A stretch of DNA of 64,000 nt from Sunxiuqinia elliptica (GTDB lineage: Bacteria > Bacteroidota > Bacteroidia > Bacteroidales > Prolixibacteraceae). The stretch is from NCBI RefSeq assembly GCF_900113005.1, contig NZ_FONW01000002.1, positions 558,001 through 622,000 of the forward strand, given 5' to 3'. The notes beneath the pieces are model-generated. The model made no database searches. It worked only from the letters and a program-made list of their open reading frames with translations, and had not been told where the DNA came from. The position numbers were made by a program, and so were the translations under genes. This document shows, piece after piece, positions 1-64,000 of the stretch (its first letter is position 1; the number at the start of each line of letters is the position of its first letter).

Positions 1-1
1 C

Positions 2-649
2 TTGTTTATGGCACCTCCGGCTTTGGTTAAGCTTGGAGAGATTTTGGATGAACCCAAGTATTTAAAGCTTAATGATAAGCTCTTCAAGGAAACCTATGAT
101 TTGCTTTTTGATGAAGAGGAAAACTTGTTTGCGCGAGATATGAAATATAAAACCGACTGGGAAGAACCTCGTTATGAAGCTAACGGGAAAAAGATTTTCT
201 GGTCGCGAGGAAATGGTTGGGTAATGGGCGGTATTGTTCGCGTGTTGGAGGAGCTTCCTGCTGACTACCCGAATCGCTCTTTTTATGAGAAACTTTTTGT
301 ACGGATGGCGCAACGCATAGCTGAAATTCAGCAGGAGGATGGACTTTGGCGGGCTAGCTTGCTTGATCCTGCTTCTTACCCAGGAGGAGAGGCCAGTGGT
401 TCTGGTTTCTTCACCTATGCTTTGGCTTGGGGAATCAATAATGGCTTGTTGGATGAGGCTACTTATAAACCGGTTGTTCAGAAAGCTTGGGTGGGCTTAA
501 ATAGCCTGATTCAAGCTGATGGACGCGTGGGCTGGACTCAACCGATTGGCGCTGATCCGAGAGCCAATTTTTCAAATGCAAGTTGGGAGGTTTATGGCAC
601 TGGTGCTTTTCTTTTGGCCGGTAGCGAAGTGATTAAAATGAACTGGTAG
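2..649 (+). CDS. Glycoside hydrolase family 105 (unsaturated rhamnogalacturonyl hydrolase-like), 3' part
   Basis: This is the C-terminal 215 residues of a gene that begins before the window; no true start is visible and the first codon here is internal. The WSRGNGW motif followed by small residues and the SGSGFFTYALAWGINNG stretch are typical of the alpha/alpha-barrel GH105/GH88 families. Those enzymes remove the 4,5-unsaturated uronic acid left on oligosaccharides by polysaccharide lyases, so a role in pectin or similar polyuronide breakdown is likely. The catalytic aspartate region lies upstream and cannot be checked. The gene ends at a strong terminator shared with the convergent dnaJ. Confidence 0.8.
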   Translation: MFMAPPALVKLGEILDEPKYLKLNDKLFKETYDLLFDEEENLFARDMKYKTDWEEPRYEANGKKIFWSRGNGWVMGGIVRVLEELPADYPNRSFYEKLFVRMAQRIAEIQQEDGLWRASLLDPASYPGGEASGSGFFTYALAWGINNGLLDEATYKPVVQKAWVGLNSLIQADGRVGWTQPIGADPRANFSNASWEVYGTGAFLLAGSEVIKMNW

Positions 650-706
650 GCTATCTGCTAATTATAAGCTGAAATCTGAAAGGAAATTAGCTGTTAGGAT
701 AAAAAG

Positions 707-744
707 AAAGGGGCGGTTTTCTCAAGTGGAAAACCGCCCCTTTT
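707..744. terminator. Bidirectional intrinsic terminator between GH105 and dnaJ
   Basis: A 15-bp perfect stem (707-721 with 729-743) closes a 7-base loop. The arms are AAAGGGGCGGTTTTC and its complement, so each strand carries a GC-rich stem followed by Ts. It sits between two convergent genes and can serve both. Confidence 0.9.
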
Positions 745-760
745 ATCTTGATCAAAAAAG

Positions 761-1924
761 TTATTCAAAAATATTCTTCATCTTCTCGAAGAAGTTTTTG
801 TCTCCGCTTCCGGGAGTGTGCTTGAAGTTGGGAGATTCCTGGAGTTTTTCCAGAAGTTTCCGCTCTTCAGCAGATATTTTCTTTGGTGCCCAGGCATGAA
901 TGCGTACCAGCAAGTCTCCCTTGCCATAGCCATTCACATCGGGTAATCCTTTGCCGCGTAGGCGTAAGATTTTTTCAGGCTGAGTTCCTGCTTCAATTTT
1001 GACTTTTACCTTGCTTTCAACCGTCGGAATTTCAGCAGTTGTTCCTAAGGCAAAGTCTGGTAAACTCAAAAATAGATTATAAATCAAATTGTTGCCATCT
1101 CGAATTAAGTCCGGATGGTTTTCCTCAGCGATGATAACAAGCAAGTCTCCATTCATGCCACCTCTACGTCCGGCATTTCCTTTTCCGGATACGTTGAGTT
1201 GCATGCCTTCAGCAACTCCAGCAGGAATTTTAATGGTAACCACTTCTTCGTCGCGAACGACTCCTTCGCCATGGCATGCGGTACATTTGTTTTTAATGAT
1301 CTGGCCTTCACCATTACAACTCGGGCAAGTTGCTGTTGTTTGCATTTGTCCAAGCAGGGTGTTGGTTACCCGAGTAACATGGCCACTTCCGCGGCAGGTA
1401 GAACAGGTTGTATAATCATTACCACCTTGTGCTCCGGTTCCATTACAAGTATCACAAGCTTTGTATTTTTTCAGCTTGATCTTCTTTTCAACGCCATTGG
1501 CAATGTCTTTCAACGAAAGTGTGACTTTTACGCGCAAATCTGATCCTCGGTGAACTCTTCGGCCTCCACCTCTGGACGAGCCTCCAAAACCACCAAATCC
1601 GCCACCAAAACCACTGCCACCGAAAATATCGCCAAACATGGAGAAGATATCGTCCATAGACATGTCGTGCTGGCTAAATCCACCACCGCCACCGGCGCCA
1701 CCAACTCCGGCATGACCAAATTGGTCATAACGTTGTTTTTTCTGAGGATTACTCAATACCTCATAGGCTTCGGCTGCTTCCTTGAATTTTTCTTCAGCTT
1801 CTTTGTTATCCGGGTTTTTATCCGGGTGATATTGAATGGCTTTTTTTCGGTAAGCCTTTTTAATTTCTTCAGGTGAAGCGCTTTTACTTACTCCTAATAC
1901 TTCGTAAAAATCTCTTTTTGTCAT
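761..1924 (-). CDS. dnaJ: Chaperone DnaJ (Hsp40)
   Basis: Full-length 387-aa type I DnaJ, the co-chaperone that delivers unfolded substrates to DnaK and stimulates its ATPase in the cytoplasm. The J domain occupies about residues 1-70 with the HPD motif at 33-35. It is followed by a Gly/Phe-rich linker (about 75-125) and four CxxCxGxG zinc repeats ([32 protein letters not shown]), then the C-terminal substrate-binding beta domain. It lies 15 bp downstream of grpE and is probably co-transcribed with it. dnaK is not in the window. Confidence 0.97.
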
Positions 1925-1939
1925 ACTTGCATGTTTTGT

Positions 1940-2551
1940 CTACTCACCCACCACAACTTTGGAAAAGCGAATGACTTTTTCGTTCATCTGGTAACCTTTC
2001 TGGATGACATCGACCACTTTCCCTTTCAGCTCATCTTTTGGTGCAGGTATTTTGGTTACTGCTTCGTGTAAATCTGTGTCAAACTCCTGTTCCAAAGCTT
2101 CAATTTCGGTAACACCGTTTTGTTTTAAGAAGTCTTTGAATTTGTTGTAAATCAAGGTTACGCCCGTTTTCAACGGATCATCTTCTTTCATTTCACTGAA
2201 AGCTGTCAGTGCGCGCTCAAAATCGTCAATGATTGGAAGAATATTGACTAAAACCGATTCGCCACCAGACTTAATCAAGTCCATTTTTTCTTTCATGGTG
2301 CGTTTCCGGTAGTTGTCAAACTCAGCTTGAAGACGAATGTGTTTGTCTTTTATGCTGATCAATTCTTGCCCCAGCGCTTCTACTTTTTCGCTGGCATCGT
2401 CTTTTTTCGATTTCTTATGTTCTTTTTTGGCTTTCGCCTTTTTGTCTTTCTTATCAGGTTCAGCAGTTTCTTCCTGTGTTTGAGCTTCGTTACCGTTAAT
2501 CTCGGTCTCGTTTTCCAGCTCTTGTTCTTGCTTTATTTTTTCGTCTGCCAT
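1940..2551 (-). CDS. grpE: Nucleotide exchange factor GrpE
   Basis: A 203-aa GrpE, the homodimeric exchange factor that releases ADP from DnaK. The first 55 or so residues are a charged, low-complexity Lys/Glu-rich extension common in Bacteroidota GrpE. A long coiled coil follows (about 60-100, including LQAEFDNYRKRT), and the C-terminal beta domain carries DLHEAVTKIP and the VIQKGYQMNEKVIRFSKVVV signature. It is the first gene of a grpE-dnaJ pair. No CIRCE-like inverted repeat was seen upstream. Confidence 0.97.
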   Translation of the reverse strand: MADEKIKQEQELENETEINGNEAQTQEETAEPDKKDKKAKAKKEHKKSKKDDASEKVEALGQELISIKDKHIRLQAEFDNYRKRTMKEKMDLIKSGGESVLVNILPIIDDFERALTAFSEMKEDDPLKTGVTLIYNKFKDFLKQNGVTEIEALEQEFDTDLHEAVTKIPAPKDELKGKVVDVIQKGYQMNEKVIRFSKVVVGE

Positions 2552-2657
2552 TGCTATATCTAGTTAAAATTATCGGTTTGACAGTTTACAAAAATGTTGC
2601 CAATTCAGGATAGGGGACAAATTGGCACATCCACTTTGCAAAATGCTGACAAAAGTA

Positions 2658-2690
2658 TAAAAAGAAAGGCAGTACCTATGCACTGCCCTT
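2658..2690 (-). terminator. Intrinsic terminator after the thioredoxin-like gene
   Basis: Read on the minus strand, a stem with a GGCAGT/ACTGCC core (2668-2673 with 2682-2687) and extra pairing beyond a bulge is followed by a T-rich tract (TTTCTTTTT). It lies just past the stop of the gene at 2714-3247 and separates it from grpE. Confidence 0.65.
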
Positions 2691-2713
2691 GTATTATCAG
2701 GTATGATATAATC

Positions 2714-3247
2714 TTATTTTAATAGTTCCTTCAAGGTTGCTTTAAGTGCAGCACCTCTTAGGTTTTTGGCAATAATGACACCGTCACCATCAATCAAAAA
2801 GTTTGTTGGAATACCTCTTACTCCATACACTGCAGCATATTTTGAATGCCATCCTTTCAGGTCTGATACATGGTAATCCCAGCTTAGTTCATCGGCTTTA
2901 ATTGCGCGCTCCCAAGCTTCTTTACTCTTATCGAGCGATACACTGAAAACAGTAAACCCATTTCCATTCTGGAACTTTTTGTTTTTAAACTCCTCATAAG
3001 CTTCAACCACAATTGGGTTTTCGCGACGGCATGGTGGACACCAGGAAGCCCAAAAGTCGATTAGTACCAATTTTCCTTCCAATGATGATAGTTTTAGTTC
3101 TTTACCATCAATTGATTGTTCAGCTATTTCAGGGGCTTTGTTTCCTTCACGTAACCCAATCTTAACTCCATCCTTGGCCTCGGTGTGAATTGCTAATCCT
3201 AGAATTAGCACCAAAGCGATAATAATTTTCTGTTTCATCAATTTCAA
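2714..3247 (-). CDS. TlpA/ResA-like thioredoxin-fold protein, exported
   Basis: A 177-aa protein with an N-terminal hydrophobic signal (about 1-24), probably cleaved after an A-x-A-like site near THTEA. A thioredoxin fold follows with the active-site motif WCPPC (Cys70 and Cys73) in the DFWASWCPPCRRE context and the cis-Pro region GIPTNFLID. This matches the AhpC/TSA-Redoxin or TlpA family, which reduces or isomerises disulfides in the periplasm. The WCPPC form is typical of ResA/TlpA reductases; the substrate is unknown. The gene stands alone between murA and grpE, with its own terminator downstream. Translation could also begin at Met4. Confidence 0.85.
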   Translation of the reverse strand: MKLMKQKIIIALVLILGLAIHTEAKDGVKIGLREGNKAPEIAEQSIDGKELKLSSLEGKLVLIDFWASWCPPCRRENPIVVEAYEEFKNKKFQNGNGFTVFSVSLDKSKEAWERAIKADELSWDYHVSDLKGWHSKYAAVYGVRGIPTNFLIDGDGVIIAKNLRGAALKATLKELLK

Positions 3248-3359
3248 AATGTTTATAATTCCAAATTAAACGAGATGTCAAGTATAACAAAAATGGAAGT
3301 ATTCAGGTCGATCTTGCTTTGATTTTTGAAAATATTAACAAAATCAGTCGCTTATTTGG

Positions 3360-4667
3360 CTAATCGACTCGTTCTATTTTTGCTCCAATGCTATTCAGGC
3401 GTTGATCAATTCCTTCGTATCCTCGGTCGATTTGCTCGATATTATAAATTTTGCTTTCTCCTTGTGCTGAAAGGGCGGCAATAAGCAAAGCTACTCCTGC
3501 GCGAATATCAGGAGACGACATTGTTGTTCCTTTCAATTGGTGCTTCTTATTTTGTCCGATAACGGTTGCGCGGTGTGGGTCGCATAAAATGATTTGCGCA
3601 CCCATATCAATAAGTTTATCAACAAAGAACAGGCGACTTTCAAACATTTTTTGGTGTATGAGGACACTGCCTTTCGCTTGTGTCGCAATAACCAGGAAGA
3701 TGCTGAGCAGGTCCGGAGTAAGTCCGGGCCATGGAGCATCGGCAATGGTCATGATTGACCCATCAATAAATGTCTCAATTTCGTAGCTATCCTGTGCCGG
3801 AATGTGAATGGAGTCTCCCTGAATGTTAAGCTGGATGCCGAGTCGTTTAAATGAATCGGGGATAATGCCTAAGTGGTTAACTCCTGCATTGGGTATGGTT
3901 ATTTCAGAGCTGGTCATTGCCGCTAGTCCAATAAAACTTCCCACTTCAATCATGTCAGGCAGAATGGTGTGCTTACATCCTTTTAATTCGGAAACTCCTT
4001 CGATACGCAAAAGGTTTGAGCCAATTCCATCAATTTTCGCCCCCATAGCAACCAGCATGTTGGATAGTTGCTGTAAGTAGGGCTCGCAAGCTGCATTGTA
4101 AATGGTGGTTGTTCCTTCTGCCAGAGTGGCTGCCATTAAAATGTTGGCTGTTCCCGTTACCGAAGCTTCATCCAGAAGCATGTAGGCTCCTAGAAGCTTT
4201 TCTGTTTCAACATGGTAAAAATGCTTGTCTGGATCGTAGTTGAATTGAGCTCCTAGCTTTTGGAGACCGACAAAGTGCGTGTCTAAACGGCGACGTCCGA
4301 TTTTGTCGCCCCCAGGTTGAGGAATGTAAGCTTGTCCGAAACGGGCAAGCAGAGGCCCAATAATCATGATTGAGCCACGCAAACTGGTCGCTTGTTGAGC
4401 AAATTGTTCTGATTGCAGGTAGTGCATGTCCAACTGGTCTGCCTGAAACAGATACATTCCTTTTTGAACTCGGTTTACTTTTACACCGAGTTCGGTAAGG
4501 ATTTCAATAAGTTTCAGAACATCCCGTATTTCTGGAATATTGCTGATGGTAACTTGTTCTGTCGTTAGAAGTGTTGCACAGATTACTTCAAGAGCTTCGT
4601 TCTTTGCTCCTTGGGGGTGAAGCTCACCAGCTAGCTTATGACCTCCTTCAATATGAAATGTTGCCAT
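3360..4667 (-). CDS. murA: UDP-N-acetylglucosamine 1-carboxyvinyltransferase MurA (Asp-type active site)
   Basis: A 435-aa EPSP-synthase-fold enzyme that transfers enolpyruvate from PEP to UDP-GlcNAc, the first committed step of peptidoglycan synthesis. The K22-N23 pair is present (QGAKNEALE). The active-site loop reads PQPGGDKIGRRR, so Asp121 stands where E. coli MurA has Cys115, the residue alkylated by fosfomycin; the codon at 4305-4307 is GAC on the minus strand. Asp-type MurA enzymes are active in other bacteria and are intrinsically fosfomycin-insensitive. It lies 14 bp downstream of the DUF4290 gene and is likely in one transcript with it. Confidence 0.96.
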   Translation of the reverse strand: MATFHIEGGHKLAGELHPQGAKNEALEVICATLLTTEQVTISNIPEIRDVLKLIEILTELGVKVNRVQKGMYLFQADQLDMHYLQSEQFAQQATSLRGSIMIIGPLLARFGQAYIPQPGGDKIGRRRLDTHFVGLQKLGAQFNYDPDKHFYHVETEKLLGAYMLLDEASVTGTANILMAATLAEGTTTIYNAACEPYLQQLSNMLVAMGAKIDGIGSNLLRIEGVSELKGCKHTILPDMIEVGSFIGLAAMTSSEITIPNAGVNHLGIIPDSFKRLGIQLNIQGDSIHIPAQDSYEIETFIDGSIMTIADAPWPGLTPDLLSIFLVIATQAKGSVLIHQKMFESRLFFVDKLIDMGAQIILCDPHRATVIGQNKKHQLKGTTMSSPDIRAGVALLIAALSAQGESKIYNIEQIDRGYEGIDQRLNSIGAKIERVD

Positions 4668-4681
4668 CTCTTTGCTTGCGA

Positions 4682-5299
4682 TTAATCGTTTTTACGGTGT
4701 TTTTTTGGATTGCGTCCTTGGGTGTTTTGTTTTTTTCGTGGAGCTGAACGTTGCAAGATGTCGCGAGTTTCGGCCAGGTTCAGATTATCTCTCTTGACTT
4801 TTCCTTTTGAAATTTCTTCCAAATCCAAGTAGATTTTTTCATCGTCGACAGCATCTTTGTTCCACGTGAGGTAGCACTTTTTCATGTGGTTGGCCAGCAT
4901 GGTGATCAGGATTTCTTTTTCTTCCCCATCCTCATAGGCAGCAGCCTCATCAACCATACGTTCTAATACTTTCCCATAATACCGGAATCGAATATTGTTA
5001 CTCGCATATTCCACTTTTTTGGGAGCTTCTTGGAATGTTTCAGGTCTTGGAGGGTCGTATGGATAGTCAATATCCAATTTGAAATCAGCCATAATGGCTA
5101 AGTGATCCCACAATTTGTGTTTGAAATCATTAATGTCTCTCAAATAAGGGTACAAATTACCCATGATGTCGATGATGGTTCTTGCCGCCAGGTTGCGTTC
5201 CTCACGATTTTCAATGGTTAATACATGATCAACCATATTTTGAATATTACGCCCATACTCTGGCAGGGGTAATTTTTTACGATTCGAGTTATAATCCAT
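4682..5299 (-). CDS. DUF4290 domain-containing protein
   Basis: A 205-aa cytoplasmic protein without signal peptide or membrane segment. Its sequence (start MDYNSNRKKLPLPEYGRNI, then NMVDHVLTIENREERNLAA, and a basic tail after about residue 185) matches the DUF4290 family as I remember it, which is confined to Bacteroidota and of unknown function. The end is very lysine- and arginine-rich (APRKKQNTQGRNPKKHRKN), which could suit nucleic-acid or ribosome binding, but that is inference. It is placed directly before murA with a 14-bp gap and has a good promoter about 100 bp upstream. Confidence 0.8.
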   Translation of the reverse strand: MDYNSNRKKLPLPEYGRNIQNMVDHVLTIENREERNLAARTIIDIMGNLYPYLRDINDFKHKLWDHLAIMADFKLDIDYPYDPPRPETFQEAPKKVEYASNNIRFRYYGKVLERMVDEAAAYEDGEEKEILITMLANHMKKCYLTWNKDAVDDEKIYLDLEEISKGKVKRDNLNLAETRDILQRSAPRKKQNTQGRNPKKHRKND

Positions 5300-5400
5300 T
5301 TAAAAAAAGTATATCAAAATAATCTTTTTGTGTAAAACAAGGTTGTCTAATTCCGGTAATTCAGTTGATAATCTGAAGTGAAGGCGATATTATCTGTTTG

Positions 5401-5431
5401 CAAAACTAAATGAAATTAATTTGCTGACCAA
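5401..5431 (-). promoter_or_regulatory. Bacteroidota-type promoter for DUF4290-murA
   Basis: On the minus strand, TTG (5431-5429), a 20-bp spacer and TAGTTTTG (5408-5401) match the TTG/TAnnTTTG consensus. The start would lie near 5393, leaving a leader of roughly 95 bases before the DUF4290 gene. Confidence 0.6.
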
Positions 5432-5490
5432 TTTATTTCTCATTTTATTGGTCTAGTATCGCTTAATTTATTGGATGTTACCTCTTTTTT

Positions 5491-7806
5491 TTAGACAATT
5501 TTTAGTTTGGCAAATTTGAGTAAGAGTTGTTTTTGTCCGGCATTTTGAAAGAACACGGTTGCCTTGAGGTTGGGGAAGCTTCCTTCGACTTGGAGTACTT
5601 TCCCCTTGCCAAAACGTTGGTGTTCAACCATCATTCCGGTTTGGATATCACGAGGATCATCACCGTCAAAGTTCTGAGAGCGCTGTTTTGCTTGGCGCAG
5701 CTGTACCAATTTTTGTTTCATGCCTGGTTGGTCAGTTGTTGTAGGACGGCGCCCCACAGTACCAGTTTTGCCGAAGCTTTGTTTTTGAATGGCTTGTCCT
5801 TCAGTAGGGAGCTCATCAAAGTTGAAATCTGCTTCATCTGGCATGTCCAGGTATTGTTCATCAACCTCGGTAATGAAGCGGCTGGGGTTGCAAAAATCTA
5901 ACTTCCCCCAACGGTAACGTTGTTTGGCAAAACTGAGGTAGGCATTTTCCTCAGCCCTGGTTAGAGCAACATAAAATAGCCGGCGTTCTTCCTCAAAAGC
6001 TTCTGGTGTAATATTTCCAAACTGGCTTGAAGGGAACAGGTTTTCCTCAACCCCCACAATGAAGACATTTTTAAATTCCAATCCTTTGGAAGAGTGCACA
6101 GTCATGAGGGTTACTTTGTCCATGTCTTCCTCTTTTTCCGAGTCTTGATCGGTTAGCAGGGCGACATCTTCCATGTAGTTTGCCAGTAAATTGGGCTGGC
6201 CTTCTTCCCGCGCGTTAATTGAGAACTCCTGGATACCGTTGAGCAATTCCTGAATGTTTTCAAAACGGCTTAAGCCTTCGGGTGTCTGATCTTTGTATAG
6301 GTCTTTGATGATGTTGGTCTGGGTGGCAATCTCGCTGGCCATTTCGTAGGCATCATTTAGTACTGCTTTCTCCTGAAACTGCAGGATCAACGCAACAAAT
6401 TGTTGTACTTTGCTGAGTAGCCCTTTATTAAGCGCTGCATGGTTGTTTGTTCCGCTTTGCTCAATAATTTCGAAAATGCTAACGCCATTATCCAAGGCTG
6501 CTTGTTCCAGCTTGCTAAGTGTTGTTGCTCCAATTCCCCGCGCTGGGTAGTTGATGATTCGCTTGAGCGCTTCGTTGTCCTTTGGGTTGATTACCAGTCG
6601 GAAATAGGAGAGCAGATCTTTGATTTCCTTGCGTTGGTAGAAGGAAAGACCACCGTATATTTTATAGGGGATATTTCTTTTTCGCAGGGCTTCCTCAAAA
6701 ATACGCGACTGGGCATTGGTTCGGTAAAGAATGGCATAGTCAGCGTATTTATAATGTTGCCGCATGCGGGTTTCACTAATTTCATTGGCCACCAAGTAGC
6801 CTTCCTCATTGTCAGTCAGAGCCGAGAAAACCTTGATTTTATTTCCTTGGTCATTTTCAGAATAGACGGTCTTGGGTAATTGGCGCTTATTTTTTTGAAT
6901 GATGCTGTTAGCAGCATTTACAATTGTTTGTGTTGAACGGTAATTTTGCTCCAGTTTATACACTTGATGCTCAGGATAATCTTTTTGAAAGTTGAGAATG
7001 TTCTCAATTCGTGCTCCCCGGAATGAGTAAATACTTTGTGCATCGTCACCTACGACACACAGATTTTTGTGGGTTGCAGCCAGGTTTTTAACAATCAGGT
7101 ATTGTGCAAAGTTGGTGTCCTGGTACTCATCAACCAATACATAGTCAAATCGTTCCTGGTATTTTTTTAGAATGTCCTTGTGGTCACGAAACAGGATGTT
7201 GGTTTTCAATAGCAGGTCGTCAAAGTCCATGGCTCCTGCTAAAAAACAACGACGTGCATATTCCTTATAAATTTCTGCAATTCGAGGCATTCGGATGCTC
7301 ATGTCGTACTCACGAACTTGGGCATTTTGAGCATAAGCTGCCGGTGTTATTAAGCTGTTTTTGGCAGCCGATATTCTGCTGGAGACAACATTCGGCTTGT
7401 AGGTTTTATCATCGAGTTTAAACTCTTTGATAATGGCCTTTAACAAGCTTTTAGAGTCAGCAGTGTCGTAAATTGTGAAATTAGAAGGATAGCCGAGAAC
7501 TTCGGACTCAGTTCTTAAAATACGGGCAAAAATGGAGTGGAAGGTTCCCATCCACAGGTAACGAGCCGTTTGCTGTCCAACAATGCTGGCAATCCGTTCT
7601 TTCATTTCGCGGGCCGCTTTGTTGGTAAATGTAAGCGATAAAATGCTTCCCGGGCGTGCTCCTTGTTTCAACAGGTGAGCAATTCGGTATGTAAGAACGC
7701 GCGTTTTTCCTGATCCGGCTCCTGCAATAACGAGCGATGGGCCATCGGTGTTTTCAACTGCGTTGCGCTGAGCTTCATTAAGTTCTTCTAGGTAATTCAC
7801 AATCAC
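5491..7806 (-). CDS. ATP-dependent DNA helicase UvrD/PcrA
   Basis: A 771-aa superfamily 1A 3'-5' helicase. Walker A is GAGSGKT at about 29-35 after the Q-motif (LNEAQRNAV). Motif II is VLVDEYQDTN, motif III GDDAQSIYSFRGA, motif IV NYRSTQ, motif V VTLMTVHSSKGLEFKNV and motif VI LFYVALTRAEE. The C-terminal 120 residues contain the GMMVEHQRFGKGKVLQVEG Tudor-like segment that in PcrA/UvrD binds RNA polymerase. The family acts in nucleotide excision repair, mismatch repair and replication restart. Bacteroidota usually carry one UvrD/PcrA-type gene, and whether it is called uvrD or pcrA is a convention. It is transcribed alone. Confidence 0.95.
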   Translation of the reverse strand: MIVNYLEELNEAQRNAVENTDGPSLVIAGAGSGKTRVLTYRIAHLLKQGARPGSILSLTFTNKAAREMKERIASIVGQQTARYLWMGTFHSIFARILRTESEVLGYPSNFTIYDTADSKSLLKAIIKEFKLDDKTYKPNVVSSRISAAKNSLITPAAYAQNAQVREYDMSIRMPRIAEIYKEYARRCFLAGAMDFDDLLLKTNILFRDHKDILKKYQERFDYVLVDEYQDTNFAQYLIVKNLAATHKNLCVVGDDAQSIYSFRGARIENILNFQKDYPEHQVYKLEQNYRSTQTIVNAANSIIQKNKRQLPKTVYSENDQGNKIKVFSALTDNEEGYLVANEISETRMRQHYKYADYAILYRTNAQSRIFEEALRKRNIPYKIYGGLSFYQRKEIKDLLSYFRLVINPKDNEALKRIINYPARGIGATTLSKLEQAALDNGVSIFEIIEQSGTNNHAALNKGLLSKVQQFVALILQFQEKAVLNDAYEMASEIATQTNIIKDLYKDQTPEGLSRFENIQELLNGIQEFSINAREEGQPNLLANYMEDVALLTDQDSEKEEDMDKVTLMTVHSSKGLEFKNVFIVGVEENLFPSSQFGNITPEAFEEERRLFYVALTRAEENAYLSFAKQRYRWGKLDFCNPSRFITEVDEQYLDMPDEADFNFDELPTEGQAIQKQSFGKTGTVGRRPTTTDQPGMKQKLVQLRQAKQRSQNFDGDDPRDIQTGMMVEHQRFGKGKVLQVEGSFPNLKATVFFQNAGQKQLLLKFAKLKIV

Positions 7807-8076
7807 TATTTTTCAAAATCAGCCTCAAAAGTATAACCTATTTTTATATTTTACTGTTTTGCCTGAGGCTAGTTTTCAACAAAACGTTTTGGGAGAAAAA
7901 TAAAAGTCTGTAAAAGATAAATCAATTTTTAGCGTTAATATTGTATTGTTTTAGAAATTCAAGACAATTTTTCGATGAAATAACGCAGGTTTCCGAATTG
8001 GATGTCCTTTTGGTAAAGAGAATCCGATTTTGGAAAAAAGTTCATCGATCACAATCGAAAAAAAGAATTTATTGAC

Positions 8077-9357
8077 ATGAAGTTGATGCCTAAACTGCAA
8101 GTAGTTTTCTTATTTATTTATTGCTTTTCAAGTTTGTTTGTTAACGCTCAAATTAGTTCTGAGGCTGATGATATGGTTCCCACTGAATACAGTTCTGGGG
8201 CGCAAGATCAGATTTATATTTTTTGCACCGCCCCCAATGAACAGGCAGGCATGCTAAAAGCAGACGCTCCGGGAGGAGGGGCTGCTTCGTTTGAATGGGG
8301 CAAATACAATTCGGCAACGGGTAGTTTTGATGTTTTTCTAACTGAAAACTCGGGGAGTAGCTCATCAACGGTTAATAACTTGGCTGATGGAGGCTATCGT
8401 GTGACAGTAACGGAAGGAACTGAAAGTACTGTTTATACGGCTTGGGTGATGAATAGTTGGTACACGGCTACGGCTGAAGTGTCGGAGTCAACTTGCGATT
8501 ATTTTCAACTCACTGCAGCGTTTGAGGAGGCTAATTTAACTTATTATGATCTGCCAACAGGTCAGGCAAAAACCTTGTTTAAAGATGTTAAGGCAAAATG
8601 GATGGTTGATGGCCTTGAGATTTCATCCTTGTTGAGCCCGCAGATATATGGTCCGCCTGCAGAAAATACCAATTATGTGCTGACTGTTTATGATCGTTTT
8701 GGCTGTCAGGTTGAAGTTCCGGTTACCTATCAATCAGTGGTAACAGAGGCTTCGTTTACTGCAAATCCAAGTCAGGGAGATGCTCCTTTGGAAGTCGCTT
8801 TTACAAGTACTTCGAAAAATGCGGATGAGTATGAGTGGTTCTTCTTTCGTGAGCGCGGAGAGTTGATTGAGGAAGGTCAGGCTGGAGGAGTTGTTGATAG
8901 TATTTTACAAACAGCAATTGATCCTAATCCGACTTTTGTGTTTGAGAAAACAGGAAGTTATGAAGTGAAACTCGTGACAATAAAGAATAACGGCGACTTT
9001 GCATGTACCGATACGGTGTATTTGGATGGCTATATTGAGGTTGATGAGTCGGATTTGTTTGTGCCGAATGTGTTCACTCCCAATGGAGATGGGGATAATG
9101 ACGAATTTGTAGTTGCTTTTAAGTCGATGCAGTCCGTCGATATTCAGATCTTTAATCGTTGGGGGCGAAAGGTGCATGTATGGAAGAGTAGCAATATTCG
9201 TAATTCAGAAGAAGCACAAAAAGAGGCTGTTTGGGATGGGCGCATTGGAGGTCGTTTGGCTAGTCCTGGCGTTTATTACTATGTTGTTGAAGCCAAAGGG
9301 CGCGATGGAAAAGCTCATAACGATCATGGCTTTGTGCATCTGTTTCGCGAAAAGTAA
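8077..9357 (+). CDS. T9SS-exported protein with PKD-like domain and type B (CHU_C) sorting domain
   Basis: A 426-aa secreted protein. A signal peptide covers about residues 1-24 (ending VNA-Q). Residues 25-220 form an unrecognised beta-rich region. A PKD-like module spans about 225-320 (TANPSQGDAPLEVAFTSTS through FEKTGSYEVKLVT). The last 90 residues are the gliding-motility-associated C-terminal domain: FVPNVFTPNGDGDNDEF, IFNRWGRKV, VWDG and SPGVYYYVVEAKG. That domain is the type B signal of the type IX secretion system, so the protein should cross the outer membrane and be released or attached at the surface. There is no catalytic domain; an adhesin or surface role is inferred. It is a lone gene bounded by a terminator. 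Confidence 0.85.
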   Translation: MKLMPKLQVVFLFIYCFSSLFVNAQISSEADDMVPTEYSSGAQDQIYIFCTAPNEQAGMLKADAPGGGAASFEWGKYNSATGSFDVFLTENSGSSSSTVNNLADGGYRVTVTEGTESTVYTAWVMNSWYTATAEVSESTCDYFQLTAAFEEANLTYYDLPTGQAKTLFKDVKAKWMVDGLEISSLLSPQIYGPPAENTNYVLTVYDRFGCQVEVPVTYQSVVTEASFTANPSQGDAPLEVAFTSTSKNADEYEWFFFRERGELIEEGQAGGVVDSILQTAIDPNPTFVFEKTGSYEVKLVTIKNNGDFACTDTVYLDGYIEVDESDLFVPNVFTPNGDGDNDEFVVAFKSMQSVDIQIFNRWGRKVHVWKSSNIRNSEEAQKEAVWDGRIGGRLASPGVYYYVVEAKGRDGKAHNDHGFVHLFREK

Positions 9358-9448
9358 GAGCTTGGCATAATAAGGAATTGAGTCGGAGTTGGCAGTTTTT
9401 TATATCGCTGGTAGCCATTGGTAAATAAATAAGATTTTTATGAAAAGT

Positions 9449-9484
9449 AAAATCCCCCGGATTGGCTGGTCCGGGGGATTTTCA
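9449..9484. terminator. Bidirectional terminator between the T9SS protein and fusA2
   Basis: A 13-bp perfect stem (AAAATCCCCCGGA at 9449-9461 with its complement at 9470-9482) closes an 8-base loop. The A/T ends of the stem supply the U-tract on both strands. It lies between convergent genes. Confidence 0.88.
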
Positions 9485-9532
9485 TGTTTAGTTTTTGATT
9501 ACTATTAAAGAAAGGATTAGAAATTGGTTTTT

Positions 9533-11689
9533 TTAATCTTCTTCTTGTTCTGCGGCGTAGCTTGCAAGAAGTTCATCTTGTACCTCTTGAGGTACTTTTT
9601 CGTAGCCATCGAAACTGATGGAGAACATGCCTCGCCCTTGTGTAATGGAGCTTAACGATGTGTTGTATTTGTGCATTTCTTTGAGTGGGACTTTGGCGTT
9701 GATTTTCTCATAGCCTTTTTCGCTTCCCATTCCCATGATCAGGGCGCGGCGTCCTTGTAAGTCACTCATGACATCACCCATGCGTTCGCTTTGTACAAAA
9801 ACCTCAAGGTTATAAATTGGCTCCAAAATTTTTGGGCCTGCATTTTTAAATGCTGTTGAGAAGGCATTTCTTCCGGCTAGCTTAAATGAAATTTCATTGG
9901 AGTCAACCGGGTGCATCTTACCATCGTAGACATATACCCGGATATCGCGAGCATAGGAGCCGGTAAGCGGTCCTTCTTCCATTTTTTCCATGATTCCTTT
10001 AAGAATAGCTGGCATAAAGCGACCATCAATGGAACCTCCGACAATGCAGTTGTGATAAATCAATTTTCCACCCCATGATAATGGGTATTCCTGCGTGTCG
10101 CGAATGGAGAGTTTTTGCTCTTTTCCATTCATTTGGAACATCGATTTAGGATCTACTCCTTCGATGTAGGGTTCAATAATCATATGTACTTCGCCAAACT
10201 GTCCGGCACCACCTGATTGTTTTTTGTGGCGGTAATCGGCTTGCGCTGACTTGGTGATGGTTTCACGATATGGAATTTTTGGTTTAAGGAATTCAATGTC
10301 GATTTTGTATTCGTTTGTGTAGAACCATTTGAGTGCATTGAGGTGATATTCTCCCTGGCAGTGTACCAACATTTGCTTGAGTTCTTTTGAATACTCTACG
10401 ATGAATGTTGGATCCTGATCATGAAGTTTTTGGAAGCTTTCACCTACTTTTTCCTCATCGGCTTCGTTAACTGCCTTTAAGGCAACGGTATGGCGCGAAG
10501 TTGGAAATTTAACTTCTGCAAATTTATAACGAGCTGATTTTTCGCTAAGCGTGTTGTTTACGGTAACATCTTTCATTTTTACCGTTGCACCGATGTCGCC
10601 GGCAATCATCGCTTCTACTTTGGTTCGGTTTTTACCGGCTGAAACGAAGATCTGAGAAATTCGCTCTTTATTTTCGGTTTTAGTGACAATCAGATCCTGG
10701 CCTTCTTTAACCGTGCCACTCATTACTTTGAAATAAGTAATCTCGCCAACGTGCTGCTCAATGGTTGTTTTAAAGACCATTAGAGAAGTCGCTGCGTTTT
10801 CTGATTTATCCACTGTTTTTCCATTGATTTCGGGAACTTCAACTGCTTCGGCGGGGGAAGGAGTGATGTTGGCAATAAATTCCATCAAGCGTCCAACTCC
10901 CATGTTGTGTTTGGCTCCAGTGCAAAATACGGGGAAGAGACTGCGGTCGATCATGCCAAGCTTAATACCTTGGCGCATTTCATCTTCGGTCAGCGTGCCT
11001 TTGTCGAAGTAAAGCTCCATTAAAGCCTCATCGTTTTCGGCAGCCATCTCTACCAGTTCGTTGTGTAGTTCGTCTGCTTTATCTTTTTCGTCAGCAGGAA
11101 TGTCCAGGATTTCGGGTTTGCCACCATCTGCCGGGTATTTATAAAGCTTCATTTTCAATACGTCAATGATTGAATCGAAGCCAGGGCCAGCATTAACCGG
11201 GTATTGAACAACGGTAACCTTGTTTCCAAAAATGCTTTTTGCTTGATCAACGGCTTGGTCAAAATTGACGTTTTCGTGATCGAGTTGATTGAATGCAAAA
11301 ATCATTGGTTTGCCTGCCTTTTCGGTGTAGCGGCATACTGATTCTGTGCCTGCTTCAATGCCATGCGAGGTGTTAATCGTAACGATAGAGCATCCCACAA
11401 CATGAAGGGCTGAAATAACGCTTCCGCGGAAGTCGTCCATTCCGGGAGTGTCAATGATGTTGATTTTTTTGTCGTTGCAGAAGGTGTGAAGGACTGATGA
11501 GAAGACGGAGTTGCCATAATCCTGCTCAATGGGGAGGTAGTCCGAGGTGGTGTTTTTTGCAGTTACCTCGCCTCTGCGGTTGATCACTCCACCCTCGAAC
11601 AGCATGGCTTCTGCGAGGGTGGTTTTCCCACTGCCAGCATTTCCAACTAGTGCAATGTTGCGGATTTGGTCTGTTTTATAGATTTTCAT
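9533..11689 (-). CDS. fusA2: Elongation factor G paralog (EF-G2 type) lacking the catalytic switch II histidine
   Basis: A 718-aa protein with full EF-G architecture: a G domain, domain II, and domains III-V with QSGGAGQFGEVHM, the domain IV RETITKSAQADYRHKKQ region and an EF-G-like C-terminus. The P-loop is GNAGSGKTT (16-24). Two G-domain motifs depart from canonical EF-G. Switch II is DTPGMDDF, with Met84 in place of the GTPase-activating His. The base-recognition motif is NQLD (134-137) rather than NKMD. The housekeeping EF-G is encoded separately at 17425. A Bacteroides thetaiotaomicron EF-G2 has been reported, as I recall, to work without GTP hydrolysis and to matter during carbon starvation; this may be an orthologue, which is inference. 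Confidence 0.88.
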   Translation of the reverse strand: MKIYKTDQIRNIALVGNAGSGKTTLAEAMLFEGGVINRRGEVTAKNTTSDYLPIEQDYGNSVFSSVLHTFCNDKKINIIDTPGMDDFRGSVISALHVVGCSIVTINTSHGIEAGTESVCRYTEKAGKPMIFAFNQLDHENVNFDQAVDQAKSIFGNKVTVVQYPVNAGPGFDSIIDVLKMKLYKYPADGGKPEILDIPADEKDKADELHNELVEMAAENDEALMELYFDKGTLTEDEMRQGIKLGMIDRSLFPVFCTGAKHNMGVGRLMEFIANITPSPAEAVEVPEINGKTVDKSENAATSLMVFKTTIEQHVGEITYFKVMSGTVKEGQDLIVTKTENKERISQIFVSAGKNRTKVEAMIAGDIGATVKMKDVTVNNTLSEKSARYKFAEVKFPTSRHTVALKAVNEADEEKVGESFQKLHDQDPTFIVEYSKELKQMLVHCQGEYHLNALKWFYTNEYKIDIEFLKPKIPYRETITKSAQADYRHKKQSGGAGQFGEVHMIIEPYIEGVDPKSMFQMNGKEQKLSIRDTQEYPLSWGGKLIYHNCIVGGSIDGRFMPAILKGIMEKMEEGPLTGSYARDIRVYVYDGKMHPVDSNEISFKLAGRNAFSTAFKNAGPKILEPIYNLEVFVQSERMGDVMSDLQGRRALIMGMGSEKGYEKINAKVPLKEMHKYNTSLSSITQGRGMFSISFDGYEKVPQEVQDELLASYAAEQEED

Positions 11690-11751
11690 GTGTTAGTTTA
11701 TTTATTGGTTTAAAAAAATCTCTTGTAGGTCTATTTTCCTGTGGAAGTCAC

Positions 11752-11781
11752 CAAAATTAGTAATAATTTATTAACAAACAA
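11752..11781 (-). promoter_or_regulatory. Promoter of the EF-G2 gene
   Basis: On the minus strand, TTG (11781-11779), a 19-bp spacer and TAATTTTG (11759-11752) fit the Bacteroidota consensus. The start would be near 11745, about 55 bases before the EF-G2 start codon. The rest of 11690-12037 shows no further gene that I can support. Confidence 0.6.
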
Positions 11782-12037
11782 CGAGACGTTGTTTGGGGGA
11801 ATATGTTATAAAAATGTTTTCAAAAATCTACCAAAATAAAAGTTTAAAAAGTTTTGCTATGAACTTGCTATCGCGGCATTGGTTAGTTGTGAAAAGTGCG
11901 TGCTTGAATAGGTTTTTATTTTTGATTGGATTTTGGGAGGGCTGTGTTTTCTTGGTTTAGTATAATATTTATCAACGCAACGTTTTTCGGGTTTATTCAT
12001 CTTGCTATTGTATTAGGGAGACTAAAGGATTTAAATT

Positions 12038-12409
12038 ATGGAAAGAGATATTCGTTGCGTGTCGATTTTGTTTTTGGGTGTGTTTTTGATGGTTGTTGGC
12101 TGCTCTAAAGAGGAGACTGTTGTTGAAGGTTTTGAGAGAGGGGAGGAGGTGAAGTGTGTGTCCGGAGTAAAAGGAGTTATTGGGTATGTTGCTCAGGTTG
12201 ATAAGTTTGCCATTTTTACAGGTGTTGATGGGGCTTATGATTCGCAGGGCGTCGGTCTTGTGTCTCTTATTCCTGAAGAGTTTCAGGTTGAGGGTTTAGA
12301 GGTTGTGTTTGATGGTGTGTATTATTCTTGTGATGGTATTTTTCCAAGTATTCCAGGGCAGGTCTATTATTATCTTGATGTTTCCGCAATTAAGTTGCTT
12401 GTGGATTAG
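12038..12409 (+). CDS. Small hypothetical lipoprotein
   Basis: A 123-aa protein not assigned to a family. Residues 8-23 are hydrophobic and end in a lipobox (VVGC, Cys24 region) followed by SKEE, so it is probably processed by signal peptidase II and lipid-anchored. The mature part is acidic and rich in Gly, Val and Tyr; it includes two Cys residues after the lipid Cys, which could form a periplasmic disulfide. It lies 129 bp upstream of the C39 exporter on the same strand. Whether it is functionally linked to that exporter is unknown. It lacks the double-glycine leader of a C39 substrate. Confidence 0.6.
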   Translation: MERDIRCVSILFLGVFLMVVGCSKEETVVEGFERGEEVKCVSGVKGVIGYVAQVDKFAIFTGVDGAYDSQGVGLVSLIPEEFQVEGLEVVFDGVYYSCDGIFPSIPGQVYYYLDVSAIKLLVD

Positions 12410-12538
12410 TGGATTTGGATCGTCATTGGGTAAATGAGTATTTTTTTTGCACTATCAACGGGTAATTGTGAATAACTAATGGCTGGTATTGGCGAGTGAG
12501 TGCTGAATTGCCGTATTTTTAAGGTGTAAAATTGCGCT

Positions 12539-14728
12539 ATGTCTCGTTTTCCTCATTATAAGCAGCCTGACGCCATGGACTGTGGGCCTACTTGCCTGCG
12601 GATGGTCGCCAAATTCTACGGGCGTAACTTTAGTTTAAATTACCTGAGGGAACAATCTCATATTTCGCGGGAAGGGGTTTCATTGCTGGGAATCAGTGAT
12701 GCGGCTGAGGTTATTGGTATGCGTAGCTTGGGGACAAAGGTGACCTATGCTCAGCTGGTAAAAGATGTGCCAAAGCCTTGTATTGTGCATTGGGATCAGA
12801 ACCATTTTGTTGTGGTGTACCAGGTGAAAAAAGGGAAGGTTTATGTGGCTGATCCTGCTTTTGGTTTGGTGAAATACAACGAGCAGGAGTTTAAAAAGCA
12901 CTGGTTGGCTACCGTGAAAGAGGGGGAGCAAAAAGGAATTTGTCTGATGTTGCAGCCAACGCCTGCTTTTTATGATCAGGATGATGAGGCTACGGACCGT
13001 ACAGGCTTTGCTTTTTTGTGGCGCTATGTTAGGCCTCATCGGCGTTTGGTTAGTCAGTTGTTGATTGGCTTTTTGGTAGCCAGTGTTATTCAGTTGATTT
13101 TTCCATTTTTAACGCAAAGTGTTGTCGATGTTGGTATCAATAACCAGGATATTGGATTTATCTACTTGGTTTTGGCTGCGCAGATGATGTTGTTTATTGG
13201 AAAAATGTCTGTTGACTTCATCCGGTCGTGGATTTTACTGCATATCAGTACGCGGATTAACATTTCCATCATCTCCGACTTTCTGATTAAGCTGATGAAG
13301 TTGCCAATTGGCTTCTTCGATACGAAAATGATTGGAGACTTGATGCAGCGGATTCAGGATCACCGGCGAATTGAGCGTTTTCTGACGACTCAGACTTTGA
13401 GCGTGTTGTTTTCGTTGTTCAATTTGGTGGTTTTTGGTGTGGTGCTGGCCATTTATAGTTTGAAAATTCTATTGGTCTTTTTGTTGGGCTCTGTCTTGTA
13501 TGTGGTTTGGGTGTATTTGTTTATGCAGCGCAGACGGCAGCTCGATTATAAGAAATTCAGCCAGCTGAGTGAAAATCAGAGCATGCTTATTCAGTTGATT
13601 AATGGGATGCCCGAAATTAAACTGAATAACTACGAAAAACAGAAACGATGGGAGTGGGAGCGGATACAGGCTCGTCTCTTTCGGGTGAATGTGCAAAACC
13701 TATCCGTTGATCAGTACCAGCAAGCGGGGTCGGTATTTATCAACGAGACTAAGAATATTGTTATTACCATTTTGGCGGCCATGGCTGTTTTGAGTGGTGA
13801 TATGACTTTGGGAATGATGTTGGCTGTTCAGTATATTATTGGGCAGCTGAATGCACCTTTGGCGGAGTTGATTAGTTTTCTGCATTTGGCGCAAGATGCT
13901 AAAATTAGTTTGGAGCGCTTGGGCGAGATTCATAATAAGGAAGATGAGGAGCGGAAAGAGGATCCGCGTATCAATACCATGCCTTCGGAGCATACCATTG
14001 GAATTTCAGATCTCATTTTTCAGTATGAAGGGCCTCATTCGCCGAAGGTGTTGAATCGGATTAATTTGACAATTCCTGAGAAAAAGTTGACCGCCATTGT
14101 AGGAACGAGTGGTAGTGGAAAGACAACCTTGATTAAGCTGTTGCTTGGTTTTTATCCGCCTGTGTCTGGTGAGATAAAAGTAGGGGATACCAGTTTGAAG
14201 AACTTTTCGCAGCAGTGGTGGCGAACGAAAGTTGGTGCGGTGATGCAGGATGGTTTTATCTTTTCGGACACCATTGTGAATAATATTGTGGTGGGTGATG
14301 AGTATGTTGATAAGGAGAAATTACTATTTGCTGTGAAGACGGCCAATATTCAAGATTTTGTGGAAAGCTTGCCGTTGGGGTACAATACTCGAATTGGGCA
14401 GGATGGGCATGGCTTGAGTCAGGGGCAGAAGCAGCGGATTCTGATTGCCCGGGTGGTTTATAAAAATCCGGAGTACCTGTTTTTTGATGAGGCTACCAAT
14501 GCCTTGGATGCGAATAATGAAAAAGCAATCATGGAGAATCTGGATCAGGTGTATGCCGGAAAGACCGTGGTGGTTGTGGCTCATCGATTAAGTACAGTGA
14601 AGAATGCCGATCAGATTGTGGTTCTTGATCGGGGTGAAATTGTCGAGTTGGGAACGCATGTAGAGCTGACGGCTCAAAAAGGAGCATACTATCATTTAGT
14701 GAAAAATCAGTTGGAGTTGGGGAATTGA
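12539..14728 (+). CDS. Peptidase-containing ABC transporter (C39 protease, bacteriocin/peptide exporter)
   Basis: A 729-aa fusion of three modules. The N-terminal C39 cysteine protease (about 1-135) has an intact triad, Cys15 in DCGPTCLRMV, His89 in QNHF and Asp105 in VADPAFG. A six-helix ABC exporter membrane domain follows (about 165-450). The nucleotide-binding domain has Walker A GTSGSGKTT near 521, signature LSQGQKQR near 625, Walker B YLFFDEAT near 645, and the H-loop AHRLST. Proteins of this type cleave double-glycine leaders and export the peptide with a membrane-fusion partner, here the HlyD-family gene 86 bp downstream. No substrate gene with a GG leader was found next to it. Confidence 0.92.
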   Translation: MSRFPHYKQPDAMDCGPTCLRMVAKFYGRNFSLNYLREQSHISREGVSLLGISDAAEVIGMRSLGTKVTYAQLVKDVPKPCIVHWDQNHFVVVYQVKKGKVYVADPAFGLVKYNEQEFKKHWLATVKEGEQKGICLMLQPTPAFYDQDDEATDRTGFAFLWRYVRPHRRLVSQLLIGFLVASVIQLIFPFLTQSVVDVGINNQDIGFIYLVLAAQMMLFIGKMSVDFIRSWILLHISTRINISIISDFLIKLMKLPIGFFDTKMIGDLMQRIQDHRRIERFLTTQTLSVLFSLFNLVVFGVVLAIYSLKILLVFLLGSVLYVVWVYLFMQRRRQLDYKKFSQLSENQSMLIQLINGMPEIKLNNYEKQKRWEWERIQARLFRVNVQNLSVDQYQQAGSVFINETKNIVITILAAMAVLSGDMTLGMMLAVQYIIGQLNAPLAELISFLHLAQDAKISLERLGEIHNKEDEERKEDPRINTMPSEHTIGISDLIFQYEGPHSPKVLNRINLTIPEKKLTAIVGTSGSGKTTLIKLLLGFYPPVSGEIKVGDTSLKNFSQQWWRTKVGAVMQDGFIFSDTIVNNIVVGDEYVDKEKLLFAVKTANIQDFVESLPLGYNTRIGQDGHGLSQGQKQRILIARVVYKNPEYLFFDEATNALDANNEKAIMENLDQVYAGKTVVVVAHRLSTVKNADQIVVLDRGEIVELGTHVELTAQKGAYYHLVKNQLELGN

Positions 14729-14814
14729 CTTTATCTGAAGTCAGTACTATATAATATAAAGCAACGTTCTTGTGAATAATGAATTAGATTTGATGTAATT
14801 AATGTGGGTGAGTA

Positions 14815-16128
14815 ATGCCAAATGCAAACGATAATATAGAGATTCGGAGTGACGAGGTTCAGGAGATTATTGGGAAGTCTCCTTCGTGGTTGCTGCGCAG
14901 TGGTCTGACAATGGTTTTGGTGCTGCTGGTTCTTTTGCTTTTGGGGAGCTGGATTTTTCATTACCCTGATCTTATCCGAGCTCGGATTGTGGTGTTGTCA
15001 GAAAATCCACCAGCTCATATTGCAGCGCGTACTACTGGAAAGATTGATCAATTGTTTGTAGACGATAATGACACGGTTCGCGAAGATCAGTTGATTGCTA
15101 TTTTGGAAAATACGGCCGACTACGAAGATGTTGTGCGCCTGGAGGAGGAATTGGCGGCTTTGGAGAGGTATTTTGTTACGTTTGATACTCTTTATTATAG
15201 GAAGCTAAAACCAGATTTTAAGTTGGGAGATATTCAGCCTGATTTTTCTTCGTTTCTGCGCTTATATAATAATTATATCAGTTTTATTCGGTTGAACTTT
15301 TATCCGCAGAAAATTGCTTCGCTGAGAGAGCAGGAGCATATGCAGCGTATTTATTATGATCGCATGTGGACGCAACGTCAAATTTTGGAAAATGAATTCC
15401 GAATTGCTCACGAGCAGTTTCAGCGAGATTCGGGTTTGTTTGTTCGGGAGGTGCTTTCGTTAGTCGATTATAAGGCTTCCGAGTCGAATGCTTTGCAGAA
15501 AAAATATGCCTTTAATGGTGCGCGGACCGATTTGGCGACAACTCAGAAAGATATTATTCAGCTTCAGCAGGATATTATTGGTACTGAAAAGGAGTTTGAA
15601 GATCAGAAGCAAAAAATGCAGACGGAGTTGATTGAATCGCTTAATGTGTTGCAGAGCCGCTTGGAGTATTGGAATAAAACTTTTGTGTTGAAGACTCCGA
15701 TTGCGGGAACGGTTGCTTTTACTAATTTTTGGAGTAAAAACCAGCAAGTTAAAAGTGATGAGATTGTTTTTACTGTGGTACCTGAAAGTGAGAGTCGGAT
15801 TATTGGTCGGGTGACTTTGCCTTTGCGAGGAGCGGGTAAGGTAAAGCCGGGACAGGTGGTTAATATTCGTTTCGATAATTTTCCGCATATGGAGTATGGC
15901 CTGGTAAAGGGAGTTGTAAAATCTATTTCGTTGGTGCCATCCAATGATAATTATATCGCCGAAGTTGAGCTGCCTCAGGGGTTGGTGACCAATTATGGAT
16001 TGACTTTGGCTTTTAGTCAGGAAATGAAGGGTGATGCCGAGATTGTTACAGAGGACCTTCGTTTGATTCAGCGTTTCTTTAATCCAATCAAGTCAGTCTT
16101 AAAAGAACGGGTGGTTGATTCAGAATGA
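14815..16128 (+). CDS. HlyD-family membrane fusion protein
   Basis: A 437-aa periplasmic adaptor. A cytoplasmic N-terminus of about 28 residues is followed by one membrane segment (about 32-52, TMVLVLLVLLLLGSWIF). The split lipoyl/barrel domain (HIAARTTGKIDQLFVDDNDTV; later VLKTPIAGTVAF) flanks a long coiled-coil hairpin (about 105-280), and the C-terminal beta-barrel includes GQVVNIRFDNFP. It should link the C39 ABC exporter at 12539-14728 to an outer-membrane channel. No TolC-type gene is adjacent, so the channel must be supplied from elsewhere. This resembles the two-gene exporter sets common in Bacteroidota. Confidence 0.9.
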   Translation: MPNANDNIEIRSDEVQEIIGKSPSWLLRSGLTMVLVLLVLLLLGSWIFHYPDLIRARIVVLSENPPAHIAARTTGKIDQLFVDDNDTVREDQLIAILENTADYEDVVRLEEELAALERYFVTFDTLYYRKLKPDFKLGDIQPDFSSFLRLYNNYISFIRLNFYPQKIASLREQEHMQRIYYDRMWTQRQILENEFRIAHEQFQRDSGLFVREVLSLVDYKASESNALQKKYAFNGARTDLATTQKDIIQLQQDIIGTEKEFEDQKQKMQTELIESLNVLQSRLEYWNKTFVLKTPIAGTVAFTNFWSKNQQVKSDEIVFTVVPESESRIIGRVTLPLRGAGKVKPGQVVNIRFDNFPHMEYGLVKGVVKSISLVPSNDNYIAEVELPQGLVTNYGLTLAFSQEMKGDAEIVTEDLRLIQRFFNPIKSVLKERVVDSE

Positions 16129-16246
16129 TCTTCTTCGAATTTGCTTGAGGTCTTCAAGAGTGAGTCTACTGGTTCCTAATGCTTTTTAAGAATTCCCCTC
16201 ATCTTTTAATTTTTCGTAAAAATCGAAAAAACACTAGTAAAAGCTA

Positions 16247-16276
16247 TTGTTATTTTCTGAAAATTAGTACTTTTGC
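16247..16276 (+). promoter_or_regulatory. Upstream promoter P1 of the ribosomal operon
   Basis: TTG (16247-16249), a 19-bp spacer and TACTTTTG (16269-16276) match the Bacteroidota consensus. The start would be near 16283, giving a leader of about 110 bases before rpsL. Confidence 0.65.
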
Positions 16277-16280
16277 CTGC

Positions 16281-16309
16281 CGTTTTTGGAGAAAACTGTC
16301 AAAAACGGA
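16281..16309 (+). promoter_or_regulatory. Inverted repeat between the two rpsL promoters
   Basis: CCGTTTTTG (16281-16289) and CAAAAACGG (16301-16309) form a 9-bp perfect inverted repeat around an 11-base centre. It begins where transcripts from P1 should start and ends 12 bp before the TTG of P2. No T-tract follows, so it does not look like a terminator. It could be an operator or a 5' mRNA hairpin. Confidence 0.5.
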
Positions 16310-16320
16310 GATGGAATGCG

Positions 16321-16350
16321 TTGATTTTATTGATCTTTTCAATACCTTTG
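16321..16350 (+). promoter_or_regulatory. Downstream promoter P2 of the ribosomal operon
   Basis: TTG (16321-16323), a 19-bp spacer and TACCTTTG (16343-16350) give a second consensus promoter. The start would be near 16357, about 37 bases before rpsL. The same spacing as P1 supports both calls. Confidence 0.68.
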
Positions 16351-16393
16351 CAGTCCATTTTGCGATAATATTAATGCTTAATTAAATAGTTGT

Positions 16394-16768
16394 ATGCCAA
16401 CGATTCAACAGTTAGTTAGAAAAGGACGTACTCTGAAAGTAGAGAGCAGTAAGTCTCCTGCTTTGGATTCTTGTCCTCAGAAACGAGGTGTTTGTGTGCG
16501 TGTTTACACTACGACACCTAAGAAGCCTAACTCGGCTATGCGTAAAGTAGCAAGGGTAAGGTTGACCAATCAGAAAGAAGTGAATGCTTACATTCCAGGA
16601 GAAGGACACAACCTACAAGAGCACTCAATTGTGTTGGTGCGTGGTGGTAGGGTGAAGGACTTGCCAGGTGTGCGTTATCACTTAGTGCGCGGTGCTTTGG
16701 ATACCGCAGGAGTAGAAGGACGTACTCAAAGACGTTCTAAGTACGGTACAAAGAGACCGAAAAAATAA
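16394..16768 (+). CDS. rpsL: 30S ribosomal protein S12
   Basis: A 124-aa S12, part of the decoding centre of the small subunit. The conserved TPKKPNSA loop carries wild-type lysines at the positions whose mutation gives streptomycin resistance elsewhere, and [10 protein letters not shown] is intact. It is the first gene of the str part of the long ribosomal operon, behind two consensus promoters, with a 116-bp structured gap before rpsG. Confidence 0.98.
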
Positions 16769-16783
16769 TTTGTGAATTGACCG

Positions 16784-16873
16784 TTTAGTGGTTTGGTTGA
16801 GTAAATGACTCCCAATAGTGTAGGGATGAACTGAAGCTCCAAATCGAAAGCAACCAATTCGAATAACACTAAA
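16784..16873 (+). promoter_or_regulatory. Nested inverted repeats in the rpsL-rpsG gap (possible S7 control site)
   Basis: Two pairs of 7-base complementary segments are nested: TTTAGTG (16784-16790) with CACTAAA (16867-16873), and TTGGTTG (16793-16799) with CAACCAA (16851-16857). Together they can fold most of the 116-bp gap into one element ending 11 bases before the rpsG start. In E. coli the same gap holds the site where S7 represses its own operon. The shared function here is inference. Confidence 0.45.
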
Positions 16874-16884
16874 GAAAACATACG

Positions 16885-17361
16885 ATGAGAAAATCGAAAC
16901 CAAAGAAGAGGATCCTGTTGCCGGATCCTAAATTTAACGACGTTCTAGTTACACGTTTTGTAAATGATATGATGTTGCACGGTAAGAAAACCGTTGCTTA
17001 TCAGATCTTCTATGATGCTCTTGATATCGTTGGATCACGCATGAAAAGCGAAGAGCTTGCTCCCCTTGATGTCTGGAAGAAAGCTTTGGAGAATATTACT
17101 CCTGCTGTAGAGGTAAAAAGCCGCCGTGTAGGTGGTGCTACATTCCAGGTTCCTATGGAAATTCGCCCCGAAAGAAAAGTGGCTGTTTCTATCAAAAACT
17201 TAATCTTATTTGCTCGCAAACGCTCAGGAAAGTCAATGGCAGACAAGTTGGCTGCTGAAATTCAGGCTGCGTATAATAATGAAGGTGGCGCCTTCAAGAA
17301 GAAAGAAGATACGCACCGTATGGCTGAAGCTAACCGTGCATTTGCGCACTTTAGATTTTAA
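16885..17361 (+). CDS. rpsG: 30S ribosomal protein S7
   Basis: A 158-aa S7, the primary 16S rRNA-binding protein that nucleates the head of the 30S subunit. Typical motifs are [19 protein letters not shown] near the start and [15 protein letters not shown] in the middle. In many bacteria it represses its own operon, and the unusually long structured gap before this gene would suit that. fusA follows after 63 bp. Confidence 0.98.
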
Positions 17362-17365
17362 ACAG

Positions 17366-17396
17366 AGCCTATCTGATGATAGGTTCATTTTTAGTT
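17366..17396 (+). other. Weak hairpin between rpsG and fusA
   Basis: AGCCTATC (17366-17373) pairs with GATAGGTT (17378-17385) around TGAT with one G-U pair, and a short T-rich stretch follows. It could be a weak terminator or processing site that lowers or separates fusA expression. The fusA start lies about 30 bases further on. Confidence 0.4.
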
Positions 17397-17424
17397 TTAA
17401 GGATTAGAATATTGGTTGATTAAT

Positions 17425-19536
17425 ATGGCAAAAAAAGATCTTAGATATACAAGAAATATTGGCATCATGGCGCACATCGATGCTGGTAAAACAACCACTT
17501 CAGAGCGTATCCTTTATTATACAGGATTAACGCACCGCATCGGTGAAACCCATGACGGTTCTGCCACAATGGACTGGATGGAGCAAGAGCAAGAAAGAGG
17601 TATTACAATTACCTCTGCAGCGACAACTACTTTCTGGAAACACGAAGATAACGAATACAAAATCAATATTATTGATACTCCTGGACACGTTGATTTTACC
17701 GTTGAGGTAGAACGTTCATTGCGTATCTTGGATGGTTCTGTTGCTTTGTTTTGTGCGGTGAGTGGAGTAGAAGCTCAGTCTGAAACTGTATGGCGTCAGG
17801 CTGAAAAATACGGTGTTCCTCGGATTGGTTTCGTAAATAAAATGGACCGTCAGGGAGCAGACTTCTATAATGTATTGGCTGAAGTTCGCGAGAAATTAGG
17901 TGCTAACCCTATTCCTATTCAGATTCCTATTGGAGCTGAAGAAAACTTCGAAGGGGTAATTGACCTGATCGAAATGAAAGCTATTCGCTGGTACGACGAC
18001 GCTACCTTGGGAACAGCATATAAAATGGAAGAAATTCCAGAAGAATTGAAGGCACAGGCTGACGAATACCGTGAGAAAATGGTAGAATCAGTTGCTGAAT
18101 TGGATGACGAATTGATGGAACGTTACTTCGAAGATCCAGATTCAATTACTCCTGAGGAAATAATTAAAGTAATTCGCCAGGGAACTTTGAAGCAAATCAT
18201 TGTCCCTATGATGTGCGGGTCCGCTTTCAAAAATAAAGGTATTCAGCGTTTGTTAGATGCAGTAATCGACTTCTTGCCAAGTCCATTAGACAAAGGAGAG
18301 ATTATTGGAACTAATCCAGATAACGGCGAAGAAGTATCTCGTAAGGCTGATGATGAAGAGCCTTTGTCTGCTTTGGCATTTAAAATTGCAACTGACCCTT
18401 ATGTAGGTCGTTTGTGTTTTATTCGCGTTTATTCTGGTAAAATTGATGCAGGAAGTACCGTATTCAATACGCGTACTGGCAAAAAAGAGCGTATCTCTCG
18501 TCTTTACCAAATGCACTCCAATAAGCAGAATCCAAAAGATGTGATTGAAGCAGGAGATATCTGCGCTGCTGTTGGATTTAAAGATATTCGTACTGGTGAT
18601 ACTTTGGCTGATGCAAAACATCCAATTACGCTGGAGAGTATGGAGTTTCCAGAACCAGTTATCGGTATCGCTGTTGAGCCAAAAACTCAAAAAGACTTGG
18701 ACAAATTGGGAATGGGATTGGCTAAGTTGGCCGAAGAAGATCCAACATTCCAGGTTAATACTGATGAAGAATCAGGACAAACGGTTATTCGTGGTATGGG
18801 TGAGCTTCACCTGGAGATTATCATCGACCGTTTGAAGCGTGAATTCAAAGTAGAATGTAATCAAGGTAAACCTCAGGTTGCTTATAAGGAAGCTATCGGG
18901 CAAGAAGTTCAATTGCGCGAGGTGTTCAAAAAGCAGTCTGGTGGTCGTGGTAAATTCGCAGACATTATTGTAAAAGTAGGTCCGGCAGAAGAAGGAAAAG
19001 AAGGATTGACCTTCATTAATAGTGTTACTGGTGGACGTATTCCAAAAGAATTTATCCCATCTGTACAAAAAGGTTTCGAAACTGCAATGTTGAATGGTCC
19101 TTTAGCAGGATTCCAGTTGGATAGCCTCCAAGTTGAATTGCTTGATGGTTCGTTCCACGCAGTCGACTCTGACCAATTGTCGTTCGAAATCTGTGCCCGT
19201 CAGGCGTTCAAAAGCGCAGCATCGAAAGCATCTCCAAAATTATTGGAGCCTGTAATGAAAGCTGAGATTGTTACTCCTGAAGAATACATGGGTGATATCA
19301 TTGGTGACTTGAACCGTCGACGCGGACAGGTGGCTGGAATGACCGAGAAAGCCGGAGCAAGAGTTATTAGTGCTTCCGTTCCTCTTTCTGAGATCTTCGG
19401 TTATGTAACCGTATTGAGAACACTTTCTTCTGGTCGTGCAACTTCTTCAATGGAGTTCTCTCACTACGAAGAAGTGCCAAAACAATTGGCGATGAAAGTA
19501 CTTGAGGAAATGCAAGGAAAAGTAGAATTATTATAG
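17425..19536 (+). CDS. fusA: Elongation factor G (housekeeping)
   Basis: A translational GTPase that drives tRNA-mRNA translocation and, with RRF, ribosome recycling. The start chosen is the ATG at 17425 ([11 protein letters not shown], 703 aa), since the upstream in-frame TTG would add only three residues. The G domain is canonical: [35 protein letters not shown] with the catalytic His, and [10 protein letters not shown]. Domains II-V are complete. It contrasts with the EF-G paralog at 9533-11689, which lacks that His. rpsJ follows directly after 21 bp; tuf, often found here in other phyla, is absent. Confidence 0.98.
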
Positions 19537-19557
19537 TATAATTTATTTTATCTCACT

Positions 19558-19863
19558 ATGAGTCAAAAGATCAGAATTAAGCTGAAATCGTATGATCACA
19601 ACTTGGTAGACAAGTCGGCTGAAAAGATCGTTAAGACTGTAAAAACAACCGGTGCAGTTGTGAGCGGACCTATCCCGCTTCCAACTCACAAACGGGTGTT
19701 CACAGTACTACGTTCAACCTTCGTGAATAAGAAATCACGTGAGCAATTCCAGTTGTCTTCTTACAAACGTTTGATCGACATTTACAGCTCCACAGCTAAA
19801 ACTATCGACGCCTTAATGAAGCTTGAATTGCCAAGTGGTGTTGAAGTAGAAATTAAAGTTTGA
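19558..19863 (+). CDS. rpsJ: 30S ribosomal protein S10
   Basis: A 101-aa S10 (head of the 30S subunit, also the NusE antitermination factor). The motifs [11 protein letters not shown] and [17 protein letters not shown] are typical. It starts the S10 block immediately after fusA, with no separate promoter visible in the 21-bp gap. Confidence 0.98.
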
Positions 19864-19884
19864 TAACCTGTAAAAAAAAATGAA

Positions 19885-20502
19885 ATGGCAGGATTAATCG
19901 GTAAAAAAATCGGAATGACATCCGTATTCAGTGTTGAGGGAAAAAACATTCCATGCACTGTGATTGAGGCCGGTCCTTGTGTTGTTACACAAGTGAAAAC
20001 GGTCGAAACCGATGGCTATGACGCTATTCAGTTAGGGTTTGGTGCTAAGAAAGAAAAGCACACCCCAAAAGCTGAGTTTGGGCATTTCCAGAAAGCTGGA
20101 ACAGATCCTAAGCGTAAAGTTGTCGAGTTTCAAGACTTCGAAGGTGATTACAAACTTGGTGATACCATTACTGTTGATGTAATCGAAGAGGGAAGTTGGG
20201 TTGATGTGACTGGAATTACCAAAGGTAAAGGTTTTCAAGGCGTTGTTAAACGTTACAACTTTGCTGGTGTTGGTGATGCTACACACGGTCAGCATAACCG
20301 TCTGAGAGCTCCTGGTTCGTTAGGTGCTTCTTCATACCCTTCTAGAGTATTTAAAGGAATGCGCATGGCTGGTCGTACTGGTGGTGCTCAAAAAACGATC
20401 GAGGACTTAAGAGTCTTGAAAGTTATTCCTGAAAGTAACCTATTAGTTGTTAAAGGATCAATTCCTGGAGCAAAAGGATCATTTGTAATAATTAATCAGT
20501 AA
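19885..20502 (+). CDS. rplC: 50S ribosomal protein L3
   Basis: A 205-aa L3, an early assembly protein near the peptidyl-transferase centre. It opens with [13 protein letters not shown] and contains [13 protein letters not shown]. In the segment aligning with the E. coli methylated Gln150 region ([15 protein letters not shown]) no Gln is present, so PrmB-type methylation at that position is unlikely. The stop overlaps the rplD start by one base. Confidence 0.98.
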
Positions 20503-21131
20503 TGGAAGTACAAGTATTAGATAAAACCGGAAAAGAAACCGGAAGAACGGTCGGCTTGCAAGATCAGATTTTCGGTATTGAGCCAAATGACCACGCGATT
20601 TATCTGGATGTAAAACAGTACTTGGCGCACAAACGTCAGGGAACCCATTCTGCAACCGAGCGCGGAGACATTACCGGAAGTACAAAAAAGATCAAGCGGC
20701 AAAAAGGTACTGGTACTGCTCGTGCTGGTAGCATTAAGTCGCCTATTTTCCGTGGTGGCGGTCGTGTTTTTGGACCTCGTCCAAGAAACTATGGCTTCAA
20801 ATTGAATAAAAAAGTCAAAGCCTTAGCTCGTAAATCAGCCTTGAGTTACAAAGCTAAAGCAAGCGATGTTTTGGTATTGGAGGATTTTTCTCTGGAAACA
20901 CCAAGAACAAAGGAGATGGCAGTCGTTAGTAAGAATCTGAAAATTAATGATAAAAAGTCTCTTTTCGTTTTACCAGAAGAAAATAAAAACATATATTTGT
21001 CCTCCAGAAATTTACAAGGAGTTTCTGTTGTAACTGCTTCTGAGTTAACTACTTATCAAATTATGAACGCCAGCAAGGTGGTCTTTTTTGAGAGTTCTGT
21101 AAGTAAAGTAGAAGAACAGTTTAAGATTTAA
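20502..21131 (+). CDS. rplD: 50S ribosomal protein L4
   Basis: A 209-aa L4 lining the peptide exit tunnel; the extended loop around [19 protein letters not shown] is intact. The ATG shares its A with the rplC stop, which suggests translational coupling. In E. coli L4 represses the S10 operon; nothing here shows whether that holds. Confidence 0.98.
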
Positions 21132-21143
21132 GGGGGATAAATA

Positions 21144-21434
21144 ATGGATATTTTGATTAAACCCATAGTAACGGAAAAAATGACGGATCAGGGAGAAAAA
21201 CTGAACCGTTATGGATTTATCGTTCGTAGAGAAGCGGATAAGGAACAAATCAAAACGGCAGTTGAAGAACTGTACAATGTAAGCGTAGCTTCAGTTAACA
21301 CCATGGTGTATGGCGGTAAAAATAAAAGCCGTTACACAAAAGCCGGGGTGATTAAAGGGAAAACTACTGCTTATAAAAAAGCAGTGATTACATTGGCCGA
21401 AGGAGATACAATTGATTTTTACAGTAATATTTAA
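21144..21434 (+). CDS. rplW: 50S ribosomal protein L23
   Basis: A 96-aa L23, located at the tunnel exit and docking site for trigger factor and SRP. It has the typical start DILIKPIVTEKMT and the VNTMVYGGKNKSRY loop. The gene lies 12 bp after rplD. Confidence 0.98.
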   Translation: MDILIKPIVTEKMTDQGEKLNRYGFIVRREADKEQIKTAVEELYNVSVASVNTMVYGGKNKSRYTKAGVIKGKTTAYKKAVITLAEGDTIDFYSNI

Positions 21435-21443
21435 TCATAGAAA

Positions 21444-22268
<825 letters not shown>

Positions 22269-22283
22269 TTAAAGGAGTAGGAT

Positions 22284-22550
22284 ATGAGTCGTTCATTAAA
22301 AAAAGGCCCTTATATTGCATATAAGCTTGAGAAAAAAGTGGATGCGATGAATGAAGCAGGTAAAAAGTCAGTAATTAAGACTTGGGCCAGAGCATCAGTA
22401 ATCTCTCCCGACTTTGTAGGGCACACCATTGCAGTGCATAACGGAAATAAATTTATTCCTGTTTATGTTACTGAAAACATGGTTGGCCACAAGCTTGGCG
22501 AATTTGCACCTACAAGAACTTTTAGGGGACATGCCGGAAATAAACGCTAA
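22284..22550 (+). CDS. rpsS: 30S ribosomal protein S19
   Basis: An 88-aa S19 of the 30S head. Motifs are [31 protein letters not shown] and [16 protein letters not shown] good purine-rich stretch, AAAGGAGTAGG, precedes the ATG, which is stronger than most ribosome-binding sites in this window. Confidence 0.98.
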
Positions 22551-22586
22551 GGCAGAGATTCTCATTAACTATTAAAAGAATTTACG

Positions 22587-23000
22587 ATGGGTGCTAGAAA
22601 AAGAAATAGAGCAAATGAGCTGAAAGAGGCTCGGAAATCACAATACTTTGCGGTATTAAAAGACTGCCCTACTTCACCACGAAAAATGCGGTTAGTAGCC
22701 GATATGGTTCGTGGCATGGAAGTTAACCAGGCTTTGGATGCCCTGAAGTTTTCGTCAAAAGAAGCTTCTCGCAAAGTTGAAAAACTGTTGATGTCTGCCA
22801 TCGCAAACTGGCAGGCTAAAAACGAGGGAACTCGTTTGGAGGAAAGCAACTTGTATGTGAAATCAATCGCTGTAGATTCAGGACGTATTTTAAAGCGTCT
22901 ACGCCCGGCTCCTCAAGGCCGTGCTCACCGGATCCGCAAGCGTTCAAACCACGTTACAATTTGCGTTGATAGTAAAACTGAAGATAACGCTAACGAATAA
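22587..23000 (+). CDS. rplV: 50S ribosomal protein L22
   Basis: A 137-aa L22 whose beta-hairpin reaches the exit tunnel. It contains [15 protein letters not shown] and the C-terminal [19 protein letters not shown]-type hairpin region ([16 protein letters not shown]). The 36-bp gap after rpsS is one of the larger ones in this block but shows no hairpin. Confidence 0.98.
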
Positions 23001-23010
23001 ATAGTAATAC

Positions 23011-23730
23011 ATGGGACAGAAAGTTAATCCAATCGCTAATCGCTTAGGGATCATCCGAGGATGGGATTCCAACTGGTTCGGTGGAAACGACTATGGTGAC
23101 AAGCTGGTTGAAGATAGCAAGATCCGTGAATACTTGAACGCCCGTTTGGCTAAAGCAAGCATTTCCCGAATCATTATCGAAAGAACCCTGAAGCTAATCA
23201 CGATTACCGTTCACACATCTAGACCTGGTATTATTATTGGTAAAGGCGGTCAAGAAGTTGATAAGTTGAAGGAAGAGTTGAAGAAACTCACCAATAAAGA
23301 AGTTCAGATTAATATCTTCGAGATTAAACGACCTGAACTGGATGCACGAATCGTTGCCAACAATGTGGCCCGTCAGATTGAAGGAAAAATTGCTTACCGT
23401 CGTGCGGTAAAAATGGCAATTGCTTCAACCATGAGAATGGGAGCACAAGGAATCAAAATTTTAGTTTCCGGACGTTTGAACGGAGCTGAAATGGCACGCT
23501 CTGAAATGTATAAAGATGGTCGTACTCCTTTGCACACGCTGAGAGCAGATATTGATTATGCTTTAGCTGAAGCTTTAACTAAAACAGGTTTGTTAGGTGT
23601 TAAAGTCTGGATCTGTAAAGGTGAAGTCTACGGAAAACGTGATCTTTCTCCAAACCTAGGTCAAAAAGGCAATCAAGGTGCTGGTGGCCGCGGTGGAAGA
23701 AGTGGCGGTTTCAAGAAAAGAAGAAAATAA
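23011..23730 (+). CDS. rpsC: 30S ribosomal protein S3
   Basis: A 239-aa S3 at the mRNA entry site. The KH domain carries [18 protein letters not shown] and the C-terminal half has [12 protein letters not shown] and DIDYALAEA. The Gly/Arg-rich tail ([17 protein letters not shown]) is basic. Confidence 0.98.
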
Positions 23731-23756
23731 TTGGAAAACCTTTTAATTAAAAAAGG

Positions 23757-24191
23757 ATGTTACAGCCGAAAAAGACAAAATTTAGAAGAGTACAAAAAGG
23801 ACGAATGAAAGGGAATGCCCAACGGGGTACAGAACTTGCATTCGGTTCTTTCGGTATAAAGTCGTTGCAGAGCTCGTGGCTTACCGGACGCCAAATTGAG
23901 GCGGCAAGGGTTGCGGTAACTCGTCATATGCAACGTCAGGGTCAAATTTGGATCCGCATTTTCCCAGATAAACCTATTACCAAAAAACCAGCGGAAGTAC
24001 GTATGGGTAAAGGTAAAGGTGCTCCTGAAGCATTCGTAGCTCCGGTTACTCCAGGTCGTATCCTGATTGAGGCAGACGGTGTTCCATTCGAAATGGCAAA
24101 AGAAGCCCTTCGTTTGGCCGCTCAAAAGCTTCCGGTAACTACGAAGTTTGTTGTTAGACGTGACTATGTTGAATCTACTAAAGAAGATTAA
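23757..24191 (+). CDS. rplP: 50S ribosomal protein L16
   Basis: A 144-aa L16 contacting the A- and P-site tRNA region. It begins [19 protein letters not shown] and contains [20 protein letters not shown], the conserved loop. Two bases separate it from rpmC. Confidence 0.98.
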
Positions 24192-24193
24192 CG

Positions 24194-24397
24194 ATGAAAG
24201 CATCAGAAATTAAAGAATTAACAGACAAGGAAATCCAAGAAAGAATTCAATTGGAAACAGAAACCTTGGCACGTCTAAATATGAATCATGCAGTTTCTCC
24301 GCTGGATAACCCGATGAAAATTAAGGAAGCCCGCAAGAATATTGCACGCCTTCAGACTATCAAGCGTCAGAGGGAATTGAATCAAAATCAGAATTAA
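24194..24397 (+). CDS. rpmC: 50S ribosomal protein L29
   Basis: A 67-aa helical L29 near the exit tunnel. It has the KEIQERIQLETETLARLNMNHA helix and KEARKNIARLQTI hairpin. The gap of two bases to rplP suggests coupled translation. Confidence 0.97.
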   Translation: MKASEIKELTDKEIQERIQLETETLARLNMNHAVSPLDNPMKIKEARKNIARLQTIKRQRELNQNQN

Positions 24398-24407
24398 TTT
24401 GTAGTCA

Positions 24408-24665
24408 ATGGAAGCAAGAAATCTGAGAAAAGAGCGTATCGGGGTTGTTGTTAGCGACAGTATGGAGAAAAGTATTGTTGTTGCGGTTAAACGTAAAGAA
24501 AAACACCCTATTTACGGAAAGTTCGTAAATAAAACAACAAGACTATACGCCCACGATGAAACAAACACTTGCAGCGTAGGTGATACCGTAAGGATCATGG
24601 AAACACGTCCTTTAAGTAAAAGTAAGCGCTGGAGATTAGTTGAAATTATTGAAAGAGCTAAGTAA
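24408..24665 (+). CDS. rpsQ: 30S ribosomal protein S17
   Basis: An 85-aa OB-fold S17, a primary 16S rRNA binder. It contains [16 protein letters not shown] and [19 protein letters not shown], both typical. rplN begins two bases after its stop. Confidence 0.98.
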
Positions 24666-24667
24666 TC

Positions 24668-25033
24668 ATGATACAACAGGAATCAAGATGTTCAGTTGCC
24701 GATAACAGTGGTGCCAGAGAGGTACTTTGTATTCGCGTATTAGGCGGTACAAAAAAGCGTTATGCATCACTGGGCGATAAGGTAGTTGTTACTGTTAAAA
24801 GTGCAGTTGCCGGTAGTGATATGAAAAAAGGAACTGTGTCTAAAGCCATTGTTGTTCGCACTAAAAAAGAAGTACGTCGTCAGGATGGATCTTATATTCG
24901 TTTCGATGACAATGCAGTCGTTTTATTGAACAACGCCGGTGAAATGCGCGGAACCCGTATTTTTGGCCCTGTTGCAAGGGAACTTCGTGATAAAAACATG
25001 AAAATTATTTCGCTTGCACCTGAAGTGCTTTAA
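24668..25033 (+). CDS. rplN: 50S ribosomal protein L14
   Basis: A 121-aa L14 of the subunit interface and RsfS-binding site. It begins [19 protein letters not shown] and contains [14 protein letters not shown]. It opens the spc-type block, but there is no separate promoter visible before it. Confidence 0.98.
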
Positions 25034-25050
25034 TGCATAAATTAATCAAA

Positions 25051-25374
25051 ATGCAGACAAAATTACACATTAAAAAAGGTGATACCGTTGTTGTTATTGC
25101 TGGAAACTATAAAGGACAGCAAGGCAATGTTCTCGAAGTAATTCGGGAGAAAAACAGAGCTATTGTGGAAGGCGTTAACATGGTAAAGAAGCATACTAAG
25201 CCAAACGCTGAAAATCCACAAGGTGGTATTGTTGAAAAAGAAGCACCGATCCATGTCTCAAACTTAATGCATGTTGACCCCAAAAATGGTGGAAAGACAC
25301 GCATGGGGCGTAGAGTGGGAGACAACGGTAAACTAGTACGTTATTCAAAAAAATCTGGAGAGGAGATTAAGTAA
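25051..25374 (+). CDS. rplX: 50S ribosomal protein L24
   Basis: A KOW-fold L24 initiating 50S assembly. The start chosen at 25051 ([11 protein letters not shown]) gives 107 residues, the usual family length. An alternative ATG at 25033, overlapping the rplN stop as TAATG, would add six residues and cannot be excluded. The KOW segment is [15 protein letters not shown]. Its stop overlaps the rplE start by one base. Confidence 0.94.
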
Positions 25375-25931
25375 TGGCTTATACACCAACACTTAAGAAG
25401 AAATATTCGGAAGAAATTATTCCTGCCCTTACCAAAGAGTTTGATTACAATTCGGTAATGCAGGTTCCGAAATTGGAGAAAATTGTTCTGAACCAAGGTG
25501 TTGGAGCTGCTATCGCGGACAAAAAAATCATTGAAGTTGCTACTGAAGAAATGTCAATGATTGCCGGTCAAAAAGCAGTCCAAACCAAATCAAAGAAGGA
25601 CATCTCCAACTTTAAACTAAGGAAAAAAATGCCTATCGGTGTTCGCGTAACACTGAGAAAAGAAAGAATGTACGAATTTCTTGAAAGGCTAATCAACATC
25701 TCTTTGCCACGTATCCGTGACTTTAGAGGTATTGAGAGTAAAATGGATGGACAAGGAAACTACACCCTTGGTATTCCTGAACAAATTATTTTTCCTGAGA
25801 TCAATATTGATCAGGTAAACCGTATTAACGGTATGAACATTACTTTTGTGACCTCTGCAAACACTGACGAAGAAGGATTCGCCTTGTTGAAAGAGTTAGG
25901 TCTTCCTTTTAAAAACGTTAAAAAGAACTAA
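25374..25931 (+). CDS. rplE: 50S ribosomal protein L5
   Basis: A 185-aa L5 that binds 5S rRNA and bridges to the 30S head. It contains [14 protein letters not shown], the P-site loop [22 protein letters not shown] region and the ending [11 protein letters not shown]. It overlaps rplX by one base. Confidence 0.98.
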
Positions 25932-25934
25932 GTT

Positions 25935-26204
25935 ATGGCTAAAGAATCAATGAAAGCCCGCGAAGTTAAAAGGGCAAAACTTGTTGAAAAATATGCCGAA
26001 AAAAGGGCCCGGCTCAAAGCAGAAGGTGATTACGAAGGTTTGCAAAAACTACCTAAGAACTCTTCAAAGGTACGCATGCACAACCGTTGCAAACTGACCG
26101 GCCGTCCTAAAGGCTACATGCGTCAATTCGGAATTAGCAGGATTAACTTCCGTGAAATGGCCTCATCAGGCTTAATTCCGGGTGTGAAAAAAGCAAGTTG
26201 GTAA
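25935..26204 (+). CDS. rpsN: 30S ribosomal protein S14, zinc-independent long form
   Basis: An 89-aa S14 of the long type. The [20 protein letters not shown] region holds a single Cys, so the four-cysteine zinc ribbon of the short form is absent. It lies three bases after rplE in the usual spc order. Confidence 0.97.
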
Positions 26205-26222
26205 AATTTAATTACAAAAGTA

Positions 26223-26630
26223 ATGAGTAAAGTTACAGACCCGATAGCAGATTATTTGACTCGCTTACGTAATGCTCAATCAGCAAAACACCGCGTAGTC
26301 GATATTCCTGCTTCAAACATAAAAAAAGAAATTACCAAAATCCTAAAGGATAAAGGGTACATTTTGAACTACAAGTTTGAAGATGATGTAAACTATCAAG
26401 GCAGCATTAAAATTGCCTTGAAATATCATCCTGAAACAAAACAACCAGCCATTAAGTCGATCAAAAGAATTAGTAAGCCTGGTTTGAGACAGTACTGCGA
26501 CAGCGATAATATTCCTCGCGTATTGAATGGTTTGGGTATTGCAATCCTATCTACTTCAAGAGGTGTGATTTCTGACAAAGAAGCACGCGACATGAATGTA
26601 GGTGGTGAAGTTTTATGTTACGTATATTAA
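26223..26630 (+). CDS. rpsH: 30S ribosomal protein S8
   Basis: A 135-aa S8, a primary 16S rRNA binder. It opens with [14 protein letters not shown] and ends with the conserved [26 protein letters not shown] region. In E. coli S8 represses the spc operon by binding rplE mRNA; no obvious copy of that hairpin was noticed here. Confidence 0.98.
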
Positions 26631-26645
26631 TAAGGAGGAGTAGTA

Positions 26646-27203
26646 ATGTCAAGGATAGGTAAATTACCAATCGAAATACCAGCCGGAGTTACTGTTAATG
26701 TTTCCAAAGACAATGTGGTAAACGTTAAGGGGAAACTAGGCGAACTTTCGCAACAGGTAGACCCGGAAATTGAAGTAGCTGTCGAAGGAACCCAAATCAT
26801 TGTAAAACGTCCAACTGAGCAAAAAAGACATCGTGCCTTGCACGGACTTTACCGTTCATTGGTAAACAACATGGTGGTTGGTGTTTCAGAAGGCTACGAA
26901 ATCAAGTTGGAGCTTGTTGGTGTAGGTTATCGTGCCGAGAACCAAGGTCAACTACTAGACCTTGTTTTAGGGTACTCTCACCACACTTTCTTGCAACTTC
27001 CTAATGAAGTTAAGGTTGAAGCTGTTACCGATAAAAGAAACAACCCTTCCGTAACATTGAAAAGCTGTGACAAACAGTTAATCGGACAGGTTGCTGCCAA
27101 AATACGTTCATTCAGAGCACCAGAGCCATACAAAGGAAAGGGTGTGAAGTTTGTCGGTGAAGAATTAAGACGTAAAGCTGGTAAATCGGCTTCTGCTAAA
27201 TAG
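26646..27203 (+). CDS. rplF: 50S ribosomal protein L6
   Basis: A 185-aa two-domain L6 near the GTPase-associated region. It has [14 protein letters not shown] at the start, [12 protein letters not shown] in the middle and [10 protein letters not shown] near the end. A purine-rich AAGGAGGAG sequence precedes the ATG. Confidence 0.98.
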
Positions 27204-27217
27204 TAAAATTTGAAACC

Positions 27218-27574
27218 ATGGCTTTAACGAAACAACAAAGAAGATATAGAATTAAAAAGAGAATCCGGAAGATCGTTTCCGGTACTTCTGAAAGACCTCG
27301 TTTGAGTGTATTTAGAAGTAACAAGCAAATTTATGCTCAACTGGTAAATGACGTTGATGGCACTACTTTGCTTGCAATCTCTTCATTGAATAAGGAAATC
27401 AGCGAAAAAGAAGGCAACAAATCAGAAATTGCAGCCCTAGTTGGAAAAGCATTGGCTGAAAAGGCAAAAGCTGCAGGAATTGAAAATGTTGTGTTCGATC
27501 GTAACGGATATTTGTATCACGGTAGAGTAAAACAATTAGCTGAAGCTGCCCGTGAAGGTGGCCTTAAATTTTAA
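27218..27574 (+). CDS. rplR: 50S ribosomal protein L18
   Basis: A 118-aa L18 that binds 5S rRNA with L5. It has [18 protein letters not shown] and the C-terminal [22 protein letters not shown] signature. Its stop overlaps the next ATG as TAATG. Confidence 0.98.
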
Positions 27575-28095
27575 TGATTATGGCAGGAAGTATTAAGAAA
27601 GTCAAAACAACAGACATCGAACTTAAGGACCGTTTGGTTGCAATTAACCGTGTAACCAAAGTGACCAAAGGGGGTAGAACTTTCAGCTTCTCAGCAATTG
27701 TTGTTGTAGGAAACGAAGACGGCATTGTAGGCTGGGGACTAGGTAAAGCTAGCGAAGTAACTACCGCGATTGCAAAAGGTGTGGATGCTGCGAAGAAGAA
27801 TTTAGTGAAAATTCCTATTCACAAAGGAACCATTCCTCATGAGCAAATTGCTAAATTTGGTGGAGCACGTGTTTTCTTGAAACCAGCTACATCAGGTACC
27901 GGAGTAAAAGCCGGTGGTGCGATGCGCGCAGTATTGGAGAGTGTTGGAGTTAACGATATCCTTGCAAAATCAAAAGGATCATCAAACCCACACAACTTGG
28001 TAAAAGCAACGATGAACGCACTTCTTGAACTAAGAGATGCATATACAGTAGCTGAACACCGGGGAGTTTCTTTAGAAAAAGTTTATAAAGGATAG
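27574..28095 (+). CDS. rpsE: 30S ribosomal protein S5
   Basis: A 173-aa S5 with roles in accuracy and mRNA unwinding. It contains [33 protein letters not shown] and [20 protein letters not shown] second ATG two codons in (27580, MAGSIKK) is an equally plausible start; the first overlaps the rplR stop. Confidence 0.97.
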
Positions 28096-28100
28096 GAACT

Positions 28101-28280
28101 ATGGCTAAAATTAGAATTACTCAAGTAAAAAGCAAGATTGGTTCCAATAAAGTGCAGAAAGCAACAATTGAAGCACTTGGAATTAAGAAAATGAATCACT
28201 CTGTTGAGAAAGAAGCCACTCCTCAAATCTTAGGAATGGTCAGCAAAGTGAGCCATTTGGTGAAAGTTGAAGAAATTTAA
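28101..28280 (+). CDS. rpmD: 50S ribosomal protein L30
   Basis: A 59-aa L30 between rpsE and rplO, its normal place. The reading frame runs from MAKIRITQVKSKIG, through KATIEALGIKKMNHSV, to HLVKVEEI. Gaps are 5 bp to rpsE and 20 bp to rplO. Confidence 0.96.
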   Translation: MAKIRITQVKSKIGSNKVQKATIEALGIKKMNHSVEKEATPQILGMVSKVSHLVKVEEI

Positions 28281-28300
28281 AATAGTTTAAGCTAAAAATT

Positions 28301-28747
28301 ATGGATTTAAGTAATCTTAAACCTGCAGCAGGATCCGTAAAAAAAGATAAGCGTATTGGTCGCGGACAGGGTTCCGGTCGTGGTGGTACATCCACTCGCG
28401 GTCACAAAGGAGCTCAGTCTAGATCGGGATATAGCCGTACAAGAGGTTTCGAGGGGGGTCAAATGCCTTTGCAACGTGTTGTACCAAAATTCGGATTTAA
28501 AAACATTAACAGGGTAGAATATAAAGCAATCAATTTGGATGCGCTACAACAACTGGCAGAAAGCAAAAGCTTAACTGTTATTGATGTGCAAACATTGGTT
28601 GAAGCCGGTCTGGCTGCTAAGAACGACCGGGTGAAGATTTTAGGAAACGGCGAATTGAAGTTGAAATTAGAGGTGAAAGCACATGCCTTTTCTAACTCCG
28701 CAAAAGCAGCTATCGAAAAACTAGAAGGAACCACAGAAACACTCTAA
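28301..28747 (+). CDS. rplO: 50S ribosomal protein L15
   Basis: A 148-aa L15, an assembly protein. The glycine-rich N-terminus has RIGRGQGSGRGGTSTRGHKG and EGGQMPLQRVVPKFGF. secY follows after 4 bp, the normal arrangement. Confidence 0.98.
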   Translation: MDLSNLKPAAGSVKKDKRIGRGQGSGRGGTSTRGHKGAQSRSGYSRTRGFEGGQMPLQRVVPKFGFKNINRVEYKAINLDALQQLAESKSLTVIDVQTLVEAGLAAKNDRVKILGNGELKLKLEVKAHAFSNSAKAAIEKLEGTTETL

Positions 28748-28751
28748 CCTG

Positions 28752-30095
28752 ATGAAAAAATTTATCGAAACCCTAAAGAATATTTATAAGATCGAAGACT
28801 TAAGGTCTCGTATAGGAATAACATTATTCTTTCTTTTAATATACCGATTAGGATCGTATGTTGCCCTACCCGGAATTGATCCGGCTCAGTTGGAAGCATT
28901 GAAAAGTCAAACCTCAGATGGGTTGCTGGGGCTATTGAATATGTTTTCTGGAGGTGCATTTGCAAACGCATCCATTTTCGCTTTAGGGATTATGCCTTAT
29001 ATTTCAGCTTCGATTGTAATTCAGTTGATGGGAATAGCCGTCCCATATTTTCAACGATTACAAAAAGAAGGTGAATCAGGAAGAAGGAAAATCAACCAGA
29101 TAACTCGTTATCTGACCGTGTTGATTTTGATCTTCCAGGCGCCTGCGTACTTGGCCAACTTAAACTATCAGTTGCCAGATTCGGCTTTTGCCATTAGTGG
29201 TACGATGTTCACCATAACATCAACCATTATTCTGACAGCTGGTTCGATGTTTGTGATGTGGCTTGGAGAACGCATAACCGATAAAGGAATTGGGAATGGT
29301 ATTTCACTGATTATCATGATTGGAATTATTGCTAACCTACCATTTGCCGTGTTTGCGGAATTTGCTTCTCGTATTGAGGAGCAAGGTGGTGGTATGGTAA
29401 TGTTCCTGGTAGAGTTTGTTGTGCTCTTTGTGGTGTTTATGCTGACTATTCTGCTGGTACAAGGTACCCGCAGAATACCTGTTCAGTATGCAAAACGCAT
29501 TGTAGGAAATAAACAATACGGAGGTGTTCGTCAGTACATACCTTTAAAAGTGAATGCTGCCGGAGTTATGCCAATTATCTTCGCGCAAGCGATCATGTTC
29601 GTTCCGATTACTATTGCAGGGTTTGCCAATTCTGACAGTGTTAGCGGTTTTGCGGCTGCATTCGCTGACCACACCGGATTTTGGTACAACTTTACTCAAT
29701 TTGTACTGGTAATATTGTTTACGTATTTTTACACGGCAATTACAATTAACCCAGTGCAGATGGCCGAAGATATGAAGAAGAATGGTGGTTTCATTCCAGG
29801 AGTAAAACCAGGGAAGAAAACTGTTGAGTTCTTAGATACGATCATGTCTCGTATTACGTTACCCGGATCTATTTTCCTGGGTCTCGTAACTATTTTGCCG
29901 GCTTTTGCTATGATAGCTGGAATTAATACGCAGTTCGCCTACTTTTATGGCGGTACGTCGTTGTTGATTCTGGTTGGTGTTGTTTTAGATACTTTACAAC
30001 AAATTGAAAGTCACTTGTTGATGCGTCACTACGATGGTTTGATGAAATCAGGCCGGATTAAAGGACGTACCGGAGGAGCCGGTTCAATGATGTAA
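28752..30095 (+). CDS. secY: Preprotein translocase subunit SecY
   Basis: A 447-aa inner-membrane channel with ten predicted helices. It includes the plug region (LLNMFSGGAFANASIFALGIMPYI), GERITDKGIGNGISLIIM in the middle, and the cytoplasmic RIPVQYAKR loop that contacts ribosome and SecA. It conducts Sec-dependent export and insertion. It is followed after 44 bp directly by infA; a map gene, which I recall in this place in Bacteroides, is missing. Confidence 0.98.
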   Translation: MKKFIETLKNIYKIEDLRSRIGITLFFLLIYRLGSYVALPGIDPAQLEALKSQTSDGLLGLLNMFSGGAFANASIFALGIMPYISASIVIQLMGIAVPYFQRLQKEGESGRRKINQITRYLTVLILIFQAPAYLANLNYQLPDSAFAISGTMFTITSTIILTAGSMFVMWLGERITDKGIGNGISLIIMIGIIANLPFAVFAEFASRIEEQGGGMVMFLVEFVVLFVVFMLTILLVQGTRRIPVQYAKRIVGNKQYGGVRQYIPLKVNAAGVMPIIFAQAIMFVPITIAGFANSDSVSGFAAAFADHTGFWYNFTQFVLVILFTYFYTAITINPVQMAEDMKKNGGFIPGVKPGKKTVEFLDTIMSRITLPGSIFLGLVTILPAFAMIAGINTQFAYFYGGTSLLILVGVVLDTLQQIESHLLMRHYDGLMKSGRIKGRTGGAGSMM

Positions 30096-30139
30096 TTAAT
30101 CGGAAACAAAAGCAATAAGAATTAAAATTAGATTTTTTT

Positions 30140-30361
30140 ATGGCAAAACAGCCTTCTATAGAACAAGACGGAACAATCATTGAAGCATTGTCAAATGCCA
30201 TGTTCAGGGTAGAACTTGAAAACGGGCATGTGATTACTGCACATATCTCTGGTAAAATGCGCATGCATTATATCAAAATTCTTCCGGGAGATAAGGTTAA
30301 AGTAGAAATGTCTCCTTATGACCTGACAAAAGGAAGGATTACTTTTAGATATAAAAATTAA
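30140..30361 (+). CDS. infA: Translation initiation factor IF-1
   Basis: A 73-aa OB-fold IF-1, which binds the 30S A site during initiation. It contains [20 protein letters not shown] and the ending GRITFRYK. It lies between secY and rpmJ. Confidence 0.97.
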
Positions 30362-30372
30362 AGTACGAAATA

Positions 30373-30489
30373 ATGAAAGTAAGAGTATCCATCAAAAAAC
30401 GCAGCGCCGACTGTAAAATTGTACGCAGGAAAGGCCGTTTGTACGTGATCAATAAAAAGAATCCGAAGTTCAAACAGCGTCAGGGATAA
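30373..30489 (+). CDS. rpmJ: 50S ribosomal protein L36, zinc-free form
   Basis: A 38-aa L36 beginning [20 protein letters not shown] and ending KQRQG. Only one of the four zinc ligands of the E. coli form remains (Cys14); the other positions are Ser, Asn and Phe, so it should not bind zinc. It sits 11 bp after infA and 27 bp before rpsM. Confidence 0.95.
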
Positions 30490-30516
30490 TTAATTAACTT
30501 TGTAAAAATTTGATTT

Positions 30517-30894
30517 ATGGCTCGTATTGTTGGAGTTGATATTCCTAATAATAAAAGAGGAGAAGTTGCATTGACCTACATCTATGGTATTGGACGTAGC
30601 CGTGCAAATAAAATCCTTGCCACAGCTGGCGTTGATGCTGATATAAAAGTACAGGATTGGACTGATGACCAATTCGCTGCTATTCGTAAAACCATCAACG
30701 AAAACTTTAAGGTTGAAGGAGAACTTCGTTCAGAAAACCAGCTGAACATTAAACGACTGATGGATATCGGTTGTTATCGTGGTATTCGCCACCGTATTGG
30801 CCTTCCGGTACGCGGACAAAGTACTAAAAACAATGCCCGTACTCGTAAAGGAAGAAAGAAAACTGTAGCTAATAAGAAAAAAGCCACTAAATAA
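30517..30894 (+). CDS. rpsM: 30S ribosomal protein S13
   Basis: A 125-aa S13 of the 30S head, bridging to L5. It contains [25 protein letters not shown] and [24 protein letters not shown]. It starts the alpha-operon part (rpsM-rpsK-rpsD-rpoA-rplQ). Confidence 0.98.
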
Positions 30895-30905
30895 TTAATT
30901 GAATT

Positions 30906-31295
30906 ATGGCAAAGAAGACAAGTTCCAGTAGGAAAAGAGTTGTTAACGTTGAAGCTACCGGTCAAGCGCATATTCATTCCTCATTCAATAATATTATTAT
31001 CTCATTGACCAATAACAACGGAGAAGTTATCTCTTGGTCGTCGGCTGGTAAAAAAGGATTTAGAGGATCTAAAAAGAATACACCTTATGCTGCTCAGGTA
31101 GCCTCTGAAGAATGTGCAAAAACTGCATATGATCTAGGTCTTAGAAAAGTTAAAGTATTTGTTAAGGGACCAGGAAATGGTCGCGAATCTGCTATTCGTG
31201 CTATTAATAGCGTGGGTATACAAGTAACAGAAATTGTTGATGTAACTCCATTGCCACACAATGGTTGTCGCCCATCAAAAAGAAGACGTGTTTAA
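30906..31295 (+). CDS. rpsK: 30S ribosomal protein S11
   Basis: A 129-aa S11 of the platform. It contains [39 protein letters not shown] and the ending [15 protein letters not shown]. Eleven bases separate it from rpsM. Confidence 0.98.
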
Positions 31296-31313
31296 TATTT
31301 TAACGAAAAAGTA

Positions 31314-31922
31314 ATGGCAAGATATAGAGGACCAAAAACAAAGATTGCGCGGAAATTTGGTGAACCAATTTTCGGACCTGATAAAGTACTTGAAAAAAAG
31401 AACTACCCACCAGGTATGCATGGGCAATCTGGACGCAGACGTAAAAAGTCTGAATACGGTATTCAGTTAAAAGAAAAGCAAAAGGCGAAATACACTTACG
31501 GTATTTTGGAAAAGCAATTCTCAAACCTGTTTAAAAAAGCATCCGCTTCTAAAGGTGTTACCGGTGAAGTGTTGCTTCAGTTGTTGGAATCTCGATTGGA
31601 CAACGTTGTTTTCCGTTTAGGATTGGCTGCTAGTCGGCCAGCAGCACGCCAGTTGGTGACTCATAAACACATCATGGTTAACGGTGAATTGGTTAATATC
31701 CCTTCATACCAGCTTCGTCCAGGCGATATCATTAGCGTTCGCGAAAAGTCTAAATCGTTGGAAGTAATTTCTGATTCATTGACTTCTCACCGCTACAATA
31801 AATACGCTTGGTTGGAATGGGATGGAGCTCAGATGAGCGGTAAGTTCTTAAATCGCCCTGAACGGGAAGAAATTCCTGAAAATATCAAAGAACAACTTAT
31901 TGTAGAGTTGTATTCTAAATAA
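31314..31922 (+). CDS. rpsD: 30S ribosomal protein S4
   Basis: A 202-aa S4, a primary 16S rRNA binder. The S4 RNA-binding domain has [22 protein letters not shown]-type sequence (about residues 90-150). The N-terminus ([20 protein letters not shown]) lacks the zinc-binding cysteines found in some S4 proteins. S4 represses the alpha operon in E. coli. Confidence 0.98.
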
Positions 31923-31941
31923 TAAATTACTCAGTATTATT

Positions 31942-32934
31942 ATGGCAATATTAGCGTTCCAAAAACCTGACAAAGTAATAATGGTCGAGTCCGATGAGAA
32001 ATTTGGTAAATTCGAATTTCGTCCATTGGAGCCCGGTTATGGTATCACAATCGGTAATGCACTCCGTCGGATCCTGTTATCATCTTTGGAAGGTTATGCA
32101 ATTACAACGCTCAAAATCGAAGGCGTTGACCATGAATTTGCAACCATCAAAGGCGTGATGGAAGATGTTACCGAGATCATCCTGAACCTGAAGCAAATTC
32201 GTTTCAAGCGCGAAGTTGAAGATTTTGATAGTGAAAAAGTTTCTATTACGATTAGCGGACAGGAAGAATTTACTGCTGGCGACATCAACAAGTTTATGAC
32301 TGGTTTCCGGGTGTTGAATCCGGAATTGGTAATTTGCCGAATGGAAGCTGATGTTAAATTGCAGGTGGAATTATCAATCAACAAAGGGCGGGGATACGTT
32401 CCCAGCGCTGAAAATAAGCCTGTAGATGCTGAGTTTGGTTTAATTCCGATTGACTCAATCTTCACACCAATTAAAAATGTGAAGTATGCTGTCGAAAACT
32501 ATCGTGTAGAGCAAAAAACTGACTACGAAAAGTTGGTTTTGGACATCACTACCGATGGTTCCGTTCATCCAAAAGACGCTTTGAAAGAAGCTGCAAAAAT
32601 TCTGATTTATCACTTCATGCTGTTCTCTGATGAGAAGATTACTCTTGATTCAGACGAGAAATTTGCAAACGAAGAGTTTGATGAAGAAGTACTGCACATG
32701 CGTCAGCTATTAAAAACCAAGTTGGTTGACATGGACCTTTCAGTTCGTGCATTAAACTGCTTGAAAGCTGCCGATGTTGAGACGTTGGGCGAATTGGTTA
32801 CTTACAACCGGAACGATTTGCTGAAGTTCAGAAACTTCGGTAAGAAATCACTGACCGAGTTGGACGACCTGTTGAATGGCATGAACCTGACATTCGGAAT
32901 GGATATTAGTAAGTATAAACTTGACAAGGAATAA
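31942..32934 (+). CDS. rpoA: RNA polymerase alpha subunit
   Basis: A 330-aa alpha subunit. The N-terminal dimerisation domain (about 1-235) contains [26 protein letters not shown], and the C-terminal DNA-binding domain (about 255-325) has [20 protein letters not shown] and [15 protein letters not shown]. It assembles the core polymerase and contacts activators and UP elements. rplQ follows after 6 bp. Confidence 0.98.
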
Positions 32935-32940
32935 GCAGAA

Positions 32941-33495
32941 ATGAGACATAATAAAAAATTCAACCATCTTGGAAGAAAGAGTGCTCATCGGAAAGCCATG
33001 TTGTCAAATATGGCCAATTCTCTGATCTTTCATAAGCGAATTACTACTACGGTAGCTAAAGCGAAAGCACTGAAGATGTTTGTTGAGCCGCTTATTACAA
33101 AAGCTAAAAACGATACGACTCATTCTCGTCGTATTGTATTTAGTGTCTTGAAAAGTAAAAGCGCTGTTGCTGAGCTTTTCAGAGATGTAGCTGATAAGGT
33201 AGGCGATCGTCCAGGCGGGTACACTCGTATTTTGAAGACTGGAAATCGTTTGGGGGATAACGCTGAAATGTGTATTATCGAACTAGTTGATTATAACGAA
33301 AACATGTTGTCAGCTAAAGAAGATAAAAGCAAGAAACGTCGTTCTCGTCGTGGTGGTTCTAAAGCAAAAACAGAAGCTCCTAAAGCTGAAGAGAAAGTTG
33401 CAGAACCAAAAGCTGAAGAAGTTGTTGAAGAGCCTAAAAAAGAGGAACCAGCAGCTGAAGAAGCAAAGACTGAAGACGAAAAGAAAGCTGAATAA
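32941..33495 (+). CDS. rplQ: 50S ribosomal protein L17 with charged C-terminal extension
   Basis: A 184-aa L17, about 60 residues longer than the E. coli form. Residues 1-118 are the usual L17 fold ([41 protein letters not shown]). The rest is a low-complexity tail, first basic ([13 protein letters not shown]) and then repeating Glu/Ala/Lys/Pro units ([12 protein letters not shown]). Such tails occur in other Bacteroidota L17 proteins; the function is unknown. It is the last gene of the ribosomal operon and a terminator follows. Confidence 0.97.
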
Positions 33496-33522
33496 TATTG
33501 GTTACCAATATAAGCAAGATAG

Positions 33523-33555
33523 AAAGAGCTGGCCTGGTAGGTCAGCTCTTTTATT
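33523..33555. terminator. Terminator after rplQ
   Basis: AAAGAGCTGGCC (33523-33534) pairs with GGTCAGCTCTTT (33540-33551) around TGGTA with one G-U pair, followed by a T-rich run. It ends the ribosomal operon and may also serve the convergent AraC-type gene. Confidence 0.85.
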
Positions 33556-34704
33556 TTATAGTCCTATTGTTTTCTTATATTCCCCTGGAGTTACTCCATA
33601 GTATTCTCGAAACCACCTCGCAAACGACTGTGGAGTATTAAATCCACATTGTTCCCCCAGTTCTTTTATTGTCAGTCGATATCCTTCTTGGGAGTTTAGT
33701 CGCTTTTTGGCTTCCTTTGTGCGGTATTTATTAATAAACTGGTTGAAGTTTAAGGAAAACTCTTGGTTAATTACCTGTGATAGGTAAGTCCTGTTGGTGC
33801 CAACATGCCGAGCTAAGTCTGGAAGGTTAATCTCTGGGTTTAAGTAAAGTTTTTCGTTATCTAATAGCGTAACCAAACGAATCTTAATATCACTTAAATC
33901 GGAAGTTTGAATGGAATTTTGATTATCAAGCACGGGGTGATTTAGTGGTGTGGGGTAGATTGTTTTTTGTTTGTGTCCATGGAATCCGATGATCCAAAAG
34001 AAGACAGTAAGTGGCAGGAATGGCAACGCCAAAAGCTGCGGATTATCAATAAAAATTTTGCGGTCCAGTGAGTGAAAGAAAATGCCTGCAAAAAGCGTGA
34101 AGAAAAAGGAGATATTGTATAAGCGAATCCAATTGATTCTTTTTCCCTCTGTAGATGAAAAGTAGTCATCTAGTTTCGATCGATGCTTTTTTACTCGTTT
34201 GTTGCTTAACCAGTAGTAAATTAAACCAAGGATGATGAAACTGTTCTTGGAAATTCTGTCGACTAAGTAGGCGAGTTTTAAATGTCTTGTTTCAGGTAGC
34301 TCTCCGGTAATAACCTTTGCAACAAATTGATAATTTTCTTTTTCTGAGAGAAGATAGTAGTGGATATAGGCTGCGGCCAGCGTGGTGAGTAACGGAATAA
34401 TAAAATGCACTAAAGATTTTCTTTCCCAGCCTTGCTCGCTAGTCAGTGATTTTATATAAACATAAAATGCAGGAAATTGGGACATGGCAAAGAATACAAC
34501 GGGAACATAGATCAGCTGGTAAAATTTATAGTATTGGCCAAAAAATGCAATTGCAGAAACAAATGCCACCAAACCGCATGTTAAGAAAAAGAGTAATTCC
34601 AATTTCTTATTTACTTTTTGATGTTGGCTTGTAGAGATAACTAAAATCCAAAATAGCGTGACAAAAAATGGAGTTAAGAGCACTAATGTTGTTTGATCGA
34701 GCAT
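33556..34704 (-). CDS. Membrane-anchored AraC-family transcriptional regulator
   Basis: A 382-aa protein with about seven hydrophobic segments in the first 235 residues, then a linker and a C-terminal AraC/HTH_18 domain (about 280-378). The DNA-binding part shows LPDLARHVGTNRTYLSQVIN for the first helix-turn-helix and KELGEQCGFNTPQSFARWFREYYGVTPGEY for the second, a good match to the family consensus. This architecture, 7TM plus AraC HTH, is common in Bacteroidota and presumably senses a membrane-soluble or extracytoplasmic signal. No target is evident; neighbours are the ribosomal operon terminator and a divergently transcribed secreted protein 183 bp away. Confidence 0.88.
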   Translation of the reverse strand: MLDQTTLVLLTPFFVTLFWILVISTSQHQKVNKKLELLFFLTCGLVAFVSAIAFFGQYYKFYQLIYVPVVFFAMSQFPAFYVYIKSLTSEQGWERKSLVHFIIPLLTTLAAAYIHYYLLSEKENYQFVAKVITGELPETRHLKLAYLVDRISKNSFIILGLIYYWLSNKRVKKHRSKLDDYFSSTEGKRINWIRLYNISFFFTLFAGIFFHSLDRKIFIDNPQLLALPFLPLTVFFWIIGFHGHKQKTIYPTPLNHPVLDNQNSIQTSDLSDIKIRLVTLLDNEKLYLNPEINLPDLARHVGTNRTYLSQVINQEFSLNFNQFINKYRTKEAKKRLNSQEGYRLTIKELGEQCGFNTPQSFARWFREYYGVTPGEYKKTIGL

Positions 34705-34887
34705 AAGTTAAATGTAAAAATCGTAAATTTTTATATTTATCTGTTTATTAGGTTTTTAGGGTGTGGTAAATTTGACGATCTATACGTATGTATTTTGAGC
34801 TGCTTAATATATTTGTTTACTAAGATAACAATTTTGATTTGGTGTTAAGAACTTATTGCTGATGATTTTAACCTTTAATAGACGCTT

Positions 34888-35568
34888 ATGAAAAAGAAGT
34901 ATTTATTTCTTATTGTATTTATTTTAGCTATTCCTTTTTTGACTGTTGCTCAGTTGGGCAAAAAGACAATTTCTGTAACTGTCGATCCTAAAGATGCCAA
35001 TATCTATGCAAATGGAGAACTGCTGGGCCAGGGAGCAGTTGAAGTTGTTGTGCGGAAGAATGACTGTGTGAAATTAGAAGTAGGAAAGACGGGTTGGTTA
35101 TGGCAGTCGGCTAAGTTTTGCCATCAAAAAGGTTATGCCAAACCTCCCAAGTCGAAGTATTTCGAACTACAAAAAGATGATGCCTTTGAAGCGTCAATTA
35201 GCGGAACGGATATCTCAAATATTGATATTCCAGTGCGTGTGAAAGATGGCTTGAACGAAAAAGATGCCTGGAGGCAGGTTGCTCAAATTATTACCTCATA
35301 TTTTGATGTGATTGAAGTAACGGATAGAGAAACCGGCTATTTAAGAACAGCGTGGCACTTGAATAGCTTTAGCCAGTCTAGTATTCGCACTCGGTTATTA
35401 TTAAAAACAGCATCGAATGATCCACTAACGTTTACCGTAAAGATTGTGAGCGAAAGAGCTAATGGGAAAGGAGTAAGTGCGAAAGCTGATGAGAAATATC
35501 AAGAGTGGAGTCGAGTTCTTCGTAAATTTTCAGGAATTGTTGACGAAGTGTTAAGCCGCATGCAATAA
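34888..35568 (+). CDS. Secreted hypothetical protein with PEGA-like N-terminal segment
   Basis: A 226-aa protein with a clear signal peptide (about 1-21, ending TVA-Q). Residues 25-55 (SVTVDPKDANIYANGELLGQGAVEVVV) resemble a PEGA surface domain. The remainder (about 100-226) is a mixed alpha/beta region without a family I recognise; it contains NEKDAWRQVAQIITSYFDVIEVTDRETGYLRTAW-like sequence in two parts, and is predicted periplasmic. It is a single gene with its own terminator, divergent from the AraC-type regulator, which might control it. Confidence 0.65.
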   Translation: MKKKYLFLIVFILAIPFLTVAQLGKKTISVTVDPKDANIYANGELLGQGAVEVVVRKNDCVKLEVGKTGWLWQSAKFCHQKGYAKPPKSKYFELQKDDAFEASISGTDISNIDIPVRVKDGLNEKDAWRQVAQIITSYFDVIEVTDRETGYLRTAWHLNSFSQSSIRTRLLLKTASNDPLTFTVKIVSERANGKGVSAKADEKYQEWSRVLRKFSGIVDEVLSRMQ

Positions 35569-35573
35569 AGAAC

Positions 35574-35605
35574 AAAAGAGCTGTCACTAAGGGCAGCTCT
35601 TTTAT
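35574..35605. terminator. Terminator between the secreted protein and the response regulator
   Basis: AAAAGAGCTG (35574-35583) pairs perfectly with CAGCTCTTTT (35594-35603), followed by TATTTTT. It lies between convergent genes and can act both ways. Confidence 0.87.
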
Positions 35606-35639
35606 TTTTCACGAATTGCAAATAAGCTTAAGCTACTTG

Positions 35640-36005
35640 CTAGCTTAAGTAATAATTTAATTTCTCTTTTAATTGATTAACCTGAACGGGTTTCACCAGG
35701 TAATCATTAGCCCCGAAACCATAACAACGCTTTTTATCAGCATCAGCATTGCTTGTGGTACAAAAAATAATTGGGGTCGCTCGATTCATATTGCTATCTA
35801 AAGATCTGATCTGTCTCGTAATTTCAGCTCCGTCAATCTTCGGCATCCATAAATCCAGAATGATCATATCATATTTCTTGACTAACGTCTTTGTCAGTGC
35901 TTCATCTCCATCCTGAGCCATTTCAATGTCATAATCATGCCTTAAGGCATAAAACAAGAACTTCAAATTAATTGGGTTATCATCAACAACAAGGATCTTC
36001 AGCAT
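35640..36005 (-). CDS. Single-domain response regulator (CheY-like receiver)
   Basis: A 121-aa receiver without an output domain. The acidic pocket is D8-D9, the phosphorylated Asp is D51 (MIILDLWMP), the switch residue is in FCTTSN (Thr83/84), and Lys106 is in NDYLVKP. It should act by protein-protein contact or phosphorelay. No histidine kinase is nearby, so the partner is unknown. It is a single gene, convergent with the secreted protein at 34888 and divergent from ettA. Confidence 0.9.
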   Translation of the reverse strand: MLKILVVDDNPINLKFLFYALRHDYDIEMAQDGDEALTKTLVKKYDMIILDLWMPKIDGAEITRQIRSLDSNMNRATPIIFCTTSNADADKKRCYGFGANDYLVKPVQVNQLKEKLNYYLS

Positions 36006-36143
36006 CTATTTAATTTTGTCCATTAAATACCTTTGTAAAGGTAGAGATATAAGTCCTGAAATTCCGTTATTTTTGCTAACTGATAATTGGCTTATGATAG
36101 CTGATTGATTGGTTTCGATTTTAAGAATTAAAAACAATAGAAT

Positions 36144-37829
36144 ATGACTGAAGACAAGAAGATCATTTTTTCGATGTATCGGGTGAGTAAAACTTTCCCT
36201 CCGCAGAAACAGGTACTGAAAGATATTTCATTATCCTTCTTCTTAGGGGCAAAAATCGGTATTATTGGATTAAACGGTTCTGGTAAATCAACCTTGTTGA
36301 AAATCATTGCCGGGTTGGAAAAATCCTATCAAGGAGAAGTGGTCTTTTCTCCAGGGTACACGGTTGGTTATTTGGAGCAAGAGCCACATCTGGACCCAAC
36401 GAAAACTGTAAAAGAGATTGTTGAAGAAGGGGTGCAGGAAGTTGTCGACGTATTGAAGGCTTACGAAGAGGTAAACTTGAAGTTTGGAGAGCCAGAAGTG
36501 TTGGAGGATCCAGACAAAATGGAGGCTTTAATTGCCGAACAAAGTAAACTTCAGGAGAAAATTGATCATTTCGATGCTTGGAACCTGGACTCAAAATTGG
36601 AGCGGGCAATGGATGCTTTGCGCTGCCCTCCGGGAGATCAGCTTGTTAGTGAGCTATCGGGAGGAGAACAACGACGTGTTGCTTTGTGCCGGTTATTGCT
36701 GAAAGAACCTGATGTGTTGTTGCTTGATGAGCCAACCAACCACTTGGATGCTGAATCGGTTCAGTGGCTGGAAATGCACTTACAACAGTACAAGGGAACC
36801 GTAATTTGTATTACGCACGATCGTTACTTCCTGGATAATGTTGCCGGATGGATTTTGGAATTGGATCGGGGAGAAGGAATTCCATGGAAAGGAAACTACT
36901 CTTCATGGTTGGAGCAAAAATCAAAACGATTGGCCCAGGAAGAAAAGCAACAGTCAAAACGTCAAAAGACACTTGAGCGAGAATTGGATTGGATTCGTAT
37001 GGCTCCGAAAGCCCGCCATGCCAAGGCCAAGGCACGTTTGAATGCCTATGACAAGTTGATGAACGAAGATGCGAAACAGAAAGAAGAGAAGTTGGAAATC
37101 TTCATCCCCAACGGGCCACGTTTGGGAGAAAAGGTTATTGAAGCTCATGGTGTAGCGAAAGGTTTTGGAGAGCGCTTGTTGTTCGAGGAACTGGATTTTG
37201 TGTTACCTCCAAACGGCATTGTTGGGGTGATTGGACCAAACGGCGCTGGAAAGACAACTTTATTTAAGTTGATCATGAAGCAGTTCGAAGCGGATAAGGG
37301 AACTTTTGAGGTAGGTGATACTGTTAAGATTGCTTATGTCGATCAGTCGCATGAAGCGATCGATCCGGAAAAAACAGTTTTCCAGGTAATTTCTGGAGGA
37401 AATGATTTGATGCAAATGGGGAATCGGCAGGTAAATGCTCGGGCTTATGTCTCTCGGTTTAATTTTGCTGGCTCCGACCAGGAAAAGAAATGTGGCGTCT
37501 TATCAGGTGGAGAGCGAAATCGCTTGCATTTGGCCATGGCTTTGAAAGAAGAAGGTAACGTGTTATTGCTTGATGAGCCGACCAACGACATTGACGTGAA
37601 TACTTTGCGTGCGTTGGAAGAAGGCTTGGAGAGCTTTGCTGGATGTGCTGTTGTTATTTCTCACGACCGTTGGTTCCTCGACCGGATTGCCACACATATT
37701 CTGGCTTTTGAAGGAGAGTCTCGTGTGCATTTCTTTGAAGGAAGTTACTCGGAATACGAGGAGAACAAGAAAAAGCGTTTGGGCGATGAAGGTCCAAAAC
37801 GTATAAAGTATAAGAAACTGGTGAAATAG
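36144..37829 (+). CDS. ettA: Energy-dependent translational throttle protein EttA (ABC-F)
   Basis: A 561-aa ABC-F ATPase with two nucleotide-binding domains and no membrane segment. Walker A motifs are GLNGSGKST (42-50) and GPNGAGKTT (near 364); signatures are LSGGEQRRV and LSGGERNRL; both Walker B motifs read LLLDEPTN. The inter-domain linker around WIRMAPKARHAKAKARLNAYD is the P-site tRNA interaction motif. It is close to the E. coli EttA length (555 aa), the ribosome E-site protein that gates the first elongation step by energy state. It is a lone gene with its own terminator. Confidence 0.94.
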   Translation: MTEDKKIIFSMYRVSKTFPPQKQVLKDISLSFFLGAKIGIIGLNGSGKSTLLKIIAGLEKSYQGEVVFSPGYTVGYLEQEPHLDPTKTVKEIVEEGVQEVVDVLKAYEEVNLKFGEPEVLEDPDKMEALIAEQSKLQEKIDHFDAWNLDSKLERAMDALRCPPGDQLVSELSGGEQRRVALCRLLLKEPDVLLLDEPTNHLDAESVQWLEMHLQQYKGTVICITHDRYFLDNVAGWILELDRGEGIPWKGNYSSWLEQKSKRLAQEEKQQSKRQKTLERELDWIRMAPKARHAKAKARLNAYDKLMNEDAKQKEEKLEIFIPNGPRLGEKVIEAHGVAKGFGERLLFEELDFVLPPNGIVGVIGPNGAGKTTLFKLIMKQFEADKGTFEVGDTVKIAYVDQSHEAIDPEKTVFQVISGGNDLMQMGNRQVNARAYVSRFNFAGSDQEKKCGVLSGGERNRLHLAMALKEEGNVLLLDEPTNDIDVNTLRALEEGLESFAGCAVVISHDRWFLDRIATHILAFEGESRVHFFEGSYSEYEENKKKRLGDEGPKRIKYKKLVK

Positions 37830-37855
37830 CGGAAGTTATTTTAAGCTTATAAATA

Positions 37856-37892
37856 GAAAGGCGAAGTATGTTCAGCATACTTCGCCCTTTCT
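37856..37892. terminator. Terminator between ettA and susD
   Basis: GCGAAGTATG (37861-37870) pairs with CATACTTCGC (37876-37885) around TTCAG, extended by AAAG/CTTT with one bulge, then TTT. It lies between convergent genes. Confidence 0.87.
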
Positions 37893-37930
37893 TATAAATA
37901 CTGTAAAATACAGTCCTTAAATCTTTTAAA

Positions 37931-39577
37931 CTAGTAATTAGGATTTTGGACCATAGCTCCTTGACTCAAGTCCATTTGAGTTTGTGGGATGGGTTGATAT
38001 TCGTGTTTTCCCGCGACAAATGCAGCATTAGCTAAGTGAGAACGAAGCTGTTTTTCACTTTCAAAATAGCTATTCATGACTTCGCCTGCAATACCCCACC
38101 GAACAAGGTCAAAGAACCGGTGCCCTTCGTGCGCAAACTCCAGACGACGCTCTGTGCGCAAAGCCGCTAAAGCTGCATCTTTCGATCCGAATGCAGTTTG
38201 ATAGCTGTCAATGACATAGTTGGCTGCATCAGCACTGCCATCCATCGTTTTGACATACATCCCATCGCGGGCACGTTCCCGAACCATATTGATATAAGTT
38301 CGGCCTGTTTCAAGGTCATTGGTTTCGATAGCTGCCTCAGCACGCCAAAGGAGTACATCTGCATAACGAATGATGTAGTAATTGACAGCTGTGATGTATG
38401 GCCAAACAGCCAAGTAATGAGGGGAGTTGGTGGATAGTAACCGTTTTTTTGTAATATGAGGTCCGTATACCGAAGCTTCACGTGGTGTCCAGTCATAAAC
38501 CTGAATATCAAAAAATGGAATACCGTGGCGCCCTAATGTGTGATCAAGTCTCGGGTCAATTGGATCAGCATCTTCAAGCGTGGTATTGTCGTAAGCTGGC
38601 AATCCATTGGCAGTTGTTTTAAAGGCATTGACCAGGTTTTGCGATGGACGAAGGAAGCCATAGCCTGCGTAAGGGCCTCCGGGTGACATTAGGCGGTCGC
38701 CAATGGAACCATTGTAGTTGCTCGGAGAACCATCATTAATTGAATACTGGATCGCAAATACAATCTCCGATCCATTGTCATTATCTGGCAAAAAGACATC
38801 GCTGAAGTTAGTCATCAGGCTGTACTTTTGAGATTCAATGACATCATCGGTTTCAGTAATCACATCATCCCACTTTTTCTGAAACAGATAACATTTGGCC
38901 AAGTATGCTTTTGCAGCCCATTTTACCGGACGTCCTGGCTCTGTTTGCTCTCCGGGAAGTACTTGGGCCGCAGCTTTAAAATCATCTTCAATTTTTGTCC
39001 ATTGCTGCTCGTTTGTTAAATCAGAATTTGAAAGAGCATAGAAATCTTCCTTGGTAACAACGGTTTCATCAATGTAGCAAATATTGCCATAGATTTTTTT
39101 GGCTTCAAAATGATAATGCCCACGTAAAAAGCGCATTTCTGCCAAACGTTGCTCTTTTAATGAAGCGTCAAACTCTTCGCTTTCATTCAAGAGACGAATG
39201 GCCAGGTTGGCACGACGAATTCCTTCATAAAGCGCCAACCATTTGCGTTCGATATCTTTAACGGTTGGGTCGGTTGCAAAGATCTCCATTAGGTGAATCT
39301 GATTTTGGTCACCAGTACCACCACCACCTTTATAAGCATCATCGGAAACAACATCGCCAAAGCTCCAGTTTGATGCTGGAGAATTGTATGCATTCGAGGC
39401 TTCGTCAAATTGTCCATTTAAAACAGAGTAAGCTGAAATAACAGTCTTTTCAACATTCTCTGGTTTTAAAATTTGATCGGGAGAAAGCTCTCCAATTGGG
39501 CTTTCCTCCAGGAAGCTATCACTACAACTGCTTACAAGGAATACGCTTAGAATCAGAAAATATATAATTCGTTTCAT
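37931..39577 (-). CDS. SusD/RagB-family outer-membrane nutrient-binding lipoprotein
   Basis: About 548 aa from the ATG at 39577 (MKRIIYFLILSVFLVSSC); an in-frame ATG at 39601 would place eight charged residues before the signal, so the inner start is preferred. The lipobox ends in VSSCSD. TPR-like helices follow and the C-terminal part has the SusD signature of ERRLEFAHEGHRFFDLVRWG. SusD proteins cap the SusC channel at the cell surface and bind the glycan or other large ligand. It follows susC closely (gap about 34 bp) in a sigma-fecR-susC-susD unit. No glycosidase or sulfatase is attached, so the ligand is unknown. Confidence 0.94.
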   Translation of the reverse strand: MKRIIYFLILSVFLVSSCSDSFLEESPIGELSPDQILKPENVEKTVISAYSVLNGQFDEASNAYNSPASNWSFGDVVSDDAYKGGGGTGDQNQIHLMEIFATDPTVKDIERKWLALYEGIRRANLAIRLLNESEEFDASLKEQRLAEMRFLRGHYHFEAKKIYGNICYIDETVVTKEDFYALSNSDLTNEQQWTKIEDDFKAAAQVLPGEQTEPGRPVKWAAKAYLAKCYLFQKKWDDVITETDDVIESQKYSLMTNFSDVFLPDNDNGSEIVFAIQYSINDGSPSNYNGSIGDRLMSPGGPYAGYGFLRPSQNLVNAFKTTANGLPAYDNTTLEDADPIDPRLDHTLGRHGIPFFDIQVYDWTPREASVYGPHITKKRLLSTNSPHYLAVWPYITAVNYYIIRYADVLLWRAEAAIETNDLETGRTYINMVRERARDGMYVKTMDGSADAANYVIDSYQTAFGSKDAALAALRTERRLEFAHEGHRFFDLVRWGIAGEVMNSYFESEKQLRSHLANAAFVAGKHEYQPIPQTQMDLSQGAMVQNPNY

Positions 39578-39611
39578 GATAATTTCTTTTTTATGGTTCA
39601 CTGATTAAAGA

Positions 39612-42600
39612 TTAAAATCCAAGGTTTACACCAAAGGTGAATGTTCGTGATGGAGGATATAATCCACGGTCAACACCAATATCCAGGTTGCGGTGTTCCG
39701 AGCTATAGTTTTGTAGGCCAACCTCCGGATCCAATCCATCGTAGCCGGTGATGGTAAATAGATTTTGGATTTGAACGTAAACACGGAGCTTGCTGCTGTT
39801 GATACGTGATGCCAGCTTATCGAATGTGTAGCCAATCGTTAGATTTTTCAGACGGACATACGAAGCATCGGAAATGTAATAGGATGAAGGGCGGATGTTG
39901 TTGTTGGTATCATCCAAGGATAAACGAGGAACTGTTCCTCCTGTGTTATCTGTACTCCAGGCATCGTGCACATGGTCCAGTTTGTTGTAAGCTGAAAGGT
40001 TGAAGAAATCTCCGTAGTAACGGGTTAAGTCCCAAACTTCGTTGCCAAAGCTACCATTGAAGAACAAAGCAGCATCCAGGTTTTTATACTGGAATCCAAG
40101 ATTCAATCCTAAAGTAAAATCAGGATGTGGGTTCCCAATAAAACCACGGTCATCACCATCTAGAACACCATTGTCATCGGAATCTTCAAATTTCAGGTCA
40201 CCAGGCTTGGCATTTGGTTGAACCTTATGAGCATCAATTTCTGCTTGATCTTGGAAAATTCCCAAGCTACGGTAGCCATAGAATGAAGAGATGGGTTGTC
40301 CAACTTCAGAACGAGAAGTTTCCTGGTCAAAGTTTACACTGTGCAGGTAGGAACCCGGCAAAGCGATGAAGTCAATGTCATCAGGCAGACTGGTCAATTC
40401 ATTTTTGATGTGAGCGACATTTAAGCTGGCATTCCATGAGAAATCGTTCTTGCGAACACTTTGGTAGTCGATCAGCAACTCAATTCCCTTGTTTTCCATT
40501 TCACCCACATTGTCCCAAACGGTTTGGTTGGTACCGCCAGCAACCGGAGGAAGTGGACGCTCCAAAAGTAAGTCTTTGGTCTTCTTGAAGAAGTAATCAG
40601 CGGCAACACTTAAACGGTTATCAAAGAAGCCCAAATCCAATCCAATGTTAGTTTGGGTGGTTGTTTCCCATTTCAGGTCGGCATTTCCGTTCCGACTTTG
40701 AGTAAAACCATTGTAAACAGAACTTTGAGCTCCGTCAATCGCATAGTTTGAATGGTAAGCGTTGGTGTAATAACTTTCAATTGTGGCATAAGGAGGAACA
40801 TCCTGGTTACCGTTTTGTCCCCAGCCCAAACGTAATTTCAGGTTGTTGATGGTACCTTTATTAAAGAAAGCTTCTTCGCTAATTCGCCAGCCGGCAGAAA
40901 GTGCAGGAAAGTTTCCCCACTTGTTGTTGCCCAGTTTAGAAGAACCATCACGACGGAAGGTGAAAGAGAAAAGGTAGCGACTGTCGTATGTGTAATCGGC
41001 TTTTCCAAAATAGGAGGTCAATGAGGAGTTTAAGCCACTGCCCGAGTTCTTCTGAGTGCCGCCATCTCCGGCATCCAGGTAACGGAAGTTATCTTCTTCA
41101 TAAGGGAAGCCTTCACGCGAAGCGCTGTTTATTTCGTAAGTTGATTCAATGGCTTCCATCCCCCCTAACAGATCAATTTGGTGCTTGTCGTTAATCCGGG
41201 TACTATAAGCAATGGTATTGGTCCAGATCCAATCGAATTTCCAACTGTTGGTTGTCGACAGGGTGCTAATGGTGCTGGGGTTATGTGCTCCTGTTTCCTG
41301 GAACTTAGGGCTGAAATTTCTCCGGTAATAATTGGAATAGTCGGCACCAAAGTTTGTCTTTAACTTCAACCCTTTGATGATTTCCAGTTCAGCATAAATG
41401 TTTCCAAAGAATTTGAGTCGTTTATGTGTATTGTCCTGGTTGTGGAATAGCTTGGCATACGGATTTCGGATATCACTTAAAAAGGCTCCGGCAAAGTTGC
41501 CATCCAAATCATAAACAGGAGCAATTGATGGGTATTTATAAGCATCGTAAACAACACTTCCCAAAACACTGTTTGTTTGCGCTTCGTTAGACCACGAGTG
41601 AGACAACGAAAGGTTTTCACCAATTGTCAATCGGTCGAAGAAACGGTATTCAGAATTGTAACGTGCATTTATCCGTTTAAAATCGGTGAATTTAATAACT
41701 CCTTCCTGATCGAAATAACCCAAAGAGAATGATTGGTTGGAATTGTCTCTTCCGTTGGAAATATTTAGGTTATAAGATTGAACCAGCGCATTTTGCTGAA
41801 TTTGGTCTACCCAGTTTATATCGGTTGATGGCACCAGACTGTTTTCATCTAAAAACGTTGGGATTGTTGGTGTAGCGCCCGTTCCGTAAACATCACTTAC
41901 AGGTGTCTTACCATCATTTTCGTGAGCTTTCCACAGCAGATCGCCATAGTCTTTGGCATTCAGCGGGTTCAATTGCTTGGCTGATGATTGCACTCCCCAG
42001 TAAGCATCGAAGCTAACACGAGCATCGCCTTTTTCTCCTTTTTTGGTCGTAATGATGATCACCCCATTGGCAGCCCGCGAACCATAAATAGAGGCAGACG
42101 AAGCATCCTTTAGGATTTGAAGTGACTCGATGTCATTGGGATTGATCATGTTAATTCCCGATTCGACGGGGACTCCATCGATAACATACAGCGGGTCATT
42201 GTTCCGAATTGTACTGAATCCCCGGACCCGAACGGAGACGCCTCCTCCTGGAGCATAATCTCCAACGACATTAACTCCGGCCATTCGGCCTTGAAGCATC
42301 TGGTCAACCCCGGCTACTGGAGTGCCGCTCAAATCTTCAACATCAACGGTTGAAACAGCACCAGTTAAATCAGCTTTTTTGACCGTGCCATAACCAATTG
42401 CAACGACTTCTTCAATGCCAATGGTTTCGTCTTGTAAAACAACATTGATTGTGCTGCGTCCGGCTACTGATACTTCTTGCAGCTGCATCCCCACAAAGGA
42501 GAAAACCAAAACTGCATCGACCGGAACATTGGGCAATTCGTAAAAACCTTCTCCGTCGGTGATGGTTCCACTTGACGTACCTTTAACGATAACGGTTGCT

Positions 42601-43031
42601 CCGGGGATGGATTCTCCGGAACTGTTGGTCACCGTCCCTTTTACCGCTTGTTGCTGAACGGTTGTCTTTTCGGTGATAACAACATTCTTACCTACAAATT
42701 CAAATTGGTAGCCATTGGGACTTAAAACTTCGTCTAATATTGTTTCTACGGTCGCATTTCTCACTGAAATATTAATATTCCGTTGGTCATTTAAGAGATT
42801 GCTGGGAACAAGAAAACCAATGTTGAGTTGATTCTCAATTTCTTCAAAAACCTCCGTCAGACTAACGTTTTCAAAACTCATAGTTAGTTTGGCGGTTTGT
42901 GAGTTGCCGGTATTGGCTTTGGCCAACATGGCTGAAATCAAAATTAAAAAGACAACTAAACGCATCATGAGATACCATTTTTTCAAGTAACAACGGGATA
43001 TTAACCCGTAGAATACAGATTTTTTTTTCAT
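39612..43031 (-). CDS. SusC/RagA TonB-dependent outer-membrane transporter with STN signalling domain
   Basis: An 1139-aa SusC-type porin. After a signal region (about 20-42) comes an STN domain (about 50-115, MSFENVSLTEVFEEIENQLNIG), a carboxypeptidase-D-like beta domain (about 130-215), the plug with RVRGFSTIRNNDPLYVIDGVP and SIYGSRAANGVIIITTKKG, and a large TonB-dependent beta-barrel ending in FTFGVNLGF with a terminal Phe. The STN domain is the part that signals to a FecR anti-sigma factor, and fecR is the next gene upstream. This points to ligand-induced expression of the locus. Confidence 0.96.
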   Translation of the reverse strand: MKKKSVFYGLISRCYLKKWYLMMRLVVFLILISAMLAKANTGNSQTAKLTMSFENVSLTEVFEEIENQLNIGFLVPSNLLNDQRNINISVRNATVETILDEVLSPNGYQFEFVGKNVVITEKTTVQQQAVKGTVTNSSGESIPGATVIVKGTSSGTITDGEGFYELPNVPVDAVLVFSFVGMQLQEVSVAGRSTINVVLQDETIGIEEVVAIGYGTVKKADLTGAVSTVDVEDLSGTPVAGVDQMLQGRMAGVNVVGDYAPGGGVSVRVRGFSTIRNNDPLYVIDGVPVESGINMINPNDIESLQILKDASSASIYGSRAANGVIIITTKKGEKGDARVSFDAYWGVQSSAKQLNPLNAKDYGDLLWKAHENDGKTPVSDVYGTGATPTIPTFLDENSLVPSTDINWVDQIQQNALVQSYNLNISNGRDNSNQSFSLGYFDQEGVIKFTDFKRINARYNSEYRFFDRLTIGENLSLSHSWSNEAQTNSVLGSVVYDAYKYPSIAPVYDLDGNFAGAFLSDIRNPYAKLFHNQDNTHKRLKFFGNIYAELEIIKGLKLKTNFGADYSNYYRRNFSPKFQETGAHNPSTISTLSTTNSWKFDWIWTNTIAYSTRINDKHQIDLLGGMEAIESTYEINSASREGFPYEEDNFRYLDAGDGGTQKNSGSGLNSSLTSYFGKADYTYDSRYLFSFTFRRDGSSKLGNNKWGNFPALSAGWRISEEAFFNKGTINNLKLRLGWGQNGNQDVPPYATIESYYTNAYHSNYAIDGAQSSVYNGFTQSRNGNADLKWETTTQTNIGLDLGFFDNRLSVAADYFFKKTKDLLLERPLPPVAGGTNQTVWDNVGEMENKGIELLIDYQSVRKNDFSWNASLNVAHIKNELTSLPDDIDFIALPGSYLHSVNFDQETSRSEVGQPISSFYGYRSLGIFQDQAEIDAHKVQPNAKPGDLKFEDSDDNGVLDGDDRGFIGNPHPDFTLGLNLGFQYKNLDAALFFNGSFGNEVWDLTRYYGDFFNLSAYNKLDHVHDAWSTDNTGGTVPRLSLDDTNNNIRPSSYYISDASYVRLKNLTIGYTFDKLASRINSSKLRVYVQIQNLFTITGYDGLDPEVGLQNYSSEHRNLDIGVDRGLYPPSRTFTFGVNLGF

Positions 43032-43061
43032 AATTTTGTCCTATTATTTTTATTAAAACTC

Positions 43062-43112
43062 AAGGGATTGGTAGTCCCTTATTCCAGCGGGCAATATTGG
43101 TAGTATTGCCCG
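43062..43112 (-). promoter_or_regulatory. Two hairpins with identical loops in the fecR-susC gap
   Basis: Two hairpins lie in series. One has stem AAGGGA/TCCCTT (43062-43067 with 43075-43080), the other a 9-bp stem CGGGCAATA/TATTGCCCG (43088-43096 with 43104-43112). Both loops are TTGGTAG on the plus strand, CUACCAA in the susC message. On the coding (minus) strand no T-tract follows, so they do not look like a susC-direction terminator. They lie in the susC leader about 30-80 bases before its start. Confidence 0.6.
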
Positions 43113-43115
43113 TTT

Positions 43116-44117
43116 TTATTTCAAATAGATTAAGTCGGGCTCTGGGAACCTTTCTTTTCGTTCAACTTCCATTGGAATTGAAATTTTAAGCATTTTGATG
43201 ACTTCGCCAATAGAGGTCTCCCGGTGTATGGTTCCGGAAAAACGATAGCTATCGGCAAGTGTTGGATTTTGATAGATAAACTGGGCATGGTAGATTTTTT
43301 CCAGTTGTTTGGTTATGTTTCCAAGAGTTTCGTCCCTGAAAATTATTTTTCCATCCTTCCAGGCGACATAAAGGTTCGTGTTTACCTCACTTATGGTAAC
43401 GGTATTTTTTTGCGTATTCAGCTCAAGCATTTGGTTGGGGTGCAGCAGGTATTTTTTTCCTGAATTGGGTTGAAATTCTACTTGCCCTTCAACCAAGGTC
43501 GTTTGATAGATTGGTGCTCCCTGTTGAGCCAAAACATTGAACTTGGTTCCAAGCACTTTTATTTGAGCCAGGTCTGTTTTGACGATAAATGGTTTGTCGG
43601 ATTGCCGGGTAACATCAAAATAAGCTTCTCCGTTGAGTAGCACTTCCCGCTTGTTGGCATTGAATCCATTATCGTAGTCTAGGGTAGAGCCCGGACGCAG
43701 ATACACTAGAGTTTGATCAGGAAGTGTAACGATTGAGTTGGCATGAGGAGTTGCTCGGATTGAAAAATCCTGCATGGCCATCTGATTTTGCTTTTGGTAG
43801 AAGAAGTGCGATCCCCACCAACCAAGGTTTAACACCAGAAACGCAATTGCAGCATACCGGAGAATGGCGGAGGTGTTGAGCCTCTTTGCTTGTGTATTTT
43901 TTGTTGTTTGCTGAGTCGCTATTTTTTTCCAGGTATCAGAAAAAGGGACTGCTGGCTTTTTATCAGCTGCTTGCCCAGACCAGGACCAGAGTTTATGAAG
44001 ATCAGCAAATTCTTGGGCGTTTTGATCATCATCAAGCCATTGATCCAGTTCTTTTAGTTCATCCTGGCTGGCTTGGTGTTGAAAAAAACGTGCTATGATT
44101 TCGTGAATATTTCGCAT
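43116..44117 (-). CDS. FecR-family anti-sigma factor
   Basis: A 333-aa protein with a cytoplasmic N-terminal part (1-82), one membrane helix (about 85-101, ILRYAAIAFLVLNLGWW) and a periplasmic FecR domain (about 120-220, with LPDQTLVYLRPGSTLDYDNGF and LLNGEAYFDV) followed by a DUF4974 C-terminal domain (about 250-325). It should hold the sigma factor encoded just upstream and release it when the SusC STN domain reports ligand. It is 76 bp downstream of the sigma gene. The length and domain order are standard for Bacteroidota. Confidence 0.95.
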   Translation of the reverse strand: MRNIHEIIARFFQHQASQDELKELDQWLDDDQNAQEFADLHKLWSWSGQAADKKPAVPFSDTWKKIATQQTTKNTQAKRLNTSAILRYAAIAFLVLNLGWWGSHFFYQKQNQMAMQDFSIRATPHANSIVTLPDQTLVYLRPGSTLDYDNGFNANKREVLLNGEAYFDVTRQSDKPFIVKTDLAQIKVLGTKFNVLAQQGAPIYQTTLVEGQVEFQPNSGKKYLLHPNQMLELNTQKNTVTISEVNTNLYVAWKDGKIIFRDETLGNITKQLEKIYHAQFIYQNPTLADSYRFSGTIHRETSIGEVIKMLKISIPMEVERKERFPEPDLIYLK

Positions 44118-44193
44118 TCGTTGAATGTGTTTGTTATAAAAACACGAACTGGAGGTTGAACCCTACATGGATTTTTAAAGAAAAGTGAATTTT

Positions 44194-44787
44194 TTATGAC
44201 AGGCTTAAATAGAATAAAACAGGGAGTTTAGGGGCTGCTTCTTTTGAAATCAAATAAGGAGCGAGTTCTTCCCGGAGCTGCTTGATTGCTCTTGTGATGT
44301 TGGCTTCAACAGCTTTGACTGAAATATCCAATACAGCAGCAATTTCTTTGTTGCTTAAATCTTCGAAGCGACTCAATTGAAAGACCTTTTTGCATTGTGG
44401 AGTCAAAGCCTGAATGGCTTGTTGTACTTTTTCAAAAAGTTCTTGGTAAAGCAAAATGTCTTCACCAGTCTTTTCAAGCAGTTTATGGCTGATTGAGTTG
44501 ATTAGGTATTCTGGCTGATCCGTTGTTTGAAATTGTTTTTTTCGTTGTCGAATAACATTCAAACTGCGATTGCGAACGAGAATGAAAAGGTAGTTTTTAA
44601 TCTCATCGTCGTTTTGCAAGTGGATTTCGTTTTCCCAAAGCTTTATGAAAGCATCTTGAACGACACTTTTGGCATCTTCATCGTGATACAGAAATCGTTG
44701 AGCAATGTCATAATAAATGTGGAAGAAACGATTGTAGATCGTTTCAAACTCATTTTTTTGAAGAGGTCTTAGTTTTTTGGTAGCCAT
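44194..44787 (-). CDS. ECF-type sigma-70 factor (FecI-like)
   Basis: The start chosen is the ATG at 44787 (MATKKLRPLQKNEFE), giving 197 aa, the normal ECF length. Reading the frame upstream to 45012 would add 75 non-conserved residues across a likely promoter. Region 2 is seen in FHIYYDIAQRFLYHDEDAKSVVQDAFIKLWEN and region 4 in FQLSRFEDLSNKEIAAVLDISVKAVEANITRAIK. It should direct RNA polymerase to the fecR/susC/susD promoters and perhaps others, under FecR control. Confidence 0.93.
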   Translation of the reverse strand: MATKKLRPLQKNEFETIYNRFFHIYYDIAQRFLYHDEDAKSVVQDAFIKLWENEIHLQNDDEIKNYLFILVRNRSLNVIRQRKKQFQTTDQPEYLINSISHKLLEKTGEDILLYQELFEKVQQAIQALTPQCKKVFQLSRFEDLSNKEIAAVLDISVKAVEANITRAIKQLREELAPYLISKEAAPKLPVLFYLSLS

Positions 44788-44804
44788 ATAGCAAGCAATC
44801 TTTA

Positions 44805-44812
44805 CAAAGCTA
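44805..44812 (-). promoter_or_regulatory. Probable -7 element of the sigma-factor gene
   Basis: TAGCTTTG on the minus strand (44812-44805) matches TAnnTTTG. No TTG at the normal distance is evident. A start near 44798 would give a leader of about 11 bases and supports the ATG at 44787. Confidence 0.4.
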
Positions 44813-45121
44813 TGAAAAATATTATCGTCCTTTTTCTGCTTTTTAACAAGTCTATTGGTTGCAATGCTGAATTCCTGTTCAAGATACCCGTTTTTTGGGT
44901 ATTTAGTATAACGCCATAACATAAGCAGCACACAAACAATGAACGGTTCAAAACTAAATGTTGAAGTTTGCCTTAAGTTTAAGGCAATGTCAAATCTGTT
45001 TCTTGTAAGCATGCAATGAGAATGACCTTGTTTGGGAGTTATGAATTTGAGAAGTAATGAGTAGAAAAGACTTTGCGAGGATGAGCCGGGTAGTTGGATT
45101 ACATCATATCCTGTATATTTG

Positions 45122-45152
45122 TTGACTTCATTTTAACGAAACGATATCTTTG
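45122..45152 (+). promoter_or_regulatory. Promoter of the MgtC/DUF4010 gene
   Basis: TTG (45122-45124), a 20-bp spacer and TATCTTTG (45145-45152) fit the Bacteroidota consensus well. The start would be near 45159, about 11 bases before the coding region, so the leader would be very short. Confidence 0.68.
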
Positions 45153-45169
45153 TGTAAAGACCATTTTTA

Positions 45170-46456
45170 ATGATGATTGAACAATTTATACCAACGGAGA
45201 TTATTTACTTCTTTCTTGTCTTAATCTTTTCACTGTTGATTGGCTTAGGTCAACGGCGTCACCATTTAGGGGATGACGAAAGTGTGTTGTTCGGAACCGA
45301 CCGTACCTTTACGTTTATCGGGCTATTAGGCTATGCGCTTTATATTTCAGATCCGAAAAGTTTGATCCCGTTCCTTACAGGCTTGGTCATTGTTGGGGGT
45401 TTACTCGGCGTCCAATACTTTCATAAGATTAAGCAGCAAAAAGATTATGGAGTAACTTCATCGATCTTGGCTTTGTTAACCTACTGTCTCTCCGTTTTGG
45501 TTTTTACTCAACCTGTTTGGCTAGTGCTATCCTTTGTGGTTGCAATCTTGGTGCTGACTGAGATGAAGGGCCAGTTTCGATCAATTTCTAAAAAAGCATC
45601 GGATGAAGAATTTACTACGCTTGCCAAGTTTATTGCCTTTGCCGGAATCATTTTACCGTTACTTCCGTCTGAGAATATTTCAGAGGTAATACCGATTTCT
45701 CCTTATGAATTGTGGTTGGCAATTGTTGTCGTTTCAGGAGTTTCTTACGTTAGTTATTTGGTGAAGAAATTCATTTTTCCAAATTCCGGCATTCTGCTTA
45801 CGGGTGTTTTGGGCGGAATATACAGTAGCACAGCGACTACGGTGATTTTGGCGCGTCGAGAAAAAGAAGAAGGCACCGGAAAGCATTCAGTATCTGCAAT
45901 TATGCTTGCCAATGGGATGATGTACCTGCGGGTTTTGGTATTGGCCTATGTGTTTAATCAGTCCATTGGAATGATGCTTACCATTCCATTTTTAATCATG
46001 TTTGGAATGGCTTTCGGAATTTCCAGATTGGTCTTACGTTGGGGAGCAGATAAAGAAGATCGCCGAGGTCAGTCTCAGGAAAAAGTCATTAATAAGAATC
46101 CTTTGGAACTCAAAACAGCGATTGTTTTTGGATTTTTGTTTGTCGTTTTTGCCCTAATAACCGAAACAGTGATGGGACGCTACGGAAACGAAGGCGTTAC
46201 CGGATTGGCTTTTCTTATTGGTATTTTCGATGTCGACCCATTTTTAATCTACTTACTTCAGCAAGAGTCCGGGATTCTGCAGCTTACCGTAACCTTGGCA
46301 ATTATTAACGCGACAAACAGTAACAACTTGATGAAAATGGTTTATGCCTTGTTTTTGGGTAGTAAAGAGTCGCGTAAGTCAATTGCATTTAGTTTTTTGA
46401 CCTTGATTGCTTCCGGTTTTGTTGTTGCTTTTGTTTTCTATCTTCTTTATCGGTAG
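45170..46456 (+). CDS. MgtC/SapB-DUF4010 family integral membrane protein
   Basis: A 428-aa protein with about 12 hydrophobic segments. The first 145 residues resemble MgtC/SapB (FSLLIGLGQRR and RTFTFIGLLGY in the first helices); the rest resembles DUF4010 (GGIYSSTATTVILARREKEEG, then the end GSKESRKSIAFSFL). Proteins of this combined type are widespread in Bacteroidota and Proteobacteria; the substrate is not known, though MgtC domains are linked to magnesium starvation. It is a single gene with a strong consensus promoter and short leader. A second start two codons downstream (45173) is possible. Confidence 0.82.
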   Translation: MMIEQFIPTEIIYFFLVLIFSLLIGLGQRRHHLGDDESVLFGTDRTFTFIGLLGYALYISDPKSLIPFLTGLVIVGGLLGVQYFHKIKQQKDYGVTSSILALLTYCLSVLVFTQPVWLVLSFVVAILVLTEMKGQFRSISKKASDEEFTTLAKFIAFAGIILPLLPSENISEVIPISPYELWLAIVVVSGVSYVSYLVKKFIFPNSGILLTGVLGGIYSSTATTVILARREKEEGTGKHSVSAIMLANGMMYLRVLVLAYVFNQSIGMMLTIPFLIMFGMAFGISRLVLRWGADKEDRRGQSQEKVINKNPLELKTAIVFGFLFVVFALITETVMGRYGNEGVTGLAFLIGIFDVDPFLIYLLQQESGILQLTVTLAIINATNSNNLMKMVYALFLGSKESRKSIAFSFLTLIASGFVVAFVFYLLYR

Positions 46457-46528
46457 TTCCCCGGACGTATGATAAGAAGTAACGGTTCCTGCTTGTAAAT
46501 GAATAAATTTTCCGAAGTTTGTAGTGCT

Positions 46529-49000
46529 ATGTCAAAACCACTCTTTGCTGACGTAATATTACCCCTGCCGCTACGCGACAAATTTACTTATTTGGTCCCT
46601 GCCAGCTTCGAACCCAATATGAAATTGGGGGTTCGGGTTATTGTGCAGTTTGGCGCACGCAAATACTTTTCAGCCTTGGTTTACCGGCTTCATCAAGAGC
46701 CTCCTTCTGGCGATTTTGATCTTAAATCAATTGATGCAATTCTGGATAAGGAGCCAATTGTTAATCAAGCGCAGATTATTGCTTGGGAGTGGGTTGCCGA
46801 CTACTATTGTTGCTCTTTGGGAGAGGTGTTTAAGGCAGCATTGCCCTCTGCATTGAAATTGGAAAGTCAGTCAAATGTTAGCTTCAATCCACATTTCAAT
46901 ATGGAAGAAGAACTAACCGGTGAAGAAGAAGCTTTACTTTTGATGTTACAGGGACGAGGGCAGGCTAACATCAAAGAAATTAACCAATTTCTAGGCAGGA
47001 AGTCTTCGTATGCAACCTTGAAAGTTTTGCTGGAAAAAAACGCTATTCTGATTGAAGAAAGGTTGAAGGACAGCTATAAACCCAAGACAATTGGCGTGGT
47101 AAAGTTGTCCGATCAATTCAGTACACCTAAAGCTATTGAAAACATCTTTGAAGGAATTGGACGAGCGAAAAAACAACGTGAGCTGCTGGAGTATTTTTTA
47201 GCAGAAACTGTTTTTAGTGAGGAATCACAGAATAGCTTAACGAAGAAAGAACTGCTGGAGCAAACAGGAATCTCAGATGCGGTATTAAAGGTGGTTGTTG
47301 ATAAAGGCATATTAACTATTGAAGAAGTTGAGATTGGCCGATTGATTCAGAATCATACAGAAGAACAATTTTTATACGAGTTGAATGAAGCTCAGGAAAA
47401 GGCGCTTGTTCAGGTGAAAGAAGGTTTTCAGACGAAGCGTCCTGTTTTGCTTCATGGCGTGACATCTAGTGGAAAGACAGAGGTTTATATCAAGCTGATT
47501 GAGGAAGTTTTGGCTCAAAATAAGCAGGTGCTTTACCTGGTTCCGGAAATTGGATTAACATCTCAGTTAAACAATCGCCTAAAAAGAGCGTTTGGCGATC
47601 GGGCCGGTATTTACCATTCAAAATTCAATGATGCTGAACGGGTTGAAATCTGGTTTAATATTCTGGAAGAGAAAGAAGATGCTTACCAAGTGGTTTTGGG
47701 CGCTCGCTCAGCGGTGTTTCTTCCATTCAAAAAATTGGGGTTGATTATTGTCGATGAAGAGCATGAAAACAGTTACAAGCAGTTTGACCCGGCTCCTCGC
47801 TATCATGCTCGTGACATGGCTGTTGTCTTGGGGCAAATTCATAAAGCACCCGTTTTGCTGGGGACCGCAACGCCTTCGTTCGAAAGCTATTTCAATGCCA
47901 AATTGAAGAAGTATGCTTTGGTTGAGTTGAAAGAGCGTTTTCAGGGGATTGAACTCCCAGAGATTGTGGTAGCAGACATCCGTAAAGCAACTCGCCAGCG
48001 ACAAATGAAATCTTTGCTTACTCCTGAATTGTATGACGAGGTAAAGCAAGCGTTGGAGAAAGAAGAGCAGGTCATCTTGTTTCAGAACAGACGAGGTTTT
48101 GCGCCCTACATGCAGTGTACCAGCTGTGGCTGGATTCCAAAATGTCAAAATTGCGATGTTAGCTTGACTTACCACAAATATCGTTCGAGCTTGGTGTGTC
48201 ATTATTGCGGGCATACGACCAGCTTGCCGGATACTTGCGGCGAATGTCATTCGGATGATATTCGAACCAAGGGATACGGAACCGAACAAATAGAAGAAGA
48301 ATTGGGAATTCTTTTTCCCGAAGCTCGGGTCGCGCGGATGGATTTGGATACGACACGGGCAAAACGCTCTTTTGATCAACTGATTTACAAGTTTGAAACC
48401 AAACAGATTGACATCTTGGTCGGAACTCAGATGGTGACGAAAGGATTGGATTTTGAACATGTTCGGGTGGTGGGCATATTGAATGCGGATCAGATGTTGA
48501 ACTATCCGGATTTTAGATCTTTTGAGCGTTCTTTCCAGTTGATGGCTCAAGTTAGTGGGCGAGCAGGCCGAAAAAACAAACGGGGAAAAGTAGTCATTCA
48601 AACCTCACAGCCGACCCATGAAGTGTTGGCTGAGGTTGCTTCCAACAGTTTCGATCTCTTGTTTAATCGTCAAATGCTGGAACGGAAGTTATTTCGTTAT
48701 CCTCCGTATTTCAGGTTGGTAAAAATAGTTGTTAAGCATAAAAGCCGGGAGCGCTTGGATCTTGGAGCAAATCAATTGGCTGCAATTTTACGAAAGTTGT
48801 TTGTTAACCAGGTATTGGGGCCTGAGTATCCTGTTATTAGTCGTGTCCAAACTTGGTACCAAAAAGAAATTTGGCTCAAGTTGGATAAAAATAAGCAGCT
48901 GAGTCCTGCAAAAAAGCAGCTAATGGATGTCATCGGTCAGATAAAGGGTTTACCGAATAACGGCGGATTAATTATATACGCCGATGTTGATCCCATGTAA
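46529..49000 (+). CDS. priA: Primosomal protein N' (replication restart helicase PriA)
   Basis: The start at 46529 (MSKPLFADVILPLPL, 823 aa) is preferred because conserved sequence begins there; an in-frame ATG at 46499 would add 10 residues. The N-terminal 3'-DNA binding domain is followed by a winged helix and the SF2 helicase: GVTSSGKTEVY (Walker A), VDEEHENSYKQ, LLGTATPS and VGTQMVTKGLDFEHV. Eight zinc-ligand cysteines lie between the helicase lobes (CTSCGWIPKCQNC and CHYCGH...CGEC). PriA reloads DnaB at collapsed forks. It is 42 bp or more downstream of the MgtC-like gene. Confidence 0.96.
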   Translation: MSKPLFADVILPLPLRDKFTYLVPASFEPNMKLGVRVIVQFGARKYFSALVYRLHQEPPSGDFDLKSIDAILDKEPIVNQAQIIAWEWVADYYCCSLGEVFKAALPSALKLESQSNVSFNPHFNMEEELTGEEEALLLMLQGRGQANIKEINQFLGRKSSYATLKVLLEKNAILIEERLKDSYKPKTIGVVKLSDQFSTPKAIENIFEGIGRAKKQRELLEYFLAETVFSEESQNSLTKKELLEQTGISDAVLKVVVDKGILTIEEVEIGRLIQNHTEEQFLYELNEAQEKALVQVKEGFQTKRPVLLHGVTSSGKTEVYIKLIEEVLAQNKQVLYLVPEIGLTSQLNNRLKRAFGDRAGIYHSKFNDAERVEIWFNILEEKEDAYQVVLGARSAVFLPFKKLGLIIVDEEHENSYKQFDPAPRYHARDMAVVLGQIHKAPVLLGTATPSFESYFNAKLKKYALVELKERFQGIELPEIVVADIRKATRQRQMKSLLTPELYDEVKQALEKEEQVILFQNRRGFAPYMQCTSCGWIPKCQNCDVSLTYHKYRSSLVCHYCGHTTSLPDTCGECHSDDIRTKGYGTEQIEEELGILFPEARVARMDLDTTRAKRSFDQLIYKFETKQIDILVGTQMVTKGLDFEHVRVVGILNADQMLNYPDFRSFERSFQLMAQVSGRAGRKNKRGKVVIQTSQPTHEVLAEVASNSFDLLFNRQMLERKLFRYPPYFRLVKIVVKHKSRERLDLGANQLAAILRKLFVNQVLGPEYPVISRVQTWYQKEIWLKLDKNKQLSPAKKQLMDVIGQIKGLPNNGGLIIYADVDPM

Positions 49001-49154
49001 TTACGTGAAAGCTCGAATGTTTTTGATTGAAAGAGGCTTGAGTCATGAGCATCGAAAATTGTTGCACGAATGTTCGTAAGTTTTGATTTCTTGTCTTGCT
49101 AAGATTTGCAAGAGCGTGCAGAGATTTATTATTTTTAACGCTTTCAAATTTTAC

Positions 49155-49162
49155 TACTTTTG
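49155..49162 (+). promoter_or_regulatory. Probable -7 element before the heptose kinase gene
   Basis: TACTTTTG (49155-49162) matches TAnnTTTG and would start transcription near 49169, about 17 bases before the GTG start. No clear TTG is found at the usual distance. Confidence 0.45.
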
Positions 49163-49185
49163 TACGTCTTAAAACAGAATAGGCA

Positions 49186-50187
49186 GTGGAGAAACTTAAA
49201 GTTGAAGAGGTTTTTAGGAATTTTTCCAACATCAAAGCATTGGTGATTGGAGATGCGATGGTTGATTCGTACAGGTGGGGAGCAGTTGACCGGATATCTG
49301 CCGAAGCTCCTATTCCAATTGTTACTGTCAGTCGTCAGGAAAACCGTTTAGGTGGAGCTGCCAATGTATCGTTAAACCTTCAGGCTCTAGGAGCGACACC
49401 AGTGCTGGTGTCAATGGTGGGAAACGATATGAAGGGGGATATTTTTATGGAACTCCTTCAAAAACGCCAGTTGAGTGATGCTGGGATTATGCGTTCTGAT
49501 CGACGTGAAACCACAGTGAAAACAAGAATTTTAAGTGGAACGCAACAAATGGTTCGGGTGGATGAAGAAACAACCGAGCTGATTAATGCTGATGAAGAAG
49601 AGTTGGTTTTTCAGCGTATTTTGTCTTTAGTTGACCAGAACAGTTTTGATATTGTTATTTTCGTCGATTATGACAAGGGGATCATTACGAAAACCCTGAT
49701 TGAACGCGTAACAGAGTTGGCGCAGTCAAAAGGAATTATGATTGCCGTTGATCCTAAAAAACGTAATTTTTATAACTATCCCGGAGTTAACTTATTTAAG
49801 CCCAATTTTAAAGAATTTAAGGAAGGCTTGAAACTTCAAATTGCTAAAAATGATTTTGAAGCTATTTTGGAGGCCGCCGAGAAGTTTAAAAAAGAACACA
49901 AGCTGGACGTTATTTTTATCACGCTGTCTGAGTTGGGAGTGATTATTAGCAATGGCGTGAAGCAAAATCATTTTCCGGCGGAGATTCGGGATATTGCCGA
50001 TGTTTCAGGTGCTGGCGATACGGTAATTGCCGTTGCGAGCTTATGCCTTGCTGCTGGATTACCAACCAAGTTTATGGCACAGTTGTCAAATCTTGCAGGA
50101 GGTTTGGTGTGCGAAAAGTCAGGCGTTGTTCCGATTGATAGTGAGCGTCTTAAGCACGAAGCGCGAAAGATAAAGATTTCACATTAA
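49186..50187 (+). CDS. D-glycero-beta-D-manno-heptose-7-phosphate kinase (PfkB family)
   Basis: A 333-aa ribokinase-fold enzyme with a GTG start. It has VIGDAMVDSYRWGAVDRISAEAP, GGAANVSLNLQALGA and the catalytic DVSGAGDTVIAVASLCLA motif with the active-site Asp. This matches the kinase half of HldE (RfaE1), which phosphorylates heptose 7-phosphate for ADP-heptose synthesis and hence LPS core. The cytidylyl/adenylyl transferase half is absent, so it must be a separate gene. A different PfkB sugar kinase cannot be fully excluded, but the start of the protein is very like RfaE1. It lies between priA and parA. Confidence 0.86.
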   Translation: MEKLKVEEVFRNFSNIKALVIGDAMVDSYRWGAVDRISAEAPIPIVTVSRQENRLGGAANVSLNLQALGATPVLVSMVGNDMKGDIFMELLQKRQLSDAGIMRSDRRETTVKTRILSGTQQMVRVDEETTELINADEEELVFQRILSLVDQNSFDIVIFVDYDKGIITKTLIERVTELAQSKGIMIAVDPKKRNFYNYPGVNLFKPNFKEFKEGLKLQIAKNDFEAILEAAEKFKKEHKLDVIFITLSELGVIISNGVKQNHFPAEIRDIADVSGAGDTVIAVASLCLAAGLPTKFMAQLSNLAGGLVCEKSGVVPIDSERLKHEARKIKISH

Positions 50188-50268
50188 AAGCAGCATTTGG
50201 GGAATCAGTCCCTTAAGTTGAACCGGATTTAATTTCTTAAATCTTCGATCATTTTATCCATAAAATAT

Positions 50269-50276
50269 TAACTTTG
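50269..50276 (+). promoter_or_regulatory. Probable -7 element before parA
   Basis: TAACTTTG (50269-50276) matches TAnnTTTG and would start transcription near 50283, about 22 bases before the parA ATG. No TTG at the usual distance is clear. Confidence 0.42.
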
Positions 50277-50304
50277 GAACTCAGCGAAAATCAGGAAAAG
50301 AACT

Positions 50305-51105
50305 ATGGGAAAAGTAATTGCTCTTGCTAACCAAAAAGGAGGCGTTGGAAAAACAACATCAGCGATTAATTTAGCAGCGAGCCTGGCTGTTTTGGAATAT
50401 AAGGTATTGATTATTGATGCCGATCCACAGGCCAATGCAACATCTGGTGTTGGGTTTGATGTACGAAATGTAACAACCAGCATCTACGAATGCATTGTTG
50501 ATGATATTGATCCTCGCAAAATTATATTGAATACAGAAATAGACGGCTTGGATTTGATTCCTTCTCATATTGATTTGGTAGGGGCCGAGATTGAGATGCT
50601 CAACCTTCCGAACCGGGAGAAGGTGATGAAAGTGGTTATCGAGAAATTGCGAGACGATTATGATTTTATTTTAATTGATTGTTCTCCTTCCTTAGGCTTG
50701 ATTACGGTAAACTCATTAACTGCTGCTGATTCTATCATCATTCCAGTTCAGTGTGAATATTTTGCGTTGGAAGGTCTGGGGAAATTGTTGAATACAATTA
50801 AGATCATTCAAACACGTTTAAATACTGATCTCGAAATTGAAGGGTTTTTGTTGACCATGTATGACTCTCGCTTGAACTTGTCAAACCAAGTGCTGGAAGA
50901 AGTACGGACCCATTTTGGAGATATGGTATTTGATACAGCTGTTTCCCGTAATATTAAGCTGAGCGAAGCGCCTAGTTATGGGAAACCAGTGGTATTGTAT
51001 GATGCCAGTTCAAGAGGAGCTGAGAACTATATGGATTTGGCGCGGGAGATTTTACAAAAGAATGATCTGACTAAGATTAAGAATTCTGAAAAAGTAATTG
51101 AATAA
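50305..51105 (+). CDS. parA: Chromosome partitioning ATPase ParA (Soj)
   Basis: A 266-aa deviant-Walker ATPase. The P-loop is KGGVGKTT (11-18) with the signature lysine, Walker A' is LIIDADPQANAT and the Walker B region is DFILIDCSPSLGLITVNSL. It binds DNA non-specifically when ATP-bound and, with ParB, separates replication origins. It lies 15 bp upstream of parB, the standard chromosomal arrangement. The short N-terminus (no HTH) marks it as the chromosomal Soj type rather than a plasmid ParA. Confidence 0.96.
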   Translation: MGKVIALANQKGGVGKTTSAINLAASLAVLEYKVLIIDADPQANATSGVGFDVRNVTTSIYECIVDDIDPRKIILNTEIDGLDLIPSHIDLVGAEIEMLNLPNREKVMKVVIEKLRDDYDFILIDCSPSLGLITVNSLTAADSIIIPVQCEYFALEGLGKLLNTIKIIQTRLNTDLEIEGFLLTMYDSRLNLSNQVLEEVRTHFGDMVFDTAVSRNIKLSEAPSYGKPVVLYDASSRGAENYMDLAREILQKNDLTKIKNSEKVIE

Positions 51106-51120
51106 TAACTATTCGTAATA

Positions 51121-51993
51121 ATGGCAAAACGAAATGCATTGGGAAGAGGGCTTGGAGCCCTGATTGATGATGCCGACAGAAGTAAAGATCTAAGTTCATC
51201 GATTAGTGAGATTGCGATTGAAGATATTGAGGCCAATCCCTTTCAACCCCGGACAAAATTTGATGAAGAAGCGCTACAGGAGTTAGCAGTTTCAATCAAA
51301 AAAATTGGCATTATTCAACCGATTACGCTAAGAAAAACAGCCAATAATAAGTATCAGATTATTGCAGGAGAACGTCGTTTTAGAGCCTCTAAAATTGCTG
51401 GGCTGGAAACCGTTACTGCTTATGTACGGAATGCTGAGGATGAAGGCATGTTGGAGATGGCTTTGGTTGAAAATATTCAACGGGAAGATCTGGATGCGAT
51501 TGAAATTGCCTTGTCATACCAACGTTTGATTGAAGAATGTAAATTGACTCAGGAGAGCTTGAGTGATCGCGTTGGTAAAAAGCGGTCGACTGTTTCGAAC
51601 TACCTGCGCTTGTTGAAATTGCCTGCCTTAATTCAAAAAGGCATTGTGGAAAAAACAATTTCAATGGGACATGCACGCGCTTTGGTCAATATTAAAAATC
51701 CGGAAGATCAATTGGCCATTTATGAGCAAATCTTGAAACACGAGCTTTCTGTTCGTAAAGTTGAAGAGTTGGTTCGTCAATTGAATTCAGGAGAAGTACA
51801 AGCTGCTCCTGCTGCACCGAAAAAGAAGCATCCTGAAGAGTACGGTGAGCTGAAAGAACATTTAAGTCGTTTCTTTCATACCAAAGTTGACTTTACGCTC
51901 AACAATAAAGGTAAAGGAAAGATCGTTATTCCCTTTGGCTCGTCCAAAGATCTGGAACGAATTATGGGAATCCTTGATAAGCTGAAGAGCTAA
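51121..51993 (+). CDS. parB: Chromosome partitioning protein ParB (Spo0J)
   Basis: A 290-aa CTP-dependent DNA clamp. The start is ALGRGLGALIDDAD (ParA-activating tail). The ParB/Srx domain has IEANPFQPRTKFDEEALQEL, IIAGERRFRA (around residues 81-90) and VENIQREDL. A helix-turn-helix follows (LTQESLSDRVGKKRSTVSNYLRLL region), and the C-terminal dimerisation part is at about 230-290. It should load at parS; no parS-like palindrome was noticed in this window. Confidence 0.96.
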   Translation: MAKRNALGRGLGALIDDADRSKDLSSSISEIAIEDIEANPFQPRTKFDEEALQELAVSIKKIGIIQPITLRKTANNKYQIIAGERRFRASKIAGLETVTAYVRNAEDEGMLEMALVENIQREDLDAIEIALSYQRLIEECKLTQESLSDRVGKKRSTVSNYLRLLKLPALIQKGIVEKTISMGHARALVNIKNPEDQLAIYEQILKHELSVRKVEELVRQLNSGEVQAAPAAPKKKHPEEYGELKEHLSRFFHTKVDFTLNNKGKGKIVIPFGSSKDLERIMGILDKLKS

Positions 51994-52016
51994 ATCGGTT
52001 TCAAAAAGAAAAAGCA

Positions 52017-52619
52017 TTGAATTATATTATAAAAGCCGTATTGTTAATCCTGGTCATTTCGACAGGATTGAAGACATCTGCTCAGAAAATTACTGCTGCT
52101 GACAGTGTCATGGTTGCACTAGAGAAACCAGAGCACTCGCCACGCAAAGCAACGATTTATTCGGCCGTTTTGCCTGGATTGGGACAAATTTACAACAAGA
52201 AATACTGGAAAGTTCCGTTGGTATATATTGGGTTCGGAACACTGGGGTATTTCATTGATTGGAACAACGATCAATATACTTTATACCGGGAAGCCTATGC
52301 GGATATTGCTGATGACGACCCGAATACCAACTCCTTTGAAGAACTGAATTTTGAAGGACGATGGAATCTGGATAACCCGAGAGAACGCAATCAGTTTTCC
52401 GAAGCTTTGAATCGAGCCAAAGAGACCGCCAGAAGAAACCGGGATCTGGTGATTATTTCGACTGCGGCGTTTTATGCGCTGAATATTATTGATGCCAGCG
52501 TTGATGCGCATCTTTTTAATTTTGACATCAGTGATGATTTAACCATGAAGTGGATGCCCGGCCCAGTTTACTGCTTAGATCAGCGCTTAGTAGGAATCCA
52601 TTGTAGAATACGATTTTAA
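52017..52619 (+). CDS. DUF5683 membrane protein
   Basis: A 200-aa protein starting at a TTG codon, 23 bp after parB, with a signal sequence (about 1-22) and the SAVLPGLGQIYNKKYWKVPLVYIGFG segment (in part) that typifies DUF5683. A second membrane helix (VIISTAAFYALNIIDASVDA) follows. The C-terminus DISDDLTMKWMP reaches the expected family end. The function is unknown. As I recall, its place between parB and a lytic transglycosylase recurs in Bacteroidota and suggests a role in cell envelope or division processes. Confidence 0.85.
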   Translation: MNYIIKAVLLILVISTGLKTSAQKITAADSVMVALEKPEHSPRKATIYSAVLPGLGQIYNKKYWKVPLVYIGFGTLGYFIDWNNDQYTLYREAYADIADDDPNTNSFEELNFEGRWNLDNPRERNQFSEALNRAKETARRNRDLVIISTAAFYALNIIDASVDAHLFNFDISDDLTMKWMPGPVYCLDQRLVGIHCRIRF

Positions 52620-52622
52620 AGT

Positions 52623-54245
52623 ATGAAGAACGTCATAGGGGTAGTGTTGGGAGTGTTAGGATTGACTCTGTTTGCAACGCCGGTTGAGGCTAAGCGATGG
52701 GGCAAGGATGATTTGAAGCGAGTGCGAACGATTGAGGTGGTGTCGTTGGATAGCCTTCAAGGGTATGAAAAGAAATATGTAACTCCGGATGAAAATCTGA
52801 ATGACCTGTTTGCAGAGAAAATAGATAGTTTGGTAAACTCGTGGTACATGCAAAATGTATTTGAGATGCCGGTTAGCGAAGTAGGTAGAGATAGTGTTCC
52901 TATTGTGTCGCTCCCGGACTCTGTTTACATCGAGCGCTTACAGTCAATCGAGTCTTTTATTGATCTCTCGTATAATAAAACCGTTAAAAATTTCATTGAA
53001 CTATACACACAGCGGCGGCGTGATCAGGTTGAGATGATGCTGGGACTTGCCAGTTTTTATTTCCCGATTTTCGAAGAGGCCTTGGACAAATATGATATGC
53101 CGATGGAATTGAAGTACCTGGCAATTATCGAGTCTGCTCTAAATCCTGCTGCTCGGTCAAGAGCGAATGCCGTTGGGTTATGGCAGTTTATGTATGGTAC
53201 TGGAAAAATGTTGGGACTTGAGATCGGAACGTTTGTTGATGAGCGCCGAGATCCGGTAAAATCGACAGATGCGGCAGCACGTTACTTGCAAAACTTGTAT
53301 TCGATATACAAGAACTGGCATTTGGTGATTGCCGCCTACAACTGTGGCCCCGGAAATGTCAATAAGGCAATTCGACGCTCGGGTGGAGCACGTGACTACT
53401 GGTCAATTTATTACCGTTTGCCGAGAGAAACCCGTGGCTATGTTCCTGCTTACATTGCAGCTACTTATGTGATGAATTTTTATCAAGAGCATAACCTTCA
53501 TCCTCGTTATCCAGATTTTCCTATTGTTACTGATACCCTCATGGTGAATAATTACCTGCACTTTGACCAGGTTGAAGCTATTACGGAAGTTCCGGTTGAG
53601 GCTTTGCGCGCATTGAACCCTCAATATCGGATGGATATCATTCCTGCCAAGGAAGATAAAAAGTATGCCTTGAAAATCCCAATTGAAGCGGTCGCTGATT
53701 TTATCGATTACGAGGAAGATATTTATGCCCATGAGCGCGAAAAATTCTTTCCGAATAATGAAATTATTAACCCTAAGAGCCGAAGTACTTATCATCCGAC
53801 CGATGTAAAAGGCAAAGACAAATTGATTTATACGGTGAAGTCGGGTGATAATTTGGGATATATTTCAGAGTGGTTTCATGTTCGAACTTCTGATTTGCGC
53901 TATTGGAATAACATTCACCGTAATTTAATTCGAGTAGGACAAAAGCTGGTGATATACGTACCAGCAGGGCAAGCCGACTTTTACAGTGGTGTTAATCGAA
54001 TGTCTTTTGCACAAAAGCAAGCTTTTAAAAAGAAGATACCAGTAACTTCTGCTCGTTCTTCCAGCTCGAAAGTAGTTGTTGACGGAGACTACGTGGTGTA
54101 TACGGTGAGGAGAGGAGACAATTTGTGGTCAATTGCACGTAAGTTCCCAGGCGTGTCGAATAACGATATTATGCGCTGGAATAATATTGCAAATGCCAGT
54201 AAAATACAACCTGGCCAGAAACTACGAATTAAGCCGCGTTCATAA
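52623..54245 (+). CDS. Membrane-bound lytic murein transglycosylase (MltD-like) with two LysM domains
   Basis: A 540-aa exported protein with a signal peptide (about 1-22). The SLT catalytic domain spans about 140-290 with catalytic Glu170 in AIIESALNPAARSRANAVGLWQFM, AAYNCGPGNVNKAI and GYVPAYIAA. Two LysM repeats follow, near 402-447 (YTVKSGDNLGYISEWF) and 492-538 (YTVRRGDNLWSIARKF). It cleaves glycan strands with 1,6-anhydro ends. It starts 3 bp after DUF5683, so parA-parB-DUF5683-mltD is probably one operon. Confidence 0.93.
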   Translation: MKNVIGVVLGVLGLTLFATPVEAKRWGKDDLKRVRTIEVVSLDSLQGYEKKYVTPDENLNDLFAEKIDSLVNSWYMQNVFEMPVSEVGRDSVPIVSLPDSVYIERLQSIESFIDLSYNKTVKNFIELYTQRRRDQVEMMLGLASFYFPIFEEALDKYDMPMELKYLAIIESALNPAARSRANAVGLWQFMYGTGKMLGLEIGTFVDERRDPVKSTDAAARYLQNLYSIYKNWHLVIAAYNCGPGNVNKAIRRSGGARDYWSIYYRLPRETRGYVPAYIAATYVMNFYQEHNLHPRYPDFPIVTDTLMVNNYLHFDQVEAITEVPVEALRALNPQYRMDIIPAKEDKKYALKIPIEAVADFIDYEEDIYAHEREKFFPNNEIINPKSRSTYHPTDVKGKDKLIYTVKSGDNLGYISEWFHVRTSDLRYWNNIHRNLIRVGQKLVIYVPAGQADFYSGVNRMSFAQKQAFKKKIPVTSARSSSSKVVVDGDYVVYTVRRGDNLWSIARKFPGVSNNDIMRWNNIANASKIQPGQKLRIKPRS

Positions 54246-54272
54246 GTCCTTTAATCAGGTATTTGCAGAAGC

Positions 54273-54311
54273 CCGAATTTAGCTTTACTTTTATTCAGAA
54301 GCTAAATTCGG
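54273..54311 (+). promoter_or_regulatory. 13-bp hairpin immediately before the SGNH gene start
   Basis: CCGAATTTAGCTT (54273-54285) pairs perfectly with AAGCTAAATTCGG (54299-54311) around a 13-base loop. Its end is only 3 bases before the ATG at 54315, so it would cover the ribosome-binding region. No T-tract follows on the plus strand; on the minus strand no Ts follow either. It could be a translation control element. Confidence 0.6.
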
Positions 54312-54314
54312 ACC

Positions 54315-55662
54315 ATGACACCTGGAAAGGAACTCTTATATTTTCTGACTACTCTTATTGTTTTTATTGCGCTTCTTACCTGGTGGGAGAACGATGAACC
54401 CGTGGTTACAGCCCCTGTTGCTCTTCATGATCAAAAGGTGGATTCATCTAGCTTGAAACCTCAGCCAGCTGCTAGTGTTTCTCCCGACACGCTGGTCAAA
54501 GCGAATTCTTCTACTCAGGACTCAGGTAGTTTTGTTAAGCGGATTCCTCTGGTCTTTTCTCAAACAGATTCTTTGCATTTGAGTGGTTTGCAGGCTAAGT
54601 TGACTCATTTATCCAAGTCAAGTTTGCCTTTGCGGATTGTTTATTTTGGAGATTCTCAGATCGAAAACGACCGAATTACGGGGGCGCTGAGAAAAGAACT
54701 TCAAGCTGTATTTGGAGGAAGAGGGCCTGGCTTTATTGCCTTGGATAGCTATTACAGCACCAATCATCAGCTGATTATTGAGACTTCAGACAGCTGGGAA
54801 GTCAAGACTTTTCAGGATCCGGATTTTGAGAGCAAAAGTATTTTATTTAAGCATTCGATTTTGACGAAAGATCAAGGCTGGTTTCGTATTCGCCGAATTA
54901 AGCGTTTGTCGCCAAAGCCTGATTATTCCTTGATGAAGCTATATTATACGGCAAATGATAGTTGCCATATTGAAGTTCGGGATGGAAAAAAACTTATTTA
55001 TGAAGGAGTTTTAGCTCCTCATCGTAAGGTTTCAACCCTGGACTTTCGTTTTAACCAAACTCCGGAAGATATTCGTGTTGATTTTGATGTGAAGGATTCG
55101 CTGAGCGTAACAGGCTTGTCGCTCGAGTCAGAAACAGGCGTATTGGTCGATAATGTGGCTTTACGTGGTTTGTCGTATCCCGAGTTTTTGAAGTCGGATC
55201 AGCAAGTGCTTCAGGAAATGTTTGATCAGGTTGATGTTGGAATGTTTGTGTTGCACTTTGGTGTAAATCTGGTCCCATATCAGTCGAAGGATTATCGACA
55301 CTTTAAAACACATTTTCAGCAACAGCTTTCGTTTTTAAAGGCGATCAGACCAGAGGTGCCCATCTTGCTTGTTGGTGTTTCGGATATGGCTCAACGGCAA
55401 GCAGATCATTTTCAGTCTTATGGAACGATTCCTAAGATAAAAAAAGTACAGCAGGAGCTTGCTTTGGAAAATCATACAGCTTTTTGGGATTTGCAGGCAG
55501 TTATGGGAGGCACTGGTGCAATGGTGAAATGGGTGCAAGCCCAACCTGCTTTAGGACGAAAGGATTACGTGCATTTTTCGCGAGAAGGGGCTCGATTGAT
55601 CGGTAACGAATTGGCACAACTTATACTTAATGAACTAAGTCGGGAGAAAGATACAATAAGTC

Positions 55663-55691
<29 letters not shown>
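54315..55691 (+). CDS. SGNH/GDSL-family hydrolase, membrane-anchored O-acyltransferase partner
   Basis: A 458-aa protein with one N-terminal membrane helix (about 6-24) and a periplasmic domain. The nucleophile motif is GDSQ with Ser114 (VYFGDSQIENDR); the Asp/His pair is Asp417 and His420 in DYVHFSREGARLIG. It overlaps the downstream MBOAT gene by 29 bp in another frame, so the two are co-transcribed and probably translationally coupled. The pairing resembles systems such as AlgI/AlgJ-X and PatA/PatB that O-acetylate cell-surface polysaccharide or peptidoglycan. The substrate is not shown. Confidence 0.82.
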
Positions 55692-57183
<1,492 letters not shown>

Positions 57184-57197
57184 CTGTATGCTCGTTG

Positions 57198-57233
57198 AAA
57201 AAAGGAGTTGGCTAATTCACCTTCCTTTTTTGT
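57198..57233 (+). terminator. Terminator after the MBOAT gene
   Basis: AAAAAAGGAG (57198-57207) pairs with CTTCCTTTTTT (57221-57231) with one G-U pair and a 13-base loop, ending in Ts. It is reached about 15 bases after the stop of the MBOAT gene. Confidence 0.72.
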
Positions 57234-57267
57234 TGCTGATGAAAACAAACCTGTTATTAAATTGTCT

Positions 57268-57275
57268 TATATTTG
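57268..57275 (+). promoter_or_regulatory. Probable -7 element before the MBL-fold gene
   Basis: TATATTTG (57268-57275) matches TAnnTTTG and would start transcription near 57282, about 40 bases before the gene. A TTG at the normal distance is not obvious. Confidence 0.4.
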
Positions 57276-57321
57276 ATACTGAATGAAATATGCCGGATTT
57301 GTTGGATAAATTATTCGCTGC

Positions 57322-58236
57322 ATGAGATTGTTCTTTTTAGCACTTATTATTGGATTGATTGGAATGCAGAACAGGGGGGCTGCAGAAGAAGGACAGAATC
57401 TACCTACCGATGTAAAGGTGACTTATATTGCCAATGCTGGTTTCCTAATTCAGGTGAATAATAAAAAGGTCTTGGTTGATGCACTTTTTAAAGATGTGGA
57501 GAATGAATTTTACGACTGTCCATCGACTGAACTGACACAAAGGATTATTGATGGAGAAGGAGAATTTGCAGAAATTAATTTGGTTGCATCAACGCACGAA
57601 CACATCGATAATTTTGATGAGAAAATTGTGGCTTCGGTATTAGTGAATCATCCGGAAAGTAAATTTTTGAGTTGTTCGAAAACGATTGACCAATTGGGAA
57701 ATAATAGCCAATATCAGCGGTTCAAAAAGCAACTTGTTTCCATTACCCCCGAGCGGATGATGCATATCGATACAGTGATTAATGGTATTGAAGTTCGAAC
57801 TTATCGGATTAGTCATGGCCCCTACTATATTGAAGATCCGTTAACGGGACGAAAAACTGACCTTTATAAGTTTGCCGAACACGTGGCTTTCCGGTTTACA
57901 ATTGATGGCGTAACCGTCTTCCACTGCGGAGATAGTAATTCCAATGCTTTAGCAGAATATGAGCAACTTCGGTTAGATCGGGATGAACTGGATTTTGCTT
58001 TCTTGGGACGTGGCTTTTTGTACCAACCACAGGGGCAAGGGGTAGCCATCATGAAAAAGTATATTCAAGCAAAACACTATGTTATCATGCAAATTCAGCA
58101 TGAAGACAATGAGTATTATAAAGAGGTGGCCGATGCTGTTAAGTCGGAACTCCCGAGTATAAAAGTTTTTGAAAAGGAATCAGAGTCCAGGACTTACAAC
58201 ATCACACCATTACAAGGCGCATTGACCAGCTACTAG
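57322..58236 (+). CDS. Exported metallo-beta-lactamase-fold protein with altered metal motif
   Basis: A 304-aa protein with a signal peptide (about 1-20). The MBL fold is seen in VTYIANAGFLIQVNNKKVLVDALF, THEHIDN (residues 91-97), the SHGPYY region and FHCGDSN, the usual order of metal ligands. The first motif reads H-x-H-x-D-N rather than H-x-H-x-D-H, so one ligand of the second metal is Asn97. It resembles UlaG-like/L-ascorbate lactonase superfamily hydrolases; the substrate is unknown. It is convergent with doxX, with a 6-bp gap between the stops. Confidence 0.8.
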   Translation: MRLFFLALIIGLIGMQNRGAAEEGQNLPTDVKVTYIANAGFLIQVNNKKVLVDALFKDVENEFYDCPSTELTQRIIDGEGEFAEINLVASTHEHIDNFDEKIVASVLVNHPESKFLSCSKTIDQLGNNSQYQRFKKQLVSITPERMMHIDTVINGIEVRTYRISHGPYYIEDPLTGRKTDLYKFAEHVAFRFTIDGVTVFHCGDSNSNALAEYEQLRLDRDELDFAFLGRGFLYQPQGQGVAIMKKYIQAKHYVIMQIQHEDNEYYKEVADAVKSELPSIKVFEKESESRTYNITPLQGALTSY

Positions 58237-58242
58237 ATATGC

Positions 58243-58653
58243 TTAACCTCTTCTGAAAAAACGGCCCAATTCAAACTTCCCTCCGCCAAATACCAAAATT
58301 GTAATGTATACAATCAGGTATAATAAAGCCATTTCTTTACGTTGAAAAGGATCTGCTCCATGGACGTAGAAGGCAGCAACGGCCATGGTCGCAATCAGCG
58401 GAAGGGAGGCTAACCGAGTACCGATTCCGAGGATTAGCAATACAGAACACAAAAATTCTGCAAAAACAGCTAATATGAGCGAAAGGGTTTGTCCAATTCC
58501 CAGAGGGTCGGCAAATTGAGTGCTTCCTTCAACGAGTTTTAAAAACTTTGGAATTCCATGCGTTAGCATAAAGGCTCCTGCAGAAACTCTGAAAAGGAGT
58601 AACCAAATATTAACGATGGTATCATTGGTGCGTGGTCCTAATAGTCTTGCCAT
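58243..58653 (-). CDS. DoxX-family membrane protein
   Basis: The start at 58653 (MARLLGPRTNDTIVN, 136 aa) is preferred because the family sequence begins there; an ATG at 58695 would add 14 residues. Four hydrophobic helices follow, including RVSAGAFMLTHGIPKF and LILAVFAEFLCSVLLILGIG with the typical GAFMLTHGIPK motif. DoxX proteins are small inner-membrane proteins, some linked to quinone or thiosulfate metabolism or redox stress; the role here is unknown. It is transcribed away from the ilv leader region. Confidence 0.85.
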   Translation of the reverse strand: MARLLGPRTNDTIVNIWLLLFRVSAGAFMLTHGIPKFLKLVEGSTQFADPLGIGQTLSLILAVFAEFLCSVLLILGIGTRLASLPLIATMAVAAFYVHGADPFQRKEMALLYLIVYITILVFGGGKFELGRFFRRG

Positions 58654-58874
58654 AATTGAATTTTTTTGCGAAAATAATGAATCACTTTTTTCCAACGATT
58701 AAATATTTGAAATAGTTTACAACGAGTGAAAAAAAACATCTTCTTGTTGAAAATTGACTGAATGACTGTCCTATAACAAGTCGTTCAAGCTCTTTTCTGC
58801 TTCTATTTTAATGAATAAAGACTGCTAAAACTGCTAATTTTTAGAAATAATTCCGGTTTTGCTTTCAATTTAGT

Positions 58875-58904
58875 TTTGTGTTTTCGAATTAATTCCTACA
58901 TTTG
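58875..58904 (+). promoter_or_regulatory. Promoter of the ilv leader and operon
   Basis: TTTG (58875-58878), an 18-bp spacer and TACATTTG (58897-58904) match the Bacteroidota consensus in full. The start would lie near 58911, about 16 bases before the first leader ATG. It is the only good match found in the 530 bp before ilvD, so the whole attenuator region should be on one transcript. Confidence 0.75.
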
Positions 58905-58926
58905 CTTCATTAATAATTGAAAACGA

Positions 58927-58992
58927 ATGAAAATTCAGGCTATCATACTTAACGTCATTATTCTTCTCGTGGTCATTTCGCAAGCGAAGTGA
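58927..58992 (+). CDS. ilv leader peptide 1
   Basis: A 21-codon reading frame, ATG to TGA. It starts MKIQAIILN and continues VIILLVVI, then SQAK. Twelve of 21 residues are Ile, Leu or Val (6 Ile, 3 Leu, 3 Val), with eight in a row at codons 10-17 (58954-58977). It is the sensing peptide of attenuator 1. Its stop codon lies in the 5' arm of the antiterminator. It should be translated only as a regulator. Confidence 0.85.
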   Translation: MKIQAIILNVIILLVVISQAK

Positions 58993-59031
58993 GGATGTCG
59001 TACGTTGGTATAACCGATAGCCATTCTCATT
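58988..59031 (+). promoter_or_regulatory. Antiterminator helix of attenuator 1
   Basis: The 10-base segment 58988-58997 (AGTGAGGATG) pairs with 59022-59031 (CATTCTCATT), 10 bp with two G-U pairs. The 3' arm overlaps the left arm of terminator 1, so the two structures exclude each other. The 5' arm includes the leader stop codon, so a ribosome terminating there would block the antiterminator and let the terminator form. A ribosome stalled on the Ile/Leu/Val run leaves it free. Confidence 0.7.
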
Positions 59032-59049
59032 AGGGGGAATGGCTTTTTT
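59019..59049 (+). terminator. Attenuator 1 (intrinsic terminator)
   Basis: AGCCATTC (59019-59026) pairs with GAATGGCT (59037-59044), extended by a U-G and a C-G pair, then TTTTTT to 59049. It follows leader 1 by about 26 bases and precedes leader 2. Together with the antiterminator it forms a classical attenuator. Confidence 0.85.
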
Positions 59050-59070
59050 CATTTATAACAATAGCATTTT

Positions 59071-59130
59071 ATGGAACGTTTTTCTTCAATTCACTTGGTC
59101 ATTCTAGTCGTCATTCTTAGATTTCACTGA
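59071..59130 (+). CDS. ilv leader peptide 2
   Basis: A second leader frame of 19 codons, ATG to TGA, beginning MERFSSIH, then LVILVVIL, then RFH. Nine of 19 residues are Ile, Leu or Val, eight of them consecutive at codons 9-16 (59095-59118). Its sequence outside that run differs from leader 1. It starts 21 bases after the T-tract of terminator 1 and serves attenuator 2. Its stop codon overlaps the 5' arm of the second antiterminator. Confidence 0.85.
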   Translation: MERFSSIHLVILVVILRFH

Positions 59131-59176
59131 GAAAGGCCAGGGATTGTTGAACAAATGATATTCGAAAGCCTTTCTC
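59128..59176 (+). promoter_or_regulatory. Antiterminator helix of attenuator 2
   Basis: GAGAAAGGC (59129-59137) pairs perfectly, 9 bp, with GCCTTTCTC (59168-59176). GAGAAAGG also occurs as the right arm of the terminator (59181-59188), so CCTTTCTC has two identical partners and the two helices exclude each other. The first copy contains the last two bases of the leader 2 stop codon (59128-59130), as in attenuator 1. Confidence 0.72.
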
Positions 59177-59197
59177 TACAGAGAAAGGTTTTTTTTT
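59169..59197 (+). terminator. Attenuator 2 (intrinsic terminator)
   Basis: CCTTTCTC (59169-59176) pairs with GAGAAAGG (59181-59188) around TACA, then nine Ts (59189-59197). It lies 28 bases before the ilvD start. Confidence 0.88.
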
Positions 59198-59225
59198 AAG
59201 CAAGAACGAAAAAATTGAGATAGAA

Positions 59226-61055
59226 ATGCAGAAGAAACTAAGATCAGCAACAACTACCGAGGGCCGGAAAATGGCAGGAGCCCGAAGCTTATGGCGGGCG
59301 AATGGGGTTAAAGAAGAGCAATTTGGCAAACCCATGATTGCCATTGTAAACTCGTTCACGCAGTTTGTTCCGGGGCATGTTCATTTGCATCATATCGGGC
59401 AGGAATTAAAAGCCTTGATCGAAAAGAGAGGCTGTTTTGCCGCTGAGTTCAATACCATAGCGATTGATGATGGGATTGCGATGGGGCATGATGGCATGTT
59501 GTATTCACTCCCTTCACGCGACGTTATTGCAGATAGTGTTGAGTACATGTGCAATGGACACAAGGTGGATGCGATGGTATGCATTTCAAATTGTGATAAA
59601 ATTACACCGGGAATGATGATGGCTGCTATGCGGTTAAATATTCCAGCCATTTTTGTGTCTGGTGGCCCGATGGAAGCTGGGAAAATTGATGAGAAATCAT
59701 ATGACTTGGTGGATGCTATGGTGATGGCTGCTGATGACAGTGTTTCAGATGAAACAATTTTGCAGGTAGAGCAGGAAGCTTGTCCTACTTGCGGTTCTTG
59801 TTCCGGCATGTTTACGGCAAACTCGATGAACTGTTTGGCTGAAGCCTTGGGATTGGCTTTGCCTGGAAATGGAACGATTGTGGCAACTCATGCCAATCGG
59901 AAAAAGTTGTTTGAAGAAGCGGCTGAACGTATTGTGGATATCACTTACGATCATTATCAGAATGGGAACGAGCGTGTTACTCCTCGTGGCATTGCAACTC
60001 GTGCGGTTTTTGAGAATGCCATGAAGTTGGATATTGCTATGGGAGGTTCGACCAATACGGTGCTGCATATTTTGGCTATTGCCCGCGAAGCAGGGGTCGA
60101 TTTCACAATGGCTGATATCGACCAGTTGTCTCGTAAAACACCAAACCTGTGCAAGGTGGCTCCTAACTCTCACTTTCACATTGAAGATGTGAACAGAGCA
60201 GGTGGTATTCTTGGAATTTTGGCAGAAATGGATCGGGCAAACCTATTGGATACAACAGTTTCTCGTGTTGATGGAAATAGCCTGGCAGAAGCCATTCAAA
60301 AATTTGACGTAACAAAAACGGATGCTTTGGAAGAAGCGATCAAAAAATATAAATCAGCACCGGGTGGAGTTCGGACAACGGTGATGGGTTCGCAGGAAAG
60401 CTATTACAAAGAGCTGGACCTCGACCGGGAAAATGGCTGTATCCGTTCGTTTGAACATGCCTATAGCAAGGATGGTGGTTTGGCTGTCTTGTTTGGCAAT
60501 ATTGCTCGTAAAGGATGTATCATCAAAACTGCCGGAGTTGATCCTTCGGTATATACATTCAACGGAACGGCTCGTGTATTTGAATCTCAGGAAGATGCTG
60601 TTAACGGAATCTTGGGCGATGCGGTTCAGGCTGGCGATGTGGTAATTATCCGCTATGAAGGACCGAAGGGTGGTCCTGGTATGCAGGAAATGTTGTATCC
60701 AACCTCTTACATCAAGTCGATGAAGTTGGATAAAGCTTGTGCATTGATAACTGACGGACGGTTCTCAGGAGGAACCTCGGGCTTGTCAATAGGGCATGTT
60801 TCGCCAGAAGCAGCCGGAGGTGGTGAAATCGCATTGATTGAAGATGGAGACCGGATTGAAATAAGCATTCCAGAGCGGAGTATTAACCTGATTGTAACAG
60901 ACGAAGAGCTTGAGAAAAGACGAGCCAAGCAGGAGGCTCGGGGGAAGGCGGCTTATACGCCTGTGAGCCGTAACCGTCAAGTAAGTCGGGCATTAAAAGC
61001 TTATGCCAGCTTGGTCTCATCAGCTGATCAAGGCGCAATTCGATTAATTGATTAA
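59226..61055 (+). CDS. ilvD: Dihydroxy-acid dehydratase
   Basis: A 609-aa enzyme that dehydrates 2,3-dihydroxy-isovalerate and -methylvalerate in Val/Ile synthesis. The iron-sulfur ligand region includes [17 protein letters not shown] with Cys123, and the [11 protein letters not shown] motif (186-195). The C-terminal half carries [20 protein letters not shown]. The length is close to the long IlvD type (616 aa in E. coli). It is the first structural gene after the tandem attenuators and ilvB follows after 24 bp. Confidence 0.97.
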
Positions 61056-61079
61056 CGAAAACTAATAAAACAGATTCAT

Positions 61080-62780
61080 ATGGCAACAAAGAGAATTACT
61101 GGTTCTGAAGCCGTTATTCTTTCACTTTTAGAAGAAGGCGTTGATACGATCTTTGGGTATCCGGGCGGGGCAATTATGCCTGTTTACGACGCCCTGTATG
61201 ATTATGACAAAAAAGTAACTCACATCTTGACCCGGCATGAGCAAGGCGCAGTCCATGCGGCTGAGGGATATGCTAAAGTAACTGGAAAAGCAGGGGTCTG
61301 CTTTGCAACTTCAGGGCCTGGAGCGACTAACCTGATCACAGGGATTGCGGATGCAATGATTGATTCCATTCCACTCGTGTGTATCACCGGGCAAGTTGCT
61401 TCTCCTTTGCTGGGGACAGATGCTTTTCAAGAGTCAGATGTTGTTGGTATCTCGATGCCAATTACCAAGTGGAATTACCAGGTAACAAACGCAGAAGAAA
61501 TTCCGGAAGCAATTGCCAAGGCTTTCTACATTGCCCAATCTGGCCGCCCTGGACCTGTTTTGTTGGATATTTCTAAAGATGCACAGTTTCAGGAGTTGGA
61601 GTTCGAGTATAAGAAGTGTACAAAGATAAGGTCTTATATCCCAGAACAGCCCGTTGATCCTTTTAAGATAAAAGAAGCAGCCGAATTAATTGATCAAGCG
61701 AAAAAGCCTCTTTTATTATTTGGACAAGGGATTATTATCGCACAAGCAGAGGATGAGTTGAAGGCATTCATCGAAAAAACGGGCATTCCCGCTGCATGGA
61801 CTTTGTTAGGCTTATCTGCCTTGCCAACAGATCATCCCTTGAATGTTGGAATGCTTGGAATGCATGGTAACTATGGACCAAACGTTAAAACCAATGAAGC
61901 TGATTTGATTATTGCTGTAGGAATGCGTTTCGATGACCGGGTAACGGGTAAGGTGAGTTCCTATGCCAAGAAGGCGAAAGTCGTTCATCTGGAAGTTGAC
62001 CCAGCGGAGATTGATAAAATCATCAAAACGGATGTTGCCGTGCTGGGTAATGCGAAGAAGTCATTGGCGATGCTGATCAACAATGTGAAAGATAACAAGC
62101 ATGATGATTGGGTGGCTGAATTCCGGGAGTGTGACAAAGTCGAGCGCGAAAAGGTAATTAACAAAGATGTACATCCGGAGAAAGAGGGTTTAACAATGGG
62201 AGAAGCTGTTCGTATTGCTTCGGAGAAAACGCAGCATAACGCAATTTTGGTAACTGATGTAGGGCAGCAGCAAATGATTGCTTCCCGATACTTTAAGTTT
62301 ACCCAATCAAAAAGCAACGTTACTTCCGGCGGTTTAGGAACGATGGGCTATGCCATTCCCGCTGCGTTAGGGGCTCAACTGGGCGCCAAAGATCGCACGG
62401 TATGTTGTTTTGTAGGTGATGGAGGTTTTCAAATGACCTTACAAGAGCTGGGAACAATAGTCCAAAACAAACTTCCGGTGAAAATTATTCTACTGAATAA
62501 CAACTTCTTGGGAATGGTTCGCCAGTGGCAACAGTTGTTCTTTGAAAAGCGTTATTCGTTTACAGAACTTCAAAACCCTGATTTTATTACTATTGGTAAA
62601 GGTTTCGGCATGGCAGGTCATAAAGTCACTAAACGTGAAGAGCTGTCTGATGGGATTCAGAAAATGATTGACCACGATGGACCCTATTTATTAGAAGTAG
62701 TGGTTGAGAAAGAAGATAATGTTTTCCCAATGGTTCCAACTGGGGCTTCCGTTTCCGATATTATTTTGGAAGTAAAATAG
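61080..62780 (+). CDS. ilvB: Acetolactate synthase large subunit
   Basis: A 566-aa ThDP-dependent enzyme that makes acetolactate or acetohydroxybutyrate, the first common step of Val/Leu/Ile synthesis. It has the catalytic-Glu segment RHEQGAVHAAEGYAKVTGKAG, TSGPGATNLITGIADA, the FAD-related middle domain and the ThDP motif GDGGFQMTLQELGTIVQNKLPVKIILLNN (in part). It is 24 bp after ilvD and 34 bp before its regulatory subunit, so all three form one operon. Confidence 0.97.
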   Translation: MATKRITGSEAVILSLLEEGVDTIFGYPGGAIMPVYDALYDYDKKVTHILTRHEQGAVHAAEGYAKVTGKAGVCFATSGPGATNLITGIADAMIDSIPLVCITGQVASPLLGTDAFQESDVVGISMPITKWNYQVTNAEEIPEAIAKAFYIAQSGRPGPVLLDISKDAQFQELEFEYKKCTKIRSYIPEQPVDPFKIKEAAELIDQAKKPLLLFGQGIIIAQAEDELKAFIEKTGIPAAWTLLGLSALPTDHPLNVGMLGMHGNYGPNVKTNEADLIIAVGMRFDDRVTGKVSSYAKKAKVVHLEVDPAEIDKIIKTDVAVLGNAKKSLAMLINNVKDNKHDDWVAEFRECDKVEREKVINKDVHPEKEGLTMGEAVRIASEKTQHNAILVTDVGQQQMIASRYFKFTQSKSNVTSGGLGTMGYAIPAALGAQLGAKDRTVCCFVGDGGFQMTLQELGTIVQNKLPVKIILLNNNFLGMVRQWQQLFFEKRYSFTELQNPDFITIGKGFGMAGHKVTKREELSDGIQKMIDHDGPYLLEVVVEKEDNVFPMVPTGASVSDIILEVK

Positions 62781-62814
62781 AGATTGGATAGCAACCAAAC
62801 TAAAAAATGAAGAT

Positions 62815-63357
62815 ATGAAACAGGAATTTATAATCACGATATATTCAGAAAACCATATAGGTTTATTAAACCGGATTACCATCAACTTTACGCGCCGGAA
62901 AATCAATATCGAAAGCCTGACCGTTTCTGCGTCAGCAATAAAAGGGGTGTCGAAATTCACCATTGTTGTCAATGAAACAGCCGATCGGGTCAGGAAAGTT
63001 GTTGGACAGCTTGAAAAAGTGGTTGACGTATTGAAAGCTTTCTATCACACCAACGATGAAATGGTGTTTCAGGAAATTGCTCTTTACAAAGTACAAACAG
63101 ACACCTTGTACGATAGTGACCAGGTAGAGCGAATGGTTCGTAAAGCGGGGGCTCGTATTTTGGAGATTACCCGTGAATACACAGTGATTGAAAAAACAGG
63201 TCACAAAGAAGAAACGCAGGAGTTGTTTGACGAGTTGAATCAATTTGGCGTCCTTCAGTTTATTCGTTCAGGCCGGGTTGCCATTACGCGTGATCCTATT
63301 GAGCGGCTTTCAGAGTTCTTGAAAGAACGAGACAATTTGCTGAGTCAGATAGACTAG
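62815..63357 (+). CDS. ilvN: Acetolactate synthase small regulatory subunit
   Basis: A 180-aa subunit with an N-terminal ACT domain (EFIITIYSENHIGLLNRITINFTRRKINIESL in parts) and a C-terminal domain typical of IlvH/IlvN. It binds valine and stimulates and inhibits IlvB. It is the last gene in the visible ilv operon; a terminator follows. ilvC and leu genes are not adjacent. Confidence 0.94.
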   Translation: MKQEFIITIYSENHIGLLNRITINFTRRKINIESLTVSASAIKGVSKFTIVVNETADRVRKVVGQLEKVVDVLKAFYHTNDEMVFQEIALYKVQTDTLYDSDQVERMVRKAGARILEITREYTVIEKTGHKEETQELFDELNQFGVLQFIRSGRVAITRDPIERLSEFLKERDNLLSQID

Positions 63358-63376
63358 AATAGCTTATAATAATTTT

Positions 63377-63415
63377 AAGCCCGGAGCGTATTTTGGTATG
63401 CTCTGGGCTTTTTTA
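63377..63415 (+). terminator. Terminator after ilvN
   Basis: AAGCCCGGAGCGTA (63377-63390) pairs with TATGCTCTGGGCTT (63397-63410) with two G-U pairs and a six-base loop, then TTTTTT overlapping the stem end. It ends the ilv transcript before the gapdh gene. Confidence 0.82.
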
Positions 63416-63597
63416 TGCCTTTTCGCAAAATTAAATTGGCAGTATTTGTCGGAAATGTGTCATTGCAGACAAATGCTGCTTGCTGTAACTTGCAGCTCTT
63501 AAAGAGAATGAAAAATTTGATTTAGGAAGTGGAAACAGAGTGAGTGACTTCACCAGCTTAAAGCAGGTTTTTTAAGATTCAGTTTAAAAATTGGTAA

Positions 63598-64000
<403 letters not shown>

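Follow-up and report, generated by a model that had tools for sequence, protein, structure and literature searches.

Two predicted leader-peptide attenuators in series before ilvD-ilvB-ilvN in Sunxiuqinia elliptica, with related units in Bacteroidales

The ilv and leu operons of enterobacteria carry leader-peptide attenuators, one per operon, and leader-peptide attenuation is usually drawn in this way, as one unit per operon. T-boxes, by comparison, bind uncharged tRNA directly. A comparative survey of attenuators was reportedly made by Lopatovskaya et al. in 2010. A leader-peptide attenuator is also described for ilvBNC of Corynebacterium glutamicum (PMC11857589). The leader of mgtCBR in Salmonella has tandem attenuators, in which two leader ORFs sense ATP and proline and the hairpins are unlike intrinsic terminators (PMC3641672). 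The mefA/msrD operon has two macrolide-responsive leader peptides, the second of which regulates msrD only (PMC10314930). Tandem T-box riboswitches occur in ilv and leu operons of Bacillota, and a pseudo-cooperative response is expected from tandem riboswitches of identical ligand (PMC12452182). In Flavobacterium psychrophilum, also of Bacteroidota, structured 5' leaders are reported with hints that amino acid operons are under leader-peptide attenuation (PMC9723704).

We analysed a 64,000-nt stretch of the Sunxiuqinia elliptica genome (the window), in which two such units precede ilvD-ilvB-ilvN. Like the enterobacterial ilv and leu operons and C. glutamicum ilvBNC (PMC11857589), this locus combines a short Ile/Leu/Val ORF, alternative hairpins, a terminator, and cognate genes. 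Unlike those attenuators, it has two full units, belongs to a member of Bacteroidota, and has an antiterminator strand that starts at the stop codon. What it has in common with mgtCBR is a leader mRNA that carries two short ORFs (PMC3641672), but here both leaders read Ile/Leu/Val and both have intrinsic terminators. The likeness to the tandem T-boxes of Bacillota lies in the same operon, the same kind of signal, and repeated units (PMC12452182), whereas the sensor here would be the translating ribosome. In mefA/msrD there are likewise two ribosome-mediated attenuators on one operon, but there the response is to macrolides and the second attenuator serves msrD only (PMC10314930). The F. psychrophilum report differs in that tandem units and ilv are both absent from its section on 5' cis-regulatory RNAs (PMC9723704). 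By analogy, the pair in the window would behave as tandem riboswitches that share a ligand do, using the classical attenuation machinery.

The initial annotation of the window had suggested that such a tandem was undescribed. Among the matches listed in a search of titles and abstract openings in the open-access literature, with subscription work mostly outside its scope, we found no ilv operon with two leader-peptide attenuators and no such leaders for Prolixibacteraceae. The suggestion has to be narrowed, since two-leader tandems are known from mgtCBR (PMC3641672) and tandem T-boxes are known on ilv (PMC12452182).

The ilv leader of the window

The leader is about 300 nt long and lies between ilvD (59226) and an HvfX-like ORF on the opposite strand (58243-58695), whose NCBIfam match is below its cut-off. 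The biosynthetic genes for the same amino acids, ilvD, ilvB, and ilvN, directly follow both units, and ilvC and leuA lie downstream on the same contig, within 15 kb. The features are as follows.

58875 to 58904, plus strand: putative Bacteroidota-type promoter, with TTTG at 58875-58878, 18 nt, and TAnnTTTG as TACATTTG at 58897-58904
58927 to 58992, plus strand: leader peptide 1, MKIQAIILNVIILLVVISQAK, with eight consecutive codons V-I-I-L-L-V-V-I and a UGA stop
58973 to 58992, plus strand: unit 1 candidate for a 1:2 (protector) hairpin, TCATTTCG-CAAG-CGAAGTGA, spanning the stop codon in the minimum-energy fold
58988 to 58997, plus strand: antiterminator 1, 5' strand AGTGAGGATG, which includes the UGA; partner CATTCTCATT at 59022-59031
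59019 to 59049, plus strand: terminator 1, with its stem at 59019-59044 and U-run at 59044-59049; type A arm, AGCCATTCTC / GGGGAATGGCT
59071 to 59130, plus strand: leader peptide 2, MERFSSIHLVILVVILRFH, with eight consecutive codons L-V-I-L-V-V-I-L and a UGA stop
59129 to 59137, plus strand: antiterminator 2, 5' strand GAGAAAGGC, beginning at the second base of the UGA; partner GCCTTTCTC at 59168-59176
59164 to 59197, plus strand: terminator 2, with its stem at 59164-59193 and U-run at 59189-59197; type T arm, GCCTTTCTC / GAGAAAGG
59226 to 61055, plus strand: ilvD, dihydroxy-acid dehydratase (NCBIfam NF009103, TIGR00110)
61080 to 62780, plus strand: ilvB, acetolactate synthase large subunit (NCBIfam TIGR00118)
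62815 to 63357, plus strand: ilvN, acetolactate synthase small subunit (NCBIfam TIGR00119)

The initial annotation had read this region as promoter, leader 1, terminator 1, leader 2, terminator 2, and ilvD, with eight consecutive Ile/Leu/Val codons per leader, each stop codon in the 5' arm of its own antiterminator, and each antiterminator overlapping its terminator. All of these elements are present in that order and their coordinates hold, both leaders have the run of eight, the UGA lies inside arm 1 while arm 2 starts at the second base of its UGA, and in each unit the 3' strand of the antiterminator is part of the unit's own terminator and is common to both helices. Leader 2 starts 26 nt past the terminator 1 stem. 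The minimum-energy fold has no evident 1:2 hairpin in unit 2, and the candidate is in unit 1 alone.

To count units, we used criteria that were set after the region had been seen: an ATG, a run of at least six Ile/Leu/Val codons, a terminator score of at least 12, and an antiterminator helix score of at least 17. By these criteria the 356-nt region contains two units, while none of 2,000 dinucleotide shuffles contains any, and there are no further units on either strand of the 64-kb window. Thermodynamic folding, which had been proposed as a check, places the region 4.4 s.d. better than 200 shuffles, and the unconstrained fold has both terminators formed and neither antiterminator. A simple consensus scan lists terminator 1 and misses terminator 2, and it finds 2 terminator-like sites compared with 2.0 in shuffles.

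The same scan lists a sigma-70-like site at 58917-58946, which we rejected as the promoter of leader 1 because it overlaps the start of that leader. The likelier promoter for leader 1 is the TAnnTTTG at 58897-58904 with the TTTG at 58875-58878, which together match what we take to be the Bacteroidota-type promoter consensus (TAnnTTTG plus TTTG).

Two terminators with alternative helices would also suit tandem riboswitches, so that a ligand-binding riboswitch or an RNA-binding protein might govern both of them. Rfam at its gathering threshold has no match in the window and matched no family in any of the sequences scanned (the window and 16 Bacteroidales ilvD loci). At a lax threshold (E up to 5) the window gave 13 weak matches, all below their gathering scores and none near them, and no T-box or riboswitch aptamer fold was found in the window by Rfam. 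One of the weak matches, RF04180 (BTnc231), was dropped; the 16 Bacteroidales ilvD loci have no match to it at the gathering threshold. In the unit alignment described below, moreover, the conserved columns are leader codons and pairing arms, and we regard control by such a ligand or protein as extremely improbable.

Single and paired units in the family and order

A protein search located ilvD in 131 of 140 family genomes, and the DNA upstream of each of these 131 loci, cut short only where a contig ends, was searched with a finder that required an Ile/Leu/Val-rich ORF followed by a terminator and nothing more. Two units were found at 16 of these loci, one at 110, and none at 5. Upstream DNA is shorter than 200 nt at five of the 131 loci, and three of the loci with no unit are at contig ends (G026, with 0 nt upstream; G069, with 113 nt; and G136, with 176 nt). 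Of the other two, G019 has 900 nt of upstream DNA, and G025 has, by eye, a leader and a CCATTCTC terminator that the finder overlooked. Pairs are present in all six genomes with ilvD from the genus of the window (g1), in all four of g15, in the one genome each of g3, g23, g13, and g18, in 1 of 22 from g19, and in 1 of 4 from g12. The layout of the window, with 19 to 26 nt from the terminator 1 stem to the ATG of leader 2, is found in 12 of the 16 pairs (genera g1, g3, g15, and g23), and three further tandem genomes have a wider spacing between units. At the G036 locus (L021), positions -602 to -24 from ilvD hold two type T units that resemble each other and are separated by 315 nt; this pair is perhaps an independent repeat or a recent duplication with its own promoter.

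A set of 80 named loci, of which L050, L051, L054, and L095 are probably the same records as family genomes, includes three more pairs, from Marinifilaceae (Labilibaculum, Marinifilum, and one other member), with 19 to 20 nt between units. Some titles in this set (L109, L115) give implausible species and may be mislabelled, and they played no part in the taxonomy. At L048 there are two ORFs but the same single terminator follows both. The first set of other loci from the order (n = 13) has one unit at 10, none at 2, and two at 1, this last being a probable pair, 22 nt apart, in G058, a member of another family. A further 27 loci, taken from the genomes nearest to a Labilibaculum query out of 164 that matched it (one of the 27, G050, also belongs to the first set), have one unit at 22, none at 5, and two at 0. 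Based on these family and order counts, single attenuators are widespread across the order and pairs are exceptional.

The promoter motif accompanies the units. TAnnTTTG lies 10 to 80 nt before the first leader at 102 of the 121 family loci with enough upstream DNA, and at 68 of those 102 it lies 26 to 30 nt before the ATG, compared with a background of 405 in 2,560 random 77-nt windows. All 16 tandem loci have TAnnTTTG within 120 nt before leader 1, and at 15 of the 16 no TAnnTTTG that could be a second promoter for leader 2 was found between the units; the exception is G036, with TAnnTTTG motifs inside its 315 nt. Because the gap is short and has no promoter motif, only transcripts that read through terminator 1 would extend into leader 2. 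As a separate observation, leader 1 of the window is preceded by two TAnnTTTG motifs (58871-58904) with a spacing of 26 nt, the upstream one providing the TTTG at the -33 position. The window is one of 9 among the 12 closest pairs in which such motifs are spaced by 26 to 27 nt.

Pairing, codons, and the predicted decision in each unit

The arms of the units are either of type A or of type T and change together, and the order upstream A and downstream T is found in 15 of the 16 tandem loci. For covariation we built an alignment (A1) from 95 candidate units, of which 70 had an antiterminator at P < 0.05, 69 remained after checks for repeats and length, and 56 were aligned; 13 near-duplicate, long, or unlike rows were left out (two each from L003 and L005, the second unit of L021, and those from L018, L039, L074, L084, L088, L103, L104, and L108). 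In A1 the terminator helix has 96.3% of cells paired and 40 double-change cells, and 0 of 500 shuffles score as high. The antiterminator has 88.7% of cells paired and 23 double-change cells, with 0 of 500 shuffles as high on that measure, but it fails two of five covariation measures (199 of 500 shuffles are as high for pairs changed on both sides and 153 of 500 for further pair types), and its covariation in A1 is favoured because the rows were partly selected for antiterminator pairing (P < 0.05). Thus, the terminators covary and the antiterminators covary less strongly.

The swap test and the ribosome-mask folding used units that were not selected for antiterminator pairing. In the swap test the stop-proximal strand prefers its own terminator arm over the A/T-switched arm in 116 of 136 typed family units (22 of 22 of type A and 94 of 114 of type T, with G071 and G082 typed as T, and with the leader start and stop of unit 1 at L029 [G018] set by hand). 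The exceptions are 12 ties and 8 units in which the own arm is worse, and 19 of these 20 are in genus g19. They come from 19 of the 22 genomes of that genus (L010 plus others in the range L143 to L167) and have a type T terminator, with a stop-proximal strand that is plain type A, GAGAATGG, in eight and GAGATTGG in eleven. Over the 16 tandem loci, the mean energy of the cognate duplex is -14.0 kcal/mol in unit 1 and -16.1 kcal/mol in unit 2. For crossed duplexes the mean is -8.4 kcal/mol when strand 1 pairs with arm 2, and -11.7 kcal/mol when strand 2 pairs with arm 1. The separation of cognate from crossed pairing is incomplete: in the window, strand 2 with arm 1 reaches -12.6 kcal/mol compared with -12.0 for cognate pairing 1, in G008 the same crossed pairing reaches -20.2 kcal/mol, and in G036 (T,T) cognate and crossed pairing do not differ.

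The Marinifilaceae pairs gave 0 of 6 units at P < 0.05 (two at ~0.06) when antiterminators were sought near the stop codon. When the search started from the last Ile/Leu/Val run, candidate strands were found 10 to 14 nt after the run, and 3 of 6 units reached P < 0.05. In these pairs and in unit 2 of G058, the candidate strand, 10 to 14 nt past the run, comes before the leader stop codon, which suggests that what counts is where the strand lies with respect to the regulatory codons, and not to the stop codon.

Both leaders vary in the manner of coding sequence. In the 12 closest pairs, by raw counts that ignore kinship, the distinct variant codons in Ile/Leu/Val columns are 12 synonymous, 10 within Ile/Leu/Val, and 4 other for leader 1, and 10, 12, and 3, respectively, for leader 2, while random mutation would be expected to give about 5, 6, and 15. 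We predict that both leaders are translated. The leaders also favour codons that are rare in genes: GTC is used for 11% of Val residues across 36 ORFs of the region but for 54% in leader 1, 67% in leader 2, and 57% in single leaders, and CTT, CTC, and CTA together make up 27% of Leu codons in the 36 ORFs compared with 77 to 80% in leaders.

Codon counts, from which unit 1 of L029 (G018) and the unit of L172 (G120) were left out, give Ile 73, Leu 42, and Val 67 for tandem leader 1 (15 leaders) and Ile 51, Leu 60, and Val 51 for tandem leader 2 (16 leaders). The Ile/Leu/Val residue closest to the stop is Ile in all 12 of the leaders 1 compared and Leu in 9 of 12 leaders 2. One possible explanation for this is that each unit is tuned to different amino acids (e.g., Ile/Val versus Leu) and that the pair acts as an AND-like gate, an account that overlaps the one we prefer and differs from it in the signal. 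However, these counts come from related, non-independent genomes, and all three amino acids run in both leaders, so starvation for any one of them should stall both, and we consider such a gate unlikely. The combined reading of different aminoacyl-tRNAs that the initial annotation had offered as one outcome of the series is hardly borne out for the same reason: all three amino acids are in both leaders, with leader 2 somewhat richer in Leu.

The reading as two full leader-peptide attenuators in series is the best supported, by conservation, by covariation, and by the coding-type variation of both leaders. Based on this sequence evidence, we consider it highly probable that the pair consists of two complete ribosome-mediated attenuators on one transcript that respond to one signal, namely how far the tRNAs for Ile, Leu, and Val are charged. 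A ribosome that reaches the stop codon of either unit would cover the 5' strand of that unit's antiterminator and let the terminator form, while a ribosome stalled on the Ile/Leu/Val codons would leave that strand free, so that the antiterminator could form first, ahead of the last terminator strand, and transcription would continue. RNA polymerase would have to get past terminator 1 before any leader 2 is made, and translating leader 2 would require a ribosome of its own. Because of these two features, we infer that operon output would be proportional to the product of two read-through probabilities, which compared with one unit would give a lower basal level and a steeper response. The multiplied repression range that had been proposed for two partial terminators would fit this anatomy.

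Folding with a ribosome mask is consistent with the decision in each unit. We assumed that the mask reaches 11 nt beyond the A-site codon and folded the RNA up to the last terminator strand for 140 units (unit 1 of L029 [G018] and the unit of L172 [G120] were left out here as well). The median antiterminator probability is 0.86 to 0.87 for a ribosome stalled on the first codon of the run or on its middle codon. It is 0.73 for a stall on the last codon and 0.12 with the ribosome at the stop codon. In equilibrium folds of the full-length units, the terminator is favoured in the median in every state (0.93 to 0.97 even with a stalled ribosome), and a small number of units, unit 1 of G008 among them, keep the antiterminator when stalled. 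Since full-length equilibrium favours the terminator, antitermination must be kinetic, with the antiterminator forming first.

Origin of the pair and the same design before other genes

The ilvD tree (55 rows) is the tree of one gene, in which out-of-family labels were set by hand or by default (single-A for G040, G042, and G043 and single-T for the rest), as was one label inside the family (G025, single-A). It contains a clade of 26 with support of 98/96, which comprises 13 pairs, 12 single-T loci, and 1 single-A locus. The pairs of g13 and g18 form a separate clade (100/98), and seven single-A loci (g4, g17, and g22) form a third (100/99). The label "tandem" requires at least five changes on the starred branches of this tree. 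The simple account of the first clade is an old A-T pair from which either unit was repeatedly lost, but repeated gain of pairs may also explain it.

With single units the rule (110 of 131 family loci and 10 of 13 and 22 of 27 order loci), the unit next to ilvD might alone regulate, and the upstream unit might be a relic of duplication. An alignment across relatives, which had been put forward as a check on the pair, speaks against this. Both leaders, their stops, and their helices are kept in 12 genomes of four genera, and for unit 1 this includes the reading frame, the Ile/Leu/Val codons, the stop position, the type A pairing, and the terminator. In the same 12 genomes, leader 1 peptide is by eye at least as conserved as leader 2 peptide. 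In addition, the main pair clade of the ilvD tree includes both single-A and single-T loci, which indicates that either unit can be lost. A relic is thus quite improbable, and the double switch, being kept in the closest relatives, looks functional and not accidental.

In genus g19, the one tandem genome (G076) has an A unit and then a T unit. The 19 leaders with mismatched types described above look like A leaders fused to T terminators by deletion, although they may also have arisen by stepwise drift. Tentatively, and with slightly more doubt than confidence, we propose that the pair is a two-stage A-then-T cascade that answers to one signal and goes far back in the family, in which mostly different pairing and a second decision made after the first would give a steeper response, and that many of the single units are remnants of loss or fusion.

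A covariance model of the unit was also searched against the genome of the window and against the family. In its own genome it recovers both ilv units, a single unit ahead of leuA (E = 5e-9), and, at a cysG-cysJ locus, a leader rich in Cys and Met (E = 7.5e-5). A Cys-rich leader before cysK scores no better than E = 0.054 but is conserved in the genus. A match at E up to 0.01 is present in 139 of 140 family genomes, and some of the places among the matches listed are on contigs other than that of ilvD. The three further loci in the genome of the window are as follows.

G000:C15:631304-631410: predicted leuA attenuator (L132), 9.3 kb past the end of the window, a single Ile/Leu unit with leader MTRIHSISILSILLGILVWMRK and type A arms
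G000:C6:158037-158143, minus strand: leader before cysG-cysJ (L133), Cys/Met-rich MNFSTSVNNKMTLACTMMCMCCNLFMQKGERE plus a terminator; genus homologues L295 to L301
G000:C17:12111-12224: leader before cysK (L138), Cys-rich MKNTFLNMCYCCCMITTRGRYVE plus a terminator; genus homologues L288 to L294

L133 is followed by a short ORF without an NCBIfam match, a cysG N-terminal-type gene, and a cysJ-type gene. At both cysteine loci, a Cys-rich leader plus terminator is present in seven of seven genus genomes, and L138 looks from its sequence like a cysteine attenuator in Bacteroidota.

These cysteine loci also bear on whether the hydrophobic ORFs are instead functional small membrane peptides, with hairpins that only end separate small RNAs. 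Peptides of about 20 residues rich in Ile, Leu, and Val would resemble membrane segments, and terminated leaders would exist as small RNAs. However, the leaders favour codons that are rare in genes, the antiterminator strand lies close behind the Ile/Leu/Val codons, and the same architecture is found with Cys-rich leaders before cysteine genes, all of which make membrane peptides a very improbable explanation.

Compared across these loci, the sequences suggest that ribosome-mediated attenuation is widely used in Bacteroidales for Ile/Leu/Val, Leu, and Cys genes. Two conserved units that would respond to the same signal offer a natural system for asking whether termination in series sharpens the response to starvation, a sharpening that is also predicted for tandem riboswitches (PMC12452182). 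Relatives that carry an A unit, a T unit, both, or an apparent fusion provide ready-made comparisons.
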